Shown here: piece by piece, positions 1-64,000 of the stretch
Layout of the letters: each line of letters opens with the position of its first letter
How positions within the stretch are numbered: the stretch's first letter is position 1
From: Candidatus Eisenbacteria bacterium
GTDB taxonomy: Bacteria; Eisenbacteria; RBG-16-71-46; JAFGJU01
Direction: 5' to 3'
Length of the DNA stretch: 64,000 bases
Assembly: GCA_026388185.1 (NCBI GenBank)
Contig: JAPLKG010000014.1
Location: 205,281 to 269,280 of the forward strand
Notes under the pieces: generated by a model
Databases searched by the model: none
Told to the model about the DNA's origin: nothing
What the model saw: the letters and a program-made list of their open reading frames with translations, nothing else
Made by a program: the position numbers and the translations under genes

Positions 1-912
1 CAGATCGTCCTGACAATACAGAGTTACACCGTCGATTCTCTTCAGTCCGTCCCGCAGCAGCGCGGCGAGCTTCATTTCGTGCTCGTGGATGTTTTGCAGA
101 CCTTTCTGTTTGAGCCAGCTCATGCCCGCATGAAGCCCCGCGACGCCGAGCGTGTTCAGAGTTCCATATTCAAGCCTGTACGGGTATTCGAAAAGGTGAG
201 TGCGAACTGCGGAGCGAACACCGGTGCCCCCCGCTCGAGAGTGCCGTATCTCTATGCCCTTCCCGACGTAGAGGCCGCCGATTCCGGTAGGGCCGAGGAG
301 AGACTTGTGACCGGTGAAGGCGACCACGTCCACGTTCATGTCCTCGACGTCGATGGGCACTTTTCCGGCCGATTGAGAAGCATCGATCGCGAAAGGTATT
401 CCCTTCTCTCTACAGCGCTTTCCTATTTCCTTCACGGGTTGAACCGTGCCTATCACGTTGGAGGCGTGGTTGACGATCACAAGCCTGGTGTTCTTCTTGA
501 ATTTCCTGGAGAAGTCGTCGGGATCAACGAAGCCCCTTTCGTCGAAGGGGACGTGATCGACTTCGACGCCCGCGCTCATCTGCTGGTGGTATAGGGGCCT
601 GAGCACGGAATTGTGCTCGATGGTCGTCGTTATCGCGTGATCGCCCTTCTGCAGCATGCCGCTGACAATAAGATTCAAGGCGTCTGTGGAGTTGTAGGAA
701 AAACAGAGTCTGTCGGGGTCGTCTCCGTTGAAGAATTCCGTCAGCATTTTCCTCGTCGTCTCTACTATTTCGCCGGCTTCCATGCAGAGGTCATATCCGG
801 AACGGCCTGGGTTAACACCGTATTTCCGGTAGAAGCCGTCCATGAACGTGTAGACTTCCTCGGGCTTGGGAAAGGACGTTGCTGCGTTGTCGAGATAGAT
901 GAGCTGTTCCAT
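1..912 (-). CDS. Cysteine desulfurase family protein, class V aminotransferase fold (3' end cut by window edge)
   Basis: The minus strand is open from an ATG at 912 to the window edge, giving about 304 residues of an expected ~380. The protein begins MEQLIYLDNAATSFPKPEEV, followed by NPGRSGYD, TTTIEHNSV, NHASNVIGT and the PLP-lysine motif FTGHKSLLGPTGIGGLYVG. This order is that of the NifS/SufS-like family, closest to the EF2568-type group (TIGR01977). The family removes sulfur (or selenium) from cysteine (or selenocysteine) with PLP in the cytoplasm. A GGAGG lies 8 nt before the start. The gene diverges from the NfeD gene. Family assignment is firm; the S versus Se substrate cannot be told from sequence. 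Confidence 0.9.
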   Translation of the reverse strand, partial: MEQLIYLDNAATSFPKPEEVYTFMDGFYRKYGVNPGRSGYDLCMEAGEIVETTRKMLTEFFNGDDPDRLCFSYNSTDALNLIVSGMLQKGDHAITTTIEHNSVLRPLYHQQMSAGVEVDHVPFDERGFVDPDDFSRKFKKNTRLVIVNHASNVIGTVQPVKEIGKRCREKGIPFAIDASQSAGKVPIDVEDMNVDVVAFTGHKSLLGPTGIGGLYVGKGIEIRHSRAGGTGVRSAVRTHLFEYPYRLEYGTLNTLGVAGLHAGMSWLKQKGLQNIHEHEMKLAALLRDGLKRIDGVTLYCQDDL

Positions 913-1178
913 GCACGGCCTCCGTGGCCCCTTGAGCCTCCAGGAATTCCACTTCGTCTCGCGCTGCGCCCTCTCCGTTCGGGTCTTGCCGGTACGAGGT
1001 CGTTCGGGCGCCCCCGGTGACGGAATGGGACAACCGACCACTTTACCTCATTTGGGCGGTCGGACGCAATTGGTTCGTGTTGCAGACAAAGAGGCCTCCG
1101 TGCCGCGCGCTCGTAACCAGAGAAAGGGTCCCCTTGGTTGCCGATACTCCGCCACGTGCGGCCGCCGCCCGCTTCAGC

Positions 1179-1207
1179 TTGAAATCGCCGGAGTATCGCT
1201 CTATACT
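1179..1207 (+). promoter_or_regulatory. Sigma-70-like promoter for the NfeD/MFS genes
   Basis: TTGAAA (1179-1184) and TATACT (1202-1207) are separated by exactly 17 nt and point at the NfeD start at 1270, with a predicted transcript start near 1214. It lies in the 357-nt space between divergent genes (913-1269); I see no other gene there. Confidence 0.65.
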
Positions 1208-1269
1208 GCTCGGAAGCCCGAATACTTCTCAGAAACCCGAGTAACCTTGCTCGACATATCGAGCAGTTC

Positions 1270-1701
1270 ATGGACAAAATGGTTTGGATTGAGTCTCGCC
1301 CCTTGCTCAAGAAGTTCCTCGTCATCCTCGGTCTCGTCGTCTTCTTCGCCGCCGACGAGGTCCTCCTGGTCATTCTTTTCTTCAAGATCGGTTTCCCGCA
1401 CTTGCCGGTCGCAATTTGGGCGGCGATTATGGTCTTCGTGATTCTTCTCAACGTTTCCCTGGCCGCCGTCGTCTACAGGGTCATGTTGAGACGTCCCACC
1501 ACCGGCGCCGAGGGGCTCGTCGGCGCCACCGGTGTTGTTCTTGTGTCTCAAGGTAGAAGAGGAAAGGTGGAGGTGAGAGGAGAGCACTGGAACGCGGAGT
1601 TCGAGGAAGATCTTAATCCTGGAGACGAGGTGCGCGTGCGCACCCTCAAGGGCTTGACTCTCGTGGTGGAGAGTAGTGATAACCAGGCTCGCCGCGATTA
1701 G
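1270..1701 (+). CDS. NfeD-like membrane protein
   Basis: The 143-residue protein has two hydrophobic segments (about residues 13-35 and 42-68). A soluble C-terminal domain (about 80-140) follows, with GAEGLVGATGVV and LNPGDEVRVRTLKGLTLVVE. That layout is typical of the NfeD C-terminal OB-fold domain. NfeD proteins usually work next to stomatin-like or ClpP-like membrane proteases in membrane protein quality control. No such partner lies beside this gene, which is followed 25 nt later by an MFS transporter, so its role here is open. A well-spaced promoter sits 60 nt upstream; the ribosome site is weak. Confidence 0.8.
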   Translation: MDKMVWIESRPLLKKFLVILGLVVFFAADEVLLVILFFKIGFPHLPVAIWAAIMVFVILLNVSLAAVVYRVMLRRPTTGAEGLVGATGVVLVSQGRRGKVEVRGEHWNAEFEEDLNPGDEVRVRTLKGLTLVVESSDNQARRD

Positions 1702-1726
1702 GGCAAGCCTGACGGTGTTTTCATAA

Positions 1727-3055
1727 ATGTCTACCGTCTCACCTTTGCGTTCTTTCCTACAGAGTTTCTTCTTGGGACGCACGATACGGACCCAGGACAG
1801 GCGCGTCCTCGTCCTCGTCTTCTGTAGAGGCATCACCGCGCTGGGTTTCTCCGTCGTTTTTCCCTTCCTGAGCATTTACCTGCACAACGTGATGCACATC
1901 TCCATGACTGCAATCGGGACGGTCTTTCTCGCTTCCAGTCTCGCAGGCGCTCTTTCCGCCGTGGTAGGGGGTGAGCTTTCCGACAAGTTTGGAAGAAAGA
2001 GAATAATGGTCTTCGCTCTGATATTCAGAGCGATTACGTTTTTCGTGATAAGCCTCGCGGTTCTGAAAAGTGCCGGGTTCCTTGCGATTGCGGTCCTCGT
2101 GGTGTTGAGTTCTTTTGCGGGTCGGCTCTTCGAGCCTGCGGCGGGCGCGATGATCTCGGACGTGACCACGCCGGCCAAGAGGCAGGAGGCCTTCGCCCTC
2201 CTGCGAATCGGCATAAACCTGGGATGGGCCATTGGGCCGGCCATCGGAGGCTTTCTCGCTTCTTTCTCGTACGCCTTCCTCTTTCTTGTGGCCGGCATCG
2301 TGATAGCCGTGGGACTGGTGATTCTGCTCGTGGCGCTCAAAGGCTACAAGACGGCCGCTCATGGAGAACGGATCGATTTTCGTGACCTCGCCTCAGTCGG
2401 CCGCGACAAAATGTTCGTCTCTTACAACATGGTTTCTCTTCTGCTCTTTCTGGTGACCGCGCAATTGATGATGACGCTTTCTGTCTACGCGGTCGACTGG
2501 GTCGGCATTTCCCAGATCCAATTGGGCTACCTGTACACCGTGAACGGCCTCATGGTCGTGCTTCTCCAGTTTCCGTGCGTGAATCTTGTGCGCGGGCTTC
2601 GGATGACGCGCGTGATGGCGCTTGGGAGCTTTCTGTATGCCGCAGGATACTTCTCGGCCGCCTTTGCGGGAGGATTCGTCGCTCTTCTCTTGAGCGTCAT
2701 TGTTGTGACTTTTGGCGAGATGTTTACCAGTCCCTCCTCTTTTGCTCTTGTGGCGAACATGGCTCCCCGAGAGCGATACGGTCGTTACATGGGGGTGTTC
2801 GAGCTTTTTGGGTCCGTGGGGCATTCCTTGGGTCCCTTTGTGGGTGGCATCATCATGGACGCAAGCGCCGGCAACCGATTTGTCGTGTGGGGATTCGTGG
2901 GTATCGTTGGGCTTGTCGCTACTCAGGGGTTTTTCATGATAGGAAATAGACTCGCTCCCGGCGTGGACCGCCCGGTTCGAGAAGTCCCTCCGTCCGTGGT
3001 CACCGTTTCTGTGGCAGGTAGCAGCGACGCTATCTCCATGCCGCGCAAACAGTAA
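1727..3055 (+). CDS. MFS family transporter
   Basis: The 442-residue protein has about 12 hydrophobic segments. It carries the major facilitator signature between helices 2 and 3 (GGELSDKFGRKRIMV), and RLFEPAAGAMISD and GWAIGPAIGGFL motifs typical of drug-efflux-type MFS proteins (DHA1-like). A proton-coupled exporter of small molecules in the inner membrane is the likely role; the substrate cannot be read from sequence. It probably shares the promoter at 1179-1207 with the NfeD gene 25 nt upstream. No clear Shine-Dalgarno precedes the ATG. Confidence 0.85.
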   Translation: MSTVSPLRSFLQSFFLGRTIRTQDRRVLVLVFCRGITALGFSVVFPFLSIYLHNVMHISMTAIGTVFLASSLAGALSAVVGGELSDKFGRKRIMVFALIFRAITFFVISLAVLKSAGFLAIAVLVVLSSFAGRLFEPAAGAMISDVTTPAKRQEAFALLRIGINLGWAIGPAIGGFLASFSYAFLFLVAGIVIAVGLVILLVALKGYKTAAHGERIDFRDLASVGRDKMFVSYNMVSLLLFLVTAQLMMTLSVYAVDWVGISQIQLGYLYTVNGLMVVLLQFPCVNLVRGLRMTRVMALGSFLYAAGYFSAAFAGGFVALLLSVIVVTFGEMFTSPSSFALVANMAPRERYGRYMGVFELFGSVGHSLGPFVGGIIMDASAGNRFVVWGFVGIVGLVATQGFFMIGNRLAPGVDRPVREVPPSVVTVSVAGSSDAISMPRKQ

Positions 3056-3479
3056 GAGTGCCCCGGGGGGCGTCGGGCTTCTTGTGTCAAATCGTCTTTC
3101 CTCGGGCTTTACCCCTTGCATCCAACCGCCACCTGTGGGAACATTGTTTTCCCGCAGAAAAGACGCCTTTTTTGCGGGTTAAGTTCACGTTGGGTACCGG
3201 TAGGCGACCGGCGGTTCGGTGCGCCTTTCTAGTTCGGCAGCATCTGCCGCACTGTTCGCTCTCAATAACTCGGTATAGTTGGTCTGAACGCTGTCACATT
3301 TCCACGGACACCACACCTTGGGTTTTTCCAGAACCGTTGCGCCGCACACGCGCAGCACAAGGGTCCTTCGTGCCGGCGGCCGTGGGCGTCCCACGCGACC
3401 ATTCAAGACTGACGACCCGCCGAGCTACTGAGATGCGAGAGCCATCCGCGGCTGAACTGCCCAGGACAGGAGGAGGTTT
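3056..3479. other. Intergenic region before malic enzyme
   Basis: This stretch holds the hairpin at 3151-3178 and a possible -10 hexamer TATAGT (3274-3279) without a good -35. No open frame in it looks like a gene. Confidence 0.5.
3151..3178 (+). terminator. Perfect hairpin after the MFS gene, no U-tract
   Basis: CCCGCAGAAAAG (3151-3162) pairs with CTTTTTTGCGGG (3167-3178) around an ACGC loop, giving 12 pairs including one G-U. Being symmetric, it reads as a stem on both strands. It lies about 95 nt after the MFS stop. No T-run follows, so it may be a terminator of the hairpin-only type or an mRNA 3'-end stabiliser. Confidence 0.55.
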
Positions 3480-4832
3480 ATGATAAACGAGAAGGAACTC
3501 TTGAAGAAGGCTATGAAGCCGGCGAAGGACGCCATGAGACTTCACCCCTTCTACCGGGGAAAGATCGAGATCTTCCCCAAGTGTACTGTTCGAGACTTCA
3601 GCGATTTTGCCATCTGGTACACTCCGGGCGTCGCCGAGCCGTGCAAGGACATCGTGAAGAATCCGGAGAGAGTCTACGAATATACAAACAAGTGGAATCT
3701 TGTCGGTGTAGTCACGGACGGGAGCAGGGTGCTTGGTCTTGGCGACATCGGCCCCGAGGCGGGATACCCCGTCATGGAAGGCAAGGCGCTCCTGTTCAAG
3801 TACCTTGGTGGAGTTGACGTTTACCCGATCTGTCTCGGCACAAAAGACCCGGACGAATTCATTCTCGCGGTGAAGTGGCTTCAACCCTCCTTCGGCGGAA
3901 TCAATCTTGAAGACATCGCGATGCCCAAGTGCTTCCGCATCCTCGAAACGCTCAGGCGCGAGTGTCACATTCCCGTTTGGCATGACGACCAGCAGGGAAC
4001 CGCTGCCGTCACCGTGGCGGGTTTCATCAATGCGCTAAAGATTGTGAACAAGAAGATTGACCAGGTAAGGGTGGGGATGGTTGGTGCAGGGGCCTCCAAT
4101 ATATGCATAGCCAGGCTCCTGATGGAAGCGGGCGTAGATCCACAGAAAATCTACATGACGGACAGCAAGGGCATCTTGCACAAAGGGCGCACCGAGCTAA
4201 AAGAGAAGTACGCTGAGAAGTGGCACATGTGCGAGATCTCAAACGCCGAGCAGCGCAAGGGCGGAATCGCAGAGGCCCTGGCAGGCAGCGACGCCTGTGT
4301 CGCCCTCTCGACGCCTGGGCCTGGCGTGATAAAGAAGGAATGGGTGAAGAAAATGGCAAAAGACTCGATTGTCTTTGCCTGCGCAAACCCGATTCCCGAA
4401 ATCTGGCCGTGGGAGGCCACGGAAGCCGGCGCCAAAGTCGTGGCCACCGGTCGTTCGGATTTCCCGAACCAGGTCAACAACTCTCTTGGATTCCCCGGCA
4501 TATTCAGGGGGGCTCTCGACGTGAGAGCGAGCACCATTACTGACAAGATGTGTCTTGCCGCCTCGTACGAGCTTGCTCGCCTTGCCCAGGACAAGGGCTT
4601 GAAACCCGATTACCTGATTCCGACAATGGATGAGTGGGAGGTTTACCCGAGGGAGGCGGTGGCGGTGGGCATGCAGGCCATAAGAGAGGGCGTGGCACGC
4701 ATCAAGATGGACAAGGACAAACTCTACGAGACTGCTTCAAGCATCATCAGACGCGCGAGGGACACCACGAAGCTTCTCATGAGGGAGAACGTGATAGCTC
4801 CTCCTCCGCCGGAAAGCACAGAGAACGAATAG
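3480..4832 (+). CDS. Malic enzyme (oxaloacetate-decarboxylating malate dehydrogenase)
   Basis: The 450-residue protein converts malate to pyruvate and CO2 with reduction of NAD(P). It shows the malic N-domain ([54 protein letters not shown]) and metal/substrate residues in [11 protein letters not shown] and HDDQQGTA. A Rossmann nucleotide site follows ([21 protein letters not shown]). It corresponds to the short bacterial form without the phosphotransacetylase-like tail of MaeB. GGAGGAGG precedes the ATG by 3-4 nt. The next gene makes acetate plus ATP from acetyl-CoA, so the pair fits pyruvate/acetyl-CoA overflow. Preference for NAD or NADP is not evident. Confidence 0.93.
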
Positions 4833-4843
4833 CACTGCGATAA

Positions 4844-4874
4844 GCCAGGGGAGGAGGACTTCTCCTTCCCTGGC
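4844..4874 (+). terminator. Strong intergenic hairpin between malic enzyme and acyl-CoA synthetase
   Basis: GCCAGGGGAGGAG (4844-4856) pairs with CTCCTTCCCTGGC (4862-4874) over a 5-nt loop, 13 pairs with one G-U. There is no T-run. It could end most malic-enzyme transcripts or act as a processing/stabilising element that sets the ratio of the two gene products. Confidence 0.5.
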
Positions 4875-4990
4875 AGCATATGGGGAAGCCGCGTACGGGA
4901 GCCTGCGGCCACTGCTCTCCAGTCGTGGGAGCCACAAGTTCCTCAGCGAAAATCGCTGTGGAACCGCTCGGCAAGGAGGGGAATGGGCAG

Positions 4991-7132
4991 ATGAAAGAAC
5001 TGGACTGCATTTTCAAACCTCGCTCTGTCGCCGTGATAGGTGCATCGACCAAGAAGGGCACGATCGGCAGAGAGCTCCTCAGGAACATGATTGACTACGA
5101 GTTCAACGGGATGATCTTTCCCGTCAATCCGAAGGCGGAGTTCATCCAAGGCATGAAGGCATTTCCTTCGGTGCTGGCCATTCCCGACCAGGTGGACATG
5201 GCCGTCGTGGTAGTTCCAAAGGAGCAAGTCCCCAAGGTTGTGGACGAATGCGGCCAGAAGGGCGTGAAGGGGCTTGTTGTCATCAGTGCGGGATTCAGAG
5301 AGGTGGGTGGTGAGGGTGTTGAGAGGGAGAAGAAACTCGTGGATCTCATCCAGAAGTACCACATGCGCCTCGTGGGTCCCAACTGCATGGGAACGCTCAC
5401 GGGCATACCCGAAGTGCGTTTGAACGCCACTTTTGCACCCGGCCAGCCATTTTCTGGAACCACGGCTTTTATGACCCAGAGCGGAGCGCTCGGGATAGCG
5501 ATCTTCAATCTGACCAGGCAGTTGAACATTGGATTCTCATATTTCGCCAGCGTGGGCAATAAGGCCGACGTTTCCGGAAACGACCTGCTCGAGTACTGGG
5601 AAAACGATGCCCACACCCAGGTGATCGCGCTCTATCTTGAATCTTTTGGCGCGCCGCGTGTGTTCACTCATCTTGCAAAGAGGATTTCCAAGAAAAAAGC
5701 GTTGATAGTCGTCAAGTCTGGAAAGACCGAGGCGGGATCGAGAGCGGCCTCGTCACACACAGGTGCTCTGGCGGCCCCCGACGTCGCCATCGCGGCGCTG
5801 CTGAGACAGACGGGCGTCATCAGGGCGGCCACGATTGAGGAGATGCTGGACATTATCCTGGCCTTCACCAAATGTCCTGTGCCGAAGGGAAATCGCGTGG
5901 CGATTCTGACGAACGGGGGCGGGCCTGCGATCATGGCGACGGACGCCTGCGTCAATTACGGGCTCAAGGTGGTGCCGCTTTCCGAAGTGACTCGGAAACA
6001 ACTCGCCAGTTTCCTACCTGCAGAAGCGTCCCTCGGCAATCCCATAGACATGATCGCAAGCGCGACTGCGGACACATACAGCAAGGCCATGACGGTCTTG
6101 CTTGCCGACGACGATATCGACATGGTGATCGTCGGGTTTACTCCTCCGGTAATGGTCAAGCCGATGGACATTGCGTATGCAATCACGGAAGTAAAGCGCC
6201 GCTTCACCAAGCCGGTAGTGAGCTTTTTCATGGCCGAAGAGTCGTTCTTTGGCGAATTCCCCCAATCGGTTCCCGACTGTCCTCCTTTCTATCGTTTCCC
6301 CGAGGCGGCGGCAGGCGTTTGCGCGCAGCTTTACAGGTATCACCTGTGGCTAGAGAGACCGGAAGGGGAAGTCCGCACGTTTGAAGTCGACAAAGAGAAG
6401 GTCGGTCGAATCATAGACGCCCGCATCAAGCAGGGCGGCGGATACCTCGATCAGCTCGACTCGTTCGAGGTGCTGCGAGCCTACGGATTCCCCGTGTGCA
6501 AGCTGCGCGAGGCGAGAAAACTGGAAGATCTACGCGATGCGGGCCAGCAGGTCGGGTATCCGGTTGTTCTCAAGGTGGCGGGAAGGGACCTGATTCACAA
6601 ATCAGATATCGGGGGCGTCATCCTGGACATAAAGGACGAGAAAGAGCTCGTCTGGGCATTCCTCGAGATGAAGAGGAATCTCGCTAAGCACGGCCTGGAA
6701 GAGAAGGCCGACAAGTTTCTCATCCAGGAGATGTCGCGTCCGGGAAAAGAAATCATCCTCGGCATGACACTCGATGCAAAGTTCGGCCCTCTCCTGGTCG
6801 CAGGAACCGGCGGCAAGTATGTGGAGATTCTCAGGGATGTCGAATTCGGTGTAACGCCCCTCACGGATCTCGACGCGAAAGAGATGATCGAATCAATCAG
6901 GGGTTACCCTTTGCTCACGGGAGTCAGGGGGGAGCCGCCCGTCTGTATCGACACGGCAATTGAATGTCTCCAGCGACTGGCTCAGCTCGTTACGGACTTC
7001 CAAACAATTCAAGAAATAGACATCAATCCGATTATACTTGTGCCGGAGAAGGAGCGCTGTCGCGTTGTTGACGTAAGAATCAGGGTTGAGCCCGAGCCCG
7101 CGACCAAGAGCGAATACGCCAGCGAGAGATAG
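4991..7132 (+). CDS. ADP-forming acetate/acyl-CoA synthetase, alpha and beta domains fused
   Basis: This 713-residue enzyme would make acid plus ATP from an acyl-CoA, ADP and phosphate, a substrate-level phosphorylation step. The N-terminal CoA-binding Rossmann domain has SVAVIGASTKKGTIGRELL. It is followed by the ligase domains with MTQSGALG and the phospho-histidine loop AASSHTGALAAPD. The C-terminal ATP-grasp domain has GYPVVLKVAGRDLIHKSDIGG. The alpha-beta fusion order is the common bacterial form. I chose the ATG at 4991 because GGAGGGG sits 9 nt upstream and the family begins MKELDxIFxPRSVAVIG. An in-frame ATG at 4880 would add a non-homologous leader. Confidence 0.9.
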   Translation: MKELDCIFKPRSVAVIGASTKKGTIGRELLRNMIDYEFNGMIFPVNPKAEFIQGMKAFPSVLAIPDQVDMAVVVVPKEQVPKVVDECGQKGVKGLVVISAGFREVGGEGVEREKKLVDLIQKYHMRLVGPNCMGTLTGIPEVRLNATFAPGQPFSGTTAFMTQSGALGIAIFNLTRQLNIGFSYFASVGNKADVSGNDLLEYWENDAHTQVIALYLESFGAPRVFTHLAKRISKKKALIVVKSGKTEAGSRAASSHTGALAAPDVAIAALLRQTGVIRAATIEEMLDIILAFTKCPVPKGNRVAILTNGGGPAIMATDACVNYGLKVVPLSEVTRKQLASFLPAEASLGNPIDMIASATADTYSKAMTVLLADDDIDMVIVGFTPPVMVKPMDIAYAITEVKRRFTKPVVSFFMAEESFFGEFPQSVPDCPPFYRFPEAAAGVCAQLYRYHLWLERPEGEVRTFEVDKEKVGRIIDARIKQGGGYLDQLDSFEVLRAYGFPVCKLREARKLEDLRDAGQQVGYPVVLKVAGRDLIHKSDIGGVILDIKDEKELVWAFLEMKRNLAKHGLEEKADKFLIQEMSRPGKEIILGMTLDAKFGPLLVAGTGGKYVEILRDVEFGVTPLTDLDAKEMIESIRGYPLLTGVRGEPPVCIDTAIECLQRLAQLVTDFQTIQEIDINPIILVPEKERCRVVDVRIRVEPEPATKSEYASER

Positions 7133-7141
7133 CGGGCGACC

Positions 7142-9013
7142 TTAGCTTTTCTTTGTCGGTCGTCTTCTCAACAGCGCAATCGCGACCACGGCAACGAGCA
7201 CGAGCAGGGCCACGATACCTAATGGCGAAAGCGCCGGCACGCGTACGCCTCCTTGGGGGGCGCCGGGAGTCAGGTCCATGGTGATGTTCTGACCGACCTC
7301 ACTTATGTTCGTGGCGGCGGCAAACCCAGTGCATGCGTAGTTGTCGTAGTAAGAGCTGGAGTTGGGTGTCGAAGCCCCGTCGAAAGTCGTGACTCCGGTT
7401 GCACTCGAGTAGAAATCCTGCCAGCCCCCTCCGCTCGTACCGAGTTCAAGTTGGTAAAGACCGTCCGCCTGTTCCAACGAAATGCCGTACCACTTTTCGC
7501 CATTGTTGGAGTTGGCAGGAAGAGTGGCACAGTCGCAGTTTGTCTGGCCCTGGTAGACGCCTCCACTCACGCATTCAGCCTCGTTTGGACGCCAGAAGGT
7601 TCTGTCGAGAACGTTTTCGTCAATATGATAGATGCACAAACCGTGAGCGTTGGACGCCATCTGTATGAGCCCTTGATCGAATCCAATCTGCTGGCGGTTC
7701 TCGAAGAGCCAGTACTCCTTCCCACTCGAGCCCGGATATACCACCTTGTACATGGCTCCAGTGGGTGTGTTCTCGATCGGAGGGATGGTGATGCCCGTCG
7801 TAGGCGTGGTCACGGTCGTCGGGGTCACAAAGCCCAGGTAGGCCGTTCCCCACGCGCTCGGGTGTGCGGGAGAGTTGCCGGCACAGTATGGATACACGTT
7901 GGGCACCCTATTCCAGCTTCCGCCGGCCATGAGACTCACTCTTCCGGTTCCCCGGGACTCGTACCCGTAGTCGTATTCGTCGGGAAGACCAAGAATATGT
8001 CCAAATTCGTGTGCGTACACGCCCACCGTCGGGAGCATAGGAGTCATGGGATCCCCGGCTTCTCCGACCGTGTCGCCTCCCGCCTCAGGTTCCATTGAAT
8101 AGTCCACGATTTGAACGCCGTCCACGTACATGGTCACAGTATCGGGGAGGCTCCAGGCGTGCGACCAGATCAGCGTGGGGCCACCGCTCCACTCCGCGCC
8201 GGAACCGGCATGCACTATGAATAGATTTCGAACCACGCCGCCAACGGCATACTGGGAGAAATCGACATAAGGGTCGGCGGCCGTGACCGCATCCATGGCA
8301 AGGCGCTGGGCGTTTCTGGGATAAGGGCCGAAGCCGTTGTCGTGAACTCCGTCAGGCGCGCAGTAGTAAGTGTAGTTGTTCGGAGCCGTAACCCAGCCCA
8401 CAGTGCTCGGCAAGTCGACTGTCACGATGTCAACGGTTCCATAAGAGACCGTGCTGTAAAACCTCTTGAGCGTACGGACGGTGGTCGTATCGGTCCCACC
8501 CCGAAGGTAGGCATCGCCGAAGAGCATGCTGTCCCAGACCGTCGGCCTGAATCTTGTTGCGGGTCCGCCTGGAGGGGTGTCTGGGAATTGGACCAGGATA
8601 ACTATCGCCTTTACAGTCTGGGTAGTTGGAGAAAGCGGCTCGCGCGAGATCCTGTTAATCCTCACACCAGGCTTTTCTGTGAATCGTGCCTCCGTCATGG
8701 AGAACGGCACTTTCTTGCCGGCGTTCTTGTACTGCTGAACCACCTCTGGGTTGAGGGGCATCAGCGTAGGAACGAGCTGTATGTTTACAGCTGCGAGAGA
8801 GGCGCGCGTGGCCTGCGCAGGCTCTGTCGCCGCGAGTTGGGGCTGCGTGGTCTGCGGGCGCTCCGCCCGGGCGACGTCTGATAGGGCCGCTTGCCACACC
8901 TCGGTGCCTCGGGACGATAGCCCGTCGCCGGAGAAGCCAGTGAGCGGCGCACACAACATCGCAAGGCCTAGTATCAGTAAACAAGATAGGCCTACCGAAA
9001 GGCGGGATAACAT
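7142..9013 (-). CDS. Secreted M6-family metalloprotease with IPTL/PEP-CTERM-like C-terminal anchor
   Basis: The 623-residue protein starts at an ATG behind AAGGAGG (spacing 6) and has a signal peptide (about residues 4-27). The zinc site VGVYAHEFGHILGLPDEYD lies near residue 335, as in immune-inhibitor-A-type M6 peptidases. It ends with VPALSPLGIVALLVLVAVVA followed by LLRRRPTKKS: a short PxLS motif, one membrane segment and a basic tail. That tripartite end resembles IPTL-CTERM/PEP-CTERM sorting signals cut by exosortase-like enzymes. It probably acts outside the inner membrane. An upstream ATG at 9088 is in frame but lacks a ribosome site and would bury the signal peptide. Confidence 0.88.
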   Translation of the reverse strand: MLSRLSVGLSCLLILGLAMLCAPLTGFSGDGLSSRGTEVWQAALSDVARAERPQTTQPQLAATEPAQATRASLAAVNIQLVPTLMPLNPEVVQQYKNAGKKVPFSMTEARFTEKPGVRINRISREPLSPTTQTVKAIVILVQFPDTPPGGPATRFRPTVWDSMLFGDAYLRGGTDTTTVRTLKRFYSTVSYGTVDIVTVDLPSTVGWVTAPNNYTYYCAPDGVHDNGFGPYPRNAQRLAMDAVTAADPYVDFSQYAVGGVVRNLFIVHAGSGAEWSGGPTLIWSHAWSLPDTVTMYVDGVQIVDYSMEPEAGGDTVGEAGDPMTPMLPTVGVYAHEFGHILGLPDEYDYGYESRGTGRVSLMAGGSWNRVPNVYPYCAGNSPAHPSAWGTAYLGFVTPTTVTTPTTGITIPPIENTPTGAMYKVVYPGSSGKEYWLFENRQQIGFDQGLIQMASNAHGLCIYHIDENVLDRTFWRPNEAECVSGGVYQGQTNCDCATLPANSNNGEKWYGISLEQADGLYQLELGTSGGGWQDFYSSATGVTTFDGASTPNSSSYYDNYACTGFAAATNISEVGQNITMDLTPGAPQGGVRVPALSPLGIVALLVLVAVVAIALLRRRPTKKS

Positions 9014-9418
9014 CACCGACCTCCTTCGTTTCAGGTTGAGGGGACGAAACCATGTCCGGTTGCACGGATGGTCCGAGATGTGCAACAAGAGCAGTAAGGT
9101 ACGACAATATCATATAGATTATCTCACAAAAAACTGCGTAACTCAAGGGAAATCGGCCCAGGCATGTAGTTCTGTGCGTATCCAGGTCGTTCTGTGATGT
9201 TGACATCCATTCTGCAGAGAGTTATCCTGGTTCTAGTGGAAGCTGGCTTCGGCTCACGAGGTACGGATCAACTGCTGATAGCTGACAACGCCCAAGTTAG
9301 CCTATTCATCGCGGAGTGCGCGGTACGCGGCACGTTGCCTCGAGATTGCCGAGATCGCTCGAATGCGTTCGCTTTTCTTGGTGAGTGGGCGTGCAGATTG
9401 CTGGGAGATATCACGGCC
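9014..9418. other. Intergenic region between divergent genes
   Basis: The part near 9100-9135 is AT-rich and probably holds the leftward promoter of the M6 protease gene (TATGAT on the minus strand), but no convincing -35 is present. The frame of the next gene is open back to 9194, yet its translation upstream of 9419 looks non-coding. Confidence 0.4.
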
Positions 9419-9826
9419 GTGGCAAGAATCGTGGTGTTCGTAAGTCTGATTATCGCGGTCGTACTCTGCCTGGGACCTTGCTCTTGCGTGTTCGTTGTGG
9501 CAGAGCCGAGGCAGGTTGACGGCCCCGCCAAGCGTATCTGGACGGCCAATACAGTCAAAGCGCATCTGTACGACGGTTCCGTGGTTGTGTTTCCGCACGG
9601 TGCGCAAACCAGAGGAAACACCCTCAGGGGGGACGGTATCCGGTACGACCTGTTGAGACAGAACTCGTGGCAGGTGAGGGGGGTAGAGCGAGACAGCGTT
9701 GCCCTCGTGGAGTCTTACGTGGGGAGAACGCTTCCGATTCCAACCATCTTGAGTCTGATGGGTCTGGCTGGCTCTTGTTTGATTGCGTTTGCGCTCATGA
9801 TGGCCTCCGTGGATACCAAGAGGTGA
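9419..9826 (+). CDS. Small membrane-anchored or lipoprotein-like protein, function unknown
   Basis: I prefer the GTG at 9419 (GGGAGAT about 9 nt upstream). The product then begins with a signal-like hydrophobic stretch MARIVVFVSLIIAVVLCLG ending in Cys-containing PCSC. The mature part holds KAHLYDGSVVVFPHGAQTRG and RGVERDSVALVESYVG, a short beta-rich pattern. A second hydrophobic segment (TILSLMGLAGSCLIAFALMM) lies at the C-terminus. The next gene, 9 nt downstream, has the same plan (Cys-terminated leader, small beta domain about how a value is set and read, then membrane segments), so the two may be diverged relatives or partners. No known family was recognised. Confidence 0.45.
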   Translation: MARIVVFVSLIIAVVLCLGPCSCVFVVAEPRQVDGPAKRIWTANTVKAHLYDGSVVVFPHGAQTRGNTLRGDGIRYDLLRQNSWQVRGVERDSVALVESYVGRTLPIPTILSLMGLAGSCLIAFALMMASVDTKR

Positions 9827-9835
9827 AAGCAACAT

Positions 9836-10429
9836 ATGAACGCGTTCCCTACCCGCAACCCCAACAATGACAGGCGAGTTGGAACTGTTTTCATGGCGGC
9901 GTTTATCTGCCTCCTGTCCTGTTCGTGCGCCAGCGAAGTCGACGTCCTGAAGCCGACCGGCGAGCAAACGACGATCACGCTTTCTGACTCAACCCAGCAT
10001 GACGTCGAGCTCTTGGCAGTTTCAGACTCGGCGCTCTACGTTGTTGAGGGAGAAACAATCGGCCTCGCGCGCCTCTCCGACATCCGTAGAGTCTACGTGC
10101 AGGGCTACCTTATTCCCAGGAGCGATAGGGCGCTGGGGGCGATTCCCATAGTGTTGTTCCAGGGGGTGGTGGCGTGCCTTGCCTTTGCTGAGGAGATCGA
10201 AGGGTTGGGGATCGGTATAATGGCGACAGTACCCATTATCCTCACCTTGACCGCCTTTGCCACGGGAGCAGGCGAGCCGGACGTGAGTTTCTCATCTCCG
10301 TTCGATGAAAGCCGATTGCGGAAACTGAGGCTCTACTCGAGATATCCACAGGGACTGACTGACGGCCAGTGGGCCGGCTTACTGGCATTCCATCACCAGA
10401 CGACGTTCGCCCCGTTGGTGCCGAGATAG
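9836..10429 (+). CDS. Putative lipoprotein, function unknown
   Basis: The 197-residue protein has a leader with lipobox-like LLSCSCAS (residues 27-34), suggesting lipid attachment. The following segment TTITLSDSTQHDVELLAVSD and LARLSDIRRVYVQGY resembles small beta domains of unknown lipoproteins in uncultivated FCB-type genomes. One or two hydrophobic segments (about 100-145) follow. It is 9 nt downstream of a gene of similar layout. No catalytic motif is visible. A short palindrome CTTTCGC/GCGAAAG at about 10529-10543 follows the gene. Confidence 0.55.
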   Translation: MNAFPTRNPNNDRRVGTVFMAAFICLLSCSCASEVDVLKPTGEQTTITLSDSTQHDVELLAVSDSALYVVEGETIGLARLSDIRRVYVQGYLIPRSDRALGAIPIVLFQGVVACLAFAEEIEGLGIGIMATVPIILTLTAFATGAGEPDVSFSSPFDESRLRKLRLYSRYPQGLTDGQWAGLLAFHHQTTFAPLVPR

Positions 10430-10557
10430 AGATTTCACGCTTGGCCGCCGGGCTTCCCGCCTGTTTCTTTGGGTGGACGCCAGACGGGCTCGCTCCGCTT
10501 CGGTCCGCCGGCCTTCCACCATGAGTCTTTCGCTGCGAAAGCTCACAATAGAAGTGC

Positions 10558-10586
10558 TTGACAGAAATTTCCGCTTCGGTTATCGT
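10558..10586 (+). promoter_or_regulatory. Promoter of the candidate structured RNA
   Basis: A consensus TTGACA (10558-10563) and TATCGT (10581-10586) are separated by exactly 17 nt, placing the transcript start near 10593, just before the first arm of the structured region. Confidence 0.65.
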
Positions 10587-10592
10587 TGTCAT

Positions 10593-10796
10593 GTTCTAAT
10601 CTAAAAGGAGTACACGATGGCCATTGTCAACATAGGGAGTTGCCTGTAGGCCAGACCTAAGGAAGTCTGGCTTGCGGCCGACTTAGGCGCGGTATTCAGC
10701 GTCCGAATGGCTCGTGGTGTACTTCTTCAAGAATGTTCTTTCTTCTTAAGAAAACCGATCGAAAGTCCACCAGAGCCATTCGGGTGGGCTTTTTTG
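10593..10796 (+). ncRNA. Candidate structured non-coding RNA or riboswitch-like leader
   Basis: A ~200-nt unit has a promoter at its start and an intrinsic terminator at its end, with no reading frame. Long-range pairing closes a domain: 10605-10615 with 10717-10727 (11 pairs, one G-U), then 10619-10625 with 10706-10712 (7 pairs). Inside is a hairpin 10649-10656/10665-10672 with an 8-nt loop. The terminator is at 10765-10795. The ABC exporter gene starts 130 nt beyond the terminator, so this is either a free small RNA or a regulatory leader. I could not match it to 6S, SRP, tmRNA, RNase P or a known riboswitch consensus. The 495-nt gap 10430-10924 contains nothing else that looks coding. Confidence 0.5.
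10765..10795 (+). terminator. Intrinsic terminator
   Basis: GTCCACC (10765-10771) pairs with GGTGGGC (10783-10789), followed by TTTTTT (10790-10795). This is the clearest U-tract terminator in the window. Confidence 0.75.
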
Positions 10797-10852
10797 TTGC
10801 CGTCGGGCCGATTCCGGGATTGATTGCGGAATCAAGCGGCCGGGCAACAAAA
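10792..10852. repeat. Large imperfect inverted repeat before the ABC exporter
   Basis: TTTTGTTGCC (10792-10801) pairs with GGCAACAAAA (10843-10852). Nested inside are GGCC (10806-10809)/GGCC (10838-10841) and GATTCCG (10810-10816)/CGGAATC (10827-10833). The result is a cruciform-sized stem directly after the terminator. Confidence 0.6.
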
Positions 10853-10924
10853 GCCTCGCGAGCGCGTAATGATTGGCAGCCGGTAGTCTAGCTTCTGCGC
10901 CTAGCGCGTCTGGTTTGGGTTGAT

Positions 10925-12733
10925 ATGGATCCGGTTTACTACGAAGAAGAAACAACTGTACGCACGCCGACGAGGATTCTCGCACGGCGAATGCTCGGGC
11001 TCCTCAAGGGGCACGGGGTCGAGCTCGCAGTGTGCCTCGTTCTTCTTTTCGCGGCGTCGAGCGTCTCGCTTGTCGGGCCGATTCTGGTGAAGCGAGCCAT
11101 CGACGTTGACATAGCCGAGAGGAACTTCAGGGGACTTGTGCTCACCGTCTTACTCTTTGTTGCCGCGCAGCTTGCGTTTCTCTTGCTGAGCTATGTGCAG
11201 CGCGTGAGACTGGAAACGGTCGGGCAGGCCATCATTTCCTCCCTGAGAGAGCGACTCTTTGCGCGCGTCACGGGTATGTCACTGTCGTTCTTCGACAAGA
11301 ATCCGGTGGGAAGGCTCATTTCGCGGGTCGAGAGCGACACCGAAGCCATGAGAATGCTCTTCACGTCTGCGGTTGTGACATTTCTCGGCGACATAATCAT
11401 GTTCCTCGGAATGCTTGCGGTCATGGCCTATGTGAATCTCAAGCTCACGCTTGTAACTTCGCTGGTTCTTCCGCCGATACTGACGGCGGCCTGGATTTTC
11501 TCGAAGAAGACCACGCCGCTTTTTCTCACCGTAAGAAAGAGAATGGCCGACATTACCGCTTTTCTCACCGAGCATCTTCAGGGTTCGGCGATAGTGCAGA
11601 TCTTCGGTCGGGAAAAGCAGACGACCGAGGCGATGAGAGACGCGAACCAGCGCAAATACGAGACCGCGCTGAAGGTTGAGCTGATCGTCGTGGCCTTCTT
11701 CAACACACTCTTCCTTACCGAGACCATCGGGGTCACGCTCATTCTCTGGCAGGGAGGGAAGTGGGCTCTCAGTGGTGCCGTGACGATCGGTACGCTCATG
11801 ATGTTCATGGGATACGTGCGAAGATTCTTTGAGCCGCTACACAGGCTTTCCGAAGAGCTCAGCACGTTTCAGCGAGCATTCTCAGGAGCGCAACGCGTGT
11901 TCGAGCTTCTCGACACGCAGCCGGAGATCACCGATAAGCCGGTCACTCGGGAATGGAAGCGGTTCGAGAAAGGCATAGATTTCGAGAACGTATGGTTCAG
12001 CTACGACAACCACGACTGGGTCTTGCGTGACATTACCTTCAGTCTGTCGAAGGGGCAGAGATGGGCCCTCGTCGGTGCGACGGGCGGCGGGAAAACGTCA
12101 ATCATAAGCCTGCTACTGAGGTTCTATCAGCCGCAGCGAGGAAGGATCCTCGTTGACGGAATTGATATCAAGGAGCTCTCGCAGGAAGAGCTTCGTGCCA
12201 AGATCGGGCTTGTGCTTCAGGACATTTTCCTCTTCCCGGGCAACGTGTTGGAGAATCTCCGAATGGGCGAGAAAACGTTGAGTCCGGACCGGGTCATGGA
12301 GGCAGCGAGGCGCATCCGCGTCGATGACGTAGTGAACAGACTCCCGCGGGGACTCGAGACCGAGCTTGCCGAGCGAGGGGACAATCTCTCTACCGGGGAG
12401 CGACAGTTGCTTTCTTTCCTGAGAGCGCTTCTCGTGGACCCGGACATTCTCGTGCTCGATGAAGCCACGTCGAGCGTCGATCCCCACACCGAGCGACTGT
12501 TGCGGCGCGCGATGAAGGAGTTGATGGCCGGTCGGACGTCTTTAGTAATCGCCCACAGGCTCTCGACGGTGATGGACTCGGACCACATCCTGGTGATCCA
12601 TGACGGGGAAGTCGTTGAGAGAGGGAATCACAGTGCGTTGATGGCTCAGAAGGGTTACTACAGAAAGCTCTTCAGGCTTCAATGCCTCGCGACGCGGGAG
12701 AGGGAAACTCCGGCCGCGGGGGGAGACGAGTAA
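10925..12733 (+). CDS. ABC exporter half-transporter, subunit A (canonical Walker B, degenerate signature)
   Basis: The 602-residue protein has six membrane helices (about 30-310, type IV exporter fold) and one nucleotide-binding domain. Walker A is GATGGGKTS. The signature is LSTGERQ instead of LSGGQ. Walker B ends LVLDEATSSVD with the catalytic Glu, and the H-loop is IAHRLST. The next gene, 2 nt after the stop, encodes the partner with the complementary defect, so the two form a heterodimeric exporter of the TM287/288 or BmrCD type. Substrate (drug, lipid or peptide) is unknown. The Shine-Dalgarno is weak. Expression may depend on the structured leader at 10593-10796. Confidence 0.9.
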   Translation: MDPVYYEEETTVRTPTRILARRMLGLLKGHGVELAVCLVLLFAASSVSLVGPILVKRAIDVDIAERNFRGLVLTVLLFVAAQLAFLLLSYVQRVRLETVGQAIISSLRERLFARVTGMSLSFFDKNPVGRLISRVESDTEAMRMLFTSAVVTFLGDIIMFLGMLAVMAYVNLKLTLVTSLVLPPILTAAWIFSKKTTPLFLTVRKRMADITAFLTEHLQGSAIVQIFGREKQTTEAMRDANQRKYETALKVELIVVAFFNTLFLTETIGVTLILWQGGKWALSGAVTIGTLMMFMGYVRRFFEPLHRLSEELSTFQRAFSGAQRVFELLDTQPEITDKPVTREWKRFEKGIDFENVWFSYDNHDWVLRDITFSLSKGQRWALVGATGGGKTSIISLLLRFYQPQRGRILVDGIDIKELSQEELRAKIGLVLQDIFLFPGNVLENLRMGEKTLSPDRVMEAARRIRVDDVVNRLPRGLETELAERGDNLSTGERQLLSFLRALLVDPDILVLDEATSSVDPHTERLLRRAMKELMAGRTSLVIAHRLSTVMDSDHILVIHDGEVVERGNHSALMAQKGYYRKLFRLQCLATRERETPAAGGDE

Positions 12734-12735
12734 TC

Positions 12736-14583
12736 ATGAGAAGTGTGAGATGGCTCTTTGAAGTCTGGCGGACAAGAAAGCGCCTTGCCACGTTTCTCGT
12801 GGTGTTTTCGATTCTCAATGCACTTTTGGCTGTGGCCTACCCTCTGTTCGTGCGCGCAGTGATCGACGCGATAAAGAACAAGGCCGGCGTTGAGGTCATC
12901 TCCAGAAACGTGCTCATTCTTCTCGCGCTGGGGATTGGGCAATTCCTTGTCTACGCCTCCATGCAGGGCACGCGGGCGTGGACCAACCTTGTGCTTGAAA
13001 GAGACTTCAGGCAGAGGATGTTCGGGCATCTCATTCGTCTAGGCCGAAGTTTCTTCCAGAGATTCAGAATGGGTGACATCGTGACGCGCCTCACGGACGA
13101 CTTGAGCACGGAGATGAAACTGTCCTGGTTCGCCTGCTCAGGCATTTTCAGGACGATCGAGGCGCTCTGTATGATCGTGTTCGGCCTCGCGGCGATGATC
13201 CGACTGAACCCGACGCTCACGCTCTTTGCGGTGGGGCCGCTGCCGATACTCATAATCATCTTCATGTTGACTTCTGCCGCGGTCGAGGCTCGGTACGAAC
13301 GGCTCCAGAAGAGAATCTCGGACGTGAATGCTCACATGGAGTCCTGTTTTTCCGGCATAAGAGTCGTCAAGGCTTACAGGCGCGAGCGGGCCCAGGAAGA
13401 GGGGTTCGGCGAAGTGATAGGTCGTCGAAGGCGGGCGGAAATAGACGCCGTCAGGGTGGGTACGATTGTCCAGGCCATGTACGGTCACATCTGGCAGTTT
13501 GGAGTGGTCATCGTGTTGCTGGTCGGCGGAAAGATGGTAATGGAAGGCAAGCTCACGATCGGAACGCTCGCGGCTTTCGACGCCTACGTGATGCTCTTGG
13601 TGTTCCCGATGTATGACATCGGCACGTTCTTCGTGCGTGGGAAGAGCGCCGCCGTGTCCATCCGCAGGCTCGCAGACATGGAAGACGTACAGCCGGAGAT
13701 CACGGAGATCGATCATCCGAAGGTGTTGCCGTGGGCCGAGACGACTCACGGTTGGCAGGAGAGTGGGGGCGGCGCGCACAGAACGCAAGGTCGGGCCGGA
13801 GGCGGAAGCCCCCGCGCTACTCTGCCGGGCACACTCAGATTCGACAACGTCTCCCTTTCCTTCACGCCGGGAGGAGCGAAGGTCCTCGACGGAGTCAGCT
13901 TCGAAGTCAAACCCGGCGAAATTGTTGCTCTTGTCGGGCGAGTTGCCTCCGGGAAGTCGAGCGTGGTGAATCTGATCCCGCGACTTGTTGACCCGACGGA
14001 GGGACGGATCCTTCTGGACGGTGTGCCGATAAGAGATCTGGGCCTTGAAGATCTCAGAGGGATAATCGGCTACGTCCCGCAGGAGCCGTTACTGTTCTCG
14101 GACACCGTCGAAAACAACATTAGATTTCACAGAGACTGGATTGGTCGGGAAGACGTCGCGCGGGCCGCAGAGGTGTCCAGGCTCGTGGAGGAGGTCGGGG
14201 CGTTTTCCGACGGCTTCCAAACAAAGATAGGCCAGCGCGGGGTCACCATCTCCGGCGGGCAAAAACAGAGGGTCGCACTCGCGCGAGCACTCGCGGGAAG
14301 ACCCAAGATATTGATACTCGACGACTGCACGGCAAGCCTTGACGCCCAGACCGAGACGGCGCTCTGGGAAGGACTTCAGAAGGTGTTCCCGCAGTGCGCC
14401 ACAATAGTGATCTCACACAGGGCGGCGACGCTGGAGCGAGCCGATCTCATACTGGTCTTTGAGAGAGGTAAGATAGTAGAGAGAGGGGCGCACCACGAGC
14501 TCGTGTCGAAAAAGGGCGTCTATCACACGCTCTACGAACTCGGAAAACTTCGGGACGAAGTGGGAACAGGTTGGGAGGAGTGA
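12736..14583 (+). CDS. ABC exporter half-transporter, subunit B (canonical signature, degenerate Walker B)
   Basis: The 615-residue protein has six membrane helices and a C-terminal nucleotide-binding domain. Walker A is GRVASGKSS, the signature ISGGQKQR is normal, but Walker B ends LILDDCTASLD, with Asp in place of the catalytic Glu. A 35-residue Gly/Arg-rich insert (around residues 335-370) separates the membrane and ATPase domains. In the heterodimer, its Walker B would face the degenerate signature of subunit A to form the non-hydrolysing site, as known for TM287/288. I chose the ATG at 12736 (GGGGGAG upstream); an ATG at 12682 lies inside the previous gene. Confidence 0.9.
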   Translation: MRSVRWLFEVWRTRKRLATFLVVFSILNALLAVAYPLFVRAVIDAIKNKAGVEVISRNVLILLALGIGQFLVYASMQGTRAWTNLVLERDFRQRMFGHLIRLGRSFFQRFRMGDIVTRLTDDLSTEMKLSWFACSGIFRTIEALCMIVFGLAAMIRLNPTLTLFAVGPLPILIIIFMLTSAAVEARYERLQKRISDVNAHMESCFSGIRVVKAYRRERAQEEGFGEVIGRRRRAEIDAVRVGTIVQAMYGHIWQFGVVIVLLVGGKMVMEGKLTIGTLAAFDAYVMLLVFPMYDIGTFFVRGKSAAVSIRRLADMEDVQPEITEIDHPKVLPWAETTHGWQESGGGAHRTQGRAGGGSPRATLPGTLRFDNVSLSFTPGGAKVLDGVSFEVKPGEIVALVGRVASGKSSVVNLIPRLVDPTEGRILLDGVPIRDLGLEDLRGIIGYVPQEPLLFSDTVENNIRFHRDWIGREDVARAAEVSRLVEEVGAFSDGFQTKIGQRGVTISGGQKQRVALARALAGRPKILILDDCTASLDAQTETALWEGLQKVFPQCATIVISHRAATLERADLILVFERGKIVERGAHHELVSKKGVYHTLYELGKLRDEVGTGWEE

Positions 14584-14616
14584 GAGGAGCAGTGGGCGAA
14601 GAATATGCGTTCTTCG

Positions 14617-15378
14617 TTACTCGCGAAGCGCCTTGCTCGACGTCGCCTTTTCAGCCTTGTGGATCGCTGCCGTCCCCGCGAAGAGCCTCACGACGGAAAC
14701 GGTCCCGAATCCCGCCTGCCTCATGATCTCTGCGAGCTCATCTGCGTCGTAGAAGCTGCGTATCGTACTTGAAAGGTAGGAGTAGGCGCTTTTCGACCCG
14801 GAGATAGCGGCGGCTACCGGTTTCAGGAAACCATCGACGTACCCGTGGAAAAGGCGCCTCACGATTGGCGAATCCGGCTGACTCGTCTCGAGGTTGACGA
14901 GCCAGCCGCCCGGCTTGAGCACGCGATGAAACTCCGCGAGGCAGGAAATGAGATTCTCTTTCGACGTTGTTATGTTCCGCGTAGCGAAGGAAATGGTCAC
15001 AAGGTCAAATGACCCGGGTCTGAATGGAAGGCACCCCGTGTCTGCCGCCGCGAAGAGAATGCCCGGGTTCTTTCTGGCTTTGGGCGCTGCCTCCGTTGCG
15101 GACGCTGCTTCCTTCTTGCGCCGCGCTTGTAGCAACATCGGCAGGGAAAAGTCCGTGGCCACGACGGTCGTGCCGGTTCCTGCGAGTCGTCTCAACTGAG
15201 CCGCCATCTCTCCGGTCCCAGTGGAGACGTCGAGCCACATTGCCCCGCCCTTGGCTGAGGCCAGAGACGCCGCCTTTCTTCTCCAGAGGACATCTAGCCC
15301 GAGGCTTATGATGTGGTTGATGCGTTCGTAGACTCCGGGAAGCCGGTTGAATATTTCCTGAATGGCGTTGCCGTGCAT
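14617..15378 (-). CDS. Demethylmenaquinone/ubiquinone C-methyltransferase UbiE/MenG-like
   Basis: The protein is a class I SAM methyltransferase. It shows FNRLPGVYERINHIISLGLD (typical UbiE N-terminus), motif I WLDVSTGTGEMAAQL and the UbiE-specific ISFATRNITT. UbiE/MenG methylates the ring of demethylmenaquinone in the last quinone step. I chose the ATG at 15378 (253 residues) because GGAG lies 6 nt upstream and it matches the family's usual start. The frame is open to a GTG at 15468, which would add 30 unmatched residues. A small hairpin (14597-14616) overlaps the convergent 3' ends. Confidence 0.85.
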   Translation of the reverse strand: MHGNAIQEIFNRLPGVYERINHIISLGLDVLWRRKAASLASAKGGAMWLDVSTGTGEMAAQLRRLAGTGTTVVATDFSLPMLLQARRKKEAASATEAAPKARKNPGILFAAADTGCLPFRPGSFDLVTISFATRNITTSKENLISCLAEFHRVLKPGGWLVNLETSQPDSPIVRRLFHGYVDGFLKPVAAAISGSKSAYSYLSSTIRSFYDADELAEIMRQAGFGTVSVVRLFAGTAAIHKAEKATSSKALRE

Positions 15379-16469
15379 TGCGCTCCGCTTAATTGTGCTG
15401 CCCTGAGTTGCTTCACCTCGAATCGTCTTACTCATACGCGAGCCGGATAGCATTTGGTCTTGTGCCACAGGCGTTAAGGGGCGTGGGCCATGCTAGCCCA
15501 ATGCCAGCGCATGGCCTGGCCGGGGGGATGAGCCTTCCATCGATGCGCATAGTTGGCCTTGCGGCCACGTTCGGTCTCTCTCGTCCAACGTGCTTTCCCG
15601 GCGATCAACGTACGTCAGCACGACAATGACGTCAAGAATTCATTCCGGGTGATGCAATCGGGCCAGACAGTCATTGTCCGTGCGGAGGAGGGGTCGCCAC
15701 GACTTGACGAAGGGACTTTCGATTCTTGACACTCGATCCATGCGACGAAGAAATGCTCTTTCAGAAATGTGTTGACAGAAAAGCGTGAGAGTACTAGCTT
15801 TGTGCTGCTACAGAATCTTGATGTGTTATGTGGTGCACATACGTGTAACATGAGGTCGACCAGATGTGATTCGATCGCGACGGGGGCAGGTGTTTACGGA
15901 GAAAACGTCTTTGTCCAGAACAAGACTGACCTTGTCCTGAAAGCAGAAGGAGGTATAGGTGGAACGATAACTCGGTGGGTCGGGATACCCTTGACCGGTT
16001 CGCCGAACATGCTCATTGACCACAATATAATTGCAGGTTGCGTTGGAGAAGGAATCTACGGCGATGATTATGCCTCTGTGAGTTCCTGCAGCGATGTGTG
16101 GGGTAATTCTCCCGCGAAGTGCGGTGGCACGATTCCCGACCGGACGGGAGGGAGAGCAAGATATGCACAAAGCTGCTTTTCTGTGATCTAGGTGCCGAGA
16201 ACTTTCTACTAAAGTGCAAGTCACGTTGTGCCAGTCCGCCTGGCTGTGGGAGCATGGGAGCTTTTCCAGTGGGTTGCGGACCCACATCCAGCGAACACAC
16301 CACGTGGGGTAGAATCAGAGCTGTTTTCCTTTGACGTGACCGAATGGGCGGTGCAACACTAGCCTGTGTCGATCTTTCTCCTGCGCACCGCCGAGAGACC
16401 GCCGCCATAACCACAATTACAGACCAGAGCAGCCAGACGTCCAAACGGATCTGTAACAGGAGGTTCACA
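15379..16469. other. Gene-poor region before the large M6 protein
   Basis: About 1.1 kb without an intact gene. It contains a degraded beta-helix protein fragment (15880-16107). A TTGACA at about 15773 lacks a matching -10. Base composition is less GC-biased than flanking genes, and I see no insertion-sequence ends. Confidence 0.5.
15880..16107 (+). pseudogene. Remnant of a right-handed beta-helix (NosD/pectate-lyase-like) secreted protein
   Basis: The frame reads TGAGVYGENVFVQNKTDLVL and then MLIDHNIIAGCVGEGIYGDD and SSCSDVWGN. This is the repeat rhythm of parallel beta-helix proteins common in FlgD-tailed secreted proteins. The surrounding sequence has no signal peptide, no further repeats and no C-terminal sorting module, so it looks like a leftover fragment. 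The next gene carries an intact beta-helix of the same kind. Confidence 0.45.
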
Positions 16470-19400
16470 ATGCAGAAGCCCAGGCTCTTACGGACCACAC
16501 CCCTCATCCTTATTATCTTGATTTGTTGCACATTACACCCCGGGCTCTCGTCCGCCAGTGATCCCGACACTTTGTGGTGCGGAGAGCAGGATGCTGTCGC
16601 TCCGCGAATAGTCTTGAGAGGAATGAGTTTAGAGGAAGGCGAAACCGGTATCAGCCCGGTTGATAGCGTGAGGGTCTTGGTCATATACGTCACCTTTCCG
16701 GGCCAAGACAGTACCAAAGTCCCATATTATTTCCAAACCTTCCAGAACAGGTTTGCAGATTTTTATGATAGCTTATCTCTCGGTAAGCACATCCTGATCG
16801 TTTCTACCTACATTGCACCTGGCGATACAACAGCCGTCATGGCGGACAGCTCATCCTTGTGGTATCAAAGCAATGGTGGTTCCGGAAGGCTCAACTATGA
16901 GATTCTGGAGAAGGTTCACGCCCAGAGTCCGCAGGCTATTGATACAACCGATTGCATCATGGTTGTATGCTGGGAATGTGTCTTTGGTTCCGAAATACAT
17001 CCGTATCATTGCCCGAATATACTAGGAAAGGCTAGCCTCGGGCAATTTCCCGACACCTTATCATTTGAATGGTCAGGCCCGGGGATCACTATGTGGCTTG
17101 TTCCTCCGTTCGACTCACAAAAACTCCAGAGTTGGAGTGCGGCACACGAATACGGACACCTTCTAGGATTGAACCACTCACCAAACTGCCCCTTGGGGCC
17201 CATCTCTGGATACTACAAAACAGAAGGTTACTCTGATTACTACTATGACAACTATTCCTTAATGCAACCCGTCATGTTCTGGCATATCTTCGAGACGCCC
17301 GAGGGTTTCGTTCCTCTTCACATCATGGATCTGCTGAAACTGGGCTGGGCCACCGAAACCGAAATTACGCGCGACACCACGGATCTCAAGATCCGCGACT
17401 TGCGCGTCCCCGGAGGCCAAGTATATCGACTCTCTATAGCTGCGAATGAATACTTTCTTATCTCGAACCATCAGCAGACCGGAGTCGATAGGGCCTACCC
17501 GGGAAGGGGGCTACTTATCTGGCACATTAAAGGCTTTGACCAAGTGGCGTTCTGGGACCTGGAATCGGCATACGGGATGTTCACGGATGGTGTACCAGAC
17601 CCGGTGAGTGGAAAAGATAGTCTCGACATTCGCTGGCAGGGACCGCACGCCAGTGACTTCTTTGATGGTTCTGCCTTCACATGTTTCGCCGACTCAACTA
17701 ACCCAAGCACGCGGGCCTACGACGCGGCTGGTCATTACGAGCCTCAGAATATTGAGACAGCCATCGCCGTCAGGAACATGGCCACACAAAACGACACTTT
17801 GGGGATAGCCGCAATCGTTGCCGATCTTTACCCTTCGCCGTATGGCGGTTCTACTGTCACTGCAAGCGGAAGCAATATCCTAGGCTGCCCAGGGTGGGAC
17901 GGAGATAGCCTGATCTTCAACGTTACCCTAGCTCGTGTAGACGGCACACCTATAGGTGGCATAGATGCCGACAGTATTTGGACGGTCATTCCTTATTACT
18001 GTTATGGGGACACGGTGTGGGCCGATTCTGCTACTAGCTCTGCTGGAAAAACAACCATCTCGATGCTCCAGTTAGGTCACGGCTGCAGTGAGGGTCCCGA
18101 GAGTTTCAGTGTGTGGGTTAAAGGAGTCCTCTTGACGTCTCACCCGACCGTTACGATTCGGACCACGGACTTGGCCGATGACGACTGCAGGGTTACTGCC
18201 TCTGATGAGTCTGCCTTCGACAGCCTCTCGAGCAGCCTATGTGTGGATTACAATCTCAATGGTAAGACGCCCGAGGAGGAACTGTTTGAGGGACTAATCT
18301 GCAAGTATATACCTGGAGGGAAATGCGATTTTCAGTTATTCGATGCCCACTACTGGCACCCAATTAAGGTCACCTCGCCAAATGGTGGCGAGTCGTGGGC
18401 CGCGGGGACGCAGCACGAAATTTCCTGGGTTGACAGTGACGGAGGTCGGAACAACTCTTACGTCACGCTCGTCCTCTCGAAGGATGCTGGAAGTACCTTT
18501 CCGGACACAATCGCCGCAGCCGAAACAAATGACGGTTCATACATGTGGACTATACCGGCCGACGCTGAGAGCTTGGGCACCTGTCGGATCAAGGCCATCG
18601 TTTACGACAATGCCGGTGGTTACATGGCCCATTCCGCCGCCGACACAAGTGACGCGAACTTCACCATCACCTGGGGCACTCCTTCCTGTGGCACAATCTC
18701 GAGCAACACCACTTGGTCCGGATCTATCTATGTCCCCTGTGACGTTGTGGTGAGTTCTGGGGTCCAGCTTACCGTCTCGCCCGGCTGCGTCGTTCGATTT
18801 GCCACGAGCGACAGTAGCCATAGTGGCATTGACACAACGAAGTGCGAGCTTATAATCCAGGGCACGCTGACTGCGGATGGCAATTCCCAGGCCAAGTCGG
18901 TTTTCAGCTCGGCGACGAGTACCCCCACAGCCGGCGACTGGCGAGGAATGAGGCTGAGGCCAGGAAGTACAAACAATTTGGTCGACAACTGCATCATCAA
19001 GTACGCCTACACAGGAGTCGAGGCAGAGTCAACGACGGTGACTGTGGACTCATGCATTGTCTCCAACTTCACCAATGACGGCATTAAGGCGATTGCTTCT
19101 GCGGTTATGGTGACGAGCGACAGCATAGCAGTTGGGACCACCGGCGTGAGAGGTGTTGAGCTCACAAGCTCTACGACCGGAAGTGTGACGGGTTCTAGTG
19201 GCAATCACAATAGTATCACCGGCGCAGGCAGCGGCATAACCTACGGGATTGTCTCAAGCGGCAGCGCCTCTGCCGACATCAGATACACGTGGATAGACGG
19301 CGTCTACCATGGCATCAGGTGTTGCGGTGAGTCGTCGCCTAGCATCGAGCACAACCGAATCAAGAACACCACGGGTAATGGCATACAGACGGCAGACGAG

Positions 19401-19997
19401 GCAGCTCCTACGGTGTACTACACGACAATAGAGGATTTTCGGGGTACGGCGGTCTGTGCCGTTGGCTATTCCACTCCAGTTCTCGAATCGGCTTCTTGCT
19501 TATCTGGGGGCAACCGCATCTTCTCGAGTCAGTCATTCAACTACTATGTCGCGAATCTGACCGAGTACTCTATGCCGGCGCGAAACAACTGGTGGGGGAC
19601 GAGCAACCCCAGCTCAAAAAGGTTCTTTGGTGATGTAGTCCATAGCCCCTGCTGTTCTTCGGATCCAGGGACTTCATATGGCTTGCCCTTCCTTTCACCC
19701 CCCTCGGTTGCTCCGGGAAGGCCCTATGTAACTCAGAACTACCCCAATCCATTCAATCCTCAGACAACTATCGAGTACGGAGTCGTGGTACCGAATTCAC
19801 ACGTAAAGATCGTTATCTACGACATCGCGGGGAAGACACTGAGGGTGCTCGTGGACGAGCCCCGGCCTGCAGGGCAGTTCAGGGCTTTGTGGGATGGAAC
19901 TAATGTACGGGGTGAGTCTGTAGCATCTGGAGTGTACTTTTGTGAGGTAACGATCGGTGACTTCAGGCAGGCGAGGAAGCTTGTTGTGCTACGCTGA
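16470..19997 (+). CDS. Large secreted M6-like metalloprotease with Ig, beta-helix and FlgD/T9SS-like C-terminal modules
   Basis: The 1175-residue protein begins at an ATG behind AGGAGG (spacing 6) with a signal peptide (about residues 8-28). In order it has an M6-like peptidase with the zinc motif AAHEYGHLLGLNH near residue 225, then a degenerate dockerin-like segment (VTASDESAFDSL, VDYNLNGKTPEEELF). Next come an Ig-type domain starting VTSPNGGESWAAGTQHEISW (~residue 632), a right-handed beta-helix (~735-1065) and a C-terminal module YPNPFNPQTTIEYG to the end KLVVLR (~1090-1175). That last module is the FlgD-like/type-A sorting domain used for secretion and cell-surface attachment in FCB-type bacteria. 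Function: extracellular proteolysis, substrate unknown. Confidence 0.85.
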   Translation: MQKPRLLRTTPLILIILICCTLHPGLSSASDPDTLWCGEQDAVAPRIVLRGMSLEEGETGISPVDSVRVLVIYVTFPGQDSTKVPYYFQTFQNRFADFYDSLSLGKHILIVSTYIAPGDTTAVMADSSSLWYQSNGGSGRLNYEILEKVHAQSPQAIDTTDCIMVVCWECVFGSEIHPYHCPNILGKASLGQFPDTLSFEWSGPGITMWLVPPFDSQKLQSWSAAHEYGHLLGLNHSPNCPLGPISGYYKTEGYSDYYYDNYSLMQPVMFWHIFETPEGFVPLHIMDLLKLGWATETEITRDTTDLKIRDLRVPGGQVYRLSIAANEYFLISNHQQTGVDRAYPGRGLLIWHIKGFDQVAFWDLESAYGMFTDGVPDPVSGKDSLDIRWQGPHASDFFDGSAFTCFADSTNPSTRAYDAAGHYEPQNIETAIAVRNMATQNDTLGIAAIVADLYPSPYGGSTVTASGSNILGCPGWDGDSLIFNVTLARVDGTPIGGIDADSIWTVIPYYCYGDTVWADSATSSAGKTTISMLQLGHGCSEGPESFSVWVKGVLLTSHPTVTIRTTDLADDDCRVTASDESAFDSLSSSLCVDYNLNGKTPEEELFEGLICKYIPGGKCDFQLFDAHYWHPIKVTSPNGGESWAAGTQHEISWVDSDGGRNNSYVTLVLSKDAGSTFPDTIAAAETNDGSYMWTIPADAESLGTCRIKAIVYDNAGGYMAHSAADTSDANFTITWGTPSCGTISSNTTWSGSIYVPCDVVVSSGVQLTVSPGCVVRFATSDSSHSGIDTTKCELIIQGTLTADGNSQAKSVFSSATSTPTAGDWRGMRLRPGSTNNLVDNCIIKYAYTGVEAESTTVTVDSCIVSNFTNDGIKAIASAVMVTSDSIAVGTTGVRGVELTSSTTGSVTGSSGNHNSITGAGSGITYGIVSSGSASADIRYTWIDGVYHGIRCCGESSPSIEHNRIKNTTGNGIQTADEAAPTVYYTTIEDFRGTAVCAVGYSTPVLESASCLSGGNRIFSSQSFNYYVANLTEYSMPARNNWWGTSNPSSKRFFGDVVHSPCCSSDPGTSYGLPFLSPPSVAPGRPYVTQNYPNPFNPQTTIEYGVVVPNSHVKIVIYDIAGKTLRVLVDEPRPAGQFRALWDGTNVRGESVASGVYFCEVTIGDFRQARKLVVLR

Positions 19998-20022
19998 CTT
20001 GTTCGACAAGGAGATTGGAATC

Positions 20023-20550
20023 ATGAAAAGGATATGCGTTGCTCTTCTGACTCTTGTGTGTCTTGGTCTGATTGTTGCAGATTCATCAGCCAGAACCCTG
20101 GAACTTGAACCGGCCAAGGTCGCTGTCATCAGCCCTTCGGATAACTCCAACACCTCAGAGCTTCTTATGAAGTTCGCCATGCCGGAGGTTTTGTCCGGGC
20201 ATTCAGTTGATTTCGCGAACCTTACGTTTCAGGCTAATTGCGGTGGCCAGGAGGACGCGGTCGTTCTTCAGGCGTTTGCTTTGACCAGGGATTGGGATGA
20301 AGAAACCGTGAGTTGGACTATGCCGTGGCAGACAAGAGGGGGCGACTGTAACAAGCGTTCTTCCGCTCATTGCATCAGTGAGAAGGGCTGTCGTGAGCCA
20401 TTACAGTTTGATCTCACCGACGTTGTAAACGGTTGGCTCGAGGAGCCTTCCAAGAACTTCGGGGTTCTTGTGAAGGTGTCGGGGCCGTTCTCGGGGGGGC
20501 TCTCGACTGACAAGTCGCAGGGTTCGCCGAAGCTGAGCATTCTGTACTGA
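20023..20550 (+). CDS. Secreted DNRLRE-domain-like protein
   Basis: The 175-residue protein has a signal peptide MKRICVALLTLVCLGLIVAD and AAGGAG-type ribosome site 9 nt upstream. The mature part (LLMKFAMPEVLSGHSVDFAN, ALTRDWDEETVSW, FDLTDVVNGWLEEPSKNFGV) follows the DNRLRE pattern: a beta-sandwich ending in a 'V..W......GVLV' strand found on many cell-surface proteins. It is 25 nt after the large M6 protein and probably co-transcribed. It has no anchoring module of its own. Binding to surface polysaccharide or protein is possible but not shown. Confidence 0.65.
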   Translation: MKRICVALLTLVCLGLIVADSSARTLELEPAKVAVISPSDNSNTSELLMKFAMPEVLSGHSVDFANLTFQANCGGQEDAVVLQAFALTRDWDEETVSWTMPWQTRGGDCNKRSSAHCISEKGCREPLQFDLTDVVNGWLEEPSKNFGVLVKVSGPFSGGLSTDKSQGSPKLSILY

Positions 20551-20579
20551 GTTGTCAGCATCGGTGTTGCTTTCCCGTC

Positions 20580-20615
20580 GATCAGGTAACGCAACCACGG
20601 TTGCGTTACCTGATC
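20580..20615 (+). terminator. Perfect 17-bp hairpin terminator
   Basis: GATCAGGTAACGCAACC (20580-20596) and its exact complement (20599-20615) flank a 2-nt spacer, 30 nt after the DNRLRE gene. The downstream sequence is only mildly T-rich. Confidence 0.7.
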
Positions 20616-20934
20616 GGGATGAGCCTTTCTTGTTATGCGTTGCCTCTCAAGCTCACACGTGACATGTGCTGGGGCAGAACTAAAGCGCTATTTCGCTGAG
20701 TTGTGGGAATCACAGGCATCGTTTCAATTTTCTGGTCATGCCCACCCCAAGCAAGTCGCGCTGGATACTTCGGGCCGCGCCACAGATCCTTCGAATACTC
20801 CTTGTGTTCCGAGTCCACTAATCTCTTCCAAGCGCATTTGGCGCGAGGCGGCTTTGCCCCACCCAATGACATTGGTACTTTGGCACGGAAGACTGATACT
20901 CTCGCCTTGGCTCAACAGAGTCGATTTGGCGTAC

Positions 20935-20964
20935 TTGACGTACTCGCGTCAACTCTGGTAAAAT
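20935..20964 (+). promoter_or_regulatory. Promoter with overlapping palindromic operator, upstream of nuoE-like gene
   Basis: TTGACG (20935-20940) and TAAAAT (20959-20964) are 18 nt apart. The -35 is also the left half of an inverted repeat TTGACG-N6-CGTCAA (20935-20952), a likely binding site for a dimeric regulator that would block or guide polymerase. Confidence 0.55.
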
Positions 20965-21014
20965 CCGAAACCTGTATGCCTTGACGATGACGCGTGCTCG
21001 ATCGGTCGATTTCG

Positions 21015-21043
21015 TTGAAATGAAAGAGGTTAAGGCCTATAAT
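21015..21043 (+). promoter_or_regulatory. Second, start-proximal promoter of the nuoE-like gene
   Basis: TTGAAA (21015-21020) and consensus TATAAT (21038-21043) are exactly 17 nt apart. Transcription would begin at about 21050, only 3-5 nt before the ATG at 21054, so this transcript would be almost leaderless. Only a weak AGGG lies before the ATG. Confidence 0.55.
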
Positions 21044-21053
21044 AGGGTCGGCC

Positions 21054-21533
21054 ATGCATTTCGACATTAGCAAGATAGAACGTATCCTACAGCAACACAA
21101 GCCCACTCCCGGCTCGCTCATCGCTATTCTGGAAGACGTCCAGGACGAGTTCCGCTTCCTCCCGGAGGAGGCCCTGGTTCTCATTAGCGGCAGAATCGGG
21201 GTTCCTCCAAGCCAAGTTTTCAGCGTCGCGACTTTCTACAACGCGTTCAGTTTGATACCGAAGGGGCGACACGTTGTGAGCGTTTGCCTGGGTACGGCAT
21301 GCCACGTGAGGGGGGCGGGAGAAATCCTTACCCACGTGCGCAAGCAGATGAGCGTTGACTCTTCGGGTACAACCGCCGACCTGGAGTTTACGATTGAGGA
21401 CGTGAGATGCCTCGGGTGTTGTAGCATTGCCCCGGTTCTCAAGGTGGACGATGAAGTCTACGGGCACACGAGTCCGGACAAGGCGCTTGAAACCCTGGCG
21501 GGATACAAGAAGCAGGAAACCGGCGAGGCATGA
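21054..21533 (+). CDS. NuoE/HndA-like [2Fe-2S] subunit
   Basis: The 159-residue protein is the thioredoxin-fold [2Fe-2S] subunit of NADH-dependent complexes. The four cluster cysteines lie in SVCLGTACHVRGA and VRCLGCCSIAP, preceded by PEEALVLISGRIGVPPSQVF and SVATFYNAF. Related proteins are NuoE, HndA and BamG-type subunits, which pair with a NuoF-type flavoprotein, here encoded 75 nt downstream. It opens a cluster of NuoEFG-like and Hdr/Mvh-type genes that runs to 35848. Two candidate promoters lie directly upstream. Confidence 0.9.
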   Translation: MHFDISKIERILQQHKPTPGSLIAILEDVQDEFRFLPEEALVLISGRIGVPPSQVFSVATFYNAFSLIPKGRHVVSVCLGTACHVRGAGEILTHVRKQMSVDSSGTTADLEFTIEDVRCLGCCSIAPVLKVDDEVYGHTSPDKALETLAGYKKQETGEA

Positions 21534-21608
21534 CGTAGGCAAGTGACGCCTTCTTGACGTCGCCGCTCGCGTTTTTGGGCTGAATCGCGCTTTTGGAATG
21601 AGTTTCCC

Positions 21609-23561
21609 ATGAAGATTCGTTCGCTCGAAGATCTCCTGGCGGCCAAGAACAGGGGGCTGGCCACTCTCTATCCACGGAAGACGAAGATCATGGTCGGCAT
21701 GGCCTCCTGTGGAATCGCAAGCGGTTCCAGAACAGTCATGAAGGCCCTTCGCGACGAAACACAGAAGCTTAGTCTCGACGTCCACATTTCTCCCATCGGC
21801 TGCATCGGCTCCTGCTACAAGGAGCCCCTCGTGGACATAATTCAGCCGGGCAAGCCCAGATTGACCTACGCAAATGTGACTCCTCCCGCCGCGAACGATA
21901 TCGTGGGATCTCTCGCTTCCGGAAAGATCCTCACGGAGGGACTCCTAGCACGCATCGAGGAAGACGAGAATCTCGTGGAGGGGACCACAGTCCAGATTTC
22001 GAGTGGAGTAACGGGCGGTTTGACCGGCTTGAGTGGGGAGTTGTCCGCGAGCGGCGCCACGGGCACGAGGCCGAGGAGCGACGCTGGCGCGAGCGAGCTC
22101 GCCGGCGTTCCCGCGTTTGGTGACGTGCCATTCTTCAAACAACAAAAGAGAATCGTGCTGCGCAACTGCGGCGTCATAAATCCCGACAGCATTGATGAGT
22201 ACGTTGCGCGAGGCGGCTATCTCGCCCTTCACAAAGTGCTCAAGGAGCTTTCGCCCGAACGGGTGATCGAAGAAGTGAAGACCTCGGGCCTGCGCGGTCG
22301 GGGCGGGGCGGGTTTCCCGACCGGCGTCAAGTGGCAGTTTACTCGCAACGCGCCGGGAGACGTGAAATACATTATCTGCAACGCGGACGAGGGAGACCCC
22401 GGCGCATACATGGACAGGAGCGTTCTTGAGGGAGATCCGCACAGCGTGCTCGAAGGCATGGCGATCGGGGCCTTTGCCGTCGGGGCGCACGAAGGCTACA
22501 TTTATGTGAGAGCAGAGTATCCCCTGGCGATAGACAAACTGCAAAGAGCGATCAAACAGTCGGAAGAATACGGCCTGCTCGGCGACGATATTCTGGGAAG
22601 TGGTTTCAGCTTCAGAGTGAAACTGAGCAAGGGGGCCGGCGCTTTCGTTTGCGGTGAAGAGACCGCACTTATGGCCTCGATCGAGGGCAGGGTAGGCGAG
22701 CCTCGCCCCAGGCCGCCGTTTCCCGCGCAATCCGGTTTGTGGGGAAGACCCACCAACATAAACAACGTAGAGACGTGGGCGAACGTTCCCGTGATCGTGG
22801 CGAGAGGCGGAAACTGGTATTCTCAAATCGGTACGGAGAAGAGCAAGGGCACGAAGGTGTTTTCGCTCGTCGGGAAAGTCAACAACAGCGGTCTCATTGA
22901 AGTACCGATGGGCATTACTCTGAGAGAGATAGTCTACAGCATAGGGGGTGGCATCACGGACGGAGGGAAGTTCAAGGCAATTCAGACCGGCGGCCCCTCC
23001 GGCGGATTCATTCCCGAGAGCCTGATAGATCTTCCCGTCGACTACGAACGATTGACCGAAGCCGGCGCCATAATGGGTTCCGGCGGCATGGTTGTGATGG
23101 ACGAGAAAGTCTGCATGGTCGACATGGCCCGCTTCTTCCTGACGTTCACCGCCGCAGAGTCATGCGGGAAGTGCGCGCCGTGCCGAATAGGCACATACGT
23201 GATGAACGAAACGCTCGCGCGGATATGCGAGGGACAAGGTAAAGAGGGAGACATCGAGTTTTTGGAAACACTTGCCGAGACCGTGAAAGCTCTATCGCTC
23301 TGCGGACTCGGACAGACTGCACCGAATCCCGTGCTCACCACAATCCGGTATTTCAGACACGAATACGAGGCACACATAAGGGACAAGAAGTGTCCGGCGA
23401 AGGTCTGCAGACGCAAATTTACTCCTGAAGAAATCGCGCGGCTCAAAGAAAAAGCGGCCACGAAGCGTCAGGCATCGGAAAAGGTTGGGGCGCCCAAGAG
23501 CGCGCAGGTAACTCATAAGAAGAAGGCAGTCAAGAAAGATGCAGGGAAACGTAAGCATTAA
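21609..23561 (+). CDS. NuoF/HndC-like NADH-binding FMN/iron-sulfur subunit
   Basis: The 650-residue protein should oxidise or reduce NAD(P)(H) and pass electrons to ferredoxin-type clusters. An N-terminal thioredoxin-like [2Fe-2S] domain (Cys in MASCGIASG and PIGCIGSCYKEP) corresponds to HndB fused in front. A Gly/Ser-rich linker follows (~130-165). Next come the FMN/NADH sites GLRGRGGAGFPTGVKW and NADEGDPGAYMDR, an SLBB segment and a [4Fe-4S] site ESCGKCAPCRIGT with a later Cys in LSLCGLGQTAPNP. The C-terminal pair of ferredoxin clusters found in HndC-type proteins is missing; only KKCPAKVCRRK remains before a lysine-rich tail. The next gene overlaps by 23 nt. Confidence 0.92.
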   Translation: MKIRSLEDLLAAKNRGLATLYPRKTKIMVGMASCGIASGSRTVMKALRDETQKLSLDVHISPIGCIGSCYKEPLVDIIQPGKPRLTYANVTPPAANDIVGSLASGKILTEGLLARIEEDENLVEGTTVQISSGVTGGLTGLSGELSASGATGTRPRSDAGASELAGVPAFGDVPFFKQQKRIVLRNCGVINPDSIDEYVARGGYLALHKVLKELSPERVIEEVKTSGLRGRGGAGFPTGVKWQFTRNAPGDVKYIICNADEGDPGAYMDRSVLEGDPHSVLEGMAIGAFAVGAHEGYIYVRAEYPLAIDKLQRAIKQSEEYGLLGDDILGSGFSFRVKLSKGAGAFVCGEETALMASIEGRVGEPRPRPPFPAQSGLWGRPTNINNVETWANVPVIVARGGNWYSQIGTEKSKGTKVFSLVGKVNNSGLIEVPMGITLREIVYSIGGGITDGGKFKAIQTGGPSGGFIPESLIDLPVDYERLTEAGAIMGSGGMVVMDEKVCMVDMARFFLTFTAAESCGKCAPCRIGTYVMNETLARICEGQGKEGDIEFLETLAETVKALSLCGLGQTAPNPVLTTIRYFRHEYEAHIRDKKCPAKVCRRKFTPEEIARLKEKAATKRQASEKVGAPKSAQVTHKKKAVKKDAGKRKH

Positions 23562-24261
23562 GATAGACGGACGAGACCTCGCGGTCGAGAGAGGCTTCAC
23601 AATTCTCGAGGCCGGCAGGCAGGCCGGCATTGAGATTCCGACGCTTTGCTTCGATGAAGCGCTCGAGCCCTACGCTGCTTGCCGGCTCTGCGTGGTCGAG
23701 CTCTCGGTGAAGGGAGTCAAGCGATTCGTGGCCTCCTGTGTGTATCCCGTCGAGGAAGGTGCGGAAGTAATGACCTCCACGGACGAGATTCTTCGTCACA
23801 GACGGCTTCTGGTGGAACTCTACCTGTCGCGTTCGCCGGAAGCGAGAAAGATAAGAGAGCTTGCAGAGCAACTCGGTGTGGGTGAGCCCAGGTACAAATT
23901 TCCGGAGACTCACAATTGCATTGCCTGCGGTCTGTGCGTGCGAGCGTGCAACGAGATAGTGGGCGCGGGGGCGATAGGGTTCTCGCAGAGAGGGATGAAG
24001 AGGAGAGTGGAACCGCCTTTTCGCAGAGGTTCGGCCACGTGTATAAGTTGCGGCACGTGCACAACGATCTGTCCGACCGAAGCGATTACGCTGAAGGAAA
24101 TAGATCAAGTCAAATCAGTGCACGTTGCCGGCGAGGGTGCCTCCATAGAGCCGTGCAGCGTATGCGCCGCATTTGAAATAGTTCCGAAATTACCAGACGA
24201 CTACGTCGGATGGCTCTCGGAAAAAATCTCGGGGAAGCCCGCGGCGAAGACCGTGAAGTGA
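23539..24261 (+). CDS. NuoG N-terminal-like (HndD-N/HoxU-type) iron-sulfur protein
   Basis: The 240-residue protein has a plant-type [2Fe-2S] domain (Cys in TLCFDEALEPYAACRLCVVE and SCVYP, residues ~33-70). A His-Cys3 motif region (ETHNCIACGLCVRACNEIVG) follows, then a ferredoxin cluster CISCGTCTTICPTEA. This is the order in the N-terminal part of NuoG, HndD and HoxU, without the molybdopterin or H-cluster domain. It would carry electrons between the NuoF-like flavoprotein and the Hdr-type subunits. A final CSVCAAF may add a ligand. It overlaps the NuoF-like gene by 23 nt, implying tight co-translation. Confidence 0.9.
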   Translation: MQGNVSIKIDGRDLAVERGFTILEAGRQAGIEIPTLCFDEALEPYAACRLCVVELSVKGVKRFVASCVYPVEEGAEVMTSTDEILRHRRLLVELYLSRSPEARKIRELAEQLGVGEPRYKFPETHNCIACGLCVRACNEIVGAGAIGFSQRGMKRRVEPPFRRGSATCISCGTCTTICPTEAITLKEIDQVKSVHVAGEGASIEPCSVCAAFEIVPKLPDDYVGWLSEKISGKPAAKTVK

Positions 24262-24323
24262 GTGACCTTGCAAAGCGCGTGAAACGATCCGGCGAGCCGC
24301 GGCCTCCGGTATCAGGAGAACGG

Positions 24324-25991
24324 ATGGAAAATTCTCCAAGAATCGGTGTCATCCTCTGCTATTGCGGGAACGAAATACGCGAGGCGTTGGATTTCCCGGA
24401 GATCGAGACATTCGTCCGCGCGTTGCCCGGTGTGGTTTATGTTGGGGCCGAGGCCTATCCTTGTTCGAGGCCCGGAGTGGCGACCTTGGCGAATGCAATC
24501 AAGGAACATCGACTCGAGAGAATCGTGATCGCCGGCTGCACGCCTCGACTGCACGGGAAACTTGTGGCTCAAGCCTGCGAGTCGGCCGGACTAAACAGAT
24601 GGTACGTTGACGTGGCGAACGTCCGCGAGCATTGCAGCCGAGTTCACAAAGACAAAGCCGGCGCCACGAAAAAGGCAAAGGCTCTGATTGGTGCGAGCGT
24701 CAAGAAAGTGAGTCTCTCCGGGTCCTACGAACCCGTGAGGGCGACGCCGGAGAACTCTGTCCTTGTGATTGGCGGCGGCCTGAGTGGTCTCGGTGTCGCA
24801 GCGGAGCTTGCGAGCTTGAGTGGCAGCGGAACTCCTGACGTGACCCTCATCGAGAAGGAAGAGGTCCTGGGCGGGATGCTTCTTCGACTTCACAGGCCCT
24901 ACCCTTACGGCAAGGCTGCGAGAGACATCGTAGAAGAAAGGCTCTCGAAGATCGAAGGCAAGGTGAGACTGCTCAAACGAACCGAACTTGTTTCTTTCGC
25001 AGGTGCCCCGGGCCGGTATCGCGCGAGACTATCAACGGACGGGAGGATTGAGGAGTGCCAATTCGGAGCGATAGTGGTTGCGACTGGCGCCGACTGTGTG
25101 AGCCTGACGGAATTACTGGAATCGCCGCCGCTGAGGGGAATCTCCACCTTTGGCGGTCGCATTCTCGGGCAGATTGATTTTGAAAGGGAGCTTCCGAACG
25201 AGACACTCAAGGGTGCCCGCTCCGTTCTCTTTCTCAACGTTTCTGCGTCGCGACTCAGCCACTCCACTTCGAGAGTCTATTCTCTCGTGGCATTGAAGAA
25301 CGCGACCTCGCTCAAAGAAGCAAGCCCCGGACTCGAGACGCAGTTTGTTTTCGCGAACGTGCCCTCGGAGATGGAGAGAGAATTCCATAGAGCCAAGAAC
25401 GCCGGAGTAACGTTCGTAAAATGTGACGATGATGCGAATATTGAATTCGTGAAGGCCGGGCTTCTTCTGAAGGATGGAGTCCGCGTCAGTGCGGACGTTG
25501 TTGTCTTGCCGACTTTCCTCAAGCCGCGGCCGGGTTCTGACAAGCTTGCCGAGCTTCTGCGAATTCCGGTAGACGCTCATGGTTTCTTCGTCGAATCCCA
25601 CATTAAGCTGAGGCCCGGCGATTTTGTTGAGAGAGGCATATTTGTAGTGGGAAGCTGTCATTCACCTGCAACCATTCTCGAGTGTGGCACGCAGGCCATG
25701 GCTGCAGCCTCTAGAATTTCCCGGTTTCTCGGGAGCGAAATCGTGAAAGCCCCGCTTTTCTCGAAGATTGATGAGAATGTGTGCAGGGGTTGCAGCCGGT
25801 GTGCCGAAGCGTGCCGGTGGGACGCGATAGAAATGGTGACGCTCGACAATGGTCTCAAGCGTGCGAACGTTGACGAGACCCTGTGCACCGGTTGTGGAGT
25901 TTGCTCGACCGTGTGTATAAACGGAGCGCCCTCTCTCGCGCCGGTGACGCAGAGGCAGATAAAGGCGATGGTGGAAGTCGTTGGAGCCTAG
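24324..25991 (+). CDS. HdrA-like FAD/iron-sulfur protein (first copy)
   Basis: The 555-residue protein matches heterodisulfide reductase subunit A. The N-terminal domain has RIGVILCYCGNEI, AGCTPRLHGKL and VANVREHCSRVH. Next are the FAD-binding VLVIGGGLSGLGVAAEL, a second nucleotide-binding region and two C-terminal [4Fe-4S] motifs (CRGCSRCAEACRW and CTGCGVCSTVC). In electron-bifurcating Hdr complexes this flavin splits electron pairs. Unlike canonical HdrA it lacks the NDCSxC motif after the first Rossmann fold (it reads LGGMLLRLHRPYP). I chose the ATG at 24324 (AGGAG, spacing 6); the frame is open further upstream into the previous gene. Confidence 0.88.
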   Translation: MENSPRIGVILCYCGNEIREALDFPEIETFVRALPGVVYVGAEAYPCSRPGVATLANAIKEHRLERIVIAGCTPRLHGKLVAQACESAGLNRWYVDVANVREHCSRVHKDKAGATKKAKALIGASVKKVSLSGSYEPVRATPENSVLVIGGGLSGLGVAAELASLSGSGTPDVTLIEKEEVLGGMLLRLHRPYPYGKAARDIVEERLSKIEGKVRLLKRTELVSFAGAPGRYRARLSTDGRIEECQFGAIVVATGADCVSLTELLESPPLRGISTFGGRILGQIDFERELPNETLKGARSVLFLNVSASRLSHSTSRVYSLVALKNATSLKEASPGLETQFVFANVPSEMEREFHRAKNAGVTFVKCDDDANIEFVKAGLLLKDGVRVSADVVVLPTFLKPRPGSDKLAELLRIPVDAHGFFVESHIKLRPGDFVERGIFVVGSCHSPATILECGTQAMAAASRISRFLGSEIVKAPLFSKIDENVCRGCSRCAEACRWDAIEMVTLDNGLKRANVDETLCTGCGVCSTVCINGAPSLAPVTQRQIKAMVEVVGA

Positions 25992-26108
25992 AACTAGCGG
26001 GTGCCCAGCGCGAGCGTAGAGGATGGAGGTTTCGGGCGATCTGTGGAGGTCGCCGGGCATGCCTGGACGCGTTTGGACGCCGAGAGGCCATAGAGAGATC
26101 GAGACACT

Positions 26109-26537
26109 ATGAAGAAGGATAACGCGAAGGTGAGCCGTCCATCTAACGTCGTCATATTCACCTGCAATTGGTATCCGGCAATCGCCGCAGACAACGCTGG
26201 GGTCGTCGGTGAAGAATATCCTGCGGACACCAGGATAGTGACATTGACGTGTGCCGGACGGCTTACTCCAGCTCTCATTCTGGATGCCTTTGGCTCGGGT
26301 GCGCAGGGAGTGCTGGTGGCGGCATGCAAACCGGAGATGTGTCACTACGTGAACGGAAGCTCCACGTGCGAGCAGGTGGTCGCCGATTCGAAGGAGCTTG
26401 TCGGGCTTCTCGGAATAGGGTCTGAGAGGATTTACCTGGCGACGTTCGACACGGAAGAGGGGAAGCGTTTCGCCGACTGCGTGAAGGAATTTCACCGGAA
26501 AATAGTGGGGCTCGGCGCCGTCGCCGTGGAGCGGTAA
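26109..26537 (+). CDS. MvhD-like [2Fe-2S] protein with Tyr at the Cys/Sec site
   Basis: The 142-residue protein matches MvhD/FrhD-type delta subunits that link electron input proteins to HdrA. Visible motifs are VVIFTCNWYPAIAADNAG, TLTCAGRLTPALILDAFGSG, VAACKPEMCHYVNGS and AEEGKRFADCVKEF-like FDTEEGKRFADCVKEF. The family motif CNWC (or CNWU) is changed to CNWY, so one ligand or redox residue is lost. A second MvhD at 30979 keeps Sec at this place. The ribosome site is weak. It lies 117 nt after the first HdrA and 34 nt before the HdrCB fusion. Confidence 0.85.
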   Translation: MKKDNAKVSRPSNVVIFTCNWYPAIAADNAGVVGEEYPADTRIVTLTCAGRLTPALILDAFGSGAQGVLVAACKPEMCHYVNGSSTCEQVVADSKELVGLLGIGSERIYLATFDTEEGKRFADCVKEFHRKIVGLGAVAVER

Positions 26538-26571
26538 TGAGTTGCAGCCGGAACTTCTCGTGGAGGTCAGT

Positions 26572-27753
26572 TTGAAACCCGACGCGGGTCTGGAACGAAA
26601 AATCGCGGAGACCAAGGCCTACAACTGCGTTGAGTGCGGGATTTGCACGGGCAGTTGCCCCGTCTCCCGCGTAAATCCGAATTTTTCGCCCAGGCTTATG
26701 GTTGAGAAACTGCTCCTGGGGCCTCAGGACGAGATTCTGGCTGACAAGGAACTGTGGTCCTGTCTCACGTGCAAGACGTGCAGTGTTCGCTGCCCCGCGC
26801 AGGTCGACTACAACGAATTCATGAGAGCGGCCAGAGTGGCGGCGCGACAGGAAGGCTTTGAGGGGGTCGACACACACGCCGGTGTCTTGCGTTCCATCAT
26901 GGAACTGCACGCCAAGGGCTTCAGACCCAAGAGTACTCGCTGGCTCGACGCCAGCCTCCGAACGTGCACGCGAGGCGACGACTTCTACTTTGTCGGATGC
27001 CTCCCATACTTTGACGTAGTGTTCAAGAACATCGAACTGGAAAGCACTCCGGTTGCGCGGTCGGCGGTCAGGTTGATGAATTTGGTGGGCATCACGCCTG
27101 TCGTTTCCGAAAACGAACGCTGTTGCGGTCACGATCTGTACTGGTCGGGGAACCACGACGATTTCGTCAGACTGGCGAAGTACAATCTGAAGCTCATCTC
27201 CGGTTCGGGCGCGAAGAGGGTGATCTTCACGTGCCCGGAAGGATATTACACATTTAGTAAGCTATATCCGGAGGCTCTCGGCAAGCTCAAGTTTGACGTT
27301 CTGCACGTCACCGACATCCTGCTCGAGAAGGTGAAAAAGGGCGGGCTGGTATTGCACGCGCCTCGTTCGGGTGCTGAGCGAACGTCCGAGTCCGGCGCCG
27401 AACCGCTCAAGGTGACTCTCCAGGATCCGTGCAGGATGGGAAGGATGATGGGACGAACGGAAGAAATGCGGGAGTTGTTGGCTCTGATTCCAGGGGTCGA
27501 GCTCATCGAAATGCCGAGGAATCGCGCCAACGCAGTCTGCTGTGGTTCGAGCGCGTGGATCACCTGCACGCTCTGCAACAAACAGATTCAACTCGACAGG
27601 CTGGCCGAGGCAAAGGAAACAGGGGCGTCTACTCTGATCACAGCCTGCCCGAAATGCAGGATTCATCTGACGTGCGCCCAGTACGACAAGGACAGGGAGC
27701 TCAATATTGGAATCAGGGACATCGTTTCGCTTGTGCTGGATGCCGCGGGATAG
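26572..27753 (+). CDS. HdrC-HdrB fusion (HdrD-like) with two CCG domains
   Basis: The 393-residue protein joins an HdrC-like ferredoxin (CVECGICTGSCPVSR and CLTCKTCSVRCPAQVD) to an HdrB-like part. The HdrB part has two Cys-rich CCG motifs (ERCCGHDLYWSG and AVCCGSSAWITCTLCNKQ with ACPKCRIHL). In HdrB these bind the non-cubane [4Fe-4S] clusters that reduce disulfides. This is the only subunit in the cluster with a possible substrate site, so it may be the output module. The likely start is TTG at 26572 with GGAGG 5 nt upstream; another in-frame TTG lies at 26542. Confidence 0.87.
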   Translation: MKPDAGLERKIAETKAYNCVECGICTGSCPVSRVNPNFSPRLMVEKLLLGPQDEILADKELWSCLTCKTCSVRCPAQVDYNEFMRAARVAARQEGFEGVDTHAGVLRSIMELHAKGFRPKSTRWLDASLRTCTRGDDFYFVGCLPYFDVVFKNIELESTPVARSAVRLMNLVGITPVVSENERCCGHDLYWSGNHDDFVRLAKYNLKLISGSGAKRVIFTCPEGYYTFSKLYPEALGKLKFDVLHVTDILLEKVKKGGLVLHAPRSGAERTSESGAEPLKVTLQDPCRMGRMMGRTEEMRELLALIPGVELIEMPRNRANAVCCGSSAWITCTLCNKQIQLDRLAEAKETGASTLITACPKCRIHLTCAQYDKDRELNIGIRDIVSLVLDAAG

Positions 27754-27819
27754 GGGCGCGGCAGGTGACCCTTGGAATGCTTCGCCCTTTGGGAGGCGAT
27801 TCTCGAGGAGGGAGAGCGA

Positions 27820-29124
27820 GTGGCTGAGGTACTGGTAATAGGAGGAGGCATAGCGGGGATTCAGGCCTCTCTGGATCTCGCTGACATGGGGGTAAAGGTC
27901 TACATGGTTGAGCGCAGGCCGAGTATCGGCGGCGTAATGGCTCAACTGGATAAGACGTTTCCCACGAATGACTGCTCCATATGAATACTGGCGCCTAAGA
28001 TGCTGGATGCCGGTCGGCATCCCAACATTGACATCCTCGCGTACAGCGAGATCGAGAGCGTCAAGGGTGAGGTGGGCGCTTTCTCGGTTACCGTGAAGAA
28101 GAAAGCCCGCTTCGTGAAAGCCGATGTGTGCAACGCCTGCGGCGACTGCGCGGCCAAGTGTCCGCGAAAGGTCGGCGACGAGTTCGACATGAAGTTGAAG
28201 GACAGGCGGGCCATTTACCTATATTTTGCGCAGGGAATCCCTGCCGTCATGACGATCGACAAGGACAACTGCACGTTTTTCGAGAAAGGCAAGTGCAGGC
28301 TGTGCGAGAGGGTGTGCCAGAAGGGTGCGATCGATTTTGAGCAGAAGGACGAAACGCTTGAGCTGTCGGTCGGAGCAATAATCGTGGCCACCGGTCTTGA
28401 CGTGTTCGATCCGACGCCGTTGACCCAATACGGCTACGGTCGGATCAAGAACGTCATCACAGGGTTGGAGTATGAACGACTGATCAACGCGACCGGTCCG
28501 ACGGGCGGGCACCTTTATCGGCCCTCGGACAAGACGCTGGCGAAGAAAGTGGCGTATCTCCAATGCGTCGGGTCGCGGGACCTCAACTACTGCAAGTATT
28601 GCTCGAGCGTATGCTGCATGTACGCGATAAAGGACGCGATGCTGGCGCGAGAGCACGATCCCGAGGCGGTCTCTTACATTTTCCACACGGACTTTAGAAA
28701 CGTGGGAAAGTGGTTTCAGGATTACGAGATAAAGGGGCGGGAGATCTACGGCATCAATTACGTCAGGGGACGAGTGGCGGAGGTGGAAGAAGACAAGAGC
28801 GGGAATCCGATCGTCTGGTACGAGGACACGCGGAAACGGGAAGTGAAGTCCCTCAAGGTCGACCTCGTCGTTCTCTCGGCGGCGGCTACGGCGGCCAAAG
28901 GTTCCGACCGACTGGCAGAGATTCTGGACATCAGACTTGATGAGAATCGGTTCGTGAGTGTCGGCGACCGAGAGCCCGCCGATACTTCCAGGCCCGGGAT
29001 ATTCGCCTGCGGTTTTTGCAACGGGCCGTGCGACATTCCGGAAGCCGTTTCGCAGGCAAGCGCGGCCGCAATGAGGGCGGCGGAGATGGTGTTGCCGGAA
29101 GTAAGTGTGGCGTCAGGTTCTTGA
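27820..29124 (+). CDS. hdrA: Selenocysteine-containing HdrA (in-frame TGA at 27982-27984 read as Sec)
   Basis: Read through one TGA, the frame encodes a 434-residue HdrA. It starts [20 protein letters not shown] and continues [18 protein letters not shown], then U55, then [18 protein letters not shown]. Known HdrA proteins have NDCSxC-ILAPKM here, so U replaces the second Cys and gives C52-x-x-U55. Downstream are [39 protein letters not shown] and a second nucleotide-binding region. A SECIS-like hairpin follows the TGA. The GTG at 27820 has AGGAGGG 8 nt upstream. Residues on both sides of the TGA align continuously with the family, which argues against a pseudogene. Sec-containing HdrA is known in methanogens and some anaerobic bacteria. 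Confidence 0.9.
27982..28022 (+). promoter_or_regulatory. Sec codon (TGA) and bacterial SECIS-like element of HdrA
   Basis: The in-frame TGA (27982-27984) is followed by GGATGCC (28005-28011), loop GGTC (28012-28015) and GGCATCC (28016-28022). That is a perfect 7-bp hairpin with GG and U in its apical loop, beginning 28 nt after the TGA. This fits known bacterial SECIS spacing and loop rules (as in fdhF). Confidence 0.8.
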
Positions 29125-29251
29125 GCGAGTGATGCGCGGAAGAATGCGTGCACGTGAAGGGGGGGAGAGAGAATCTCGGTCCGGAGACGGACTGTCAGAG
29201 TGGGGGGCTTCGAGGTGTGCGAAGTACATAGGAGCGAGTGAGAGATAGTCG

Positions 29252-30982
29252 ATGATGAGTGAGTCAATGAAGGGCGTCCGATCCGACGACGACGTGGCTG
29301 CGAGCAGCGACGAGATCCGCATCGGTGTCTTCATATGCAAGTGTGGGACAAACATTGCGGGTTTCCTCGACACCAAGGTCGTGTCCGATTATTCCCGCAC
29401 GCTTCCAAGCGTGGTCTTCTCGCGGGAGAATCTTTTCTCGTGCTCGGAGGCGGGCGTGACTGACATAAGGAACGCCATCAAGGAGCAGAACCTCAATCGC
29501 GTGGTCGTTGCGGCCTGCACGCCTCGGACTCACGAGCCGGTGTTCCGGGCCGCGTGCGAGGAGGCGGGACTCAACAAGTACCTCTTTGAGTTCGTGAACA
29601 TCCGTGAACAGTGCTCCTGGGTTCACAAGGCCAGTAGAGAGATCGCGACCGAGAAGGCCAAGGATCTCGTGCGGATGGGAGTTGCAAGGGCGACGAGACT
29701 CGAGCCCAAAGAAGAGATCACCGCAGACGTGGCGCGAGTAGCCCTGGTCATCGGTGGGGGGATATCCGGTCTTACATGCGCTCTTTCCCTCGCAAGAAGA
29801 GGGTTTCCTGTCAAACTGGTAGAGAGAGAAAAAGAGTTGGGCGGGCTCCTCACGTACGTCAATAGACTCTATCCTTCCAACATCTCTGCGAGCGAGTTCA
29901 TTGCAGAGAAGATAAGAGACGCCCGGCGTGACCTCAAGATTGAGATAATGACCTCCAGCATCGTCACGGACGTTAGGGGCTACATCGGCAAGTATGAGGT
30001 GTCCGTGTCCTCCTCCGGCGAAATGACGAAGTTTGTGTGCGGCGTCATCGTCGTTGCAACCGGGGCCGAAGAGCTCATACCGGATGGCTACTTTGGGTAC
30101 GACGGCAAGAAAGTCATAAGGCAGATTCAACTCGAGGAAATGATGAAGCGGGGAAAACTCGAGGGTAAGCGATTCGTGATGATTCTGTGCGCGGGGGCCA
30201 GGGTGCGAGAGAGAATCTACTGCTCGCGGATTTGCTGCACGAACTCGATAAAGAACGCAATGCTCATTAAGGAGGCCGTGCCCGACTCCTCCGTACACAT
30301 ACTATACAGGGATCTGCAATGCTACGGCGTCAAGAATGAAGAAATGTATCTCAAGGCGAAACAGATGGGTGTGCGATTCGTCAATTATTCCCTCGATAAT
30401 CCACCGGTCGTAGAGGCCGGCAGAGTAAGTGTGCTCAATCCCCTCACCGGAAGAAAGATGGTACTAGATGCGGATCTTGTGATTCTCTCCTCGCCGCTCG
30501 TTCCGAGAAAGGGAGTCGAGAAGGTCTCGCGAATGCTCAAGGTGCCCCTCGACGAGAACAAGTTTTTCCTCGAGGCCCACGTGAAGTTGAGACCCATGGA
30601 TTTCGCGACGGACGGGATCTACGTTTGTGGGACCGCCCATTGGCCCTCGTCCACGAGCGAGAGCATCTACCAGGCGTTGGGTGCTGCGGCCCGCGCTTCC
30701 ATTCCGCTGACGAGAGGATACGTGAAGGTGGAGCCGATCGTCAGCGAACTTGTGGACGAGGATGCTTGCAGGGGATGCGGCATGTGTGCAGCGGCGTGCC
30801 CGTACGGGGCAATCGAGATCGTGGACACGGAGAAGGGGCCCAAGGCCAGGATGACAAATGTTGCATGCAAGGGGTGCGGCGTGTGTGCCGCCATGTGTTA
30901 CAAGAGCGCGATTGGCATGAGCCATTACACGGACGAGCAGCTCGACGCGCAGGTTAGAGCGTACTTAAGAGGAGAAACATGA
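29252..30982 (+). CDS. HdrA-like FAD/iron-sulfur protein (third copy)
   Basis: The 576-residue HdrA homologue resembles the copy at 24324 in layout. It has the N-terminal domain RIGVFICKCGTNIAGFL, AACTPRTHEPVFR and FVNIREQCSWVHK, and FAD-binding VALVIGGGISGLTCALSLA. Two C-terminal clusters follow, CRGCGMCAAACPYGAIE and CKGCGVCAAMC. The position of the HdrA CxxC/U motif reads LLTYVNRLYPSNI, so that redox motif is absent, while CAGARVRERIYCSRICC keeps the inner cysteines. Its stop overlaps the start of the Sec-MvhD gene by 4 nt (ATGA), so the two are translationally coupled and probably interact. Confidence 0.9.
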   Translation: MMSESMKGVRSDDDVAASSDEIRIGVFICKCGTNIAGFLDTKVVSDYSRTLPSVVFSRENLFSCSEAGVTDIRNAIKEQNLNRVVVAACTPRTHEPVFRAACEEAGLNKYLFEFVNIREQCSWVHKASREIATEKAKDLVRMGVARATRLEPKEEITADVARVALVIGGGISGLTCALSLARRGFPVKLVEREKELGGLLTYVNRLYPSNISASEFIAEKIRDARRDLKIEIMTSSIVTDVRGYIGKYEVSVSSSGEMTKFVCGVIVVATGAEELIPDGYFGYDGKKVIRQIQLEEMMKRGKLEGKRFVMILCAGARVRERIYCSRICCTNSIKNAMLIKEAVPDSSVHILYRDLQCYGVKNEEMYLKAKQMGVRFVNYSLDNPPVVEAGRVSVLNPLTGRKMVLDADLVILSSPLVPRKGVEKVSRMLKVPLDENKFFLEAHVKLRPMDFATDGIYVCGTAHWPSSTSESIYQALGAAARASIPLTRGYVKVEPIVSELVDEDACRGCGMCAAACPYGAIEIVDTEKGPKARMTNVACKGCGVCAAMCYKSAIGMSHYTDEQLDAQVRAYLRGET

Positions 30983-31812
30983 GCGAGTTCAGGCCCAGAA
31001 TCTTGGCGTTCTGCTGCAATTGGTGAGCGTACGGGGCAGCGGATCTCGCCGGGGTTGCGAGACTTCAATATCCACCTGAAGTAAGGGTGATACGAGTCAT
31101 GTGCTCGGGTAGGGTGGACCCGTCCATCATGATGGGAGCGTTCCTCAACGGAGCGGACGGAGTCTTCGTGGGCGCATGCCTCTTGGGCGAGTGCCATTAC
31201 ACGGACGGAAACTACCATTCTCAGGCGAGGATCTTTGTCGCGAAAAAAATCCTCTCATGCTGCGGCATAAATCCGGACAGGCTCGAGATGAGGATGATGT
31301 CGTCGGCCGAGGGCAATAAGTTCGTAAGATATGTGACCGAATTCACTGACGCGATCACAAAACTGGGCCCGCTGGGCGATAGCGAGCATCTCACCAGAGA
31401 GGAGCTTCCCCTCAAGCTTCAGGTCGCGAGAAACGTCGTCGAAGGGAAGAAGCTCAGGTGGGTGACGGGGAAGAAGGTCGAATTCTCCGGCACGGGCAAC
31501 CTGTACGGCGAAGTCTTCACGGAGCACGAGCTGGGAAGAATGTACGACGAGATAGTAATGGACGAGTGCACGATCCAGGAGATCGTCCTTCGCGGGAAAG
31601 ACGGACTTGTCTCGGTGAAGGAACTTGCGAGAACGCTGAAGGCTTCGCCGCTCCGAATCCTGAGAGAACTCGTTGACATGCGAAGGATGGGGATGGCGGA
31701 AATCGAAAGAATCGAGGGCAAGACACCGCTTTGGCGAGTCAGGGCAGAAGGGCAGGCCCTTTCTGCAGTGGAGAGCCGTGCCCTCGATGCTCGAGGTTGC
31801 AGCGAAGAGTAG
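30979..31812 (+). CDS. mvhD: Selenocysteine-containing MvhD with C-terminal extension (in-frame TGA at 31024-31026 read as Sec)
   Basis: From the ATG at 30979 (GGAG 6 nt upstream) the frame reads SEFRPRILAFCCNW, then U16, then AYGAADLAGVARLQYPPEV, and continues RVMCSGRVDPSIMMGAFLNG and GACLLGECHYTDGNYH. This is MvhD, whose family motif is CNW[C/U]xYxGAD, so the TGA sits exactly at the Cys/Sec position, making C13-x-x-U16. A SECIS-like hairpin follows. The 277-residue product has an extra ~135-residue C-terminal part ending in a helix-turn-helix-like segment (GLVSVKELARTLKASPLRIL). The start overlaps the HdrA stop by 4 nt. MvhD passes electrons into HdrA. Confidence 0.9.
31024..31062 (+). promoter_or_regulatory. 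Sec codon (TGA) and bacterial SECIS-like element of MvhD
   Basis: After the TGA (31024-31026), TCTCGC (31044-31049) pairs exactly with GCGAGA (31057-31062) around the loop CGGGGTT. The loop GG starts 25 nt after the TGA, close to the 28 nt seen in the HdrA gene, and the loop again has G residues followed by U. Confidence 0.75.
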
Positions 31813-31824
31813 GATAATCCGGAA

Positions 31825-33546
31825 ATGGCACAGGGAATGACGGAACAGACGAGAGACTCGAGCCCCGAGAACCGCGCCGTCCTCGTGGTGGGCGGCGGGA
31901 TTGCGGGGATAGAGGCGGCTCTCGAACTCGCCGAGGCCGGCGTAGAAGTCTATCTCGTGGAACAAAGCCCCACCATCGGCGGCGCGATGGCTCAACTTGA
32001 TCGGACGACCGCCTCTGACGTTTCTGCTTTGTGCGAGCTTGTGCCGAAGATCGAGGCTCTGAAGCGGTACCCGAACATTCATCTCGTCACGAATGCTGCG
32101 GTCGAGGAGGTCAAGGGCGAGGTCGGAGCTTTCGAAGTTGTGGTCAGGCAGGATCCCTTCAGGGTCGACGAGAAATGCACGTTCTGCGGCGCCTGCGCCG
32201 TCGTCTGTCCCATAAAGCCATTCGACACGTTCAACGAAGGCCTCTGTCTCAGGACCGCCATAGACTCACATAACTGGGCGTCACTCCCGCGTCTTTACAA
32301 CATCGAGAAGGAGACGCCGATATGCGTAGAGACTTGTCCCGCGCACGTTGACGTGAGGACTTACGTCGGGCTCATCGCAGACGGGAAGTACGCCGAGGCC
32401 GTCGAAGTCGTGAGGCGGACGAACCCCCTGCCGGCCGTGTGCGGTCGAGTCTGCAATCACCCTTGCGAGAGCGCTTGCAACCGCGGCAAGCAGGACGAGC
32501 CTATCGCGATAGACGCGCTGAAGAGATTCGCGAGCGACTACGAAGTCGACCTTAGAAAGCAGGGTAAGATTCCCCTGCCCAACCCCACGAAGAAGAAATC
32601 CAACAGCAAAGTCGCCGTCGTCGGCTCCGGCCCAGCCGGTTTGACCGTTGCCTACGACCTCGCACTGAAAGGGCGCGAATGCACGATATTCGAGGCCGCT
32701 CCCGTACCGGGCGGTATGCTCTGGCTCGGGATTCCCGAGTACAGGCTGCCGAGGCACGTCATAGAGTCCGACGTTGAGTACATCAAGGCGCTCGGCGTCG
32801 AACTCAAGTTCAACGCACCAGTGGGGAAGGACCTCACAATTGACGATCTCCTGAAGCAAGGCTTCAGAGCGCTGTTCTTTGGCGTCGGCGCGCACAAGGG
32901 GCTGAAGCTCGGCGTGCCGGGGGAGGACGAATTCGAGGGGATTCTCGATTGCGTCGTCTTCCTGAGGCGAGTCAATCTCGGCGACAAGAGAAAACCCGGC
33001 GAGAAGGTCGTAGTAATAGGTGGAGGCAACTCTGCGATCGACTCCGCTCGGACGGCGTTGCGTCTCGGTTGTCAGGAAGTGAGCATACTTTATAGGAGAA
33101 GCCGCAGAGAGATGCCGGCGAATCCCTGGGAGATCGAGGAGGCCGAGAGAGAAGGCGTGAAGATTCATTACCTGGCCGGGCCGGTCAAGATGCTGGGCAG
33201 AAACGGCAGGGTCAGCAGCATGATATGCACAAAGATGAAGCTGGGGAAACTCGACGCCAGCGGGAGAAGAAGCCCCCTCCCCCTTGAAGGTTCCGAATTC
33301 GAGATCGAGACAGACTGCATCGTCCCGGCAATCAGCCAGGAGCCTGAGATATCGTTCCTTCACGAAGGGCACGGGCTGAAGATTTCAAAATGGAACTCGT
33401 TCGTCGTGGACGAAAGAACCATGGCCACGAATCGCGCCGGCGTTTTTGCGGCAGGTGACTGCGTGACCGGCCCCGCCACGATCATCCAGGCAATAGCCGC
33501 GGCGCACGTGGCCGCGGACTCGATAGAGAAGTACTTGGAGGGATGA
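31825..33546 (+). CDS. Hybrid of HdrA N-terminal half and GltD/NfnB-like NAD(P)H oxidoreductase
   Basis: The first ~140 residues are HdrA-like: VLVVGGGIAGIEAALELAEA, GGAMAQLDRTTASDVSALCE, a Cys at the Sec position of HdrA, then CTFCGACAVVCP. From ~150 the protein switches to a GltD/NfnB-type unit. Its linker-ferredoxin cysteines are ICVETCPAHVDVRTY, CGRVCNHPCESACNRG; FAD site VAVVGSGPAGLTVAYDLALKG; NADPH site VVVIGGGNSAIDSARTALRLG. It ends FAAGDCVTGPATIIQAIAAA. The 573-residue enzyme could feed NADPH electrons into the Hdr system, comparable to HdrL-type fusions. It starts 12 nt after Sec-MvhD. Confidence 0.87.
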   Translation: MAQGMTEQTRDSSPENRAVLVVGGGIAGIEAALELAEAGVEVYLVEQSPTIGGAMAQLDRTTASDVSALCELVPKIEALKRYPNIHLVTNAAVEEVKGEVGAFEVVVRQDPFRVDEKCTFCGACAVVCPIKPFDTFNEGLCLRTAIDSHNWASLPRLYNIEKETPICVETCPAHVDVRTYVGLIADGKYAEAVEVVRRTNPLPAVCGRVCNHPCESACNRGKQDEPIAIDALKRFASDYEVDLRKQGKIPLPNPTKKKSNSKVAVVGSGPAGLTVAYDLALKGRECTIFEAAPVPGGMLWLGIPEYRLPRHVIESDVEYIKALGVELKFNAPVGKDLTIDDLLKQGFRALFFGVGAHKGLKLGVPGEDEFEGILDCVVFLRRVNLGDKRKPGEKVVVIGGGNSAIDSARTALRLGCQEVSILYRRSRREMPANPWEIEEAEREGVKIHYLAGPVKMLGRNGRVSSMICTKMKLGKLDASGRRSPLPLEGSEFEIETDCIVPAISQEPEISFLHEGHGLKISKWNSFVVDERTMATNRAGVFAAGDCVTGPATIIQAIAAAHVAADSIEKYLEG

Positions 33547-33649
33547 GCTGAGCGGCGGGCACTTGTGGAGTTCGGACACTGGCCGCAGAAGGTCGGTGCA
33601 GAAATCAACGGTTCTTCGCCGGCGCGACCGAGAGTGATTCTGGGCACAA

Positions 33650-35848
33650 ATGAAGAAGAGCAAGTTCATAACTGATTTTGGCGACATACCGGCACCGAGA
33701 GAAAAGATGCCGCACCTACCTCTCGAAGAACGAAAGGGCTTCGAAGAAACAGAGCCCGGCCTTGAAGAAGAGAGCGCTATCAGGGAGGCCAAGAGATGCC
33801 TCAGTTGCAGGCGTTGTATCGGGTGCGGTCTCTGCCTTGCGGAGTGCGACCCGCGCGCGGTTGTCTACGACGAGAAGCCCCGAATGCTCAGGCTGAAAGT
33901 GGGTGCGATAGTGCTCACGCCTGGTTTCGACGAATTCGAGGCCGGGAGAATCCGCGAGCTTGGTTACAGGCAATTTGCAAACGTGATCACCAGTATCGAG
34001 CTGGAAAGAATGTTGAGCCGGACCGGGCCGTACGGTGGGAAGGTTCTCAGGCCGCATGACGGCGAAGTGCCGACGCGGATTGCGTTTGTGCAATGCGTGG
34101 GCTCGAGGGACGAGGCACTCGGTGCAGACTATTGTTCCAGCGTTTGCTGCATGAGCGCGATGAGGGAGGCCCTGTCGCTAGTGAGACAGATAAACGACGC
34201 TCGCGTGACGATTTTCCATCGGGACATGAGGCCGTTCGGCAAGGGTTCGGAGGAATTCTATCAGACCGTATTGAAGGAACCGAGGGTCGATTTGATTCCG
34301 GCAGCGGTATCAGGAATCGAGGAAGCCCCCGAGAGCGGGAACCTGGTGGTGGAGTTTTCCTCTGCCAGCGTGGCGAGTGACGCGGTGGACTCTTCCGTCG
34401 GCGGCGCGAGGCGGGAAGAGTATGACTTGGTCGTTCTCTCCGTAGGAATGAGACCTTCTTCGACGGCGCGAGCCATCTCCCGGAAGACCGGAGTCAGACT
34501 CAACAAGTATGGCTTCTGCCAGACGAGTGCGTTTGCGCCGATTCTAGCAAGCAAGGCCGGAATAGTGGCCGCCGGCGCGTTTACCGGTCCGAGGGACATC
34601 GAGCAGAGTGTGTGCCAAGCCGACGCGGCCTCCGCGGCGGCGTTGCGGAGCATTAACGGCGGGTCGCTCCCGGCCGGCGACGTGATTCGCGACACTGCGT
34701 ATGGCGGCGAGGGGCCTTCCGGAGAGACCTCGGCAGGAGACGTTTCGCCGCCCGCCTCTTCGTCTGTTTCTTCATCTGTTCTCGTGATCGGAAGTGGAGT
34801 CGCAGGCCTCACTGCGGCCATCGAGCTATCCAACTCGGGCCACGAAGTCACGATTATCGAGAAAGAGCGAGAGCCGGGCGGAATCGCGGCGAGATTTCCT
34901 GTTCGATTGGAGGCGACACCAGAGAAAAGCGGATCACGCGGCAAGAGCGGTGCCTCTGATAAGGGCGGTCAGTCCGAGGGGGACGCACATGGCAAGACCC
35001 TGATTTCATCTTTGCTCAAGGCCGTGGAAGCGACGGGTAGAGTCAAGGTTCTGACGTCCACCGAACTCGGAAAGTTCTCGGGAGAGGCCGGACACTTTTC
35101 CGCCGTCCTGCGTTCGAACGGGAGTGAGAAAGAAGATGAGTTTGGTGCCGTAGTGATATGCACCGGCGGAAGGGAACACATTCCGGAGGAGTTTCTCCAC
35201 GGAAAAGACAAGAGAGTCGTTACACAATTTGAATTCGAGAACATTTTGAACGCTGGTGAACTCGAGGCTTCGTCAATAGCCATGATTCAGTGCGTCGGTT
35301 CTCGCAGTTCTGATTGGCCCGTGTGCTCACGCACCTGTTGTGAGCAGGCTCTGAGAAACGCGCTCAAGGTGAAACAACTGAAGCCCGAGACAAAAGTAGT
35401 CGTCTTTCACAGGGACATCCGGGTTTATTTTGTGGAAGAAGAGTTGTTCTCTGAGGCCAAGGAGAAGGGGATTGAGTTTGTGAGGTTGAGGGATGGCATC
35501 TCGGCTCGTGCTATGGCCGCTGGGGCGGCGAGAGTGGCGGGGGAGGCTACGCCCACCGAGACTGTTTCGGCTGACTACGTTGTCTTGAGCACGGGTTTCA
35601 GGCCGCATCCCGGAGTAGCAGAGCTCGCCAGCATGCTGGGAGTTGAAATCGACGACAAGGGATTCTTCGCCGAAGTTCATCCCGGCCTGAGGCCCGTTGA
35701 ATCTTCCAGGAACGGCATCTACATCTGCGGCCTCGCCCATTCTCCCCAGAGCATCTCGGAGACTATTGCACAGGCGATGGCGGCCGCCAGGAAGGCTTCT
35801 TCGGCGGTGAAGAGACTAGCGGCTAACGTAGATGAGCCGTGCCTATAG
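33650..35848 (+). CDS. HdrA-like protein with GltD-type leader and duplicated HdrA module
   Basis: The 732-residue protein begins like the tail of a GltD linker (FGDIPAPREKMPHLPLEERK, SAIREAKRCLSCRRC), then CIGCGLCLAECDPRAV. It continues as the second half of HdrA (VGAIVLTPGFDEFEAG, IAFVQCVGSRDEA, SSVCCMSAMREA). After a Ser/Gly-rich linker (~350-380) a new FAD-binding unit SVLVIGSGVAGLTAAIELS starts, followed by a second HdrA second half (IAMIQCVGSRSSDWPVCSRT). It lacks a C-terminal ferredoxin pair. Together with the previous gene it looks like one HdrA into which GltD was inserted and which was then divided. Confidence 0.85.
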   Translation: MKKSKFITDFGDIPAPREKMPHLPLEERKGFEETEPGLEEESAIREAKRCLSCRRCIGCGLCLAECDPRAVVYDEKPRMLRLKVGAIVLTPGFDEFEAGRIRELGYRQFANVITSIELERMLSRTGPYGGKVLRPHDGEVPTRIAFVQCVGSRDEALGADYCSSVCCMSAMREALSLVRQINDARVTIFHRDMRPFGKGSEEFYQTVLKEPRVDLIPAAVSGIEEAPESGNLVVEFSSASVASDAVDSSVGGARREEYDLVVLSVGMRPSSTARAISRKTGVRLNKYGFCQTSAFAPILASKAGIVAAGAFTGPRDIEQSVCQADAASAAALRSINGGSLPAGDVIRDTAYGGEGPSGETSAGDVSPPASSSVSSSVLVIGSGVAGLTAAIELSNSGHEVTIIEKEREPGGIAARFPVRLEATPEKSGSRGKSGASDKGGQSEGDAHGKTLISSLLKAVEATGRVKVLTSTELGKFSGEAGHFSAVLRSNGSEKEDEFGAVVICTGGREHIPEEFLHGKDKRVVTQFEFENILNAGELEASSIAMIQCVGSRSSDWPVCSRTCCEQALRNALKVKQLKPETKVVVFHRDIRVYFVEEELFSEAKEKGIEFVRLRDGISARAMAAGAARVAGEATPTETVSADYVVLSTGFRPHPGVAELASMLGVEIDDKGFFAEVHPGLRPVESSRNGIYICGLAHSPQSISETIAQAMAAARKASSAVKRLAANVDEPCL

Positions 35849-35977
35849 AACATGATTGACACGCAGCGGGGCTCGGGATAGCATTTTGATCCGTAATGCC
35901 AAGCGGGTTGTGTTGCGAGAGTGCGAGTGATGACGTAGGACAGACGTTTAGGCACGAAAGGAGGAAACGGAGAGGAC

Positions 35978-36145
35978 ATGCATGCAATCATCGGTCTTGT
36001 CGTTCTGGTGCTGGATGTCGTCGCGATCCTGGATTGCCTCAAGAGACCCATGGAGGTAGGCAAGAAGGCTCTGTGGATCATCTTAATCCTGGTGCTGCCG
36101 TTGATCGGGATGATTCTGTATTTCCTGCTAGGCAGAGGAAAATAG
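35978..36145 (+). CDS. Small PLDc_N-type membrane protein
   Basis: A 55-residue frame starts at ATG 35978, with AGGAGG and GGAGAGG upstream. It has two hydrophobic stretches: IIGLVVLVLDVVAILDCL and KKALWIILILVLPLIGMILY, ending FLLGRGK. The 'W...ILILPL.G.ILYFLLGR' end is the mark of the PLDc_N domain (phospholipase D nuclease N-terminal), often found alone as a small inner-membrane protein of unknown role. Confidence 0.75.
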   Translation: MHAIIGLVVLVLDVVAILDCLKRPMEVGKKALWIILILVLPLIGMILYFLLGRGK

Positions 36146-36227
36146 AAAGACGAGTCATCTCCCGGCCCGGAATCTAGTCGGGCAGGCAGGAACTAGGCGA
36201 GGTAGCAACAAACGTAAGGAGGTCGTT

Positions 36228-36893
36228 GTGAAGAAGCTCATCGTATTTGGTTTAGCGGGTTTGTTGATGCTTGGGAGTCTTAGCTGCGGCTGGACTCGAG
36301 CACAGAAGGGGGCAGCCATAGGTGTTGGCGCCGGGGGCGCAGTCGGCGGTGTTATCGGAAGCAAGGCTGGGAACACTGCGGTCGGCGCGATCCTGGGCGC
36401 GATGGTTGGTGGTACTGCAGGAACGTTCATAGGCAAGTACATGGACGACCAGGCAGCCAAACTGCAAGAGGATCTCGATAACGCGAGGATCGAGCGCATC
36501 GGCGAAGGCATCAAGGTCACCTTCGATTCAGGGATTCTATTTGATTTTGACAAATCCACTTTGAGATCTGCAAGCCAGGAACAAATCAAGAAGTTTGCTG
36601 AGGCTCTCACGAAGTACGAGGACACGGATATCTTTATCGCGGGGCATACCGATGCTACCGGCTCGGAGGATTACAACATGACGTTGTCGCGCCAGCGGGC
36701 GGAGTCGGTCGCGAACTACCTGGAAAACCTGGGCGTGGTCCGGACGCGCTTCGCGATAACGGGATTCGGGGAGACCCAGCCCATTGCGAGCAACTACACC
36801 AGTGAAGGCCAGCAGCTCAATCGCCGGGTCGAAGTTGCAATCTATGCAAACGCCAAGTTAAAGGCAGCCGCCGCGGCAAAGACGCAGGGCTAA
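36228..36893 (+). CDS. OmpA-family outer-membrane lipoprotein (YiaD-like)
   Basis: The 221-residue protein starts with GTG behind AAGGAGG. It has a lipoprotein leader ending LGSLSC (Cys about 20) and a glycine-zipper segment (GAAIGVGAGGAVGGVIGSKAG, AILGAMVGGTAGTFIGKYM). The C-terminal OmpA domain has FDSGILFDFDKSTLR, IAGHTDATGSEDYNMTLSRQ and LNRRVEVAIY. Such proteins anchor the outer membrane to peptidoglycan, which supports a Gram-negative envelope. A strong hairpin follows the gene. Confidence 0.92.
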   Translation: MKKLIVFGLAGLLMLGSLSCGWTRAQKGAAIGVGAGGAVGGVIGSKAGNTAVGAILGAMVGGTAGTFIGKYMDDQAAKLQEDLDNARIERIGEGIKVTFDSGILFDFDKSTLRSASQEQIKKFAEALTKYEDTDIFIAGHTDATGSEDYNMTLSRQRAESVANYLENLGVVRTRFAITGFGETQPIASNYTSEGQQLNRRVEVAIYANAKLKAAAAAKTQG

Positions 36894-36923
36894 ACCGATC
36901 GGAATCAAGCTTCACGGTATAAA

Positions 36924-36972
36924 CGGGGGTGTTGGCTATCTCGTCCTCGTGCGGATGAGGTGCACACCCCCG
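36924..36972. terminator. Bidirectional hairpin between convergent genes
   Basis: CGGGGGTGT (36924-36932) pairs with ACACCCCCG (36964-36972), and inside it CTCGTCC pairs with GGATGAG (one G-U). It lies between the OmpA gene and the leftward glycosyltransferase gene and can end both transcripts. No T-run is present. Confidence 0.65.
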
Positions 36973-37017
36973 CAGTCTAACCGAATTGATCTTCCTGGGC
37001 GTGGCCTTAGCGTTACC

Positions 37018-38259
37018 TTATCTGCTACCCACGTTCTGCGGATCTTTGTCCCGCTGCTGAAATCTAACGACCGTTTCTCTCCATGCCTGTTCGAGGAGAG
37101 GCGCGATCTTGTCCCAGTCGTATCGTTCCTCGACCAGTTTTCTCGCCTTCGCGCTCAGTGATTGTGCCAGCGATTTGTCGTTCAAGAGGCGGATCACATA
37201 GCCGGCGAACTCTTCTTCGCTTCGCGCTATGAGGATGTGTTCGCCCGGCACGACCTCTAGACCCTCTGCGCCCTCGGGCGTCGACACAACGGGAAGGCCG
37301 GCTGCCATGGCCTCGAGGATCTTTATTCGTGACCCTCCAGCGATTCTCACTGGAACGATGCAGAGGGTGGAGCGAGAAAGGTGTGGTCGCACGTCCTCGA
37401 CTGTTCCAGTGAAAACGGCGCGCTCACCGGCCAATCTCCGCAAGAACGGCGGCGGGTCCTTTCCCAGAAAGGTGGTCGTTACTCCAGGATCCTTCTCGAG
37501 AACTCTAGGGAAAATTGATTCCATGAAGTAAGCGACCGCGTCCTGATTGACAAAGGCGTCGAAGGATGCGGAGAACACCAGAGACTTGCTCGCGAGGTCT
37601 GGTTTCACGGAGTCGTAGTAATGTACATCGATGCCGTTGGGAATGACGGTGACCGATTCGCAACCGTAAGACGTCTTGAACTTGTAGCGGTCGTCCTCGC
37701 TTACGGCGCCGACGTGATCGAATCTTCTGCAGACCTTTTCCTCGAACCTGAGCATCTTCCGCCATTCGAGATGTAGAAGAGCGCGCTTAATGGGGTTCTT
37801 TTCGTGTTGATACAGTCGTTGCCACGGCATGGCTTCTATGTTGTGAGAGGAAAGAAAGAGAGGGCGATCTTGCAGCCCAGTCACGTACGCTCCGTAGTGA
37901 GTCCACTCGCAGTGAATGAGGTCGAAATCCTCCTCTTTCACCAGCTGGTTCAAAGTAACGAGGTAGTCCCGGCGGAAGTGTTTCTTCATGACAAGCGGCG
38001 TGGAGGCGAACATGTTTGCGAGTGCCAGAGAATAGAGTCTGTAGGCCGGCACGAAAGGGTTTCGCTTGGGTAAGGTCAAGAGTCTGATTCCTAGAGATTC
38101 AATTTGTTTGCGCGCGCCTTCTTCACCGGAAGGATCGGCGAAGCAGAGATATGTTATCTTATGATTGCGTGCCGCCCTGGCGAGGAGATGGTAACTTCGC
38201 AGTCTCTTGCCTGAAATGAGGGGATAAGGAATCCATTCATCGAGTACCAGGACTTTCAA
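37018..38259 (-). CDS. Family 4 glycosyltransferase
   Basis: The 413-residue protein has a GT-B fold: KVLVLDEWIPYPLISGKRLR at the N-terminus, VIPNGIDVHYYD in the middle and the donor-site signature GGSRIKILEAMAAGLPVVST with EGL near the C-terminus. It resembles glycosyltransferases of exopolysaccharide/PEP-CTERM-linked loci (TIGR03087-like). Donor and acceptor sugars cannot be read from sequence. The start is a TTG with GAGG 6 nt upstream. No other polysaccharide gene is adjacent. Confidence 0.85.
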   Translation of the reverse strand: MKVLVLDEWIPYPLISGKRLRSYHLLARAARNHKITYLCFADPSGEEGARKQIESLGIRLLTLPKRNPFVPAYRLYSLALANMFASTPLVMKKHFRRDYLVTLNQLVKEEDFDLIHCEWTHYGAYVTGLQDRPLFLSSHNIEAMPWQRLYQHEKNPIKRALLHLEWRKMLRFEEKVCRRFDHVGAVSEDDRYKFKTSYGCESVTVIPNGIDVHYYDSVKPDLASKSLVFSASFDAFVNQDAVAYFMESIFPRVLEKDPGVTTTFLGKDPPPFLRRLAGERAVFTGTVEDVRPHLSRSTLCIVPVRIAGGSRIKILEAMAAGLPVVSTPEGAEGLEVVPGEHILIARSEEEFAGYVIRLLNDKSLAQSLSAKARKLVEERYDWDKIAPLLEQAWRETVVRFQQRDKDPQNVGSR

Positions 38260-38415
38260 TAGTGCCTCGCCGAGACAGAAGTTCCGCCGTCAAATTTGGT
38301 TCCCACTCAAGAGTCGCAAGACGTAGTATAGCCAAAACGAGCGCAGTTTCAATAATATGTTATCTACATCTCAGCAAGTCATGTGGTAGAGTCATCAAGA
38401 GGAGCTGACGTTCGC

Positions 38416-39975
38416 ATGGCAGATAATCCGTCGCCCGAAAAAAAGCCCAAGGCCACGCCCCGGACAACGCGGGCCCCAACGCCCGACACTGAGCCCATGC
38501 CCGGGTCCGAATCTAAGACGGAATCTCACCCGACAATCATTACGGCCGGTCACATTTATGATTATCTTCTCTGCCCTCACAAGGTCTATCTGGACGAGTT
38601 TGGCGACAGGTCGCGCATGGATCCCGAATCGGATTTTGAGAGGGTCCTTTGGGACAAGGGCATGGCACACGAAGAAGAGGCTCTTGAGCGATTGGGATTT
38701 GCCGTCGCCCAGATAGAATGTGAGGGTTTCGAGGAATGTGAGAGGGAGACTCTTCGTCTGATGAAGGGCGGGGAGGGCTTCATATATCAGGGTCGACTTT
38801 CGGCTCCTTCCATGCGGGGGAGTCCGGACTTGCTCGAAAAGGTCCGGGGCAAGTCCCGGCTGGGCGCGTATCACTACGTCCCGATAGACATGAAGTCTGG
38901 TTCGGCGTACGAGGACGAGGAGACGGGAAGATTCAAAGAGCATTACGTTCTACAACTGTCCTTTTACGCCGATATTCTTGAGAAGGTGCAGGGTGTGAAG
39001 CCTGAGACGGGAAAGATAGTGGACGGCGAATTCCACGTCGTGTCGGTGGATCTGAAACCCTTTGAGAGGGAATACTTCGAGCGGCTTTCCGAGATACGCG
39101 ACCTTCTGTCCGGAAAAGCGGAGTCTGAACCCTGCATAGGCGGCGTGTGCGCGCAGTGCCATTGGCGCAGCTTCTGCTATCGTTGGGCGAAGGATCGGGA
39201 CGACGTCAGCTTGGTCCGCAAGCTCAACCGTCCAAGGAGGAGCGCCCTCAGAGAAAACGGAATCCGGACCGTGAGCGAGCTTGCGGAGCTTGGAAACGCG
39301 AAGAGGCTCCCCAAGTTTGAGGGCATTTCCGGCAGAGCTCTAGAGCAATTCGTGAGAAGAGCCGTCGTTTTCAAACGAGGCGAGCCGATCCTTCATTCTC
39401 CGGTCGAACTTCCACGCAGGAGGTTCGAGATTTTCTTTGACATCGAAACGGAACCGCTCGAGGAAATATGCTACTTGTACGGGATAGTCGAAAGAGAGGG
39501 TGAAGAGCAGCGTTACTTGAGCTTCTTCGCCGATTCGCCGGACGAGGAAGAAAGCGCGTGGAACGCGTTCTGGAAATACGTGTCCGGCTTGGAGGATTTT
39601 CAAGTCTACCATTACACGTCATACGAAAAGACCGTCCTTACGAGTCTTTCCGAACGATACGCGTGCGATCCCGCTTTGTTTGAAAGGTTCTTTCAGGAGA
39701 GCACAGACCTTTACGGTCTCGTGGACAAATGCACCGAATGGCCTTCGCATTCGTATTCCATAAAGGCAGTCTCGAAGCTTCTCGGGTTCGAGTATTCCGA
39801 ACGTGACCCAGGCGGTCTCAAGGCGGCCATGTGGTACATAGAGTATGCGAAGGCTCCCGGCGCCAATCGCGCGCTCAGGGAGAAGATCATTCAGTATAAC
39901 AAAGAGGATTGTGAGGCGATGATAGTCCTCAAAGATTGGCTCGCGAAGAAGAACGAAGAAGCGTTCGGCCGATAG
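38416..39975 (+). CDS. TM0106-family RecB-like nuclease with C-terminal RNase H-like exonuclease domain
   Basis: The 519-residue protein has a Pro/Thr-rich leader (~1-40). A Cas4/RecB-like PD-(D/E)XK domain follows: [39 protein letters not shown] and [13 protein letters not shown], with cysteines [15 protein letters not shown] as iron-sulfur ligands. An RNase H-like 3'-5' exonuclease domain comes next ([40 protein letters not shown]). The order matches the TM0106 family, a predicted DNA repair nuclease. I chose the ATG at 38416 (GAGGAG upstream). CopA starts 14 nt after its stop. Confidence 0.85.
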
Positions 39976-39989
39976 CGAGGCACGGGATA

Positions 39990-42386
39990 ATGACAGAGAA
40001 CAACCGCATTGAAGGAAAAGGGAACACGAAGAAGGCAGTCGGGGACGCCGGACGCGGCGCCAAGCAAGAGTTGGAGAGAGTGGCGATTCCCATCAGCGAC
40101 ATGTCCTGTTCGGCCTGTGCCGCGGCGATTGAGAAGTCCCTGAGAAAGAAACGTGGCGTGATCGAGGCGAACGTCAATTTCGGAACCGAACAGGCCAACG
40201 TGACCTTCGACCCCGCGGCCGTTAGTATCGAGGAACTCCTGCGCGACGTGAGGAAGACCGGTTATACGCCCGGCGTTCCAAGAACCGCACGGGTGGGAAC
40301 GGGGAGCGGCGACGAGAATGTGAGAGCAATGCGAATCGCTCAGAGAAGAATGTTCTGGGCATGGCTCCTTGGCGGTCCCGTCATCGTTCTCATGATCGCG
40401 GAAATGATGTCCGGCCACATGGCTTTCGGTGTTCATGGCACGGCCACCGGCATTCACGGAATGATCTCGGGCTCCCACGGCGCGGTCCTTGGCCCCCGTG
40501 GTGTCGCCTCCGCCCTCAACTGGATCTATCTGGCCCTTTCGGCTGCGGTTCTTTTCTGGCCGGGAGGGAACACTTATCGCGTCGCAGTCAAAGCGATTCT
40601 TCACGGCTCGGCAAACATGGATGTCTTGATCTCGATGGGCACCGCTTCCTCTTTCCTGACGGGTCCGGCGAACCTCGCGGGTGCTCCCATCCAGAACTAC
40701 GCTGGAGTCGCGGCCATGATCATGGCGTTTCATCTCACGGGAAGATACGTTGAAGCCAAGGCAAAAGGCAAAGCCTCGCAGGCCATAAAGAGACTGCTCG
40801 AGCTGGGAGCAAAGACCGCGCGAATCATTGTGGGGGGCGAAGAGAAAGAGGCGGCTATAGAAGAGGTCAAGGCCGGTGACGTCATGGTCGTGAGGCCGGG
40901 CGAGAAGATGCCCACGGACGGAGTCGTTGTGTCCGGAAAGAGCGCCGTGGATGAATCAATGGTGACGGGTGAATCCATGCCGGTTTCCAAGAAGGAAGGA
41001 GACGAAGTCGTAGGCGCAACGATAAACCAGAAGGGCATTCTGTATGTTGCGGCGACGAGAGTCGGAAGAGAGACCTTCCTGGCGCAAGTCATAAAGATGG
41101 TCGAAGAGTTTCAAGGCTCGAAGGTTCCGATACAGGAGTTCGCCGACAAAGTCACCGCCGTGTTTGTCCCCATTGTGCTGCTTGTAACCCTCACGACTTT
41201 CCTGCTCTGGCTTGGGCTTCCGCATTTCTTCTATTCCGTGGCTCAGTGGGCGAGCGCCTTTCTGCCCTGGGTCACGCCGGACGTCGGCCGCGTTTCACTC
41301 GCCATTTTCGCAGCCGTGGCAGTTCTTGTAATTGCGTGTCCCTGCGCGCTCGGGTTGGCAACCCCGACCGCCATCATGGTCGGAAGCGGGATGGGCGCCG
41401 AGCGGGGCATTCTCATTAGAAGCGGCGAGGCGATTCAGGCACTGAAAGACGCCGACATCATTGTCTTCGACAAAACGGGCACCATCACGAAGGGGAAACC
41501 GGCGGTGACGGACGTCATTCCGGTGTCCTCGCTGGGTGAGACGCGCTTCCTCAGTCTCGCCGCTTCGGTGGAAGCGGCGTCGGAGCATCCGCTTGCCGAG
41601 GCGGTTGTCGAACGCGCGCGGGAAGGGGGTGTTTCCTTCCTGGCGGTCACGGATTTCGAGGCGATAAGCGGGAAGGGCGTTGTCGGGGTCGTGGACGGCA
41701 AGAGGGTATTGATGGGGAATCGCGCTCTCATGGAAGCGGAGCGCGTCGATTACTCGCTTGTCGAGGAAGAAATCGCCAGACTCGAACATGACGCAAAGAC
41801 GACGGTGATGCTCTCCGCGGACGGAACCATCTGCGGCGTCATCGGTATCGCCGACACTCTCAAACCGGACTCGGAGACCGCAGTGACCGAACTCAAGCGA
41901 ATGGGCCTTCGGGTGGCGATGCTGACAGGCGACAATGAAAGAACGGGTCGTGCGATTGCGCAAAGCGTCGGAATTGACAGAGTGCTCGCGAACGTCCTAC
42001 CCGAGGCGAAGGCCAGAGAGATCCAGCGTCTTCAAGCGGAGGGCCTGAGAGTGGCGATGGTAGGTGACGGTATCAATGACGCCCCGGCCTTGACTCAGGC
42101 GGACGTTGGAATCGCTATCGGCACCGGTACGGACATAGCCATCGAAGCTTCCGACGTTACACTCGTGAGAGGCGACCTTTCGTCAGTGGTATCCGCGGTC
42201 AAGCTCTCGCGAGCGACGTTCAATAAGATCAGGCAGAATCTCTTCTGGGCCTTTTTCTACAACGTGGTGGCAATCCCCGTCGCCATGCTCGGGCTCTTGC
42301 ATCCCGTTATCGCCGAGATCGCCATGGCCGCAAGCTCGGTGAACGTGGTTACCAATTCCGTGAGACTGAGGCGAACGAAAATCTAG
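39990..42386 (+). CDS. copA: Copper-translocating P-type ATPase
   Basis: The 798-residue protein has one N-terminal HMA domain ([20 protein letters not shown]), eight membrane helices and the Cu-type CPC motif [13 protein letters not shown] (~450). The phosphorylation site is DKTGT (~493), and [10 protein letters not shown] and [10 protein letters not shown] follow, with YN...N and M..SS residues in the last helices ([25 protein letters not shown]). It pumps Cu(I) out of the cytoplasm. A His/Met/Gly-rich stretch between the first helices ([20 protein letters not shown]) may bind metal outside. The start at 39990 follows the previous stop by 14 nt; an in-frame TTG at 39936 lies inside the nuclease gene. 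Confidence 0.92.
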
Positions 42387-42493
42387 CCGTCTTTTTCCGC
42401 ACACGGTTCTGTTTTTCGTGAGGGGCCGTCTCTGATAGAATCGATAGAATCTATTCGCGGCTCAATCCTGTTCAACACGAAGATCGGGTTCCC

Positions 42494-43321
42494 ATGAAGA
42501 TCGTCTTCTCCGAGAAATGTCTCGAGTATGCGAGTCCGGGGCACCCGGAGAGTCCGGACAGGGTGAGACTTGCTCACGAATATCTTAAAGATGGATACGA
42601 ATTCGTAGAACCGGGAACGGCGAGCGAGGCAGACCTCTTGCTCGTGCATTCAGAAGAGCATCTGCGCAGGCTCAAGAGTCTTCGCTTCCTCGACCTGGAT
42701 TCGCCTCCGTATCCCGACATCTACAAGTACGCGGCGCTTTCGGCGGGAGCGGCAATTGCTGCCGCGAAGAAGAGCGGTTTTTCGCTCATGCGACCGCCCG
42801 GCCACCACGCCGGTCGCTCGAGCGTCGCGGGCTTCTGCTACGTCAACAACGTGGCGATTGCGGTCAAGAAACTCGCAAGGAAGACACTGATAGTAGACAT
42901 AGACGGCCATCACGGGAATGGTACAGAAGAGATCTTTCTTGGGGACGCAAACGTTACGTACGTTTCCCTTCACAGGCATCCTCTTTATCCAGGCACGGGA
43001 CTGGACTCTCGGGACAATTGTCACAACTATCCGCTGCCGGCCTTCTGCGGAGACGAAGCGTACCTGAAGACCTTCGAGAACGCTCTTGATTCAATCGGCA
43101 TGGACGGCGTGCAACAGGTCGCCATTTCCGCGGGGTTTGACGCTCACGAATCGGACCCACTGGCTTCGTTGGGTCTGAGCAGTCACGCATATAGGAGAAT
43201 CGGAGAGATCATCTCAAAGCTCGGCGTACCGGTGTTCGCGGTTCTGGAGGGCGGGTACGACGGGACGGCGTTGGGACCCAACATAGAACAGTTATTGCAA
43301 GGCATGGCGCAGAAAGAGTAA
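42494..43321 (+). CDS. Histone deacetylase/AcuC-family amidohydrolase
   Basis: The 275-residue protein has the zinc-deacetylase fold: GHPESPDRV, RPPGHHAGRSSVAGFCYVNN (His pair), VDIDGHHGNGTEE (zinc Asp/His), SAGFDAHESDPLA (zinc Asp) and LEGGYD. Bacterial members remove acetyl groups from proteins, polyamines or acetoin-related enzymes; the substrate here is unknown. It is shorter than AcuC (~380) and close to the small HDAC-like group. Two tandem GATAGAATC copies (42434-42451) lie about 45 nt upstream of the ATG. Confidence 0.88.
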   Translation: MKIVFSEKCLEYASPGHPESPDRVRLAHEYLKDGYEFVEPGTASEADLLLVHSEEHLRRLKSLRFLDLDSPPYPDIYKYAALSAGAAIAAAKKSGFSLMRPPGHHAGRSSVAGFCYVNNVAIAVKKLARKTLIVDIDGHHGNGTEEIFLGDANVTYVSLHRHPLYPGTGLDSRDNCHNYPLPAFCGDEAYLKTFENALDSIGMDGVQQVAISAGFDAHESDPLASLGLSSHAYRRIGEIISKLGVPVFAVLEGGYDGTALGPNIEQLLQGMAQKE

Positions 43322-43493
43322 GCTGTGAGACACGCTGAGAGCGAGAGCGTGCGGACACAAGCGGCGCGCGGACGACCGGTGCCTCTGCGGCTACGGTTCC
43401 GTCTCGCGCGGTGTTGACGTGGCAAGGGAGGGCGAGCGGAGGCGTTGCGGCGGCAGAGCCGCGGTGGCTGCATCTGGGAAAGGGCAAGCTTGC

Positions 43494-44408
43494 ATGGACA
43501 GCGGCAGTACAGTAATTGACGAGGGAGTCATTGATCGTGCAATCAATGGAGACAAAGAAGCTTTCTCGGTGATCGTGAGAGGAACCGGCGCGCGCGTACT
43601 TCTCGTTGCGGAGAGAATTCTACGGAATCCCGAGGATGGGATCTCTGCTGTTCACAGTCTTTTTGTGATAGCCTTCTCCAGTCTCAAGAAACTCAAGAGC
43701 AAGGGCTTTCTCGAAACCTGGCTCCTGCAGATTCTTGTCGGTATTTGCGGTGAAAGGCTGAAAGAGAAGGGCCGGAAGGCCAGGGCAACAGCCGTGCCGG
43801 GACATTCGGAACCCGAGATCCATTGTGGCGCAGGCGTTGCGACGGCCGCCGTGACTTCAGCCGAATCTGCCTTCCGTCGTCTTTCTGAGATAAGAGCCAG
43901 AAGCGAGCACGTGAGACGAGCGGTCGACGGCCTTCCTTTCAAGGAGAGAACCGCCGTGATGTTCCGCGATTGGGATGGTGTGAGCGCGATCGAAGTGGCC
44001 GAAATACTTCGTGTGAGCCGCGACGACGTGCGAAAACTCCTCGTGGGTGCCAGAAAGATCCTGGCCGCTACGCTCGAAGCTTCCGAGGGTTGGTGTTCCT
44101 ACGCGCAAGATATCCGAAGTGCCAGAACAATGGCCGCAGGCGAGAACGGTGCTCTCGTGAAGAGCAAGAGTCACAACAAGTGCGGAAAACACTCGGAGCT
44201 ACTTTGGCTTTTTGTCGGCGGCGAGTTGGGCCAGACGGAGCAAGTGGATCTGATTGCTCACCTGGAGCGTTGTCCCGCGTGTCGCGAGTGTCTTGCCCGC
44301 GCCTCGGTCGTTCTTGAAGCAGTGAGGGAGGCCGCTCCCGTGGAGGACGAGCCGCGGCTCGCACCAGACACCCTGTGGAAGGAAATTGAGCCGCTGCTGG
44401 CGGTCTAG
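43494..44408 (+). CDS. Sigma-70-like factor fused to an anti-sigma zinc-finger domain
   Basis: The 304-residue protein begins like an ECF sigma factor (IDRAINGDKEAFSVIVRGTG, ...). Region 4 follows (~140-200: RAVDGLPFKERTAVMFRDWD, GVSAIEVAEILRVSRDDVRK). The C-terminal part carries a zinc-finger anti-sigma motif H-x3-...-C-x2-C (CGKHSELLWLFVGGELGQTE, LIAHLERCPACRECLA). Sigma and anti-sigma are normally separate genes. The region-2 part is weak, so core binding may be altered. I chose the ATG at 43494. The frame is open upstream to 43419 but reads as Arg-rich non-coding sequence. Confidence 0.75.
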   Translation: MDSGSTVIDEGVIDRAINGDKEAFSVIVRGTGARVLLVAERILRNPEDGISAVHSLFVIAFSSLKKLKSKGFLETWLLQILVGICGERLKEKGRKARATAVPGHSEPEIHCGAGVATAAVTSAESAFRRLSEIRARSEHVRRAVDGLPFKERTAVMFRDWDGVSAIEVAEILRVSRDDVRKLLVGARKILAATLEASEGWCSYAQDIRSARTMAAGENGALVKSKSHNKCGKHSELLWLFVGGELGQTEQVDLIAHLERCPACRECLARASVVLEAVREAAPVEDEPRLAPDTLWKEIEPLLAV

Positions 44409-44479
44409 GTGTCGCCATCGATAAGAGATCCTCAGCGTCGCGCAAGGTTCAATCGAGAATTGGCGCAGTAGAGCATTTC

Positions 44480-46426
44480 TTGAGCTGTCATCCCGGGCTC
44501 ACTTTACTCGCGGCACTCACAATACAGGTCGTCACCCGCCTCGTCTATCTCATATACCTCCACAGAAATCCTTTCTTCGCCGACCCGATCTTGGATTCGC
44601 GACTATACGATTCCTGGGCGCTCCAGATAGCTGCCGGTGATTGGCTTGGACACGACGTTTTCTTCATGGGTCCGCTGTACCCCTATCTCCTCGCCCTGAT
44701 CTATCTGGTCGTCGGACACAATCCGTTTGCCGCCGTGGCAGTTCAACAGGCAGTGGGAGCGATCAGTTGTCTGCTCGTATTCCTCATAGCAAGAAGGGTG
44801 TCCGGCGCGCTTGTGGCCCTGACGGCTGCAGTGATCCTCGCATTCTATGGACCCTTACTCTTCTTTGAGGGACTTCTCCTCCCGGAATCCCTTGGTATCT
44901 TCCTGAGCATGTTGTGGCTCTACCTTCTAGTCAGAGCTGAAGCAGGAATCGGACTAGGAACGTGTCTATGGACGGGCGTGTTAGTGGGGTTAGCGGCGCT
45001 TGTTCGAGGCAGCGCCCTCATCTTTCTCGTAGGGATTCTGTCATGGTTTGCCATCAGGCTGGGCATCAGAAAAACGAGGACGTGGCTCCTGTTCATGGGG
45101 GTGCTGGCAGGAACAGCGGTGGCGATCGCGCCGGCGACGCTTCACAACTACGTCGTAGGACATGACCTGGTCATGATAACCTCAAACGGGGGCCTCAACC
45201 TGTACATAGGAAACAACGAGAAGGCCAATGGACTCTACAACCCCATCAAAGAGCTCCGAATGGTCGGGGCAGATCCAGAGAGCGATTGGACGGGGAAGCA
45301 TCACGCAGAACAGTTGCTGGGTAGAACCCTAATACCTTCTCAAGTCTCGACCTACTGGATGAACCAAAGCGTTCATTTCATTGTCGGCAAACCGATCAAG
45401 TTCATCACGCTCCTGTTGCGTAAGCTCCTGCTCTTCTGGAACGCGTACGAGTTTCCGCAGATCGACGATTACTACATTTGGAGAGACGCTTCTCGCTTCC
45501 CCTTGCCACTGATGTCCTTTGTCTTCGTGGGACCTCTTGCCATCACAGGAATAGTGCTCACTTTGAGAAAACGCGAAAAATTCCTTCTCCTGCACATTTT
45601 TGTTGCCACGTACACGGTCTCCATATGTCTCTTTTTTGTCACGGCACGCTACAGAGTTCACATCGTCCCGGTGCTCGCAATATTTTCGTCCTACGCACTG
45701 TGGTGGTTGATAGATCGCATCGACACCAGGCAGTACCGGCAAGCGGGCCTTGCGTTGTGCGTCGTGATCGCCTCGGTGGCGCTCACCGGGAGGCCGATGC
45801 TGTCCGCTCTCGGCATCAGCCCGTCAGTTAAGTCGTGGTATTGGCACTTCTCAAGAGGCACGAAATTCCTGAATGATCCGAGCAGGCTGGATGACGCGAT
45901 CCGGGAGCTGACGCAGGCCGTGCAACTGAATCCACGCAACCCCGAGGCCTTCAACAATCTTGGCATGGCGTACGAAAAGAAGGGTGTGCCCGCCCGGGCA
46001 ACGGCCATATTCCAAGACGCGCTTCGGATCGACTCCACTTATGTCGAGGCGCGATACAACCTCGCGTTCTTGAAACAAAAGGAAGGAGATTACACCTCTG
46101 CCATCCAGCTTTATCGAAAGGTACTGGAGTTGCAGCCGTATCTTCCTCGGGCTCATTTCAACCTCGGCATATGCTGTTTTCGATCCGGCGATCCGGCCGC
46201 GGCGGCCTACGAATTGCGCAAGACCCTGGAATTGGAGCCCGGGAGCGCCGAAGCTCACAACCAGCTTGGCATCGTCCGGGGCGAGCAAGGTGCCCTTGAC
46301 GACGCGGTCGAGGAGTTCGAGGCCGCCCTTCGACTGAATCCGGGTTATCCCGCCGCCAGGGCGAACTTGGAGCTGGCGCGGAAACTCGAATCCGCACGCC
46401 GTCGGTCATCCGCGCCCGTCCATTAG
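44480..46426 (+). CDS. GT39/PMT-like membrane glycosyltransferase with C-terminal TPR repeats
   Basis: The 648-residue protein has about ten membrane helices in its first ~440 residues. An early acidic motif FADPILDSRLYDSW sits in the first loop, typical of ArnT/PMT-type lipid-linked sugar transferases. After that come at least four TPR units (PRNPEAFNNLGMAYEKKGVP, STYVEARYNLAFLKQKEGDY, PYLPRAHFNLGICCFRSGDP, PGSAEAHNQLGIVRGEQGAL). It probably transfers sugars from an isoprenoid carrier in the periplasm, with the TPR part binding a partner. The start is uncertain (TTG at 44480; the frame is open further upstream without a better start). Confidence 0.8.
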   Translation: MSCHPGLTLLAALTIQVVTRLVYLIYLHRNPFFADPILDSRLYDSWALQIAAGDWLGHDVFFMGPLYPYLLALIYLVVGHNPFAAVAVQQAVGAISCLLVFLIARRVSGALVALTAAVILAFYGPLLFFEGLLLPESLGIFLSMLWLYLLVRAEAGIGLGTCLWTGVLVGLAALVRGSALIFLVGILSWFAIRLGIRKTRTWLLFMGVLAGTAVAIAPATLHNYVVGHDLVMITSNGGLNLYIGNNEKANGLYNPIKELRMVGADPESDWTGKHHAEQLLGRTLIPSQVSTYWMNQSVHFIVGKPIKFITLLLRKLLLFWNAYEFPQIDDYYIWRDASRFPLPLMSFVFVGPLAITGIVLTLRKREKFLLLHIFVATYTVSICLFFVTARYRVHIVPVLAIFSSYALWWLIDRIDTRQYRQAGLALCVVIASVALTGRPMLSALGISPSVKSWYWHFSRGTKFLNDPSRLDDAIRELTQAVQLNPRNPEAFNNLGMAYEKKGVPARATAIFQDALRIDSTYVEARYNLAFLKQKEGDYTSAIQLYRKVLELQPYLPRAHFNLGICCFRSGDPAAAAYELRKTLELEPGSAEAHNQLGIVRGEQGALDDAVEEFEAALRLNPGYPAARANLELARKLESARRRSSAPVH

Positions 46427-46473
46427 TCATTATGTGACGCAAACCCTCGAAGCACCGCCGTCCCACAACTCGC

Positions 46474-46502
46474 TTGACAAAAACGTTCAATCGGCGCATC
46501 AT
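46474..46502 (+). promoter_or_regulatory. Promoter for the small zinc-ribbon gene
   Basis: A consensus TTGACA (46474-46479) and CATCAT (46497-46502) are 17 nt apart, about 70 nt before the start at 46571. Confidence 0.5.
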
Positions 46503-46570
46503 TTCTTGGTGTTTCTTGTTGTGTGTCACTGGATGGAACTCTTTAACAGCGGGAGGGGAGGTAGAAGTTA

Positions 46571-46762
46571 ATGGAAACTTCATTTCCTGATTGCAGAAAG
46601 TGCCACGATGGCGTTCTTATCCCTTTGAGCGATTACGGGCGTGACGGTGCTCCAATCACATACAAGGCGTGGGTTTGTTCAAACCCGAACTGCGGCTTTA
46701 ACGTAAGAATCGATAACGGCGAAATTAGTCTGGGTCGTACGGTCGGTCCTTCGAGCAAGTGA
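46571..46762 (+). CDS. Small zinc-ribbon-like protein
   Basis: The 63-residue protein starts behind GGGAGGGGAGG. It has two metal-binding pairs, CRKCHDG (residues 8-11) and CSNPNC (36-41), the CxxC...CxxxxC pattern of a small zinc ribbon, with a Tyr/Trp core between (ITYKAWVCS). No partner domain is present. Its own promoter and following hairpin suggest an independent, well-expressed gene. Function unknown. Confidence 0.75.
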   Translation: METSFPDCRKCHDGVLIPLSDYGRDGAPITYKAWVCSNPNCGFNVRIDNGEISLGRTVGPSSK

Positions 46763-46816
46763 CCCGTTCTGATATTCCGCTCCCGTCGGCCAGAGGCAGG
46801 CCTATCAGAACACTTT

Positions 46817-46841
46817 CTAGGTCACGACTCTCGTGACCTAG
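46817..46841 (+). terminator. Perfect 10-bp hairpin between zinc-ribbon and HAD genes
   Basis: CTAGGTCACG (46817-46826) and CGTGACCTAG (46832-46841) flank a 5-nt loop. No T-run follows. It may be a terminator, or a dimeric-regulator site, 20 nt before the HAD gene start. Confidence 0.55.
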
Positions 46842-46860
46842 TTCGGTTTGGTGTCCCTGA

Positions 46861-47586
46861 ATGATCAAGGCCATCATCTTCGATCTCGACAATACTCTCA
46901 CTGATTTCGTCAGGATGAAGGACACGTCCGTCGAGGCAGCAGTGGACGCGATGATTGATGCCGGCCTCACCCTTCCTCGCGACGAGCTCAAGGGGAAGAT
47001 ATATGCCGTCTACGAGGAGGAAGGCATAGAGTATCAGAACGTTTTCGACAAGCTCCTCCAGCTTGAATTGGGGCACATCGACTACAAGGTGCTGGCCGCC
47101 GCGGTTGTGGCCTACCGTCGCGCGCGCGATTCCTCCCTCGTACTTTATCCTCACGTGATTCTTGCGTTGATGGAGCTTTTGAAAAGGGGCCTCAAGATGG
47201 CCGTCATCTCCGACGCTCCCAGGGCGCAGGCGTGGCTTCGTCTATGTCACCTCAATCTCCAACATTTCTTCGACCACGTAGTCACATTTGAAGACACTGG
47301 CGAGCGAAAGCCTAGTGCCCTGCCGTTCAAGAAAGCTCTTTCACTTCTTCGCGTTGATTCTTCAGAGGCTCTGATGGTAGGCGATTGGCCCGAAAGAGAC
47401 GTCGTCGGCGCGGCAAAAGTTGGAATCAAGACCGTGTTTGCGCGCTACGGCGACACGTTCGGAACGGTCCACTCCGGAGCGGATTTTGAGATCGGCGACA
47501 TAATCGAACTGGTTGAGATTGTGGACAAACTTAATGTCCCGGGGCAGAGCCAGGACTCAACGAGAGCGACCTGTTCAGAGCGCTAG
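46861..47586 (+). CDS. HAD-family hydrolase (subfamily IA)
   Basis: The 241-residue protein carries the four HAD motifs: IIFDLDNTLTDF (nucleophile Asp), MAVISDAPRAQAW, ERKPSALPFKKAL (Lys) and LMVGDWPERDVVGAAKVGI. The 'FDLDNTL' plus helical cap places it with the archaeal/bacterial TIGR02253-like phosphatases. The substrate is unknown; related enzymes dephosphorylate small metabolites. The ATG lacks a clear ribosome site. Confidence 0.85.
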   Translation: MIKAIIFDLDNTLTDFVRMKDTSVEAAVDAMIDAGLTLPRDELKGKIYAVYEEEGIEYQNVFDKLLQLELGHIDYKVLAAAVVAYRRARDSSLVLYPHVILALMELLKRGLKMAVISDAPRAQAWLRLCHLNLQHFFDHVVTFEDTGERKPSALPFKKALSLLRVDSSEALMVGDWPERDVVGAAKVGIKTVFARYGDTFGTVHSGADFEIGDIIELVEIVDKLNVPGQSQDSTRATCSER

Positions 47587-47774
47587 TCTCAAAGCCGCGA
47601 TGATCTCCGGCTCGCGATGGCGCAATCTATCGTGCCGACGCGCCTCATCGTAATAGCGCGCGTGGCACGTTCCGGCAAGGCAGTCCTCTGTCTGATAGCG
47701 TGTTCTTCGCCGGTGCCGCGTGAGCGAGCGGCGACGGCGATTTCTTCGTCGTTTCTCGTTTGGAGGATCGGGAG

Positions 47775-48137
47775 TTGGCCTTCTCTGTCGGCATCGACAT
47801 AGTCGAAATCGAACGGATCCGGCAAGCAGTAGACGTGCACGCGGAACGCTTCTTGAGGAAAGTGTTTTCTTCCGAGGAAATTTCCTTTTGCCTCGGTCGA
47901 GCCGACAGCATGGCGTGTCTGGCCGCTCGCTTTGCGGCCAAGGAGGCCTTCAAGAAGGCGATTCGGGCATCGATTCCGGTGGCGTGGCGAGAGATAGCAG
48001 TCCTGCCGGAAAGCGACGGCGGTCCGACCCTGAGATTAGTGAGTTCGCTCGGCGACAGACTCGACGGGCATTTCACTTTGAGTCTGAGCCATTCGCGCGA
48101 CTACGCCGTTGCGGTTGTGCTCTGGGAGAGAACTTGA
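47775..48137 (+). CDS. acpS: Holo-[acyl-carrier-protein] synthase
   Basis: The 120-residue protein has both AcpS motifs: VGIDIVEIERI (metal Asp) near the N-terminus and ACLAARFAAKEAFKKAI in the middle, ending with the SLSHSRDYAVAVV strand. It transfers phosphopantetheine from CoA to the acyl carrier protein for fatty-acid synthesis. I chose TTG at 47775, with GGAGGA 8 nt upstream; an earlier in-frame TTG at 47760 would lie inside this ribosome site. It is followed 56 nt later by nnr. Confidence 0.88.
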   Translation: MAFSVGIDIVEIERIRQAVDVHAERFLRKVFSSEEISFCLGRADSMACLAARFAAKEAFKKAIRASIPVAWREIAVLPESDGGPTLRLVSSLGDRLDGHFTLSLSHSRDYAVAVVLWERT

Positions 48138-48193
48138 TTGCACGAATGCTTCATGTGAGCCCTCGATTTCGGCAAAGGTGACAAGGAGCTTCA

Positions 48194-49774
48194 GTGAAAA
48201 TCGCCACGCCTGAACAAATGCGGAACATCGACAAACGAGCAATGGAAGAACTCGGCGTTTCAGGTCTCACTCTTATGGAGAAGGCCGGGGAAGGAGTCCT
48301 GATCGTCATAGAAAACGTCGTGGGTGATGTGAGAGGCAAGAGTTTCGCCGTCTTGTGCGGAAAGGGGAACAACGGAGGAGACGGATTCGTTGTCTCAAGA
48401 CTTCTTCGCGAAAAGGGCGCTCATGTCACGGCATTCTTGCTTGCCAGAGCAGACGAGGTTTCGGGAGACGCGTCCGTAAACATGCACCGCTTTGCTTCGA
48501 TGGGAGGAGAGCTACGGGAGCTAACCGAAGTCGATCTTTCTAAGGATCTGACCCCGGCACTTGGCAAGTCACATTTCGTTGTGGATGCGATCTACGGCAC
48601 CGGCTTCAAGGGGCGCACCTCCGGTACTGCTGCACAGGCCATTGACTTGATCAACTTCTGCGGTCGCACGGTTTTCTCCGTCGATGTGCCTTCCGGCCTT
48701 GACTGTGACACGGGCAGGTCTGAGGGAAACTGTGTAAAGGCTCACGCCACGGCAACGCTCGCGCTTCTCAAGAAGGGTCTTGTGTTCTATCCGGGCCGCA
48801 AGTTTGCCGGAGAGATCTCTCTGGCGGACATCGGAATTCCGAACGAATGCGTCGAAGAAGAAGAAATCGAGCTTGAGCTCACGGACAATCTACTTGCGAA
48901 GGATTGGTTCCCAACTCGCGAGCCCGACGTCCACAAGGGTGACTGCGGCAAGATCGCCGTTGTCGGCGGTTCGGTTGGATTGACGGGTGCGGTGGCGCTT
49001 TGTTCTATGGCCGCCGTACGAACCGGAGCCGGCCTTGTGACTGCCGCCATTCCAGAAAGTCTCAACGACATTCTTGAAGTCAAGATGACCGAGCCGATGA
49101 CCAGGCCTGTTCCGGAGACCGAGGAACGTACACTCTCGATCGAGGCCAAGGACGAAATTCTCCGCCTCGTCGAATCTTGTGACGTGCTCGCCCTAGGTCC
49201 GGGTCTCTCCAGACACTCGGAAAGCGCGGCGCTTGCCCGAGCAATAGTATCATCCGTCACAAAGCCGATTGTTCTTGACGCCGACGGCCTCAATGCGTTT
49301 GCGGGTCACACTGAGCTCCTCGCAGAAAGCGGACAGCGACTCATCATTACGCCCCACGTTGTTGAGATGTCTCGTCTGTCCGGCGAAGAACCCGATACCG
49401 TACTCCGGGACAGGGTCGGTGCAGCGAAGCGCTTTTCCGCGAGACTCGGCATCGTGGTCCTGCTAAAAGGAGCTCCGACCGTAATTGCGCAGCCGAACGG
49501 CACGACCTACGTCAACCCGACCGGGAACGCCGGCCTGGCATCCGGAGGCTCCGGAGACGTCCTTACAGGGATCATCGCCGGTCTCCTGGGGCAGGGGCTG
49601 TCTCCTGTCCGTGCGGCGGCACTTGGTGCATACCTGCACGGGCTCTCGGCAGACGTGGCGAAGGAGAAGTCCGGCGAAGAGGGCATGATAGCCAGCGATC
49701 TTATCGAATGCATTCCTGAGGCCATCCTACGGCTCAGGGCCGGATGGCAAGCGGGTTTTACGAGGGTGGGCTAG
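48194..49774 (+). CDS. nnr: Bifunctional NAD(P)HX epimerase/dehydratase
   Basis: The 526-residue protein repairs damaged NAD(P)H hydrates. The N-terminal YjeF_N epimerase has LCGKGNNGGDGFVVSR and FVVDAIYGTGFKGR. The C-terminal ADP/ATP-dependent dehydratase has GDCGKIAVVGGSVGLTGAV, LALGPGLS, LDADGLNAFAG and the NTGNAGxASGGSGDVLTG-type loop (PTGNAGLASGGSGDVLTG). The GTG start has AAGGAG 6 nt upstream. acpS-nnr adjacency is common in many bacteria. Confidence 0.93.
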   Translation: MKIATPEQMRNIDKRAMEELGVSGLTLMEKAGEGVLIVIENVVGDVRGKSFAVLCGKGNNGGDGFVVSRLLREKGAHVTAFLLARADEVSGDASVNMHRFASMGGELRELTEVDLSKDLTPALGKSHFVVDAIYGTGFKGRTSGTAAQAIDLINFCGRTVFSVDVPSGLDCDTGRSEGNCVKAHATATLALLKKGLVFYPGRKFAGEISLADIGIPNECVEEEEIELELTDNLLAKDWFPTREPDVHKGDCGKIAVVGGSVGLTGAVALCSMAAVRTGAGLVTAAIPESLNDILEVKMTEPMTRPVPETEERTLSIEAKDEILRLVESCDVLALGPGLSRHSESAALARAIVSSVTKPIVLDADGLNAFAGHTELLAESGQRLIITPHVVEMSRLSGEEPDTVLRDRVGAAKRFSARLGIVVLLKGAPTVIAQPNGTTYVNPTGNAGLASGGSGDVLTGIIAGLLGQGLSPVRAAALGAYLHGLSADVAKEKSGEEGMIASDLIECIPEAILRLRAGWQAGFTRVG

Positions 49775-49858
49775 CCTGCACTTGAACGTGCATCTCTCAC
49801 GTTTGTGCAAATGGCCGAGTCTCGGTGGGACTTCTCCCACTTTCGAAGGTGACTATCC

Positions 49859-50695
49859 TTGAGTGCTCAGTTCCAACACAAGAAAGACATAATCGAGACG
49901 GGTCGCAGACTTTATCTGAAAGGATTCGTTGCCTCTCACGACGGCAACATCAGCATTCGGATCGACGCGAGAGAGATCCTCACAACGGCAAGCGGAGTCT
50001 GCAAGGGCCTTCTGAGTGCGGAAGACGTCGTACTCGTCGACACGCAGGGGAAGAAGATCGCCGGGAGGGGAGAGCCCTCTTCTGAACTGAAGATGCACCT
50101 CCTTGTCTACGAGAAGCGTCCTGACGTCAGGGCCGTCGTCCATGCGCATCCGCCAGTAAGCACGGGGTTCGCCGTTGCGGGCATTCCGCTCGCGCAATGT
50201 ATCTTGCCGGAAGTAGTGGTGAGTCTAGGCGCGGTGCCTGTCGCAGCCTACGGCACGCCTTCCACGTACGAGGTTTGCGAAGCCATAAGGCCGTACGTCG
50301 AGAAATCTGAAGCATTCTTGCTCGCCAATCACGGCGTCGTGACGTTGGGGGAAGATGTCCTGCAAGCCTATTACAGGATGGAAACCGTGGAGCACTTCGC
50401 CAAGATCCTCCTGACGGCGAGGTTGCTCGGAAACGTAAACGTGCTTTCCCGCGAGCAAGTGGAAAAACTGATGGAAGTGAGAAAACAGGCGGGTGTGCGA
50501 GGAAAATTCCCGGACTGTGAGAGCTGTGGATACTGTAGCGGAAGCCCAGGAAGCATAGCGGGAGCCACGACCGGAGCCGCCCCCCGAGCCGCGGTCCGAC
50601 CGGCCGTCCCGACAGGAACCAACTCATCTCCCGAGGATAGAGAACTGATAACTCTCATCACAGCAGTTATCAAGGAGATGACTCAAGGGAAATAG
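49859..50695 (+). CDS. Class II aldolase/adducin-family protein with C-terminal extension
   Basis: The 278-residue protein has the class II aldolase fold: GFVASHDGNISIRI, SGVCKGLLSAEDVV, EPSSELKMHLLVYEKRPDV, VHAHPPVSTGFA (zinc His pair) and ANHGVVTLGEDVLQAYYRME (third zinc His). It resembles fuculose/ribulose-phosphate aldolases; the sugar phosphate is unknown. After ~215 a Cys- and Ala/Thr-rich extension (CESCGYCSGSPGS...) ends in a helix, absent in FucA. The start is TTG with AAGGTGA upstream. Confidence 0.82.
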   Translation: MSAQFQHKKDIIETGRRLYLKGFVASHDGNISIRIDAREILTTASGVCKGLLSAEDVVLVDTQGKKIAGRGEPSSELKMHLLVYEKRPDVRAVVHAHPPVSTGFAVAGIPLAQCILPEVVVSLGAVPVAAYGTPSTYEVCEAIRPYVEKSEAFLLANHGVVTLGEDVLQAYYRMETVEHFAKILLTARLLGNVNVLSREQVEKLMEVRKQAGVRGKFPDCESCGYCSGSPGSIAGATTGAAPRAAVRPAVPTGTNSSPEDRELITLITAVIKEMTQGK

Positions 50696-50788
50696 GGGAG
50701 AGAGAAGCTTTCCGATGTGGGGACGAGAGGGTTTGCTCGCGTTGGAGACGCCCCAGAGGGACAATCGAATGGCCTTCGTCGATTTGAC

Positions 50789-50817
50789 TTGAGACCGGCC
50801 AGCTTACGTGGTATAAT
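50789..50817 (+). promoter_or_regulatory. Promoter for the zinc-ribbon methyltransferase gene
   Basis: TTGAGA (50789-50794) and consensus TATAAT (50812-50817) are exactly 17 nt apart. The transcript would begin near 50824 and carry a leader of about 215 nt holding the tandem repeats at 50920-50982. The 344-nt gap (50696-51039) contains nothing else. Confidence 0.65.
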
Positions 50818-50919
50818 ATTGTCAGTAGGGATGCGCACTTTGTTTTCTGCTGCGCTGAGGGTCAGCCCTGGATTACGACTGAGCCGCTGGAGTGGGTAAA
50901 CTCTGGCGGCTAGTCTTTT

Positions 50920-50982
50920 GGCGGGCGCACCTTGGTTCCTGGCGGGTAGGCTCTGGTTCCTGCCGGGCACGCTTCAGTTCCT
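50920..50982 (+). repeat. Three tandem 21-nt repeats in a 5' leader
   Basis: Units at 50920-50940, 50941-50961 and 50962-50982 share GGCGGG (or GCCGGG) at the start and TGGTTCCT/CAGTTCCT at the end. They lie between the promoter at 50789-50817 and the methyltransferase gene. Confidence 0.65.
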
Positions 50983-51039
50983 GACTAAAGAGACAGGCCC
51001 GCAGAGCCGGGAGACAGACAGGGACCGAGAGAGGAGTAG

Positions 51040-51975
51040 ATCACGAGAAGCATAACTCATTGTCCTCTCTGCAGGAGCACCAATCTCAAGAGACTCCCCT
51101 TCGAGTACTGGTACCAGCACGAACCGTTCCCGGGCTGCCGATGCACCGGTTGCGGACTCGTTTTTCTTTCCGTCCAGCCCGACAGGGAGACACTGGAAGA
51201 AATGTACGGCGCACAGTACTTCGAGAGCGATTTCCGCTGCGGCTCTGCGCCCGCGTCTTATTTCAGCGCCGAGGAGCCTTTTGCGAGAGAAGCAGCCTCG
51301 GCTCTCAAGCTGATCCGCGAACTCACGGGGAAAACCGGGGGTAGGTTGCTCGAGATCGGTTGTGCCGGAGGATGGCTTCTCAAGGCCGCGCGAGAAGCCG
51401 GATGGAAGGTCAAGGGAGTCGAGATTTCACGGGAGGCGGCGGAATTCGCTCGGGCCAAACTCGGCCTGGACGTCTTCTGCGGCAGCCTTAGCGAGGCAGC
51501 GTTTCCTCCTCACAGTTTTGACGTGATCTACATGGCAGACGTGCTGGAGCACATACCGGATCCGGTCGGTTTCGCCGGCGAGTTGCGAAGGATCGTTGCG
51601 CCCGACGGTCACGTGGTCGTTTGTGGCCCGACCGCGCTCAATGCCCTGTGGCGGAGGCTCGGTGTTCTTGCCTACGGTTTGTTCAACAAGACCAGGTCGA
51701 TAGCGGCGGCGCCGTATCACCTTTTCGAATACAATCCCCAGACCATAACGCGACTCTTTGAGAACGCCGGGTTCGACGCGGTTCACTTAATGAAGAAAAA
51801 GATTCCCCCTGGACTCAGATCTCGCGGGATTGAGGACTTCCTCGTTCTTGCAGTCGAGCTCGTGAACTATCCTGTCACTCTGCTTTTCGGGCTTTGGAGT
51901 GATAGGGTCGTTCTTTGTGCGACGCCTCGCGCGGGAGACGCAAAGGGATCGAGACCTTCGCTGGTCTGTCCATGA
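51040..51975 (+). CDS. SAM-dependent methyltransferase with N-terminal zinc ribbon, non-standard start codon
   Basis: The 311-residue frame starts directly after an in-frame TAG (51037-51039). It encodes THCPLCRSTNLKRLPFEYWY and CRCTGCGLVFLSVQPDRETL (two CxxC pairs), then a class I methyltransferase (LEIGCAGGWLLKAAREAGW, VIYMADVLEHIPDP). This zinc-ribbon plus methyltransferase plan is standard for the Methyltransf_23-type family. No ATG, GTG or TTG exists before the ribbon. Behind GAGAGGAG the candidates are ATC (51040), ACG (51043) or ATA (51052). An ATG at 51202 would delete the ribbon. Substrate unknown; such enzymes often modify sugars or lipids. Confidence 0.75.
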   Translation: MTRSITHCPLCRSTNLKRLPFEYWYQHEPFPGCRCTGCGLVFLSVQPDRETLEEMYGAQYFESDFRCGSAPASYFSAEEPFAREAASALKLIRELTGKTGGRLLEIGCAGGWLLKAAREAGWKVKGVEISREAAEFARAKLGLDVFCGSLSEAAFPPHSFDVIYMADVLEHIPDPVGFAGELRRIVAPDGHVVVCGPTALNALWRRLGVLAYGLFNKTRSIAAAPYHLFEYNPQTITRLFENAGFDAVHLMKKKIPPGLRSRGIEDFLVLAVELVNYPVTLLFGLWSDRVVLCATPRAGDAKGSRPSLVCP

Positions 51976-52034
51976 CAATTGTGTTATGATCACCGGTGGC
52001 GGGGTGGTTGTCATTCATGGAGAGTGCGCAAGAC

Positions 52035-54185
52035 ATGACCCGAGAGAGTAAGATCAGTGCCAGACTGGCCACGTTTCTCCGTGGGCGTACCGTGCTTCTT
52101 GCCGCGCTGTGTTATGGATGCTGCCTATCTGTTGCGCTCTTGAACTCGCCTTGCGTTTCGGCTGCACTGCTGAAAATCGATTTTGACCAGCGCTACCTCC
52201 ACGAACCAGGGTGGGTCATCAAAGATCACGCTTTTATCAAGGTCGATTCTGTCTATCACGTGTTCTACCAGCGAGGGCCTGATTATTCCAGTTCTCGCCT
52301 GGCGGTTGACAGCATAGGGCATGCGACGAGCCTGGACATGAAACACTGGAACATTCACCCTCCGGTACTCGCTGTCCAAAGTCACACGTGGGAAAATGCG
52401 GCGGTGTGGGCGCCGTTCGTCATGGAAAACCCTGCCGGCGGCTACATCATGTACTACACGGGCGTGGACTCCAACGAGGTGGAACGGATAGGGGCTGCGA
52501 CTTCGGAAGATTTGTTCACGTGGACGAAGTATGCGGGCAATCCGATCTTCAGACCCGACACCGCTTGGTCGGCTTGGGACAGCACTGTACAGTACTCAAG
52601 TTGCCGCGACCCCTACGTATACTGCGAAGACGGAACCTACTACCTGCTCGTGACGGCCCACGCGAACGACGGAAGCGGGGTGGTAGCCTCCGCGATTTCA
52701 ACGGACCTCTTCAATTGGACGGACAACGGTCCCATCTACACTCACTCCGGCACGGATCGGTGGCACGCGATTGAGTCATGTTTTCTCATCAAGAGAAACG
52801 ACACGTACAGACTGTTTTTCTCCGAACAAGACAGCCCGCCGGGCACGTCATACATGGCTTCGGACTCGCTCTATTCCGGCTGGGACATCAGCGCTCGCCG
52901 GGTTGTGGACTCGGGCATCGCCCCGGAGATCCTGAATGGCGACGGCGTCGAGCTGTTTTCCAGATTCAGCAAGTTCTTGAAGGGAGACACCGTCAACACG
53001 GCTGTCAAGATAGACACGTTGCGATGGGATGATGACCTCCCCAACACCGAAGGTCCGCATCCCTTGGCCGAGCACTGGTACGATATCAGCGGCGAAGCCC
53101 TCTACTACCAGCCTGCCTTCGGAGACAATTCGTGGCAGCGAGGTGGCGAACACTGCGGATATATCGGGAATTCCTGGCTGGGAACCATGGAGTACTTCCA
53201 GGGACCGCTTCAGGCCGGTTGGAGCGGTTGGGCGTTGGGGGAAGACGCGCGAGGCTCCGCCAAGAGCTATCCTTTTACGATTCAAGCTGACAGTATCAGC
53301 CTTCTCGTAGGCGGCGGCAATCACCCCGACTCCGCTTTCGTGGCGCTCTACAGGGCTTCTGACGATTCCTTGCTTTTCAGCGAGACAGGAAGGAATTCCG
53401 ACACGATGGACAGAAGAGTCTGGCTGGTGCGTTCTCTCAAGGGAGAGAGTGTCTATCTGAAGATAGTCGATGATGCGTCCGGCTATTTCGGGCACATCAA
53501 CTGCGACGAGATAGCAGAGTTCTTTGCCCAGCCCGACGTTACCCCTCCTTGGGTGAGCCTGTTCGAGCCGAGCGGCGCCGAAACCCTGGTTCAGGGAGAG
53601 CAGTTCGAGATACGCTGGAAGGCCGGAGACGAAACCGCAATTGATTCCGTCGTCCTCGAGTATTCGCTCGACGGCGGTTCGACCTTTCCATATCTTATAG
53701 CCCGGCCGTCGCCGCAGGACACGTCTTACCTTTGGAACATTCCCCAGACGTATTCCGATAGCTGCCTGGTGCGAGCGACTGTCTATGATTGGGGCCCCAA
53801 CAGTACGAGCGATCAAAGCGACTCACTTTTTAGAATCGTGGCGTACATCGGAGTTGACGAGAATCCCTCCAACGCTCCTGCAATAGAGAGGAAACTCGCC
53901 TTAAGCGTTCAAGGACAGAATCCTTTTGCGGAGCGAACTTCGTTCCGCTTCAACCTGCCTTCGTCGTTCGCTGGAAGACGATTCTCTCTGGACGTGTTCG
54001 ACACGGCCGGGAGACACGTTCGCGATCTCACACGAGGAACATGCCCTGCAAACGGCGCAGCACTCTCTGCCCCCTGGAACGCCTGCGATGAAAGCGGAAG
54101 ACTCGTAGGTTCGGGAATATACTTCGTGCTGCTCAGGGTCGATGGCACCCCACTCCTCACCAAGAAAATCGTCCTGCTCAAGTGA
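52035..54185 (+). CDS. Secreted GH43/GH32-like beta-propeller protein with Ig and FlgD-like C-terminal modules
   Basis: The protein (~716 residues) has a signal peptide (RTVLLAALCYGCCLSVALL). A five-bladed propeller of GH43/GH32/GH62 type follows: WVIKDHAFIKVDSVYHVFYQ, WENAAVWAPFVMENPAGGYI, SSCRDPYVYCEDGTYYLLVT. Next come a beta-sandwich, an Ig-like segment (VSLFEPSGAETLVQGEQFEI) and a C-terminal FlgD-like module (PFAERTSFRFNLPSSFAGRR to LTKKIVLLK). It is probably a cell-surface glycosidase acting on plant or microbial polysaccharide. I chose ATG 52035 (GGAGAG upstream); ATG 52017 and GTG 51996 are also in frame. Confidence 0.75.
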   Translation: MTRESKISARLATFLRGRTVLLAALCYGCCLSVALLNSPCVSAALLKIDFDQRYLHEPGWVIKDHAFIKVDSVYHVFYQRGPDYSSSRLAVDSIGHATSLDMKHWNIHPPVLAVQSHTWENAAVWAPFVMENPAGGYIMYYTGVDSNEVERIGAATSEDLFTWTKYAGNPIFRPDTAWSAWDSTVQYSSCRDPYVYCEDGTYYLLVTAHANDGSGVVASAISTDLFNWTDNGPIYTHSGTDRWHAIESCFLIKRNDTYRLFFSEQDSPPGTSYMASDSLYSGWDISARRVVDSGIAPEILNGDGVELFSRFSKFLKGDTVNTAVKIDTLRWDDDLPNTEGPHPLAEHWYDISGEALYYQPAFGDNSWQRGGEHCGYIGNSWLGTMEYFQGPLQAGWSGWALGEDARGSAKSYPFTIQADSISLLVGGGNHPDSAFVALYRASDDSLLFSETGRNSDTMDRRVWLVRSLKGESVYLKIVDDASGYFGHINCDEIAEFFAQPDVTPPWVSLFEPSGAETLVQGEQFEIRWKAGDETAIDSVVLEYSLDGGSTFPYLIARPSPQDTSYLWNIPQTYSDSCLVRATVYDWGPNSTSDQSDSLFRIVAYIGVDENPSNAPAIERKLALSVQGQNPFAERTSFRFNLPSSFAGRRFSLDVFDTAGRHVRDLTRGTCPANGAALSAPWNACDESGRLVGSGIYFVLLRVDGTPLLTKKIVLLK

Positions 54186-54333
54186 GTGCCCTGCTGAAAG
54201 CGCACAATTCCAGCCGGCAGAGGGGAACCTGCCGGGGTCAAGCAACGACGGTTGACTCAAGTTTTTTCGTTTGCTTCAACGCGTGCCAGATGATAGACTG
54301 CCTCGTTCTAATTGAATGTAGGTGCACTTCTGA

Positions 54334-54522
<189 letters not shown>

Positions 54523-54576
54523 GCGCGAGCACCAGGCGAGAGAGGTCTGCTACGACGCTTGCTTCTCGAGAATAAT

Positions 54577-54663
54577 AGAGGGTGGTGTCGAATTTCCGAT
54601 CTGACCGTGTGCCGTTCGGAAACGTGGTTTGTCCTTCTAGTGGTTTCTTCGACACCACCCTCT
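54577..54663 (+). terminator. Compound inverted repeat after the ferredoxin gene
   Basis: AGAGGGTGGTGTCGAA (54577-54592) pairs exactly with its complement at 54648-54663. Inside, TTTCCGA (54593-54599) pairs with TCGGAAA (54616-54622). The right arm is followed by TTTCT. It is either the ferredoxin terminator or a structured leader of the permease gene at 54754. The remainder of the gap 54523-54753 holds no gene. Confidence 0.6.
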
Positions 54664-54753
54664 TTTCTAGCTTATGCCATTTTGCCGTAAGCTCATCGCA
54701 CAGAGGTCGCTTTCGACGTAGTCTCACCGCATTACCTGCCGGCGGAGGAGAGC

Positions 54754-55632
54754 TTGGACAAGGTAATAGAAATAGTCCGTCAATTCGGCCTTCTTATCTT
54801 GGAGGTAGCTCCGTACTTTGTCCTCGGAGCTCTTGCCGGAGCGACTCTCAAGAGTTGGCTCCCGCTAAGCATTGTGGATCGCCACCTGAAACCGGGAATA
54901 AGATCCATACTGGCCCTCTCGGTTTTGGGTGGGCTACTACCGGTTTGTTCCTGCTCCATGATGCCCCTGGCTCGAGCAATGAGAGAAAGGGGGGCGGCCC
55001 TGGGCGCCGTTATGGCCTTCCTTGTCACGGCACCAGTCGTGAGTCCGGTCACAATTGCTCTCACGTGGGGATGGCTGGGTCCGGAGTTTGCGGTCGCCAG
55101 GGTCGTGGCTGCCTTCGCGGGGGCGATTGTCCTGGGCATATCGATAGAGCGTTTCACGCGGCGTCCGGTCGAGTCGGAGGCGCCGTCCTTGCCCAAGGGA
55201 TCAATCGTGTCCAGTGTAACTTCGTGTGGCTGTGCGAACGCATTCTTTCCCAACCTTCTCACGATACTCAAGGATCTATGGGGTTACCTTTTGATTGGGA
55301 TCGCGATTTCGGCAGTCATTTCGGTGCTCGTTCCCACAGACCTCATACCTTCATTGCTGGGGAACGGCCCTCTGGCTTTCATTCTTGCAGCGGTTGTGGG
55401 CGTGCCGATCTACGTGTGTAGCGGCGAAGAAGTGCCCATTGCAAAGGCGCTCTTGAGTGTCAACCTGTCGCCGGGTGCCACCTTCACGTTTCTTCTCTCT
55501 TCAACTGGAACTTGCCTACCGACTATTCTGATGGCGTCAAAGTTCTTGGGTAAGAAGAACGCCGCCCTTTACGCCCTGTTCTGGCTTGTCTTTTCTATAG
55601 GCGCCGGGTTGGTATTCGCGGCTGCGTGGTAG
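54754..55632 (+). CDS. SO_0444/ArsP-type metal permease
   Basis: The 292-residue membrane protein belongs to the DUF318/YraQ permease group. It has about eight helices in two repeats and the cysteine motif LLPVCSCSMMPLARAMRERG after helix 2. The matching SSVTSCGCANAFF segment comes mid-protein and YVCSGEEVPIAKALL in the second repeat. Members named SO_0444 are linked to Cu/Zn efflux and ArsP to organoarsenical efflux; which applies here is unknown. The start is TTG behind GGAGGAGAG. Confidence 0.8.
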   Translation: MDKVIEIVRQFGLLILEVAPYFVLGALAGATLKSWLPLSIVDRHLKPGIRSILALSVLGGLLPVCSCSMMPLARAMRERGAALGAVMAFLVTAPVVSPVTIALTWGWLGPEFAVARVVAAFAGAIVLGISIERFTRRPVESEAPSLPKGSIVSSVTSCGCANAFFPNLLTILKDLWGYLLIGIAISAVISVLVPTDLIPSLLGNGPLAFILAAVVGVPIYVCSGEEVPIAKALLSVNLSPGATFTFLLSSTGTCLPTILMASKFLGKKNAALYALFWLVFSIGAGLVFAAAW

Positions 55633-55635
55633 GAC

Positions 55636-56328
55636 CTAGGCCGTCTTTCCTTCTCTGAGTGGCCTGACGTTTCTCCTGGCCCCTCCAATCTCTCTGCGTG
55701 CGCCGGCCGCGAAGGGCACTGTTTCTCCCGGAACCTCATAGGGGTCGGCTCCAAGCACTCTGTGCAGGAAAAGGTACAGAGAATGCCAGGCATGAAAGAG
55801 TTCTCTTCTGTCCTCCTCACTCACCGCCAAAGCAGAGTCAAGGGAAGGGAACAGCTCGAGAATCTCTATGAAGTCCTTTTCCTTCGTGCTCGCTTCTCTC
55901 CTGATGTCACCCATGCCGTGAATGGACTTCAGAAAACTGACCGAGTTGGCCACCGCAACCTTGGCCTTGAGAAAGGAGTTCTCCGCTGCCGGAGACAATT
56001 GAGGTTGCGTACGCGAGAACGAGAAAAAGAAGCCCAGTTCTTCCCAAGACACAAGTAGTCTTCTCAACTTTCTGGTGGTCTTGTTCGGGTGCGCGGCCCA
56101 GAGAGCTCTGGCGAGGCCGGGCCTGCCCGAGAGATAACCGGTCTGCCCCGCACTTTGCAGTCTGGAAATCTGACGTGGCGGCGTGGTTACGAGAGGCACG
56201 GTGGTGTCGCCGGGGGTGGCGAGGTCGGAGGCGACTGTGTTTGAGAGCGGCACGGTCGTCGAAGGCTGGGAACACGATTGGGACGTCTTGGGTGAGATCT
56301 GCAGCCTGAGCTTGCCAAAGAGATTCAT
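55636..56328 (-). CDS. Hypothetical protein downstream of the kor genes
   Basis: The 230-residue protein starts at an ATG with GGAGG 6 nt upstream. It lies 81 nt after the 2-oxoacid:ferredoxin oxidoreductase beta/gamma gene, in the same direction. The N-terminal ~60 residues are Thr/Ser/Pro-rich. The rest is predicted helical with LARALWAAHPNKTTRKLRRL and ELFHAWHSLYLFLHRVLGAD. No membrane segment, metal motif or known family was recognised. It may be an assembly or regulatory partner of the kor enzyme. Its end is 3 nt from the convergent permease end. Confidence 0.6.
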   Translation of the reverse strand: MNLFGKLRLQISPKTSQSCSQPSTTVPLSNTVASDLATPGDTTVPLVTTPPRQISRLQSAGQTGYLSGRPGLARALWAAHPNKTTRKLRRLLVSWEELGFFFSFSRTQPQLSPAAENSFLKAKVAVANSVSFLKSIHGMGDIRREASTKEKDFIEILELFPSLDSALAVSEEDRRELFHAWHSLYLFLHRVLGADPYEVPGETVPFAAGARREIGGARRNVRPLREGKTA

Positions 56329-56409
56329 CTAAACCTCCAGTTCGCAGCTTCGGAGATGCAGCTCGGATCCACACGCAACGCCGCGATCCAAACACGATGC
56401 ATTGAGGCA

Positions 56410-57852
56410 TCACTTCTTGAGAGAGCGCGCGTACTCCATTCCCGTCTCGAGAGCCTTCCTGTTGAGTTCATAGAAGTCCTTTCTCGGCACGGAAATGGGG
56501 ATGGCTTGGAGAACGGCCTCCTTTGAGACGACACATGTATATTCTATCAGGGCTCCGAGTGCAACCATATTCGACACTCTCGTGTCACCGAGGTCGTCGG
56601 CAAGTTTCGCAGCCGGCACCGGCAACACTCTCACGTCACTTCTCTGCGGAGGTCTATCGATGAGCGAGCTCTCGTAGAGAATGAGGCCTCCCGGGACGAC
56701 GTCAGACTCGAACTTCTCAAGAGAAGGTCTGTTCTGTGCGATCAACACCGTGGGGCGCGATACAAGCGGTGAGCCCACCTTGGAATCGCTCAGAATGACG
56801 TGGCAGTTCGCGGTGCCGCCACGCATTTCCGGCCCGTATGAGGGCAGCCAGCTCACCTGATACCCCTGTCTCATTCCGGCCTCGGCGAGCACTAGCCCGA
56901 GAACGAGAATCCCCTGGCCGCCAAAGCCTGCTATCTTGAACTGCGGGTTTCTGTTCTCCGGAGACGGAAAGACTTTCGGGAGAGGCGACTCTTTCTCCTT
57001 CTCTTCCCAACCGAGAATTCTCTTTATCTCGTCAAATGGTGGCGCACCGTCAGGGTCTTTGAAGAAATAGGGAGCCCTTTCCGAAGTCACGTCCTTGAAG
57101 ACCCCGAGCTTGAAGTTTTGTGTTAGCACGTCGGCGACCCAGCGTTTTGCGTCGCGCGGTTCCATTCTCCAACCCGTCGGACAAGGAGAAAGGACTTCGA
57201 CAAGCGAAAACCCCTTTCCGTCAACCTGGCACTGGAGAGCCTTTCTCACAGCTTTCCGTGTCTGATTGATGGACTTCGTGTCGGCGAGAGAGACTCTCTC
57301 TATGTACGCAGGACTTTCCAGTACGGAGAGGATCTCGCAGACCTTTATGGGATATCCTTCGTTCCTGGGGTCCCTTCCCCTGGGCGACGTCATCGTCTTC
57401 TGCCCGACGAGACTGGTCGGCGCCATCTGGCTTCCCGTCATGCCGTAAATCGCGTTGTTGACAAAAAACACCGTGATGTGTTCGCCCCTGTTTGCGGCGT
57501 GGAACACGTTGTTCCATCCTATCGCCGCGAGGTCACCGTCGCCCTGGTACGTTATCACGATCTTGTCGGGATGAGCGCGCTTGATACCGGTCGCGGCCGC
57601 TGGAGCTCTTCCGTGAGCAACCTGTACGTTGCCGACGTCGAAGTAATAGTAGGCGAACACGCTGCAACCCACGGGGCTAATGAAAATGGTCCTGTCGCTC
57701 AGACCCATTTCGTCGAGGGCCTCGGCGATCAATTTGTGAAGATTGCCGTGCCCGCAACCGGGACAGTAGTGAGTCGTGATCTTGTCCGTCCCAGGTTTCC
57801 TTTGGTAACTGTCGTAGAATGTGCGTGGTTTCTTCAGAACTTCAACTGCCAT
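56410..57852 (-). CDS. korB: 2-oxoacid:ferredoxin oxidoreductase, fused beta and gamma subunits
   Basis: The 480-residue protein oxidatively decarboxylates a 2-oxoacid to acyl-CoA with reduced ferredoxin. The beta part (residues ~1-285) has HYCPGCGHGNLHKLIAEALD and the thiamine-diphosphate loop GDGDLAAIGWNNVFHAANR, plus GYPIKVCEIL. The gamma part (~300-480) has FKIAGFGGQGILVLGLVLAE and SWLPSYGPEMRGGTANCHV. Beta and gamma are usually separate. With korA and korD upstream it forms an operon of the 2-oxoglutarate/2-oxoisovalerate (Kor/Vor) type; the exact acid is not evident. The ATG has GAGG about 9 nt upstream. Confidence 0.9.
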   Translation of the reverse strand: MAVEVLKKPRTFYDSYQRKPGTDKITTHYCPGCGHGNLHKLIAEALDEMGLSDRTIFISPVGCSVFAYYYFDVGNVQVAHGRAPAAATGIKRAHPDKIVITYQGDGDLAAIGWNNVFHAANRGEHITVFFVNNAIYGMTGSQMAPTSLVGQKTMTSPRGRDPRNEGYPIKVCEILSVLESPAYIERVSLADTKSINQTRKAVRKALQCQVDGKGFSLVEVLSPCPTGWRMEPRDAKRWVADVLTQNFKLGVFKDVTSERAPYFFKDPDGAPPFDEIKRILGWEEKEKESPLPKVFPSPENRNPQFKIAGFGGQGILVLGLVLAEAGMRQGYQVSWLPSYGPEMRGGTANCHVILSDSKVGSPLVSRPTVLIAQNRPSLEKFESDVVPGGLILYESSLIDRPPQRSDVRVLPVPAAKLADDLGDTRVSNMVALGALIEYTCVVSKEAVLQAIPISVPRKDFYELNRKALETGMEYARSLKK

Positions 57853-57869
57853 ACGTCGGTACCTCTAGC

Positions 57870-58913
57870 TCAGGTTTTCTCCCTGATCTTTTCCAGCAAC
57901 TCCTCCGCCGTCGGGACGGAGCCTCCGTACCTGGTGTAAAGATGTACGGGCCTTCTCCCCTCTACGGCGAGACGCACGTCGTCGACCATTTGTCCGGTCG
58001 AGAGCTCGCACACGAAAAACGCGTCGACTTTCTCCGCGAGTTCACGAATCTTCTTGGTCGGAAACGGCCAGAGACTGATGGGGCGCAGCAAACCGACCGG
58101 GAGCCCGGCCGTCCTCGCCGCATTCACGGCGGTGTGGAGTATTCTCGATACAATTCCGTAGCCTATCGTCACGACTTTTGCGCCGTCCAGTTTGTATTCC
58201 TCGAAGCGAACCTCTTTCGCCTCCACGTCGTCGTATTTTCTCTTCAGATGGCTCACGTGCTCTTCAAGTTCCTCCGGCGACAGGTATATCGAGCTTATGA
58301 GGTTGCCCTTCGTTTCCTTGTCACCCGTCACGGCCCAAGACTTCTCGGGTGGCGGGCTCAGCCTTTCCGGTAGCATGAGTGGCTCAATCATCTGGCCGAC
58401 GAAACCGTCGGTCAGTATTCCGACGGGATTTCTGTACTTGTCGGCGAGCTCGAACGCAAGAATTGTGAGATCACACATTTCCTGGACGCTGTTCGGCGCA
58501 AGCGTGATGACCTTGTAGTTTCCGTGCCCCCCGCCTTTCACCATCTGGTTGTAATCGCTCTGCTCAGGCGCGATGTTGCCCAGTCCGGGGCCTCCGCGCA
58601 TGACGTTCACCACAACGCAAGGCAACTCGGAGCCGGCGCAGTAGGAGATGCCTTCCTGTTTTAGACTCATACCGGGGCTCGAAGAGGCCGTCATGGTCCT
58701 CTGGCCGGCGGACGAGGCGCCGTAGACCATGTTTATCGATGCAATTTCGCTTTCGGCCTGTATGAACGTGCCGCCGGCTTCGGGAATCCACTTCGCGGCG
58801 GCGTGGGTGATCTCGCTGGCAGGCGTAATCGGGTAGCCAAAAAATGACCTGCAACCCGCCAGAATCGCTCCTGCTATGATGGCGTCGTTACCTCTCATCA
58901 GCTTTCGCTTCAT
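57870..58913 (-). CDS. korA: 2-oxoacid:ferredoxin oxidoreductase, alpha subunit
   Basis: The 347-residue protein begins [20 protein letters not shown], followed by [59 protein letters not shown] and [20 protein letters not shown]. These are marks of the Kor/Vor alpha chain. It pairs with the beta-gamma protein 17 nt downstream and the ferredoxin upstream. The ATG at 58913 has AGGAG 8 nt before it; the frame is open beyond but overlaps korD. Confidence 0.92.
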
Positions 58914-58990
58914 TCGGCTACTCCTGCTTTCTCGCCTTCTCTTGATCTCTGTCCCTGCACATTCTTCCTGCGTGTTCCTTCTGACATTTC

Positions 58991-59284
58991 TTACTCGTCT
59001 TCGGTCTTCTTGTCGTCCGTTGTCTTGGTCTTCTTGTAGACCTTGATCGCACCCGGCTCGGGGCAAGCGTAGAAGCAAATCCCGCAGCCGGTGCAGCCTT
59101 CGCCCGCGTAGGTAGCTGGATGGTAGCTGCGCTCGTTGAGACTCTCTGACATGACAATGCACTTCTTCGGGCAAGCATCGGCGCACAACTGGCAGCCCTT
59201 GCATTCGGATGGGAAGAACTCAACGTAGGGAGGCTCGTGCGGTGGAGCCTGCTCGTCAGTCTTCTCAGTGGTTTCTTGGGCCAT
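58991..59284 (-). CDS. korD: 2-oxoacid:ferredoxin oxidoreductase, delta (2[4Fe-4S] ferredoxin) subunit
   Basis: The 97-residue protein has two [4Fe-4S] motifs, [15 protein letters not shown] and [17 protein letters not shown], with an acidic N-terminus and a charged Lys/Asp/Glu tail. It is the first gene of the leftward kor operon and passes electrons from the thiamine site to free ferredoxin. A promoter lies about 210 nt upstream. Confidence 0.92.
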
Positions 59285-59493
59285 CGGCGACTCCTCCGAT
59301 TATGTGCTAATAGTTAGGTTGGCAATCCGGAGTGAGCGGCGCGAATGCCCACTCATAAGCGTCCGCTCCGGAAGCGACACGCACGACTTGCGCGCGAGGG
59401 CGTAGCCTCCCACTCGTGTGGGACGTGCGTTGTTCCAACGCACACGCGGAGCGTCGTTCTGGATACGCTCGGCGCAACACAGCCAAACACACC

Positions 59494-59523
59494 AGTATAA
59501 CAGGAAAACGAGGGACTGTGCAA
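59494..59523 (-). promoter_or_regulatory. Promoter of the kor operon
   Basis: On the minus strand TTGCAC (59518-59523) and TATACT (59494-59499) are 18 nt apart. The ~200-nt leader to korD contains GTGCGTT/AACGCAC and other small stems near 59420-59450, so leader regulation is possible. The 367-nt gap 59285-59651 has no gene. Confidence 0.55.
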
Positions 59524-59574
59524 GAACGGAAGCGAAGCCTGGAGACAGAATCGCGTTCCCATTGTGATAGGGAA

Positions 59575-59604
59575 GAGGCCTCACTGCTAAGGCAGTGAGG
59601 CCTC
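59575..59604 (-). terminator. Perfect 13-bp hairpin terminator
   Basis: GAGGCCTCACTGC (59575-59587) pairs with GCAGTGAGGCCTC (59592-59604) around a 4-nt loop, about 50 nt beyond the stop of the leftward MBL gene. A T-run is missing. Confidence 0.65.
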
Positions 59605-59651
59605 GTACTACTTGCGCGCTTCAAGCAAGGGGTGATAGAGCCAAGCAGCCT

Positions 59652-60662
59652 TTACCGATACAATACCTTGATCTTACCCCAGGTCGTTTCTGTCACTGTG
59701 GTGGGCCAGGTATTATAGTAGGTGTCAACAAAGCCCGTTCCTGTTACCGTGTAGGCCGCCCCGGGCCAAGGGTCAGCTTGGATTATGATTGTTCCTCCGA
59801 CTTTGTCCTTACCCTCAACGGGAGAGGCTCCAGAACCAATCTCGGTCCAGTACGTCTTCACGTTGTGGTTGTGAAGTCTCGTGAGACTTTCAGACCTAAC
59901 GTAACCATAGCCGTTGCTGCCCAAAGAAATCACGGCCACCTCTGGGGTAGTCGCATTGAGCCAAGTGTCGTATGAAGACGTAGCAGAACTATGGTGATGG
60001 ACCTTGTACACCTCCACGTCTCCCACCTCCGGCCCGACCGTGGGTTCCACTGAGGGACTTGCCGTGAGGTCACCTCCCATCACCTCATCAAAACCGCCGT
60101 ACGTGATCTTTAGAACCATACTGAGTGCATTTTCGTCCGTCCCGCCGTAGACCCCGGCCCCATTCAAATCCACGCACTTGATGACGACGGGATAGGCTGA
60201 ACCGGCGTCAAGCGTGATGGTTTGACCCTTAACCATCGTCTGCCTCTTACTGCCCAGGCAACTCACGTAGTTGTTGTAGGTCTGGGAGGTATAGGAAGAG
60301 CCTCTGTCGTATCCGGCGATGTTCAACGCGACGCCGGCACTAAGAAGGTTGCACAGGCAGCCGATGTGGTCGGAGTGGTAATGTGACGCAAAGTGGTAGT
60401 CAACGCTTGTTATCCCCAGACTTTGAACATAGTTCACGATCGGCGAGCAGTTATTGTACGGGCCCTCGTCAACCAGCACGACTTGGCCCAGCGGGCTGAT
60501 GATGATAGCCCCGTCTCCCTGTCCGACGTCGACGTGGTGTATCTGAAGCTTACCGTTTCCCAGCGCCGCCAGCAGACACGGGGCCCACAGGGCTAGCAAC
60601 GCAACACTGAAGATTGCGACAACGAATCGCCTGTCCAGAGAAAGACCTCTGCTCTTGCACAT
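59652..60662 (-). CDS. Secreted ComEC/Rec2-like metallo-beta-lactamase-fold protein
   Basis: The ~336-residue protein begins with a signal peptide (FVVAIFSVALLALWAPCLLA). The MBL fold follows as in the ComEC C-terminal domain: IHHVDVGQGDGAIIISP, HYHSDHIGCLCNLL (metal His/Asp), VMGGDL and VYKVHHHSS. It stands alone, without the ComEC channel. A secreted nuclease or phosphodiesterase-like hydrolase is possible. I chose ATG 60662, though its GGAGG is unusually close; the frame is open to 60776. Confidence 0.75.
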   Translation of the reverse strand: MCKSRGLSLDRRFVVAIFSVALLALWAPCLLAALGNGKLQIHHVDVGQGDGAIIISPLGQVVLVDEGPYNNCSPIVNYVQSLGITSVDYHFASHYHSDHIGCLCNLLSAGVALNIAGYDRGSSYTSQTYNNYVSCLGSKRQTMVKGQTITLDAGSAYPVVIKCVDLNGAGVYGGTDENALSMVLKITYGGFDEVMGGDLTASPSVEPTVGPEVGDVEVYKVHHHSSATSSYDTWLNATTPEVAVISLGSNGYGYVRSESLTRLHNHNVKTYWTEIGSGASPVEGKDKVGGTIIIQADPWPGAAYTVTGTGFVDTYYNTWPTTVTETTWGKIKVLYR

Positions 60663-61128
60663 ATCCTCCGTCCTTCCGTCAGGTTCTACACCAAGTGAGC
60701 TGGGGCTCTCACCGGCTCGCTCCCCAGCGAATAGGCTACCGAAACGGCAACCTTCCTTCCGACACGTGTCGTTCAAGTCCGTGGGGACTCGACGACACTC
60801 TGTTACGCCTCTCTAATACATTATTATATCAGAAGATATCCCGAGAAGCAAGGAATTCAGCGGGTCTGGACGGCCAGCACGGCACAACCGCCCTATTCTT
60901 AATGAGATAAGAGCGTTCGGTCCGGGGGGGAGTCGTTCCCCGTTTCTCGTCGGCGCGACCGCGCACGGTCAATTCGACGTTGACCGGGAACCCCGCTTGT
61001 CATAGTCTGTGAACGATGCGGGTTTCCTGAGAAGGCGCCTTGTCACCGTCGCGAGCGGCAGGCGTACGTCCATCGCCTATCAGGCGACCCTTCGCAGGTG
61101 AGGACCTGTAGCCTGAGGGAGGTTCGTC
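60663..61128. other. Intergenic region between divergent genes
   Basis: It holds a leftward promoter (60823-60851). A weak rightward candidate TTGACC-N17-TAGTCT lies near 60979-61007. A short GGGGA/TCCCC stem lies around 60926-60940. No gene is seen. Confidence 0.4.
60823..60851 (-). promoter_or_regulatory. Promoter of the MBL gene
   Basis: On the minus strand TTGCTT (60846-60851) and consensus TATAAT (60823-60828) are 17 nt apart in an AT-rich block. Confidence 0.5.
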
Positions 61129-62124
61129 ATGAAGCAGTTTACTCATGCATGGTTGGCGTTTGCGGCGATCAGGAGACTGGAGGACGTGAAGCTATCTACC
61201 GCAGATCGGGAGTGTGCCAACTCCCTGACCAGGTGGTTCAAGAATCACAAGGACGGCGTGATAAGGGGGGCATGGTATCCCGATTCAATGATAAAGGACA
61301 TGGCGAGCAGTCACGTTCTGAAGATCACACCAGCCGAAAAAGATCAGAGCAAGAATATGTTCAAGGCGCTCCCGGCCACGTACTTGATCCAGGAATGCAC
61401 GAAGAAATCTCCGCTGAGAGAGAAGTCCTTCGTGATAGACAAAGAGACGAATCTACCCGATCGATGCGAGTCCATCGCGCATTCGGTGATAGACCATCTC
61501 AAGACACAGGAAGGCGAAGAGAAGGGGTCGCCCGTCTCGCCAAGCGACAACCAGATCGCTCTAATACTCTTCATGTTGAGCCACTACGTGGCAGACGGGC
61601 ACGTGCCTTTTCATTGCGACGCCAGAATGTTTTCGAAGGGGAAGAATCTCCACGCGCACGTGGAGGGCCGGTGGGACGAAGCCGTCAGACACTACTATCG
61701 AATTGACGAGGACAACGAACGATTCTTTTACGACTCCAATGGATATCCTTTGATGTTTTCCGGTACGGACGAAGAATATGAGTCTTCGTATCTGAGAGCC
61801 GTTGATGACTCTCTGAAGAACAGGACGTTCACCAAAGAGTTTGGGGACAAGAACAACAACGTTTGGGACTTCATGAGCGCCGTATGTCAGCATTCCTATC
61901 TTCTCTCGTACTCCATGATTCCTCAGGGGTATGACCACACAAACGTTACCCTGAAGAACTGGGAAGCCCTGGGTTCGGCACCGTTTGGGGAAGTCAGCCG
62001 GGCGATTCTGTCTGACGCGATTGATTCGATAGCGCGGGTTTGGTTCAGGGTCTGGCAGAGATATGTGAAATGGGAAGCAGAGCAGAGGAACACAACAAAA
62101 CTGCAAGGAGGTCTAGCGTGCTGA
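61129..62124 (+). CDS. Zinc-dependent phospholipase C/S1-P1 nuclease-like protein
   Basis: The 331-residue protein has the spaced His/Asp residues of the phospholipase C/P1 nuclease fold: [11 protein letters not shown] (His near the N-terminus), [33 protein letters not shown] and [10 protein letters not shown]. These would bind three zinc ions. No signal peptide is visible, unlike most members, so it may be cytoplasmic or use another route. Its last codons overlap the mscL start by 7 nt. Confidence 0.7.
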
Positions 62125-62573
62125 AGGAATTCAAGGAATTCGCCATGCGTGGCAACGTGGTAGACATGGCCGTGGGTATCATAATCGGCGCGGCCTTTGG
62201 TACCATCGTCAACTCGCTTGTCTCCGACATCATCATGCCGCCCATCGGTCTGTTGCTGGGCAACGTGGACTTCACCAATCTTTTCATAGTGCTGAGACAG
62301 GGCGCCGCCTCCGGCCCCTATTCTTCTCTTGCTCAGGCCCACGAGGCCGGTGCCGTCACGATGAATTACGGTGTTTTCATCAATGCAATCATAAGCTTCC
62401 TCATCGTGGCCTTCGCGGTGTTCCTTCTCGTTCGGAGTGTCAATAGACTGAAGCGCCCGGTGAAGCCTGCTGCTGCCGCGCCGGCGACGAAAGAGTGTCC
62501 TTATTGCCTGTCCGGCATTGCACTGAAGGCAACGCGCTGTCCATTCTGTACCTCTACGCTGGCCACGGTTTAG
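62118..62573 (+). CDS. mscL: Large-conductance mechanosensitive channel with C-terminal zinc ribbon
   Basis: The 151-residue protein starts with GTG behind AAGGAGG and shows the MscL pattern: [40 protein letters not shown] and the second helix [19 protein letters not shown]. The C-terminus adds [18 protein letters not shown], a zinc ribbon present in some MscL proteins. The channel releases solutes on osmotic downshock. Confidence 0.92.
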
Positions 62574-62760
62574 ACCGGGGTGAAGCTATAGTGTGCGGGC
62601 AACCATAACCATGCGCATTCCATCTCTGATGCGCCGCGACACAATCACAAATGCTGAAAAGGCGAGAAAGGCGCAATCTGCCTCTCAGAAGCGAGGACAA
62701 ATCTGGGTTCGGTGGGTTCGTACTCGAGACCGACGCCCCGAGGGAAAGGAGTTCAAGCAA

Positions 62761-63309
62761 ATGCACGGAACGTGGATACGATCGTCGATATTGTGTGCTC
62801 TCATAGCGCTTACGTCGGTGACTTGCCTCCTATGCTGTTCCAAATGGTCACCGCAGAGGAAGCCCGTTGAGTTGCGATACTTTCCGATTGACGACATGGC
62901 GGGAATCATCACCAGGTCACACGTTGAGATCGATACCATGATTTCGAGCGACGGCAATGGATCTCTGCGAATTGCAGCGCAGGAATCCACGGTGGTGCGC
63001 CTGTTCGAAACGGGCGACGTTAACGTTGAGAACGCCACGTTGATCTATCAAGCCAGGCTCCGCACGGAAAGAGCGGAGGGTAACGTGTACCTGGAAATGT
63101 GGTGCAGTTTTCCTGGCAGGGGGGAGTTCTTCTCGCGCGGACTCACGATGCCGCTGACCGGTACCACGGATTGGACGACGGTGGAGATACCATTCTTCCT
63201 GCAAGGGGGTCAAAATCCTGACAATTTGAAGCTCAATCTGGTCATCACCGGGGCGGGAACCGTGTGGGTTGATGACGTTCGTATCATCAAGGCGCCACGC
63301 GGGCTTTAG
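62761..63309 (+). CDS. Lipoprotein, possible carbohydrate-binding-like domain
   Basis: The 182-residue protein begins at an ATG behind AAGGAG (9 nt) with the leader ILCALIALTSVTCLLCCSK, ending in a lipobox-like Cys. The mature part (TLIYQARLRTERAEGNVYLE, TTDWTTVEIPFFLQGGQNPD, TVWVDDVRIIK) follows the pattern of beta-sandwich domains that bind carbohydrate, with a late 'WVDDV' strand. The function is unknown. An in-frame start at 62593 would add an Arg-rich stretch without homology. Confidence 0.65.
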   Translation: MHGTWIRSSILCALIALTSVTCLLCCSKWSPQRKPVELRYFPIDDMAGIITRSHVEIDTMISSDGNGSLRIAAQESTVVRLFETGDVNVENATLIYQARLRTERAEGNVYLEMWCSFPGRGEFFSRGLTMPLTGTTDWTTVEIPFFLQGGQNPDNLKLNLVITGAGTVWVDDVRIIKAPRGL

Positions 63310-63504
63310 CCGTGCCTTTTCCTACCGAGAGTGCGGGGCATGGTTCAGGGTGCGGGATATCGCCAGGGCGCGCGCATCGTTGTTGGCGGGTAAAAAGGTC
63401 TCCGGAGCGGGCAAAATGATGCTAGAATTAAGAGCTAGCCATTGGTCGCGTTGCGTCGCGCGGCGAGTTCGACGCGCCGCCGATTGCCTGTGCCCTCGGA
63501 GACC

Positions 63505-63852
63505 ATGCACGAGTTAACAGTAGCCCAGAGAATTCTTGAGATTGCAGAAGAAAAGGCCAGAGATTCTGGCCTTTCCAGGATTACGGGAATAAGAGTCCGC
63601 GTGGGCTCTCTTACGACCGTAGTTCCTGAAGCCCTTGACTTCTGCTTTGGCTTTGCGAGGGAAGATACTCTTGCCGGAAATGCGAATCTCGTAATCGAGG
63701 AGGTTCGAGCCGAGGCACGATGCAATTCCTGTGGCATTGTTTTTCCGGTGGAGCAATCCTTCTTTCTCGTTTGTTCTTCCTGTGGTTCTTCTGACACGGC
63801 CCTGCTGAAAGGAACGGAGCTTGATTTGTTGAGCATAGAAGGAGAAATCTAG
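63505..63852 (+). CDS. hypA: Hydrogenase nickel-insertion protein HypA
   Basis: The 115-residue protein starts MHELTVAQRILEIAEEKARD, the conserved nickel-binding N-terminus (Met1-His2-Glu3). It has the zinc site RCNSCGIVFPVEQ and CSSCGSSDTALLKGTEL. HypA delivers nickel to [NiFe] hydrogenase with HypB, whose gene starts 56 nt downstream. This shows a [NiFe] hydrogenase (or urease-like nickel enzyme) in the genome. Confidence 0.93.
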   Translation: MHELTVAQRILEIAEEKARDSGLSRITGIRVRVGSLTTVVPEALDFCFGFAREDTLAGNANLVIEEVRAEARCNSCGIVFPVEQSFFLVCSSCGSSDTALLKGTELDLLSIEGEI

Positions 63853-63908
63853 ATCGCACGCAGTCGCGGCTACCCGCAGGCGCCGGATCGCCGTAGATGG
63901 GAGCACCA

Positions 63909-64000
63909 ATGAAACAAGTGAAAGTACTGACGAAGATTCTTGCGGCAAACGACATGATAGCGGCGGAAAACCGTGCTCTACTCGACTCCCACGGTATCTG
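63909..64000 (+). CDS. hypB: Hydrogenase nickel-incorporation GTPase HypB (N-terminus only, cut by window edge)
   Basis: The first 30 residues, KVLTKILAANDMIAAENRAL and LDSHGI, match HypB just before its GTP-binding domain. GGGAG lies 6 nt before the ATG. The rest is outside the window. Confidence 0.85.
   Translation, partial: MKQVKVLTKILAANDMIAAENRALLDSHGI

Follow-up and report, generated by a model that had tools for sequence, protein, structure and literature searches.

A probable ribosome-mediated transcription attenuator upstream of a heterodimeric ABC exporter in Candidatus Eisenbacteria

Which kind of RNA is encoded directly upstream of an ABC exporter gene pair of a Candidatus Eisenbacteria bacterium? 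The window analyzed here is a stretch of 64,000 nucleotides from a genome of 2.6 Mb (G000). A first-pass annotation had proposed a free sRNA or a terminating riboswitch at this position. Judged by folding models and by analogy with known systems, we consider the element very probably a ribosome-mediated transcription attenuator controlling the heterodimeric ABC exporter. The earlier proposal was right in so far as a terminating cis-regulatory RNA precedes the exporter, but both an sRNA and a riboswitch are less likely than an attenuator. The relevant features of the locus are the following:

10558..10586, + strand: sigma-70-like promoter TTGACA-17-TATCGT (-35 TTGACA 10558-10563, -10 TATCGT 10581-10586)
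10605..10610, + strand: Shine-Dalgarno (SD) sequence AAGGAG, 6 nt 5' of the ATG (sequence)
10605..10625, + strand: region 1, 5' arm of P1 (anti-antiterminator) with SD, start codon and first codons (fold, pair probability ~0.99)
10617..10649, + strand: leader ORF MAIVNIGSCL*, 10 codons (sequence)
10637..10684, + strand: P2 hairpin inside P1 (fold)
10686..10703, + strand: P3 hairpin inside P1 (fold)
10703..10727, + strand: region 2, comprising the P1 3' arm (10706-10727) and the antiterminator 5' arm (10703-10713, CCGAAUGGCUC) (fold)
10736..10752, + strand: small hairpin overlapped by TTCTTT (TTNTTT, 10736-10741; motif match only)
10761..10795, + strand: intrinsic terminator, hairpin 10761-10793 plus T6 10790-10795 (terminator probability 1.00 in the free RNA)
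10773..10783, + strand: region 3, antiterminator 3' arm GAGCCAUUCGG, mostly within the terminator loop (fold)
10796..10848, + strand: extra stable hairpin of the read-through transcript, -25.9 kcal/mol
10925..12733, + strand: ABC exporter subunit 1, consensus Walker B LVLDEAT (domains, sequence)
12682..14583, + strand: ABC exporter subunit 2, degenerate Walker B LILDDCT, overlapping subunit 1 (domains, sequence)

The promoter, with a transcription start predicted at about 10593, was the sole + strand match of a promoter scan within 9500-12500. It had been called near-ideal, which is generous since only the -35 hexamer is perfect and the -10 hexamer matches 4/6 positions (10/12 in total). The RNA from 10593 to 10800 folded with -85.4 kcal/mol compared to -58.8 +/- 4.3 kcal/mol for shuffled sequences (z = -6.1), and an equally stable fold was found in 0/200 shuffles. 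The structure of this RNA is real. The 11-bp long-range stem described earlier (10605-10615/10717-10727) is present and includes one G.U pair, the single internal hairpin reported turned out to be two (P2 and P3), and the U-tract terminator was found as well. Additionally, a second long-range complement, an exact one of 11 bp, connects 10703-10713 with 10773-10783.

A covariance-model search of the window with Rfam 15 gave nothing above the gathering cut-off, in agreement with the earlier remark that the RNA matches no known class. The best sub-threshold models were the Phe leader (E 1.3, score 19.3 with a gathering threshold of 55) and the Trp leader (E 5.9, 14.2 with a threshold of 41), both insignificant. 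These families follow the same general attenuator logic, but the window scores far under their thresholds. Scans of the region for tRNA and tmRNA found nothing. The RNA of the window is structured and unlisted in Rfam, yet its predicted mode of action is that of an established class of regulators.

The unit had been described as being without a frame, which overlooked a ten-codon ORF with a strong SD. The sequence 10605-10649 reads AAGGAGTACACG followed by ATG GCC ATT GTC AAC ATA GGG AGT TGC CTG TAG. A comparable combination of SD and AUG occurred by chance in 48/4000 dinucleotide shuffles of the region (1.2%). In the 11-bp long-range stem, the 5' arm consists of the SD and the start codon of this ORF, for which translation is predicted. 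The short ORF with its ribosome binding site lies ahead of the intrinsic terminator, and the latter is located between the leader ORF and the exporter gene.

Three pairings compete within this RNA: P1 (10605-10625 with 10706-10727), the antiterminator (10703-10713 with 10773-10783, eleven Watson-Crick pairs) and the terminator stem (10761-10771 with 10783-10793), with antiterminator and terminator being mutually exclusive. The full RNA formed P1 and the terminator with a probability of ~1.0 and the antiterminator with 0. Removal of the first 24 nt, up to the start codon, reversed this outcome (antiterminator ~1.0, terminator 0). A ribosome footprint of 31 nt was then slid along the leader, equilibrium folding being assumed. 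With codons 1-5 in the P site the antiterminator reached 0.97-0.98 and the terminator was abolished, at codon 6 the antiterminator was at about 0.5, and at codons 7-10 the terminator returned to 0.84-1.0; it also formed with no ribosome on the leader. Among 400 shuffles of 10650-10761 the full switch was found in none, and a change of >0.5 in 3. In silico, the position of the ribosome on the leader thus decides which structure is formed, as in an attenuator.

These data bear on two other readings as well. A riboswitch would use the three-way junction of P1, P2 and P3 as its aptamer, with a ligand stabilizing P1 so that the terminator forms; the junction is very stable and, as in OFF riboswitches, the antiterminator shares sequence with the P1 3' arm. 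However, the P1 5' arm is filled by a well-spaced SD and start codon, an arrangement rare by chance as stated above, an OFF switch has the wrong polarity for an exporter, leader ORFs rather than a conserved aptamer were seen at orthologues, and an Rfam match is absent, so that we regard a riboswitch as quite improbable. A free-standing small RNA unrelated to the exporter has even less in its favour and seems to us highly improbable: its own promoter, a length of ~200 nt and a terminator would suit it, and the terminated RNA would accumulate, but an antiterminator competing exactly with the terminator is needless for an sRNA, the scanned region offers no second sigma-70-like + strand promoter before the exporter, and leader ORFs with terminators are found at orthologous exporters. 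We favour a leader-peptide attenuator because SD and start codon form the key stem arm and a ribosome flips the RNA between terminator and antiterminator in silico. It is favoured further because orthologous exporters carry leader ORFs and terminators at this place, with covarying antiterminators.

The leader-peptide attenuator would operate as follows. RNA polymerase would initiate near 10593 and a ribosome would load onto the ten-codon leader ORF. If it finishes fast and leaves, region 1 would pair with region 2 (P1) and region 3 would remain free, whereupon the terminator would form and transcription would stop near 10795. A ribosome held on codons 1-5 would block P1, so that region 2 could pair with region 3 to give the antiterminator; the terminator would be lost and the exporter genes would be transcribed. 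For the cell, these models lead us to infer that the RNA is transcribed and its leader translated, and that transcripts either terminate or read through.

The hairpin 10796-10848 follows directly after the terminator and is present only in the read-through RNA; its stem involves GTTGCC/GGCAAC.

The genes downstream contain ABC_membrane and ABC_tran domains twice, in two overlapping frames, with a consensus (DE) and a degenerate (DD) Walker B motif, respectively. Such a pair is expected for asymmetric heterodimeric exporters, e.g. TM287/288 and BmrCD. Solved structures matching the two window proteins include chains of TM287/288 and of BmrC/BmrD (YheI/YheH), and a second ABC gene was located 3' of the first in 36/37 orthologous loci. 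A heterodimeric ABC exporter hence lies directly 3' of the attenuator, as in the bmrCD-type arrangement.

A DNA search of 99 relatives and of phages and plasmids gave no homologue of the window RNA, the short matches being at chance level; one match among the relatives with E 4.7e-4 spans just 24 nt of low-complexity sequence. The stems and the junction of the window RNA are thus predicted from a single sequence. Both genomes of the same family lack the upstream stretch: in CP070702.1 an N gap is located there, and it is missing from G001, in which a frame of 126 aa close to the end of a contig gives the match. The N gap of CP070702.1, at 2899-2998 of L061, interrupts the exporter orthologue, and the frame immediately upstream is TPR-like and unrelated; a misjoin of this MAG is possible.

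The exporter itself could be traced in other families. The closest exporter match outside the family was found in G343 (49% identity, E 2e-187), which belongs to a different class from the window. Among exporters with about 46-49% identity, a promoter, an SD-led short ORF and a terminator or SD-hairpin were present at L149, L153 and L034, and L032 possibly has a layout of the same type. L149 (G343) carries TTGACA-17-TATACT, an SD, a 31-codon ORF and a GAGCCGGACTCC...GTCCGGCTC-T8 terminator, and L153 (G283) an SD-led 25-codon ORF with a terminator. In L034 (G007), which is of the same class as the window, a promoter is followed by AGGAGG and a 12-codon ORF within a long-range stem. The leader trait is not universal, since the orthologues L033, L150, L151 and L152 showed no clear strong-SD leader, and of the more distant ABC exporters in the scan few (about 5/100) had a short ORF with a strong SD.

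At L034 the exporter SD GGAG sits in a hairpin, and attenuation there may be translational rather than transcriptional. MAIVNIGSCL and MIKKIGSQRPQI of L034 have the tripeptide IGS in common, which we dismissed as a possible arrest motif because it is too short.

The class of G343 was analyzed as a whole. The exporter was present in 96/133 genomes, and the upstream regions were usable for 42 of 70 loci (26 gave no tblastn hit to the protein start and 2 were too short). A TTGA-type promoter, mostly near -300, was found in 40/42 upstream regions and a terminator in 39/42, mostly CCCGCCG...CGGCGGG-T6 near -60. A leader ORF of fixed geometry was present in 28/39 upstream regions, compared to 1.3% of shuffles. 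Most leaders have an RGG-rich end, the codons of which are complementary to the 5' arm of the terminator. The leader ends paired better with their own terminator arm than with those of others (mean score 22.2 versus 19.8 +/- 0.4); this score was reached in 0/5000 permutations, which is not a strict probability since the test ignores sequence relatedness. Matched changes on both sides were found, namely GCGACGGG/CCCGTCGC and CACGGCGGG/CCCGCCGTG beside GCGGCGGG/CCCGCCGC. Such two-sided changes are a direct sign of antiterminator covariation in this class.

Close pairs of these leaders differ at all three codon positions, hence the leader peptide is not strongly conserved; conserved are the frame and the positions of start and stop. 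Equilibrium folding mostly favoured the terminator, and the codon-resolved switch was not reproduced in most leaders of this class. At L155, L169, L177 and L183, an early ribosome favoured antitermination and a late one termination, so that the polarity agrees with that of the window RNA. Ten leaders tested with Rfam 15 gave none above the gathering cut-off, and within a brief search of the literature the leader of G343's class is a candidate for an RNA family and new Rfam motif. A profile of these leaders matched only the terminator end of the window region, insignificantly (E 0.05-0.9). Covariation of the alternative pairings is seen at the orthologous leaders of this other class, and these leaders cannot be aligned with the window RNA.

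Loci L155-L213, located upstream of ABC exporters in G343's class, represent leader-ORF attenuators with a covarying antiterminator and no Rfam match.

Which signal the leader might sense can be approached from its codons. Leader-peptide attenuation by amino-acid supply is used in biosynthetic operons, and with Ile, Val, Ile and Leu among its ten codons the leader could respond to charged tRNA rather than to a drug. We regard this as unlikely, since the controlled genes are exporters, the leader lacks a run of one codon, and the leaders of orthologues share no amino acid pattern beyond the RGG-rich end, which is linked to base pairing.

For the drug-sensing attenuator, the closest parallels are found in Bacillus subtilis. 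In the bmrB-bmrCD system a leader ORF, alternative stem-loops and a terminator likewise precede a heterodimeric multidrug ABC exporter, and induction needs translation of the leader (PMC4191407). That attenuator is proven by experiment, whereas the window attenuator is predicted from sequence and folding. In bmrB the leader ORF runs over 53 codons and includes the terminator (PMC4191407), in contrast to 10 codons and a terminator ~110 nt downstream in the window. The vmlR leader shares with the window a short uORF within an anti-antiterminator stem, a competing antiterminator and an intrinsic terminator, a small hairpin with TTNTTT, which in the window lies between the antiterminator arms, and a further hairpin before the gene (PMC9226507). 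By this analogy TTCTTT at 10736-10741 is a possible RNA polymerase pause element. Several differences exist: vmlR encodes an ABCF ribosome-protection factor and not an ABC exporter, its uORF is MIN with the SD before the stem (PMC9226507) rather than inside it, and the resemblance of the window hairpin 10796-10848 to the further hairpin of vmlR is drawn from position, not from masking of the SD of the gene. In the msrD/mefA attenuators a ribosome stalled on a short leader prevents the terminator as well, but the described site of its action is the terminator itself (PMC10314930), and their leaders, unlike MAIVNIGSCL, belong to the known arrest peptides (MYLIFM; +x+ motif).

Because the layout equals the vmlR scheme and the gene context that of bmrB-bmrCD, the inducer is most likely an antibiotic that acts on translation and is cleared by the exporter, and the removal of translation inhibitors would be a plausible exporter function. 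Linezolid and chloramphenicol stall ribosomes best with alanine in the penultimate position (PMC8987054). As the second leader residue is Ala, it would come to occupy this position when the P site holds codon 3, which would suit stalling of the phenicol/oxazolidinone type; this is offered as a suggestion.

Based on a brief literature search, ribosome-mediated attenuation of drug-resistance genes has been documented mainly in Bacillota and Actinomycetota. The present data add a putative attenuator of compact bistable form in a Candidatus Eisenbacteria genome, and predicted attenuation with base-pair covariation before the exporter pair throughout a class outside that of the window. This suggests that inducible, translation-sensing efflux control also occurs in lineages known mostly from metagenomes. 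A broader proposition, which we regard as evenly poised, is that unlisted translation-sensing attenuators are widespread in uncultured lineages and guard one clade of heterodimeric ABC exporters, class-wide in one class and patchy in that of the window. The architecture being conserved and the peptides not, such leaders would sense the speed of the ribosome rather than act through a particular arrest peptide.

Just upstream of the attenuator two adjacent + strand frames were located at 9194-9826 and 9836-10429, both lacking a Pfam/NCBIfam match; the second has a lipoprotein-like signal. Further upstream, 7142-9088 on the - strand encodes an M6-family metalloprotease domain protein with a C-terminal tail resembling a membrane anchor.
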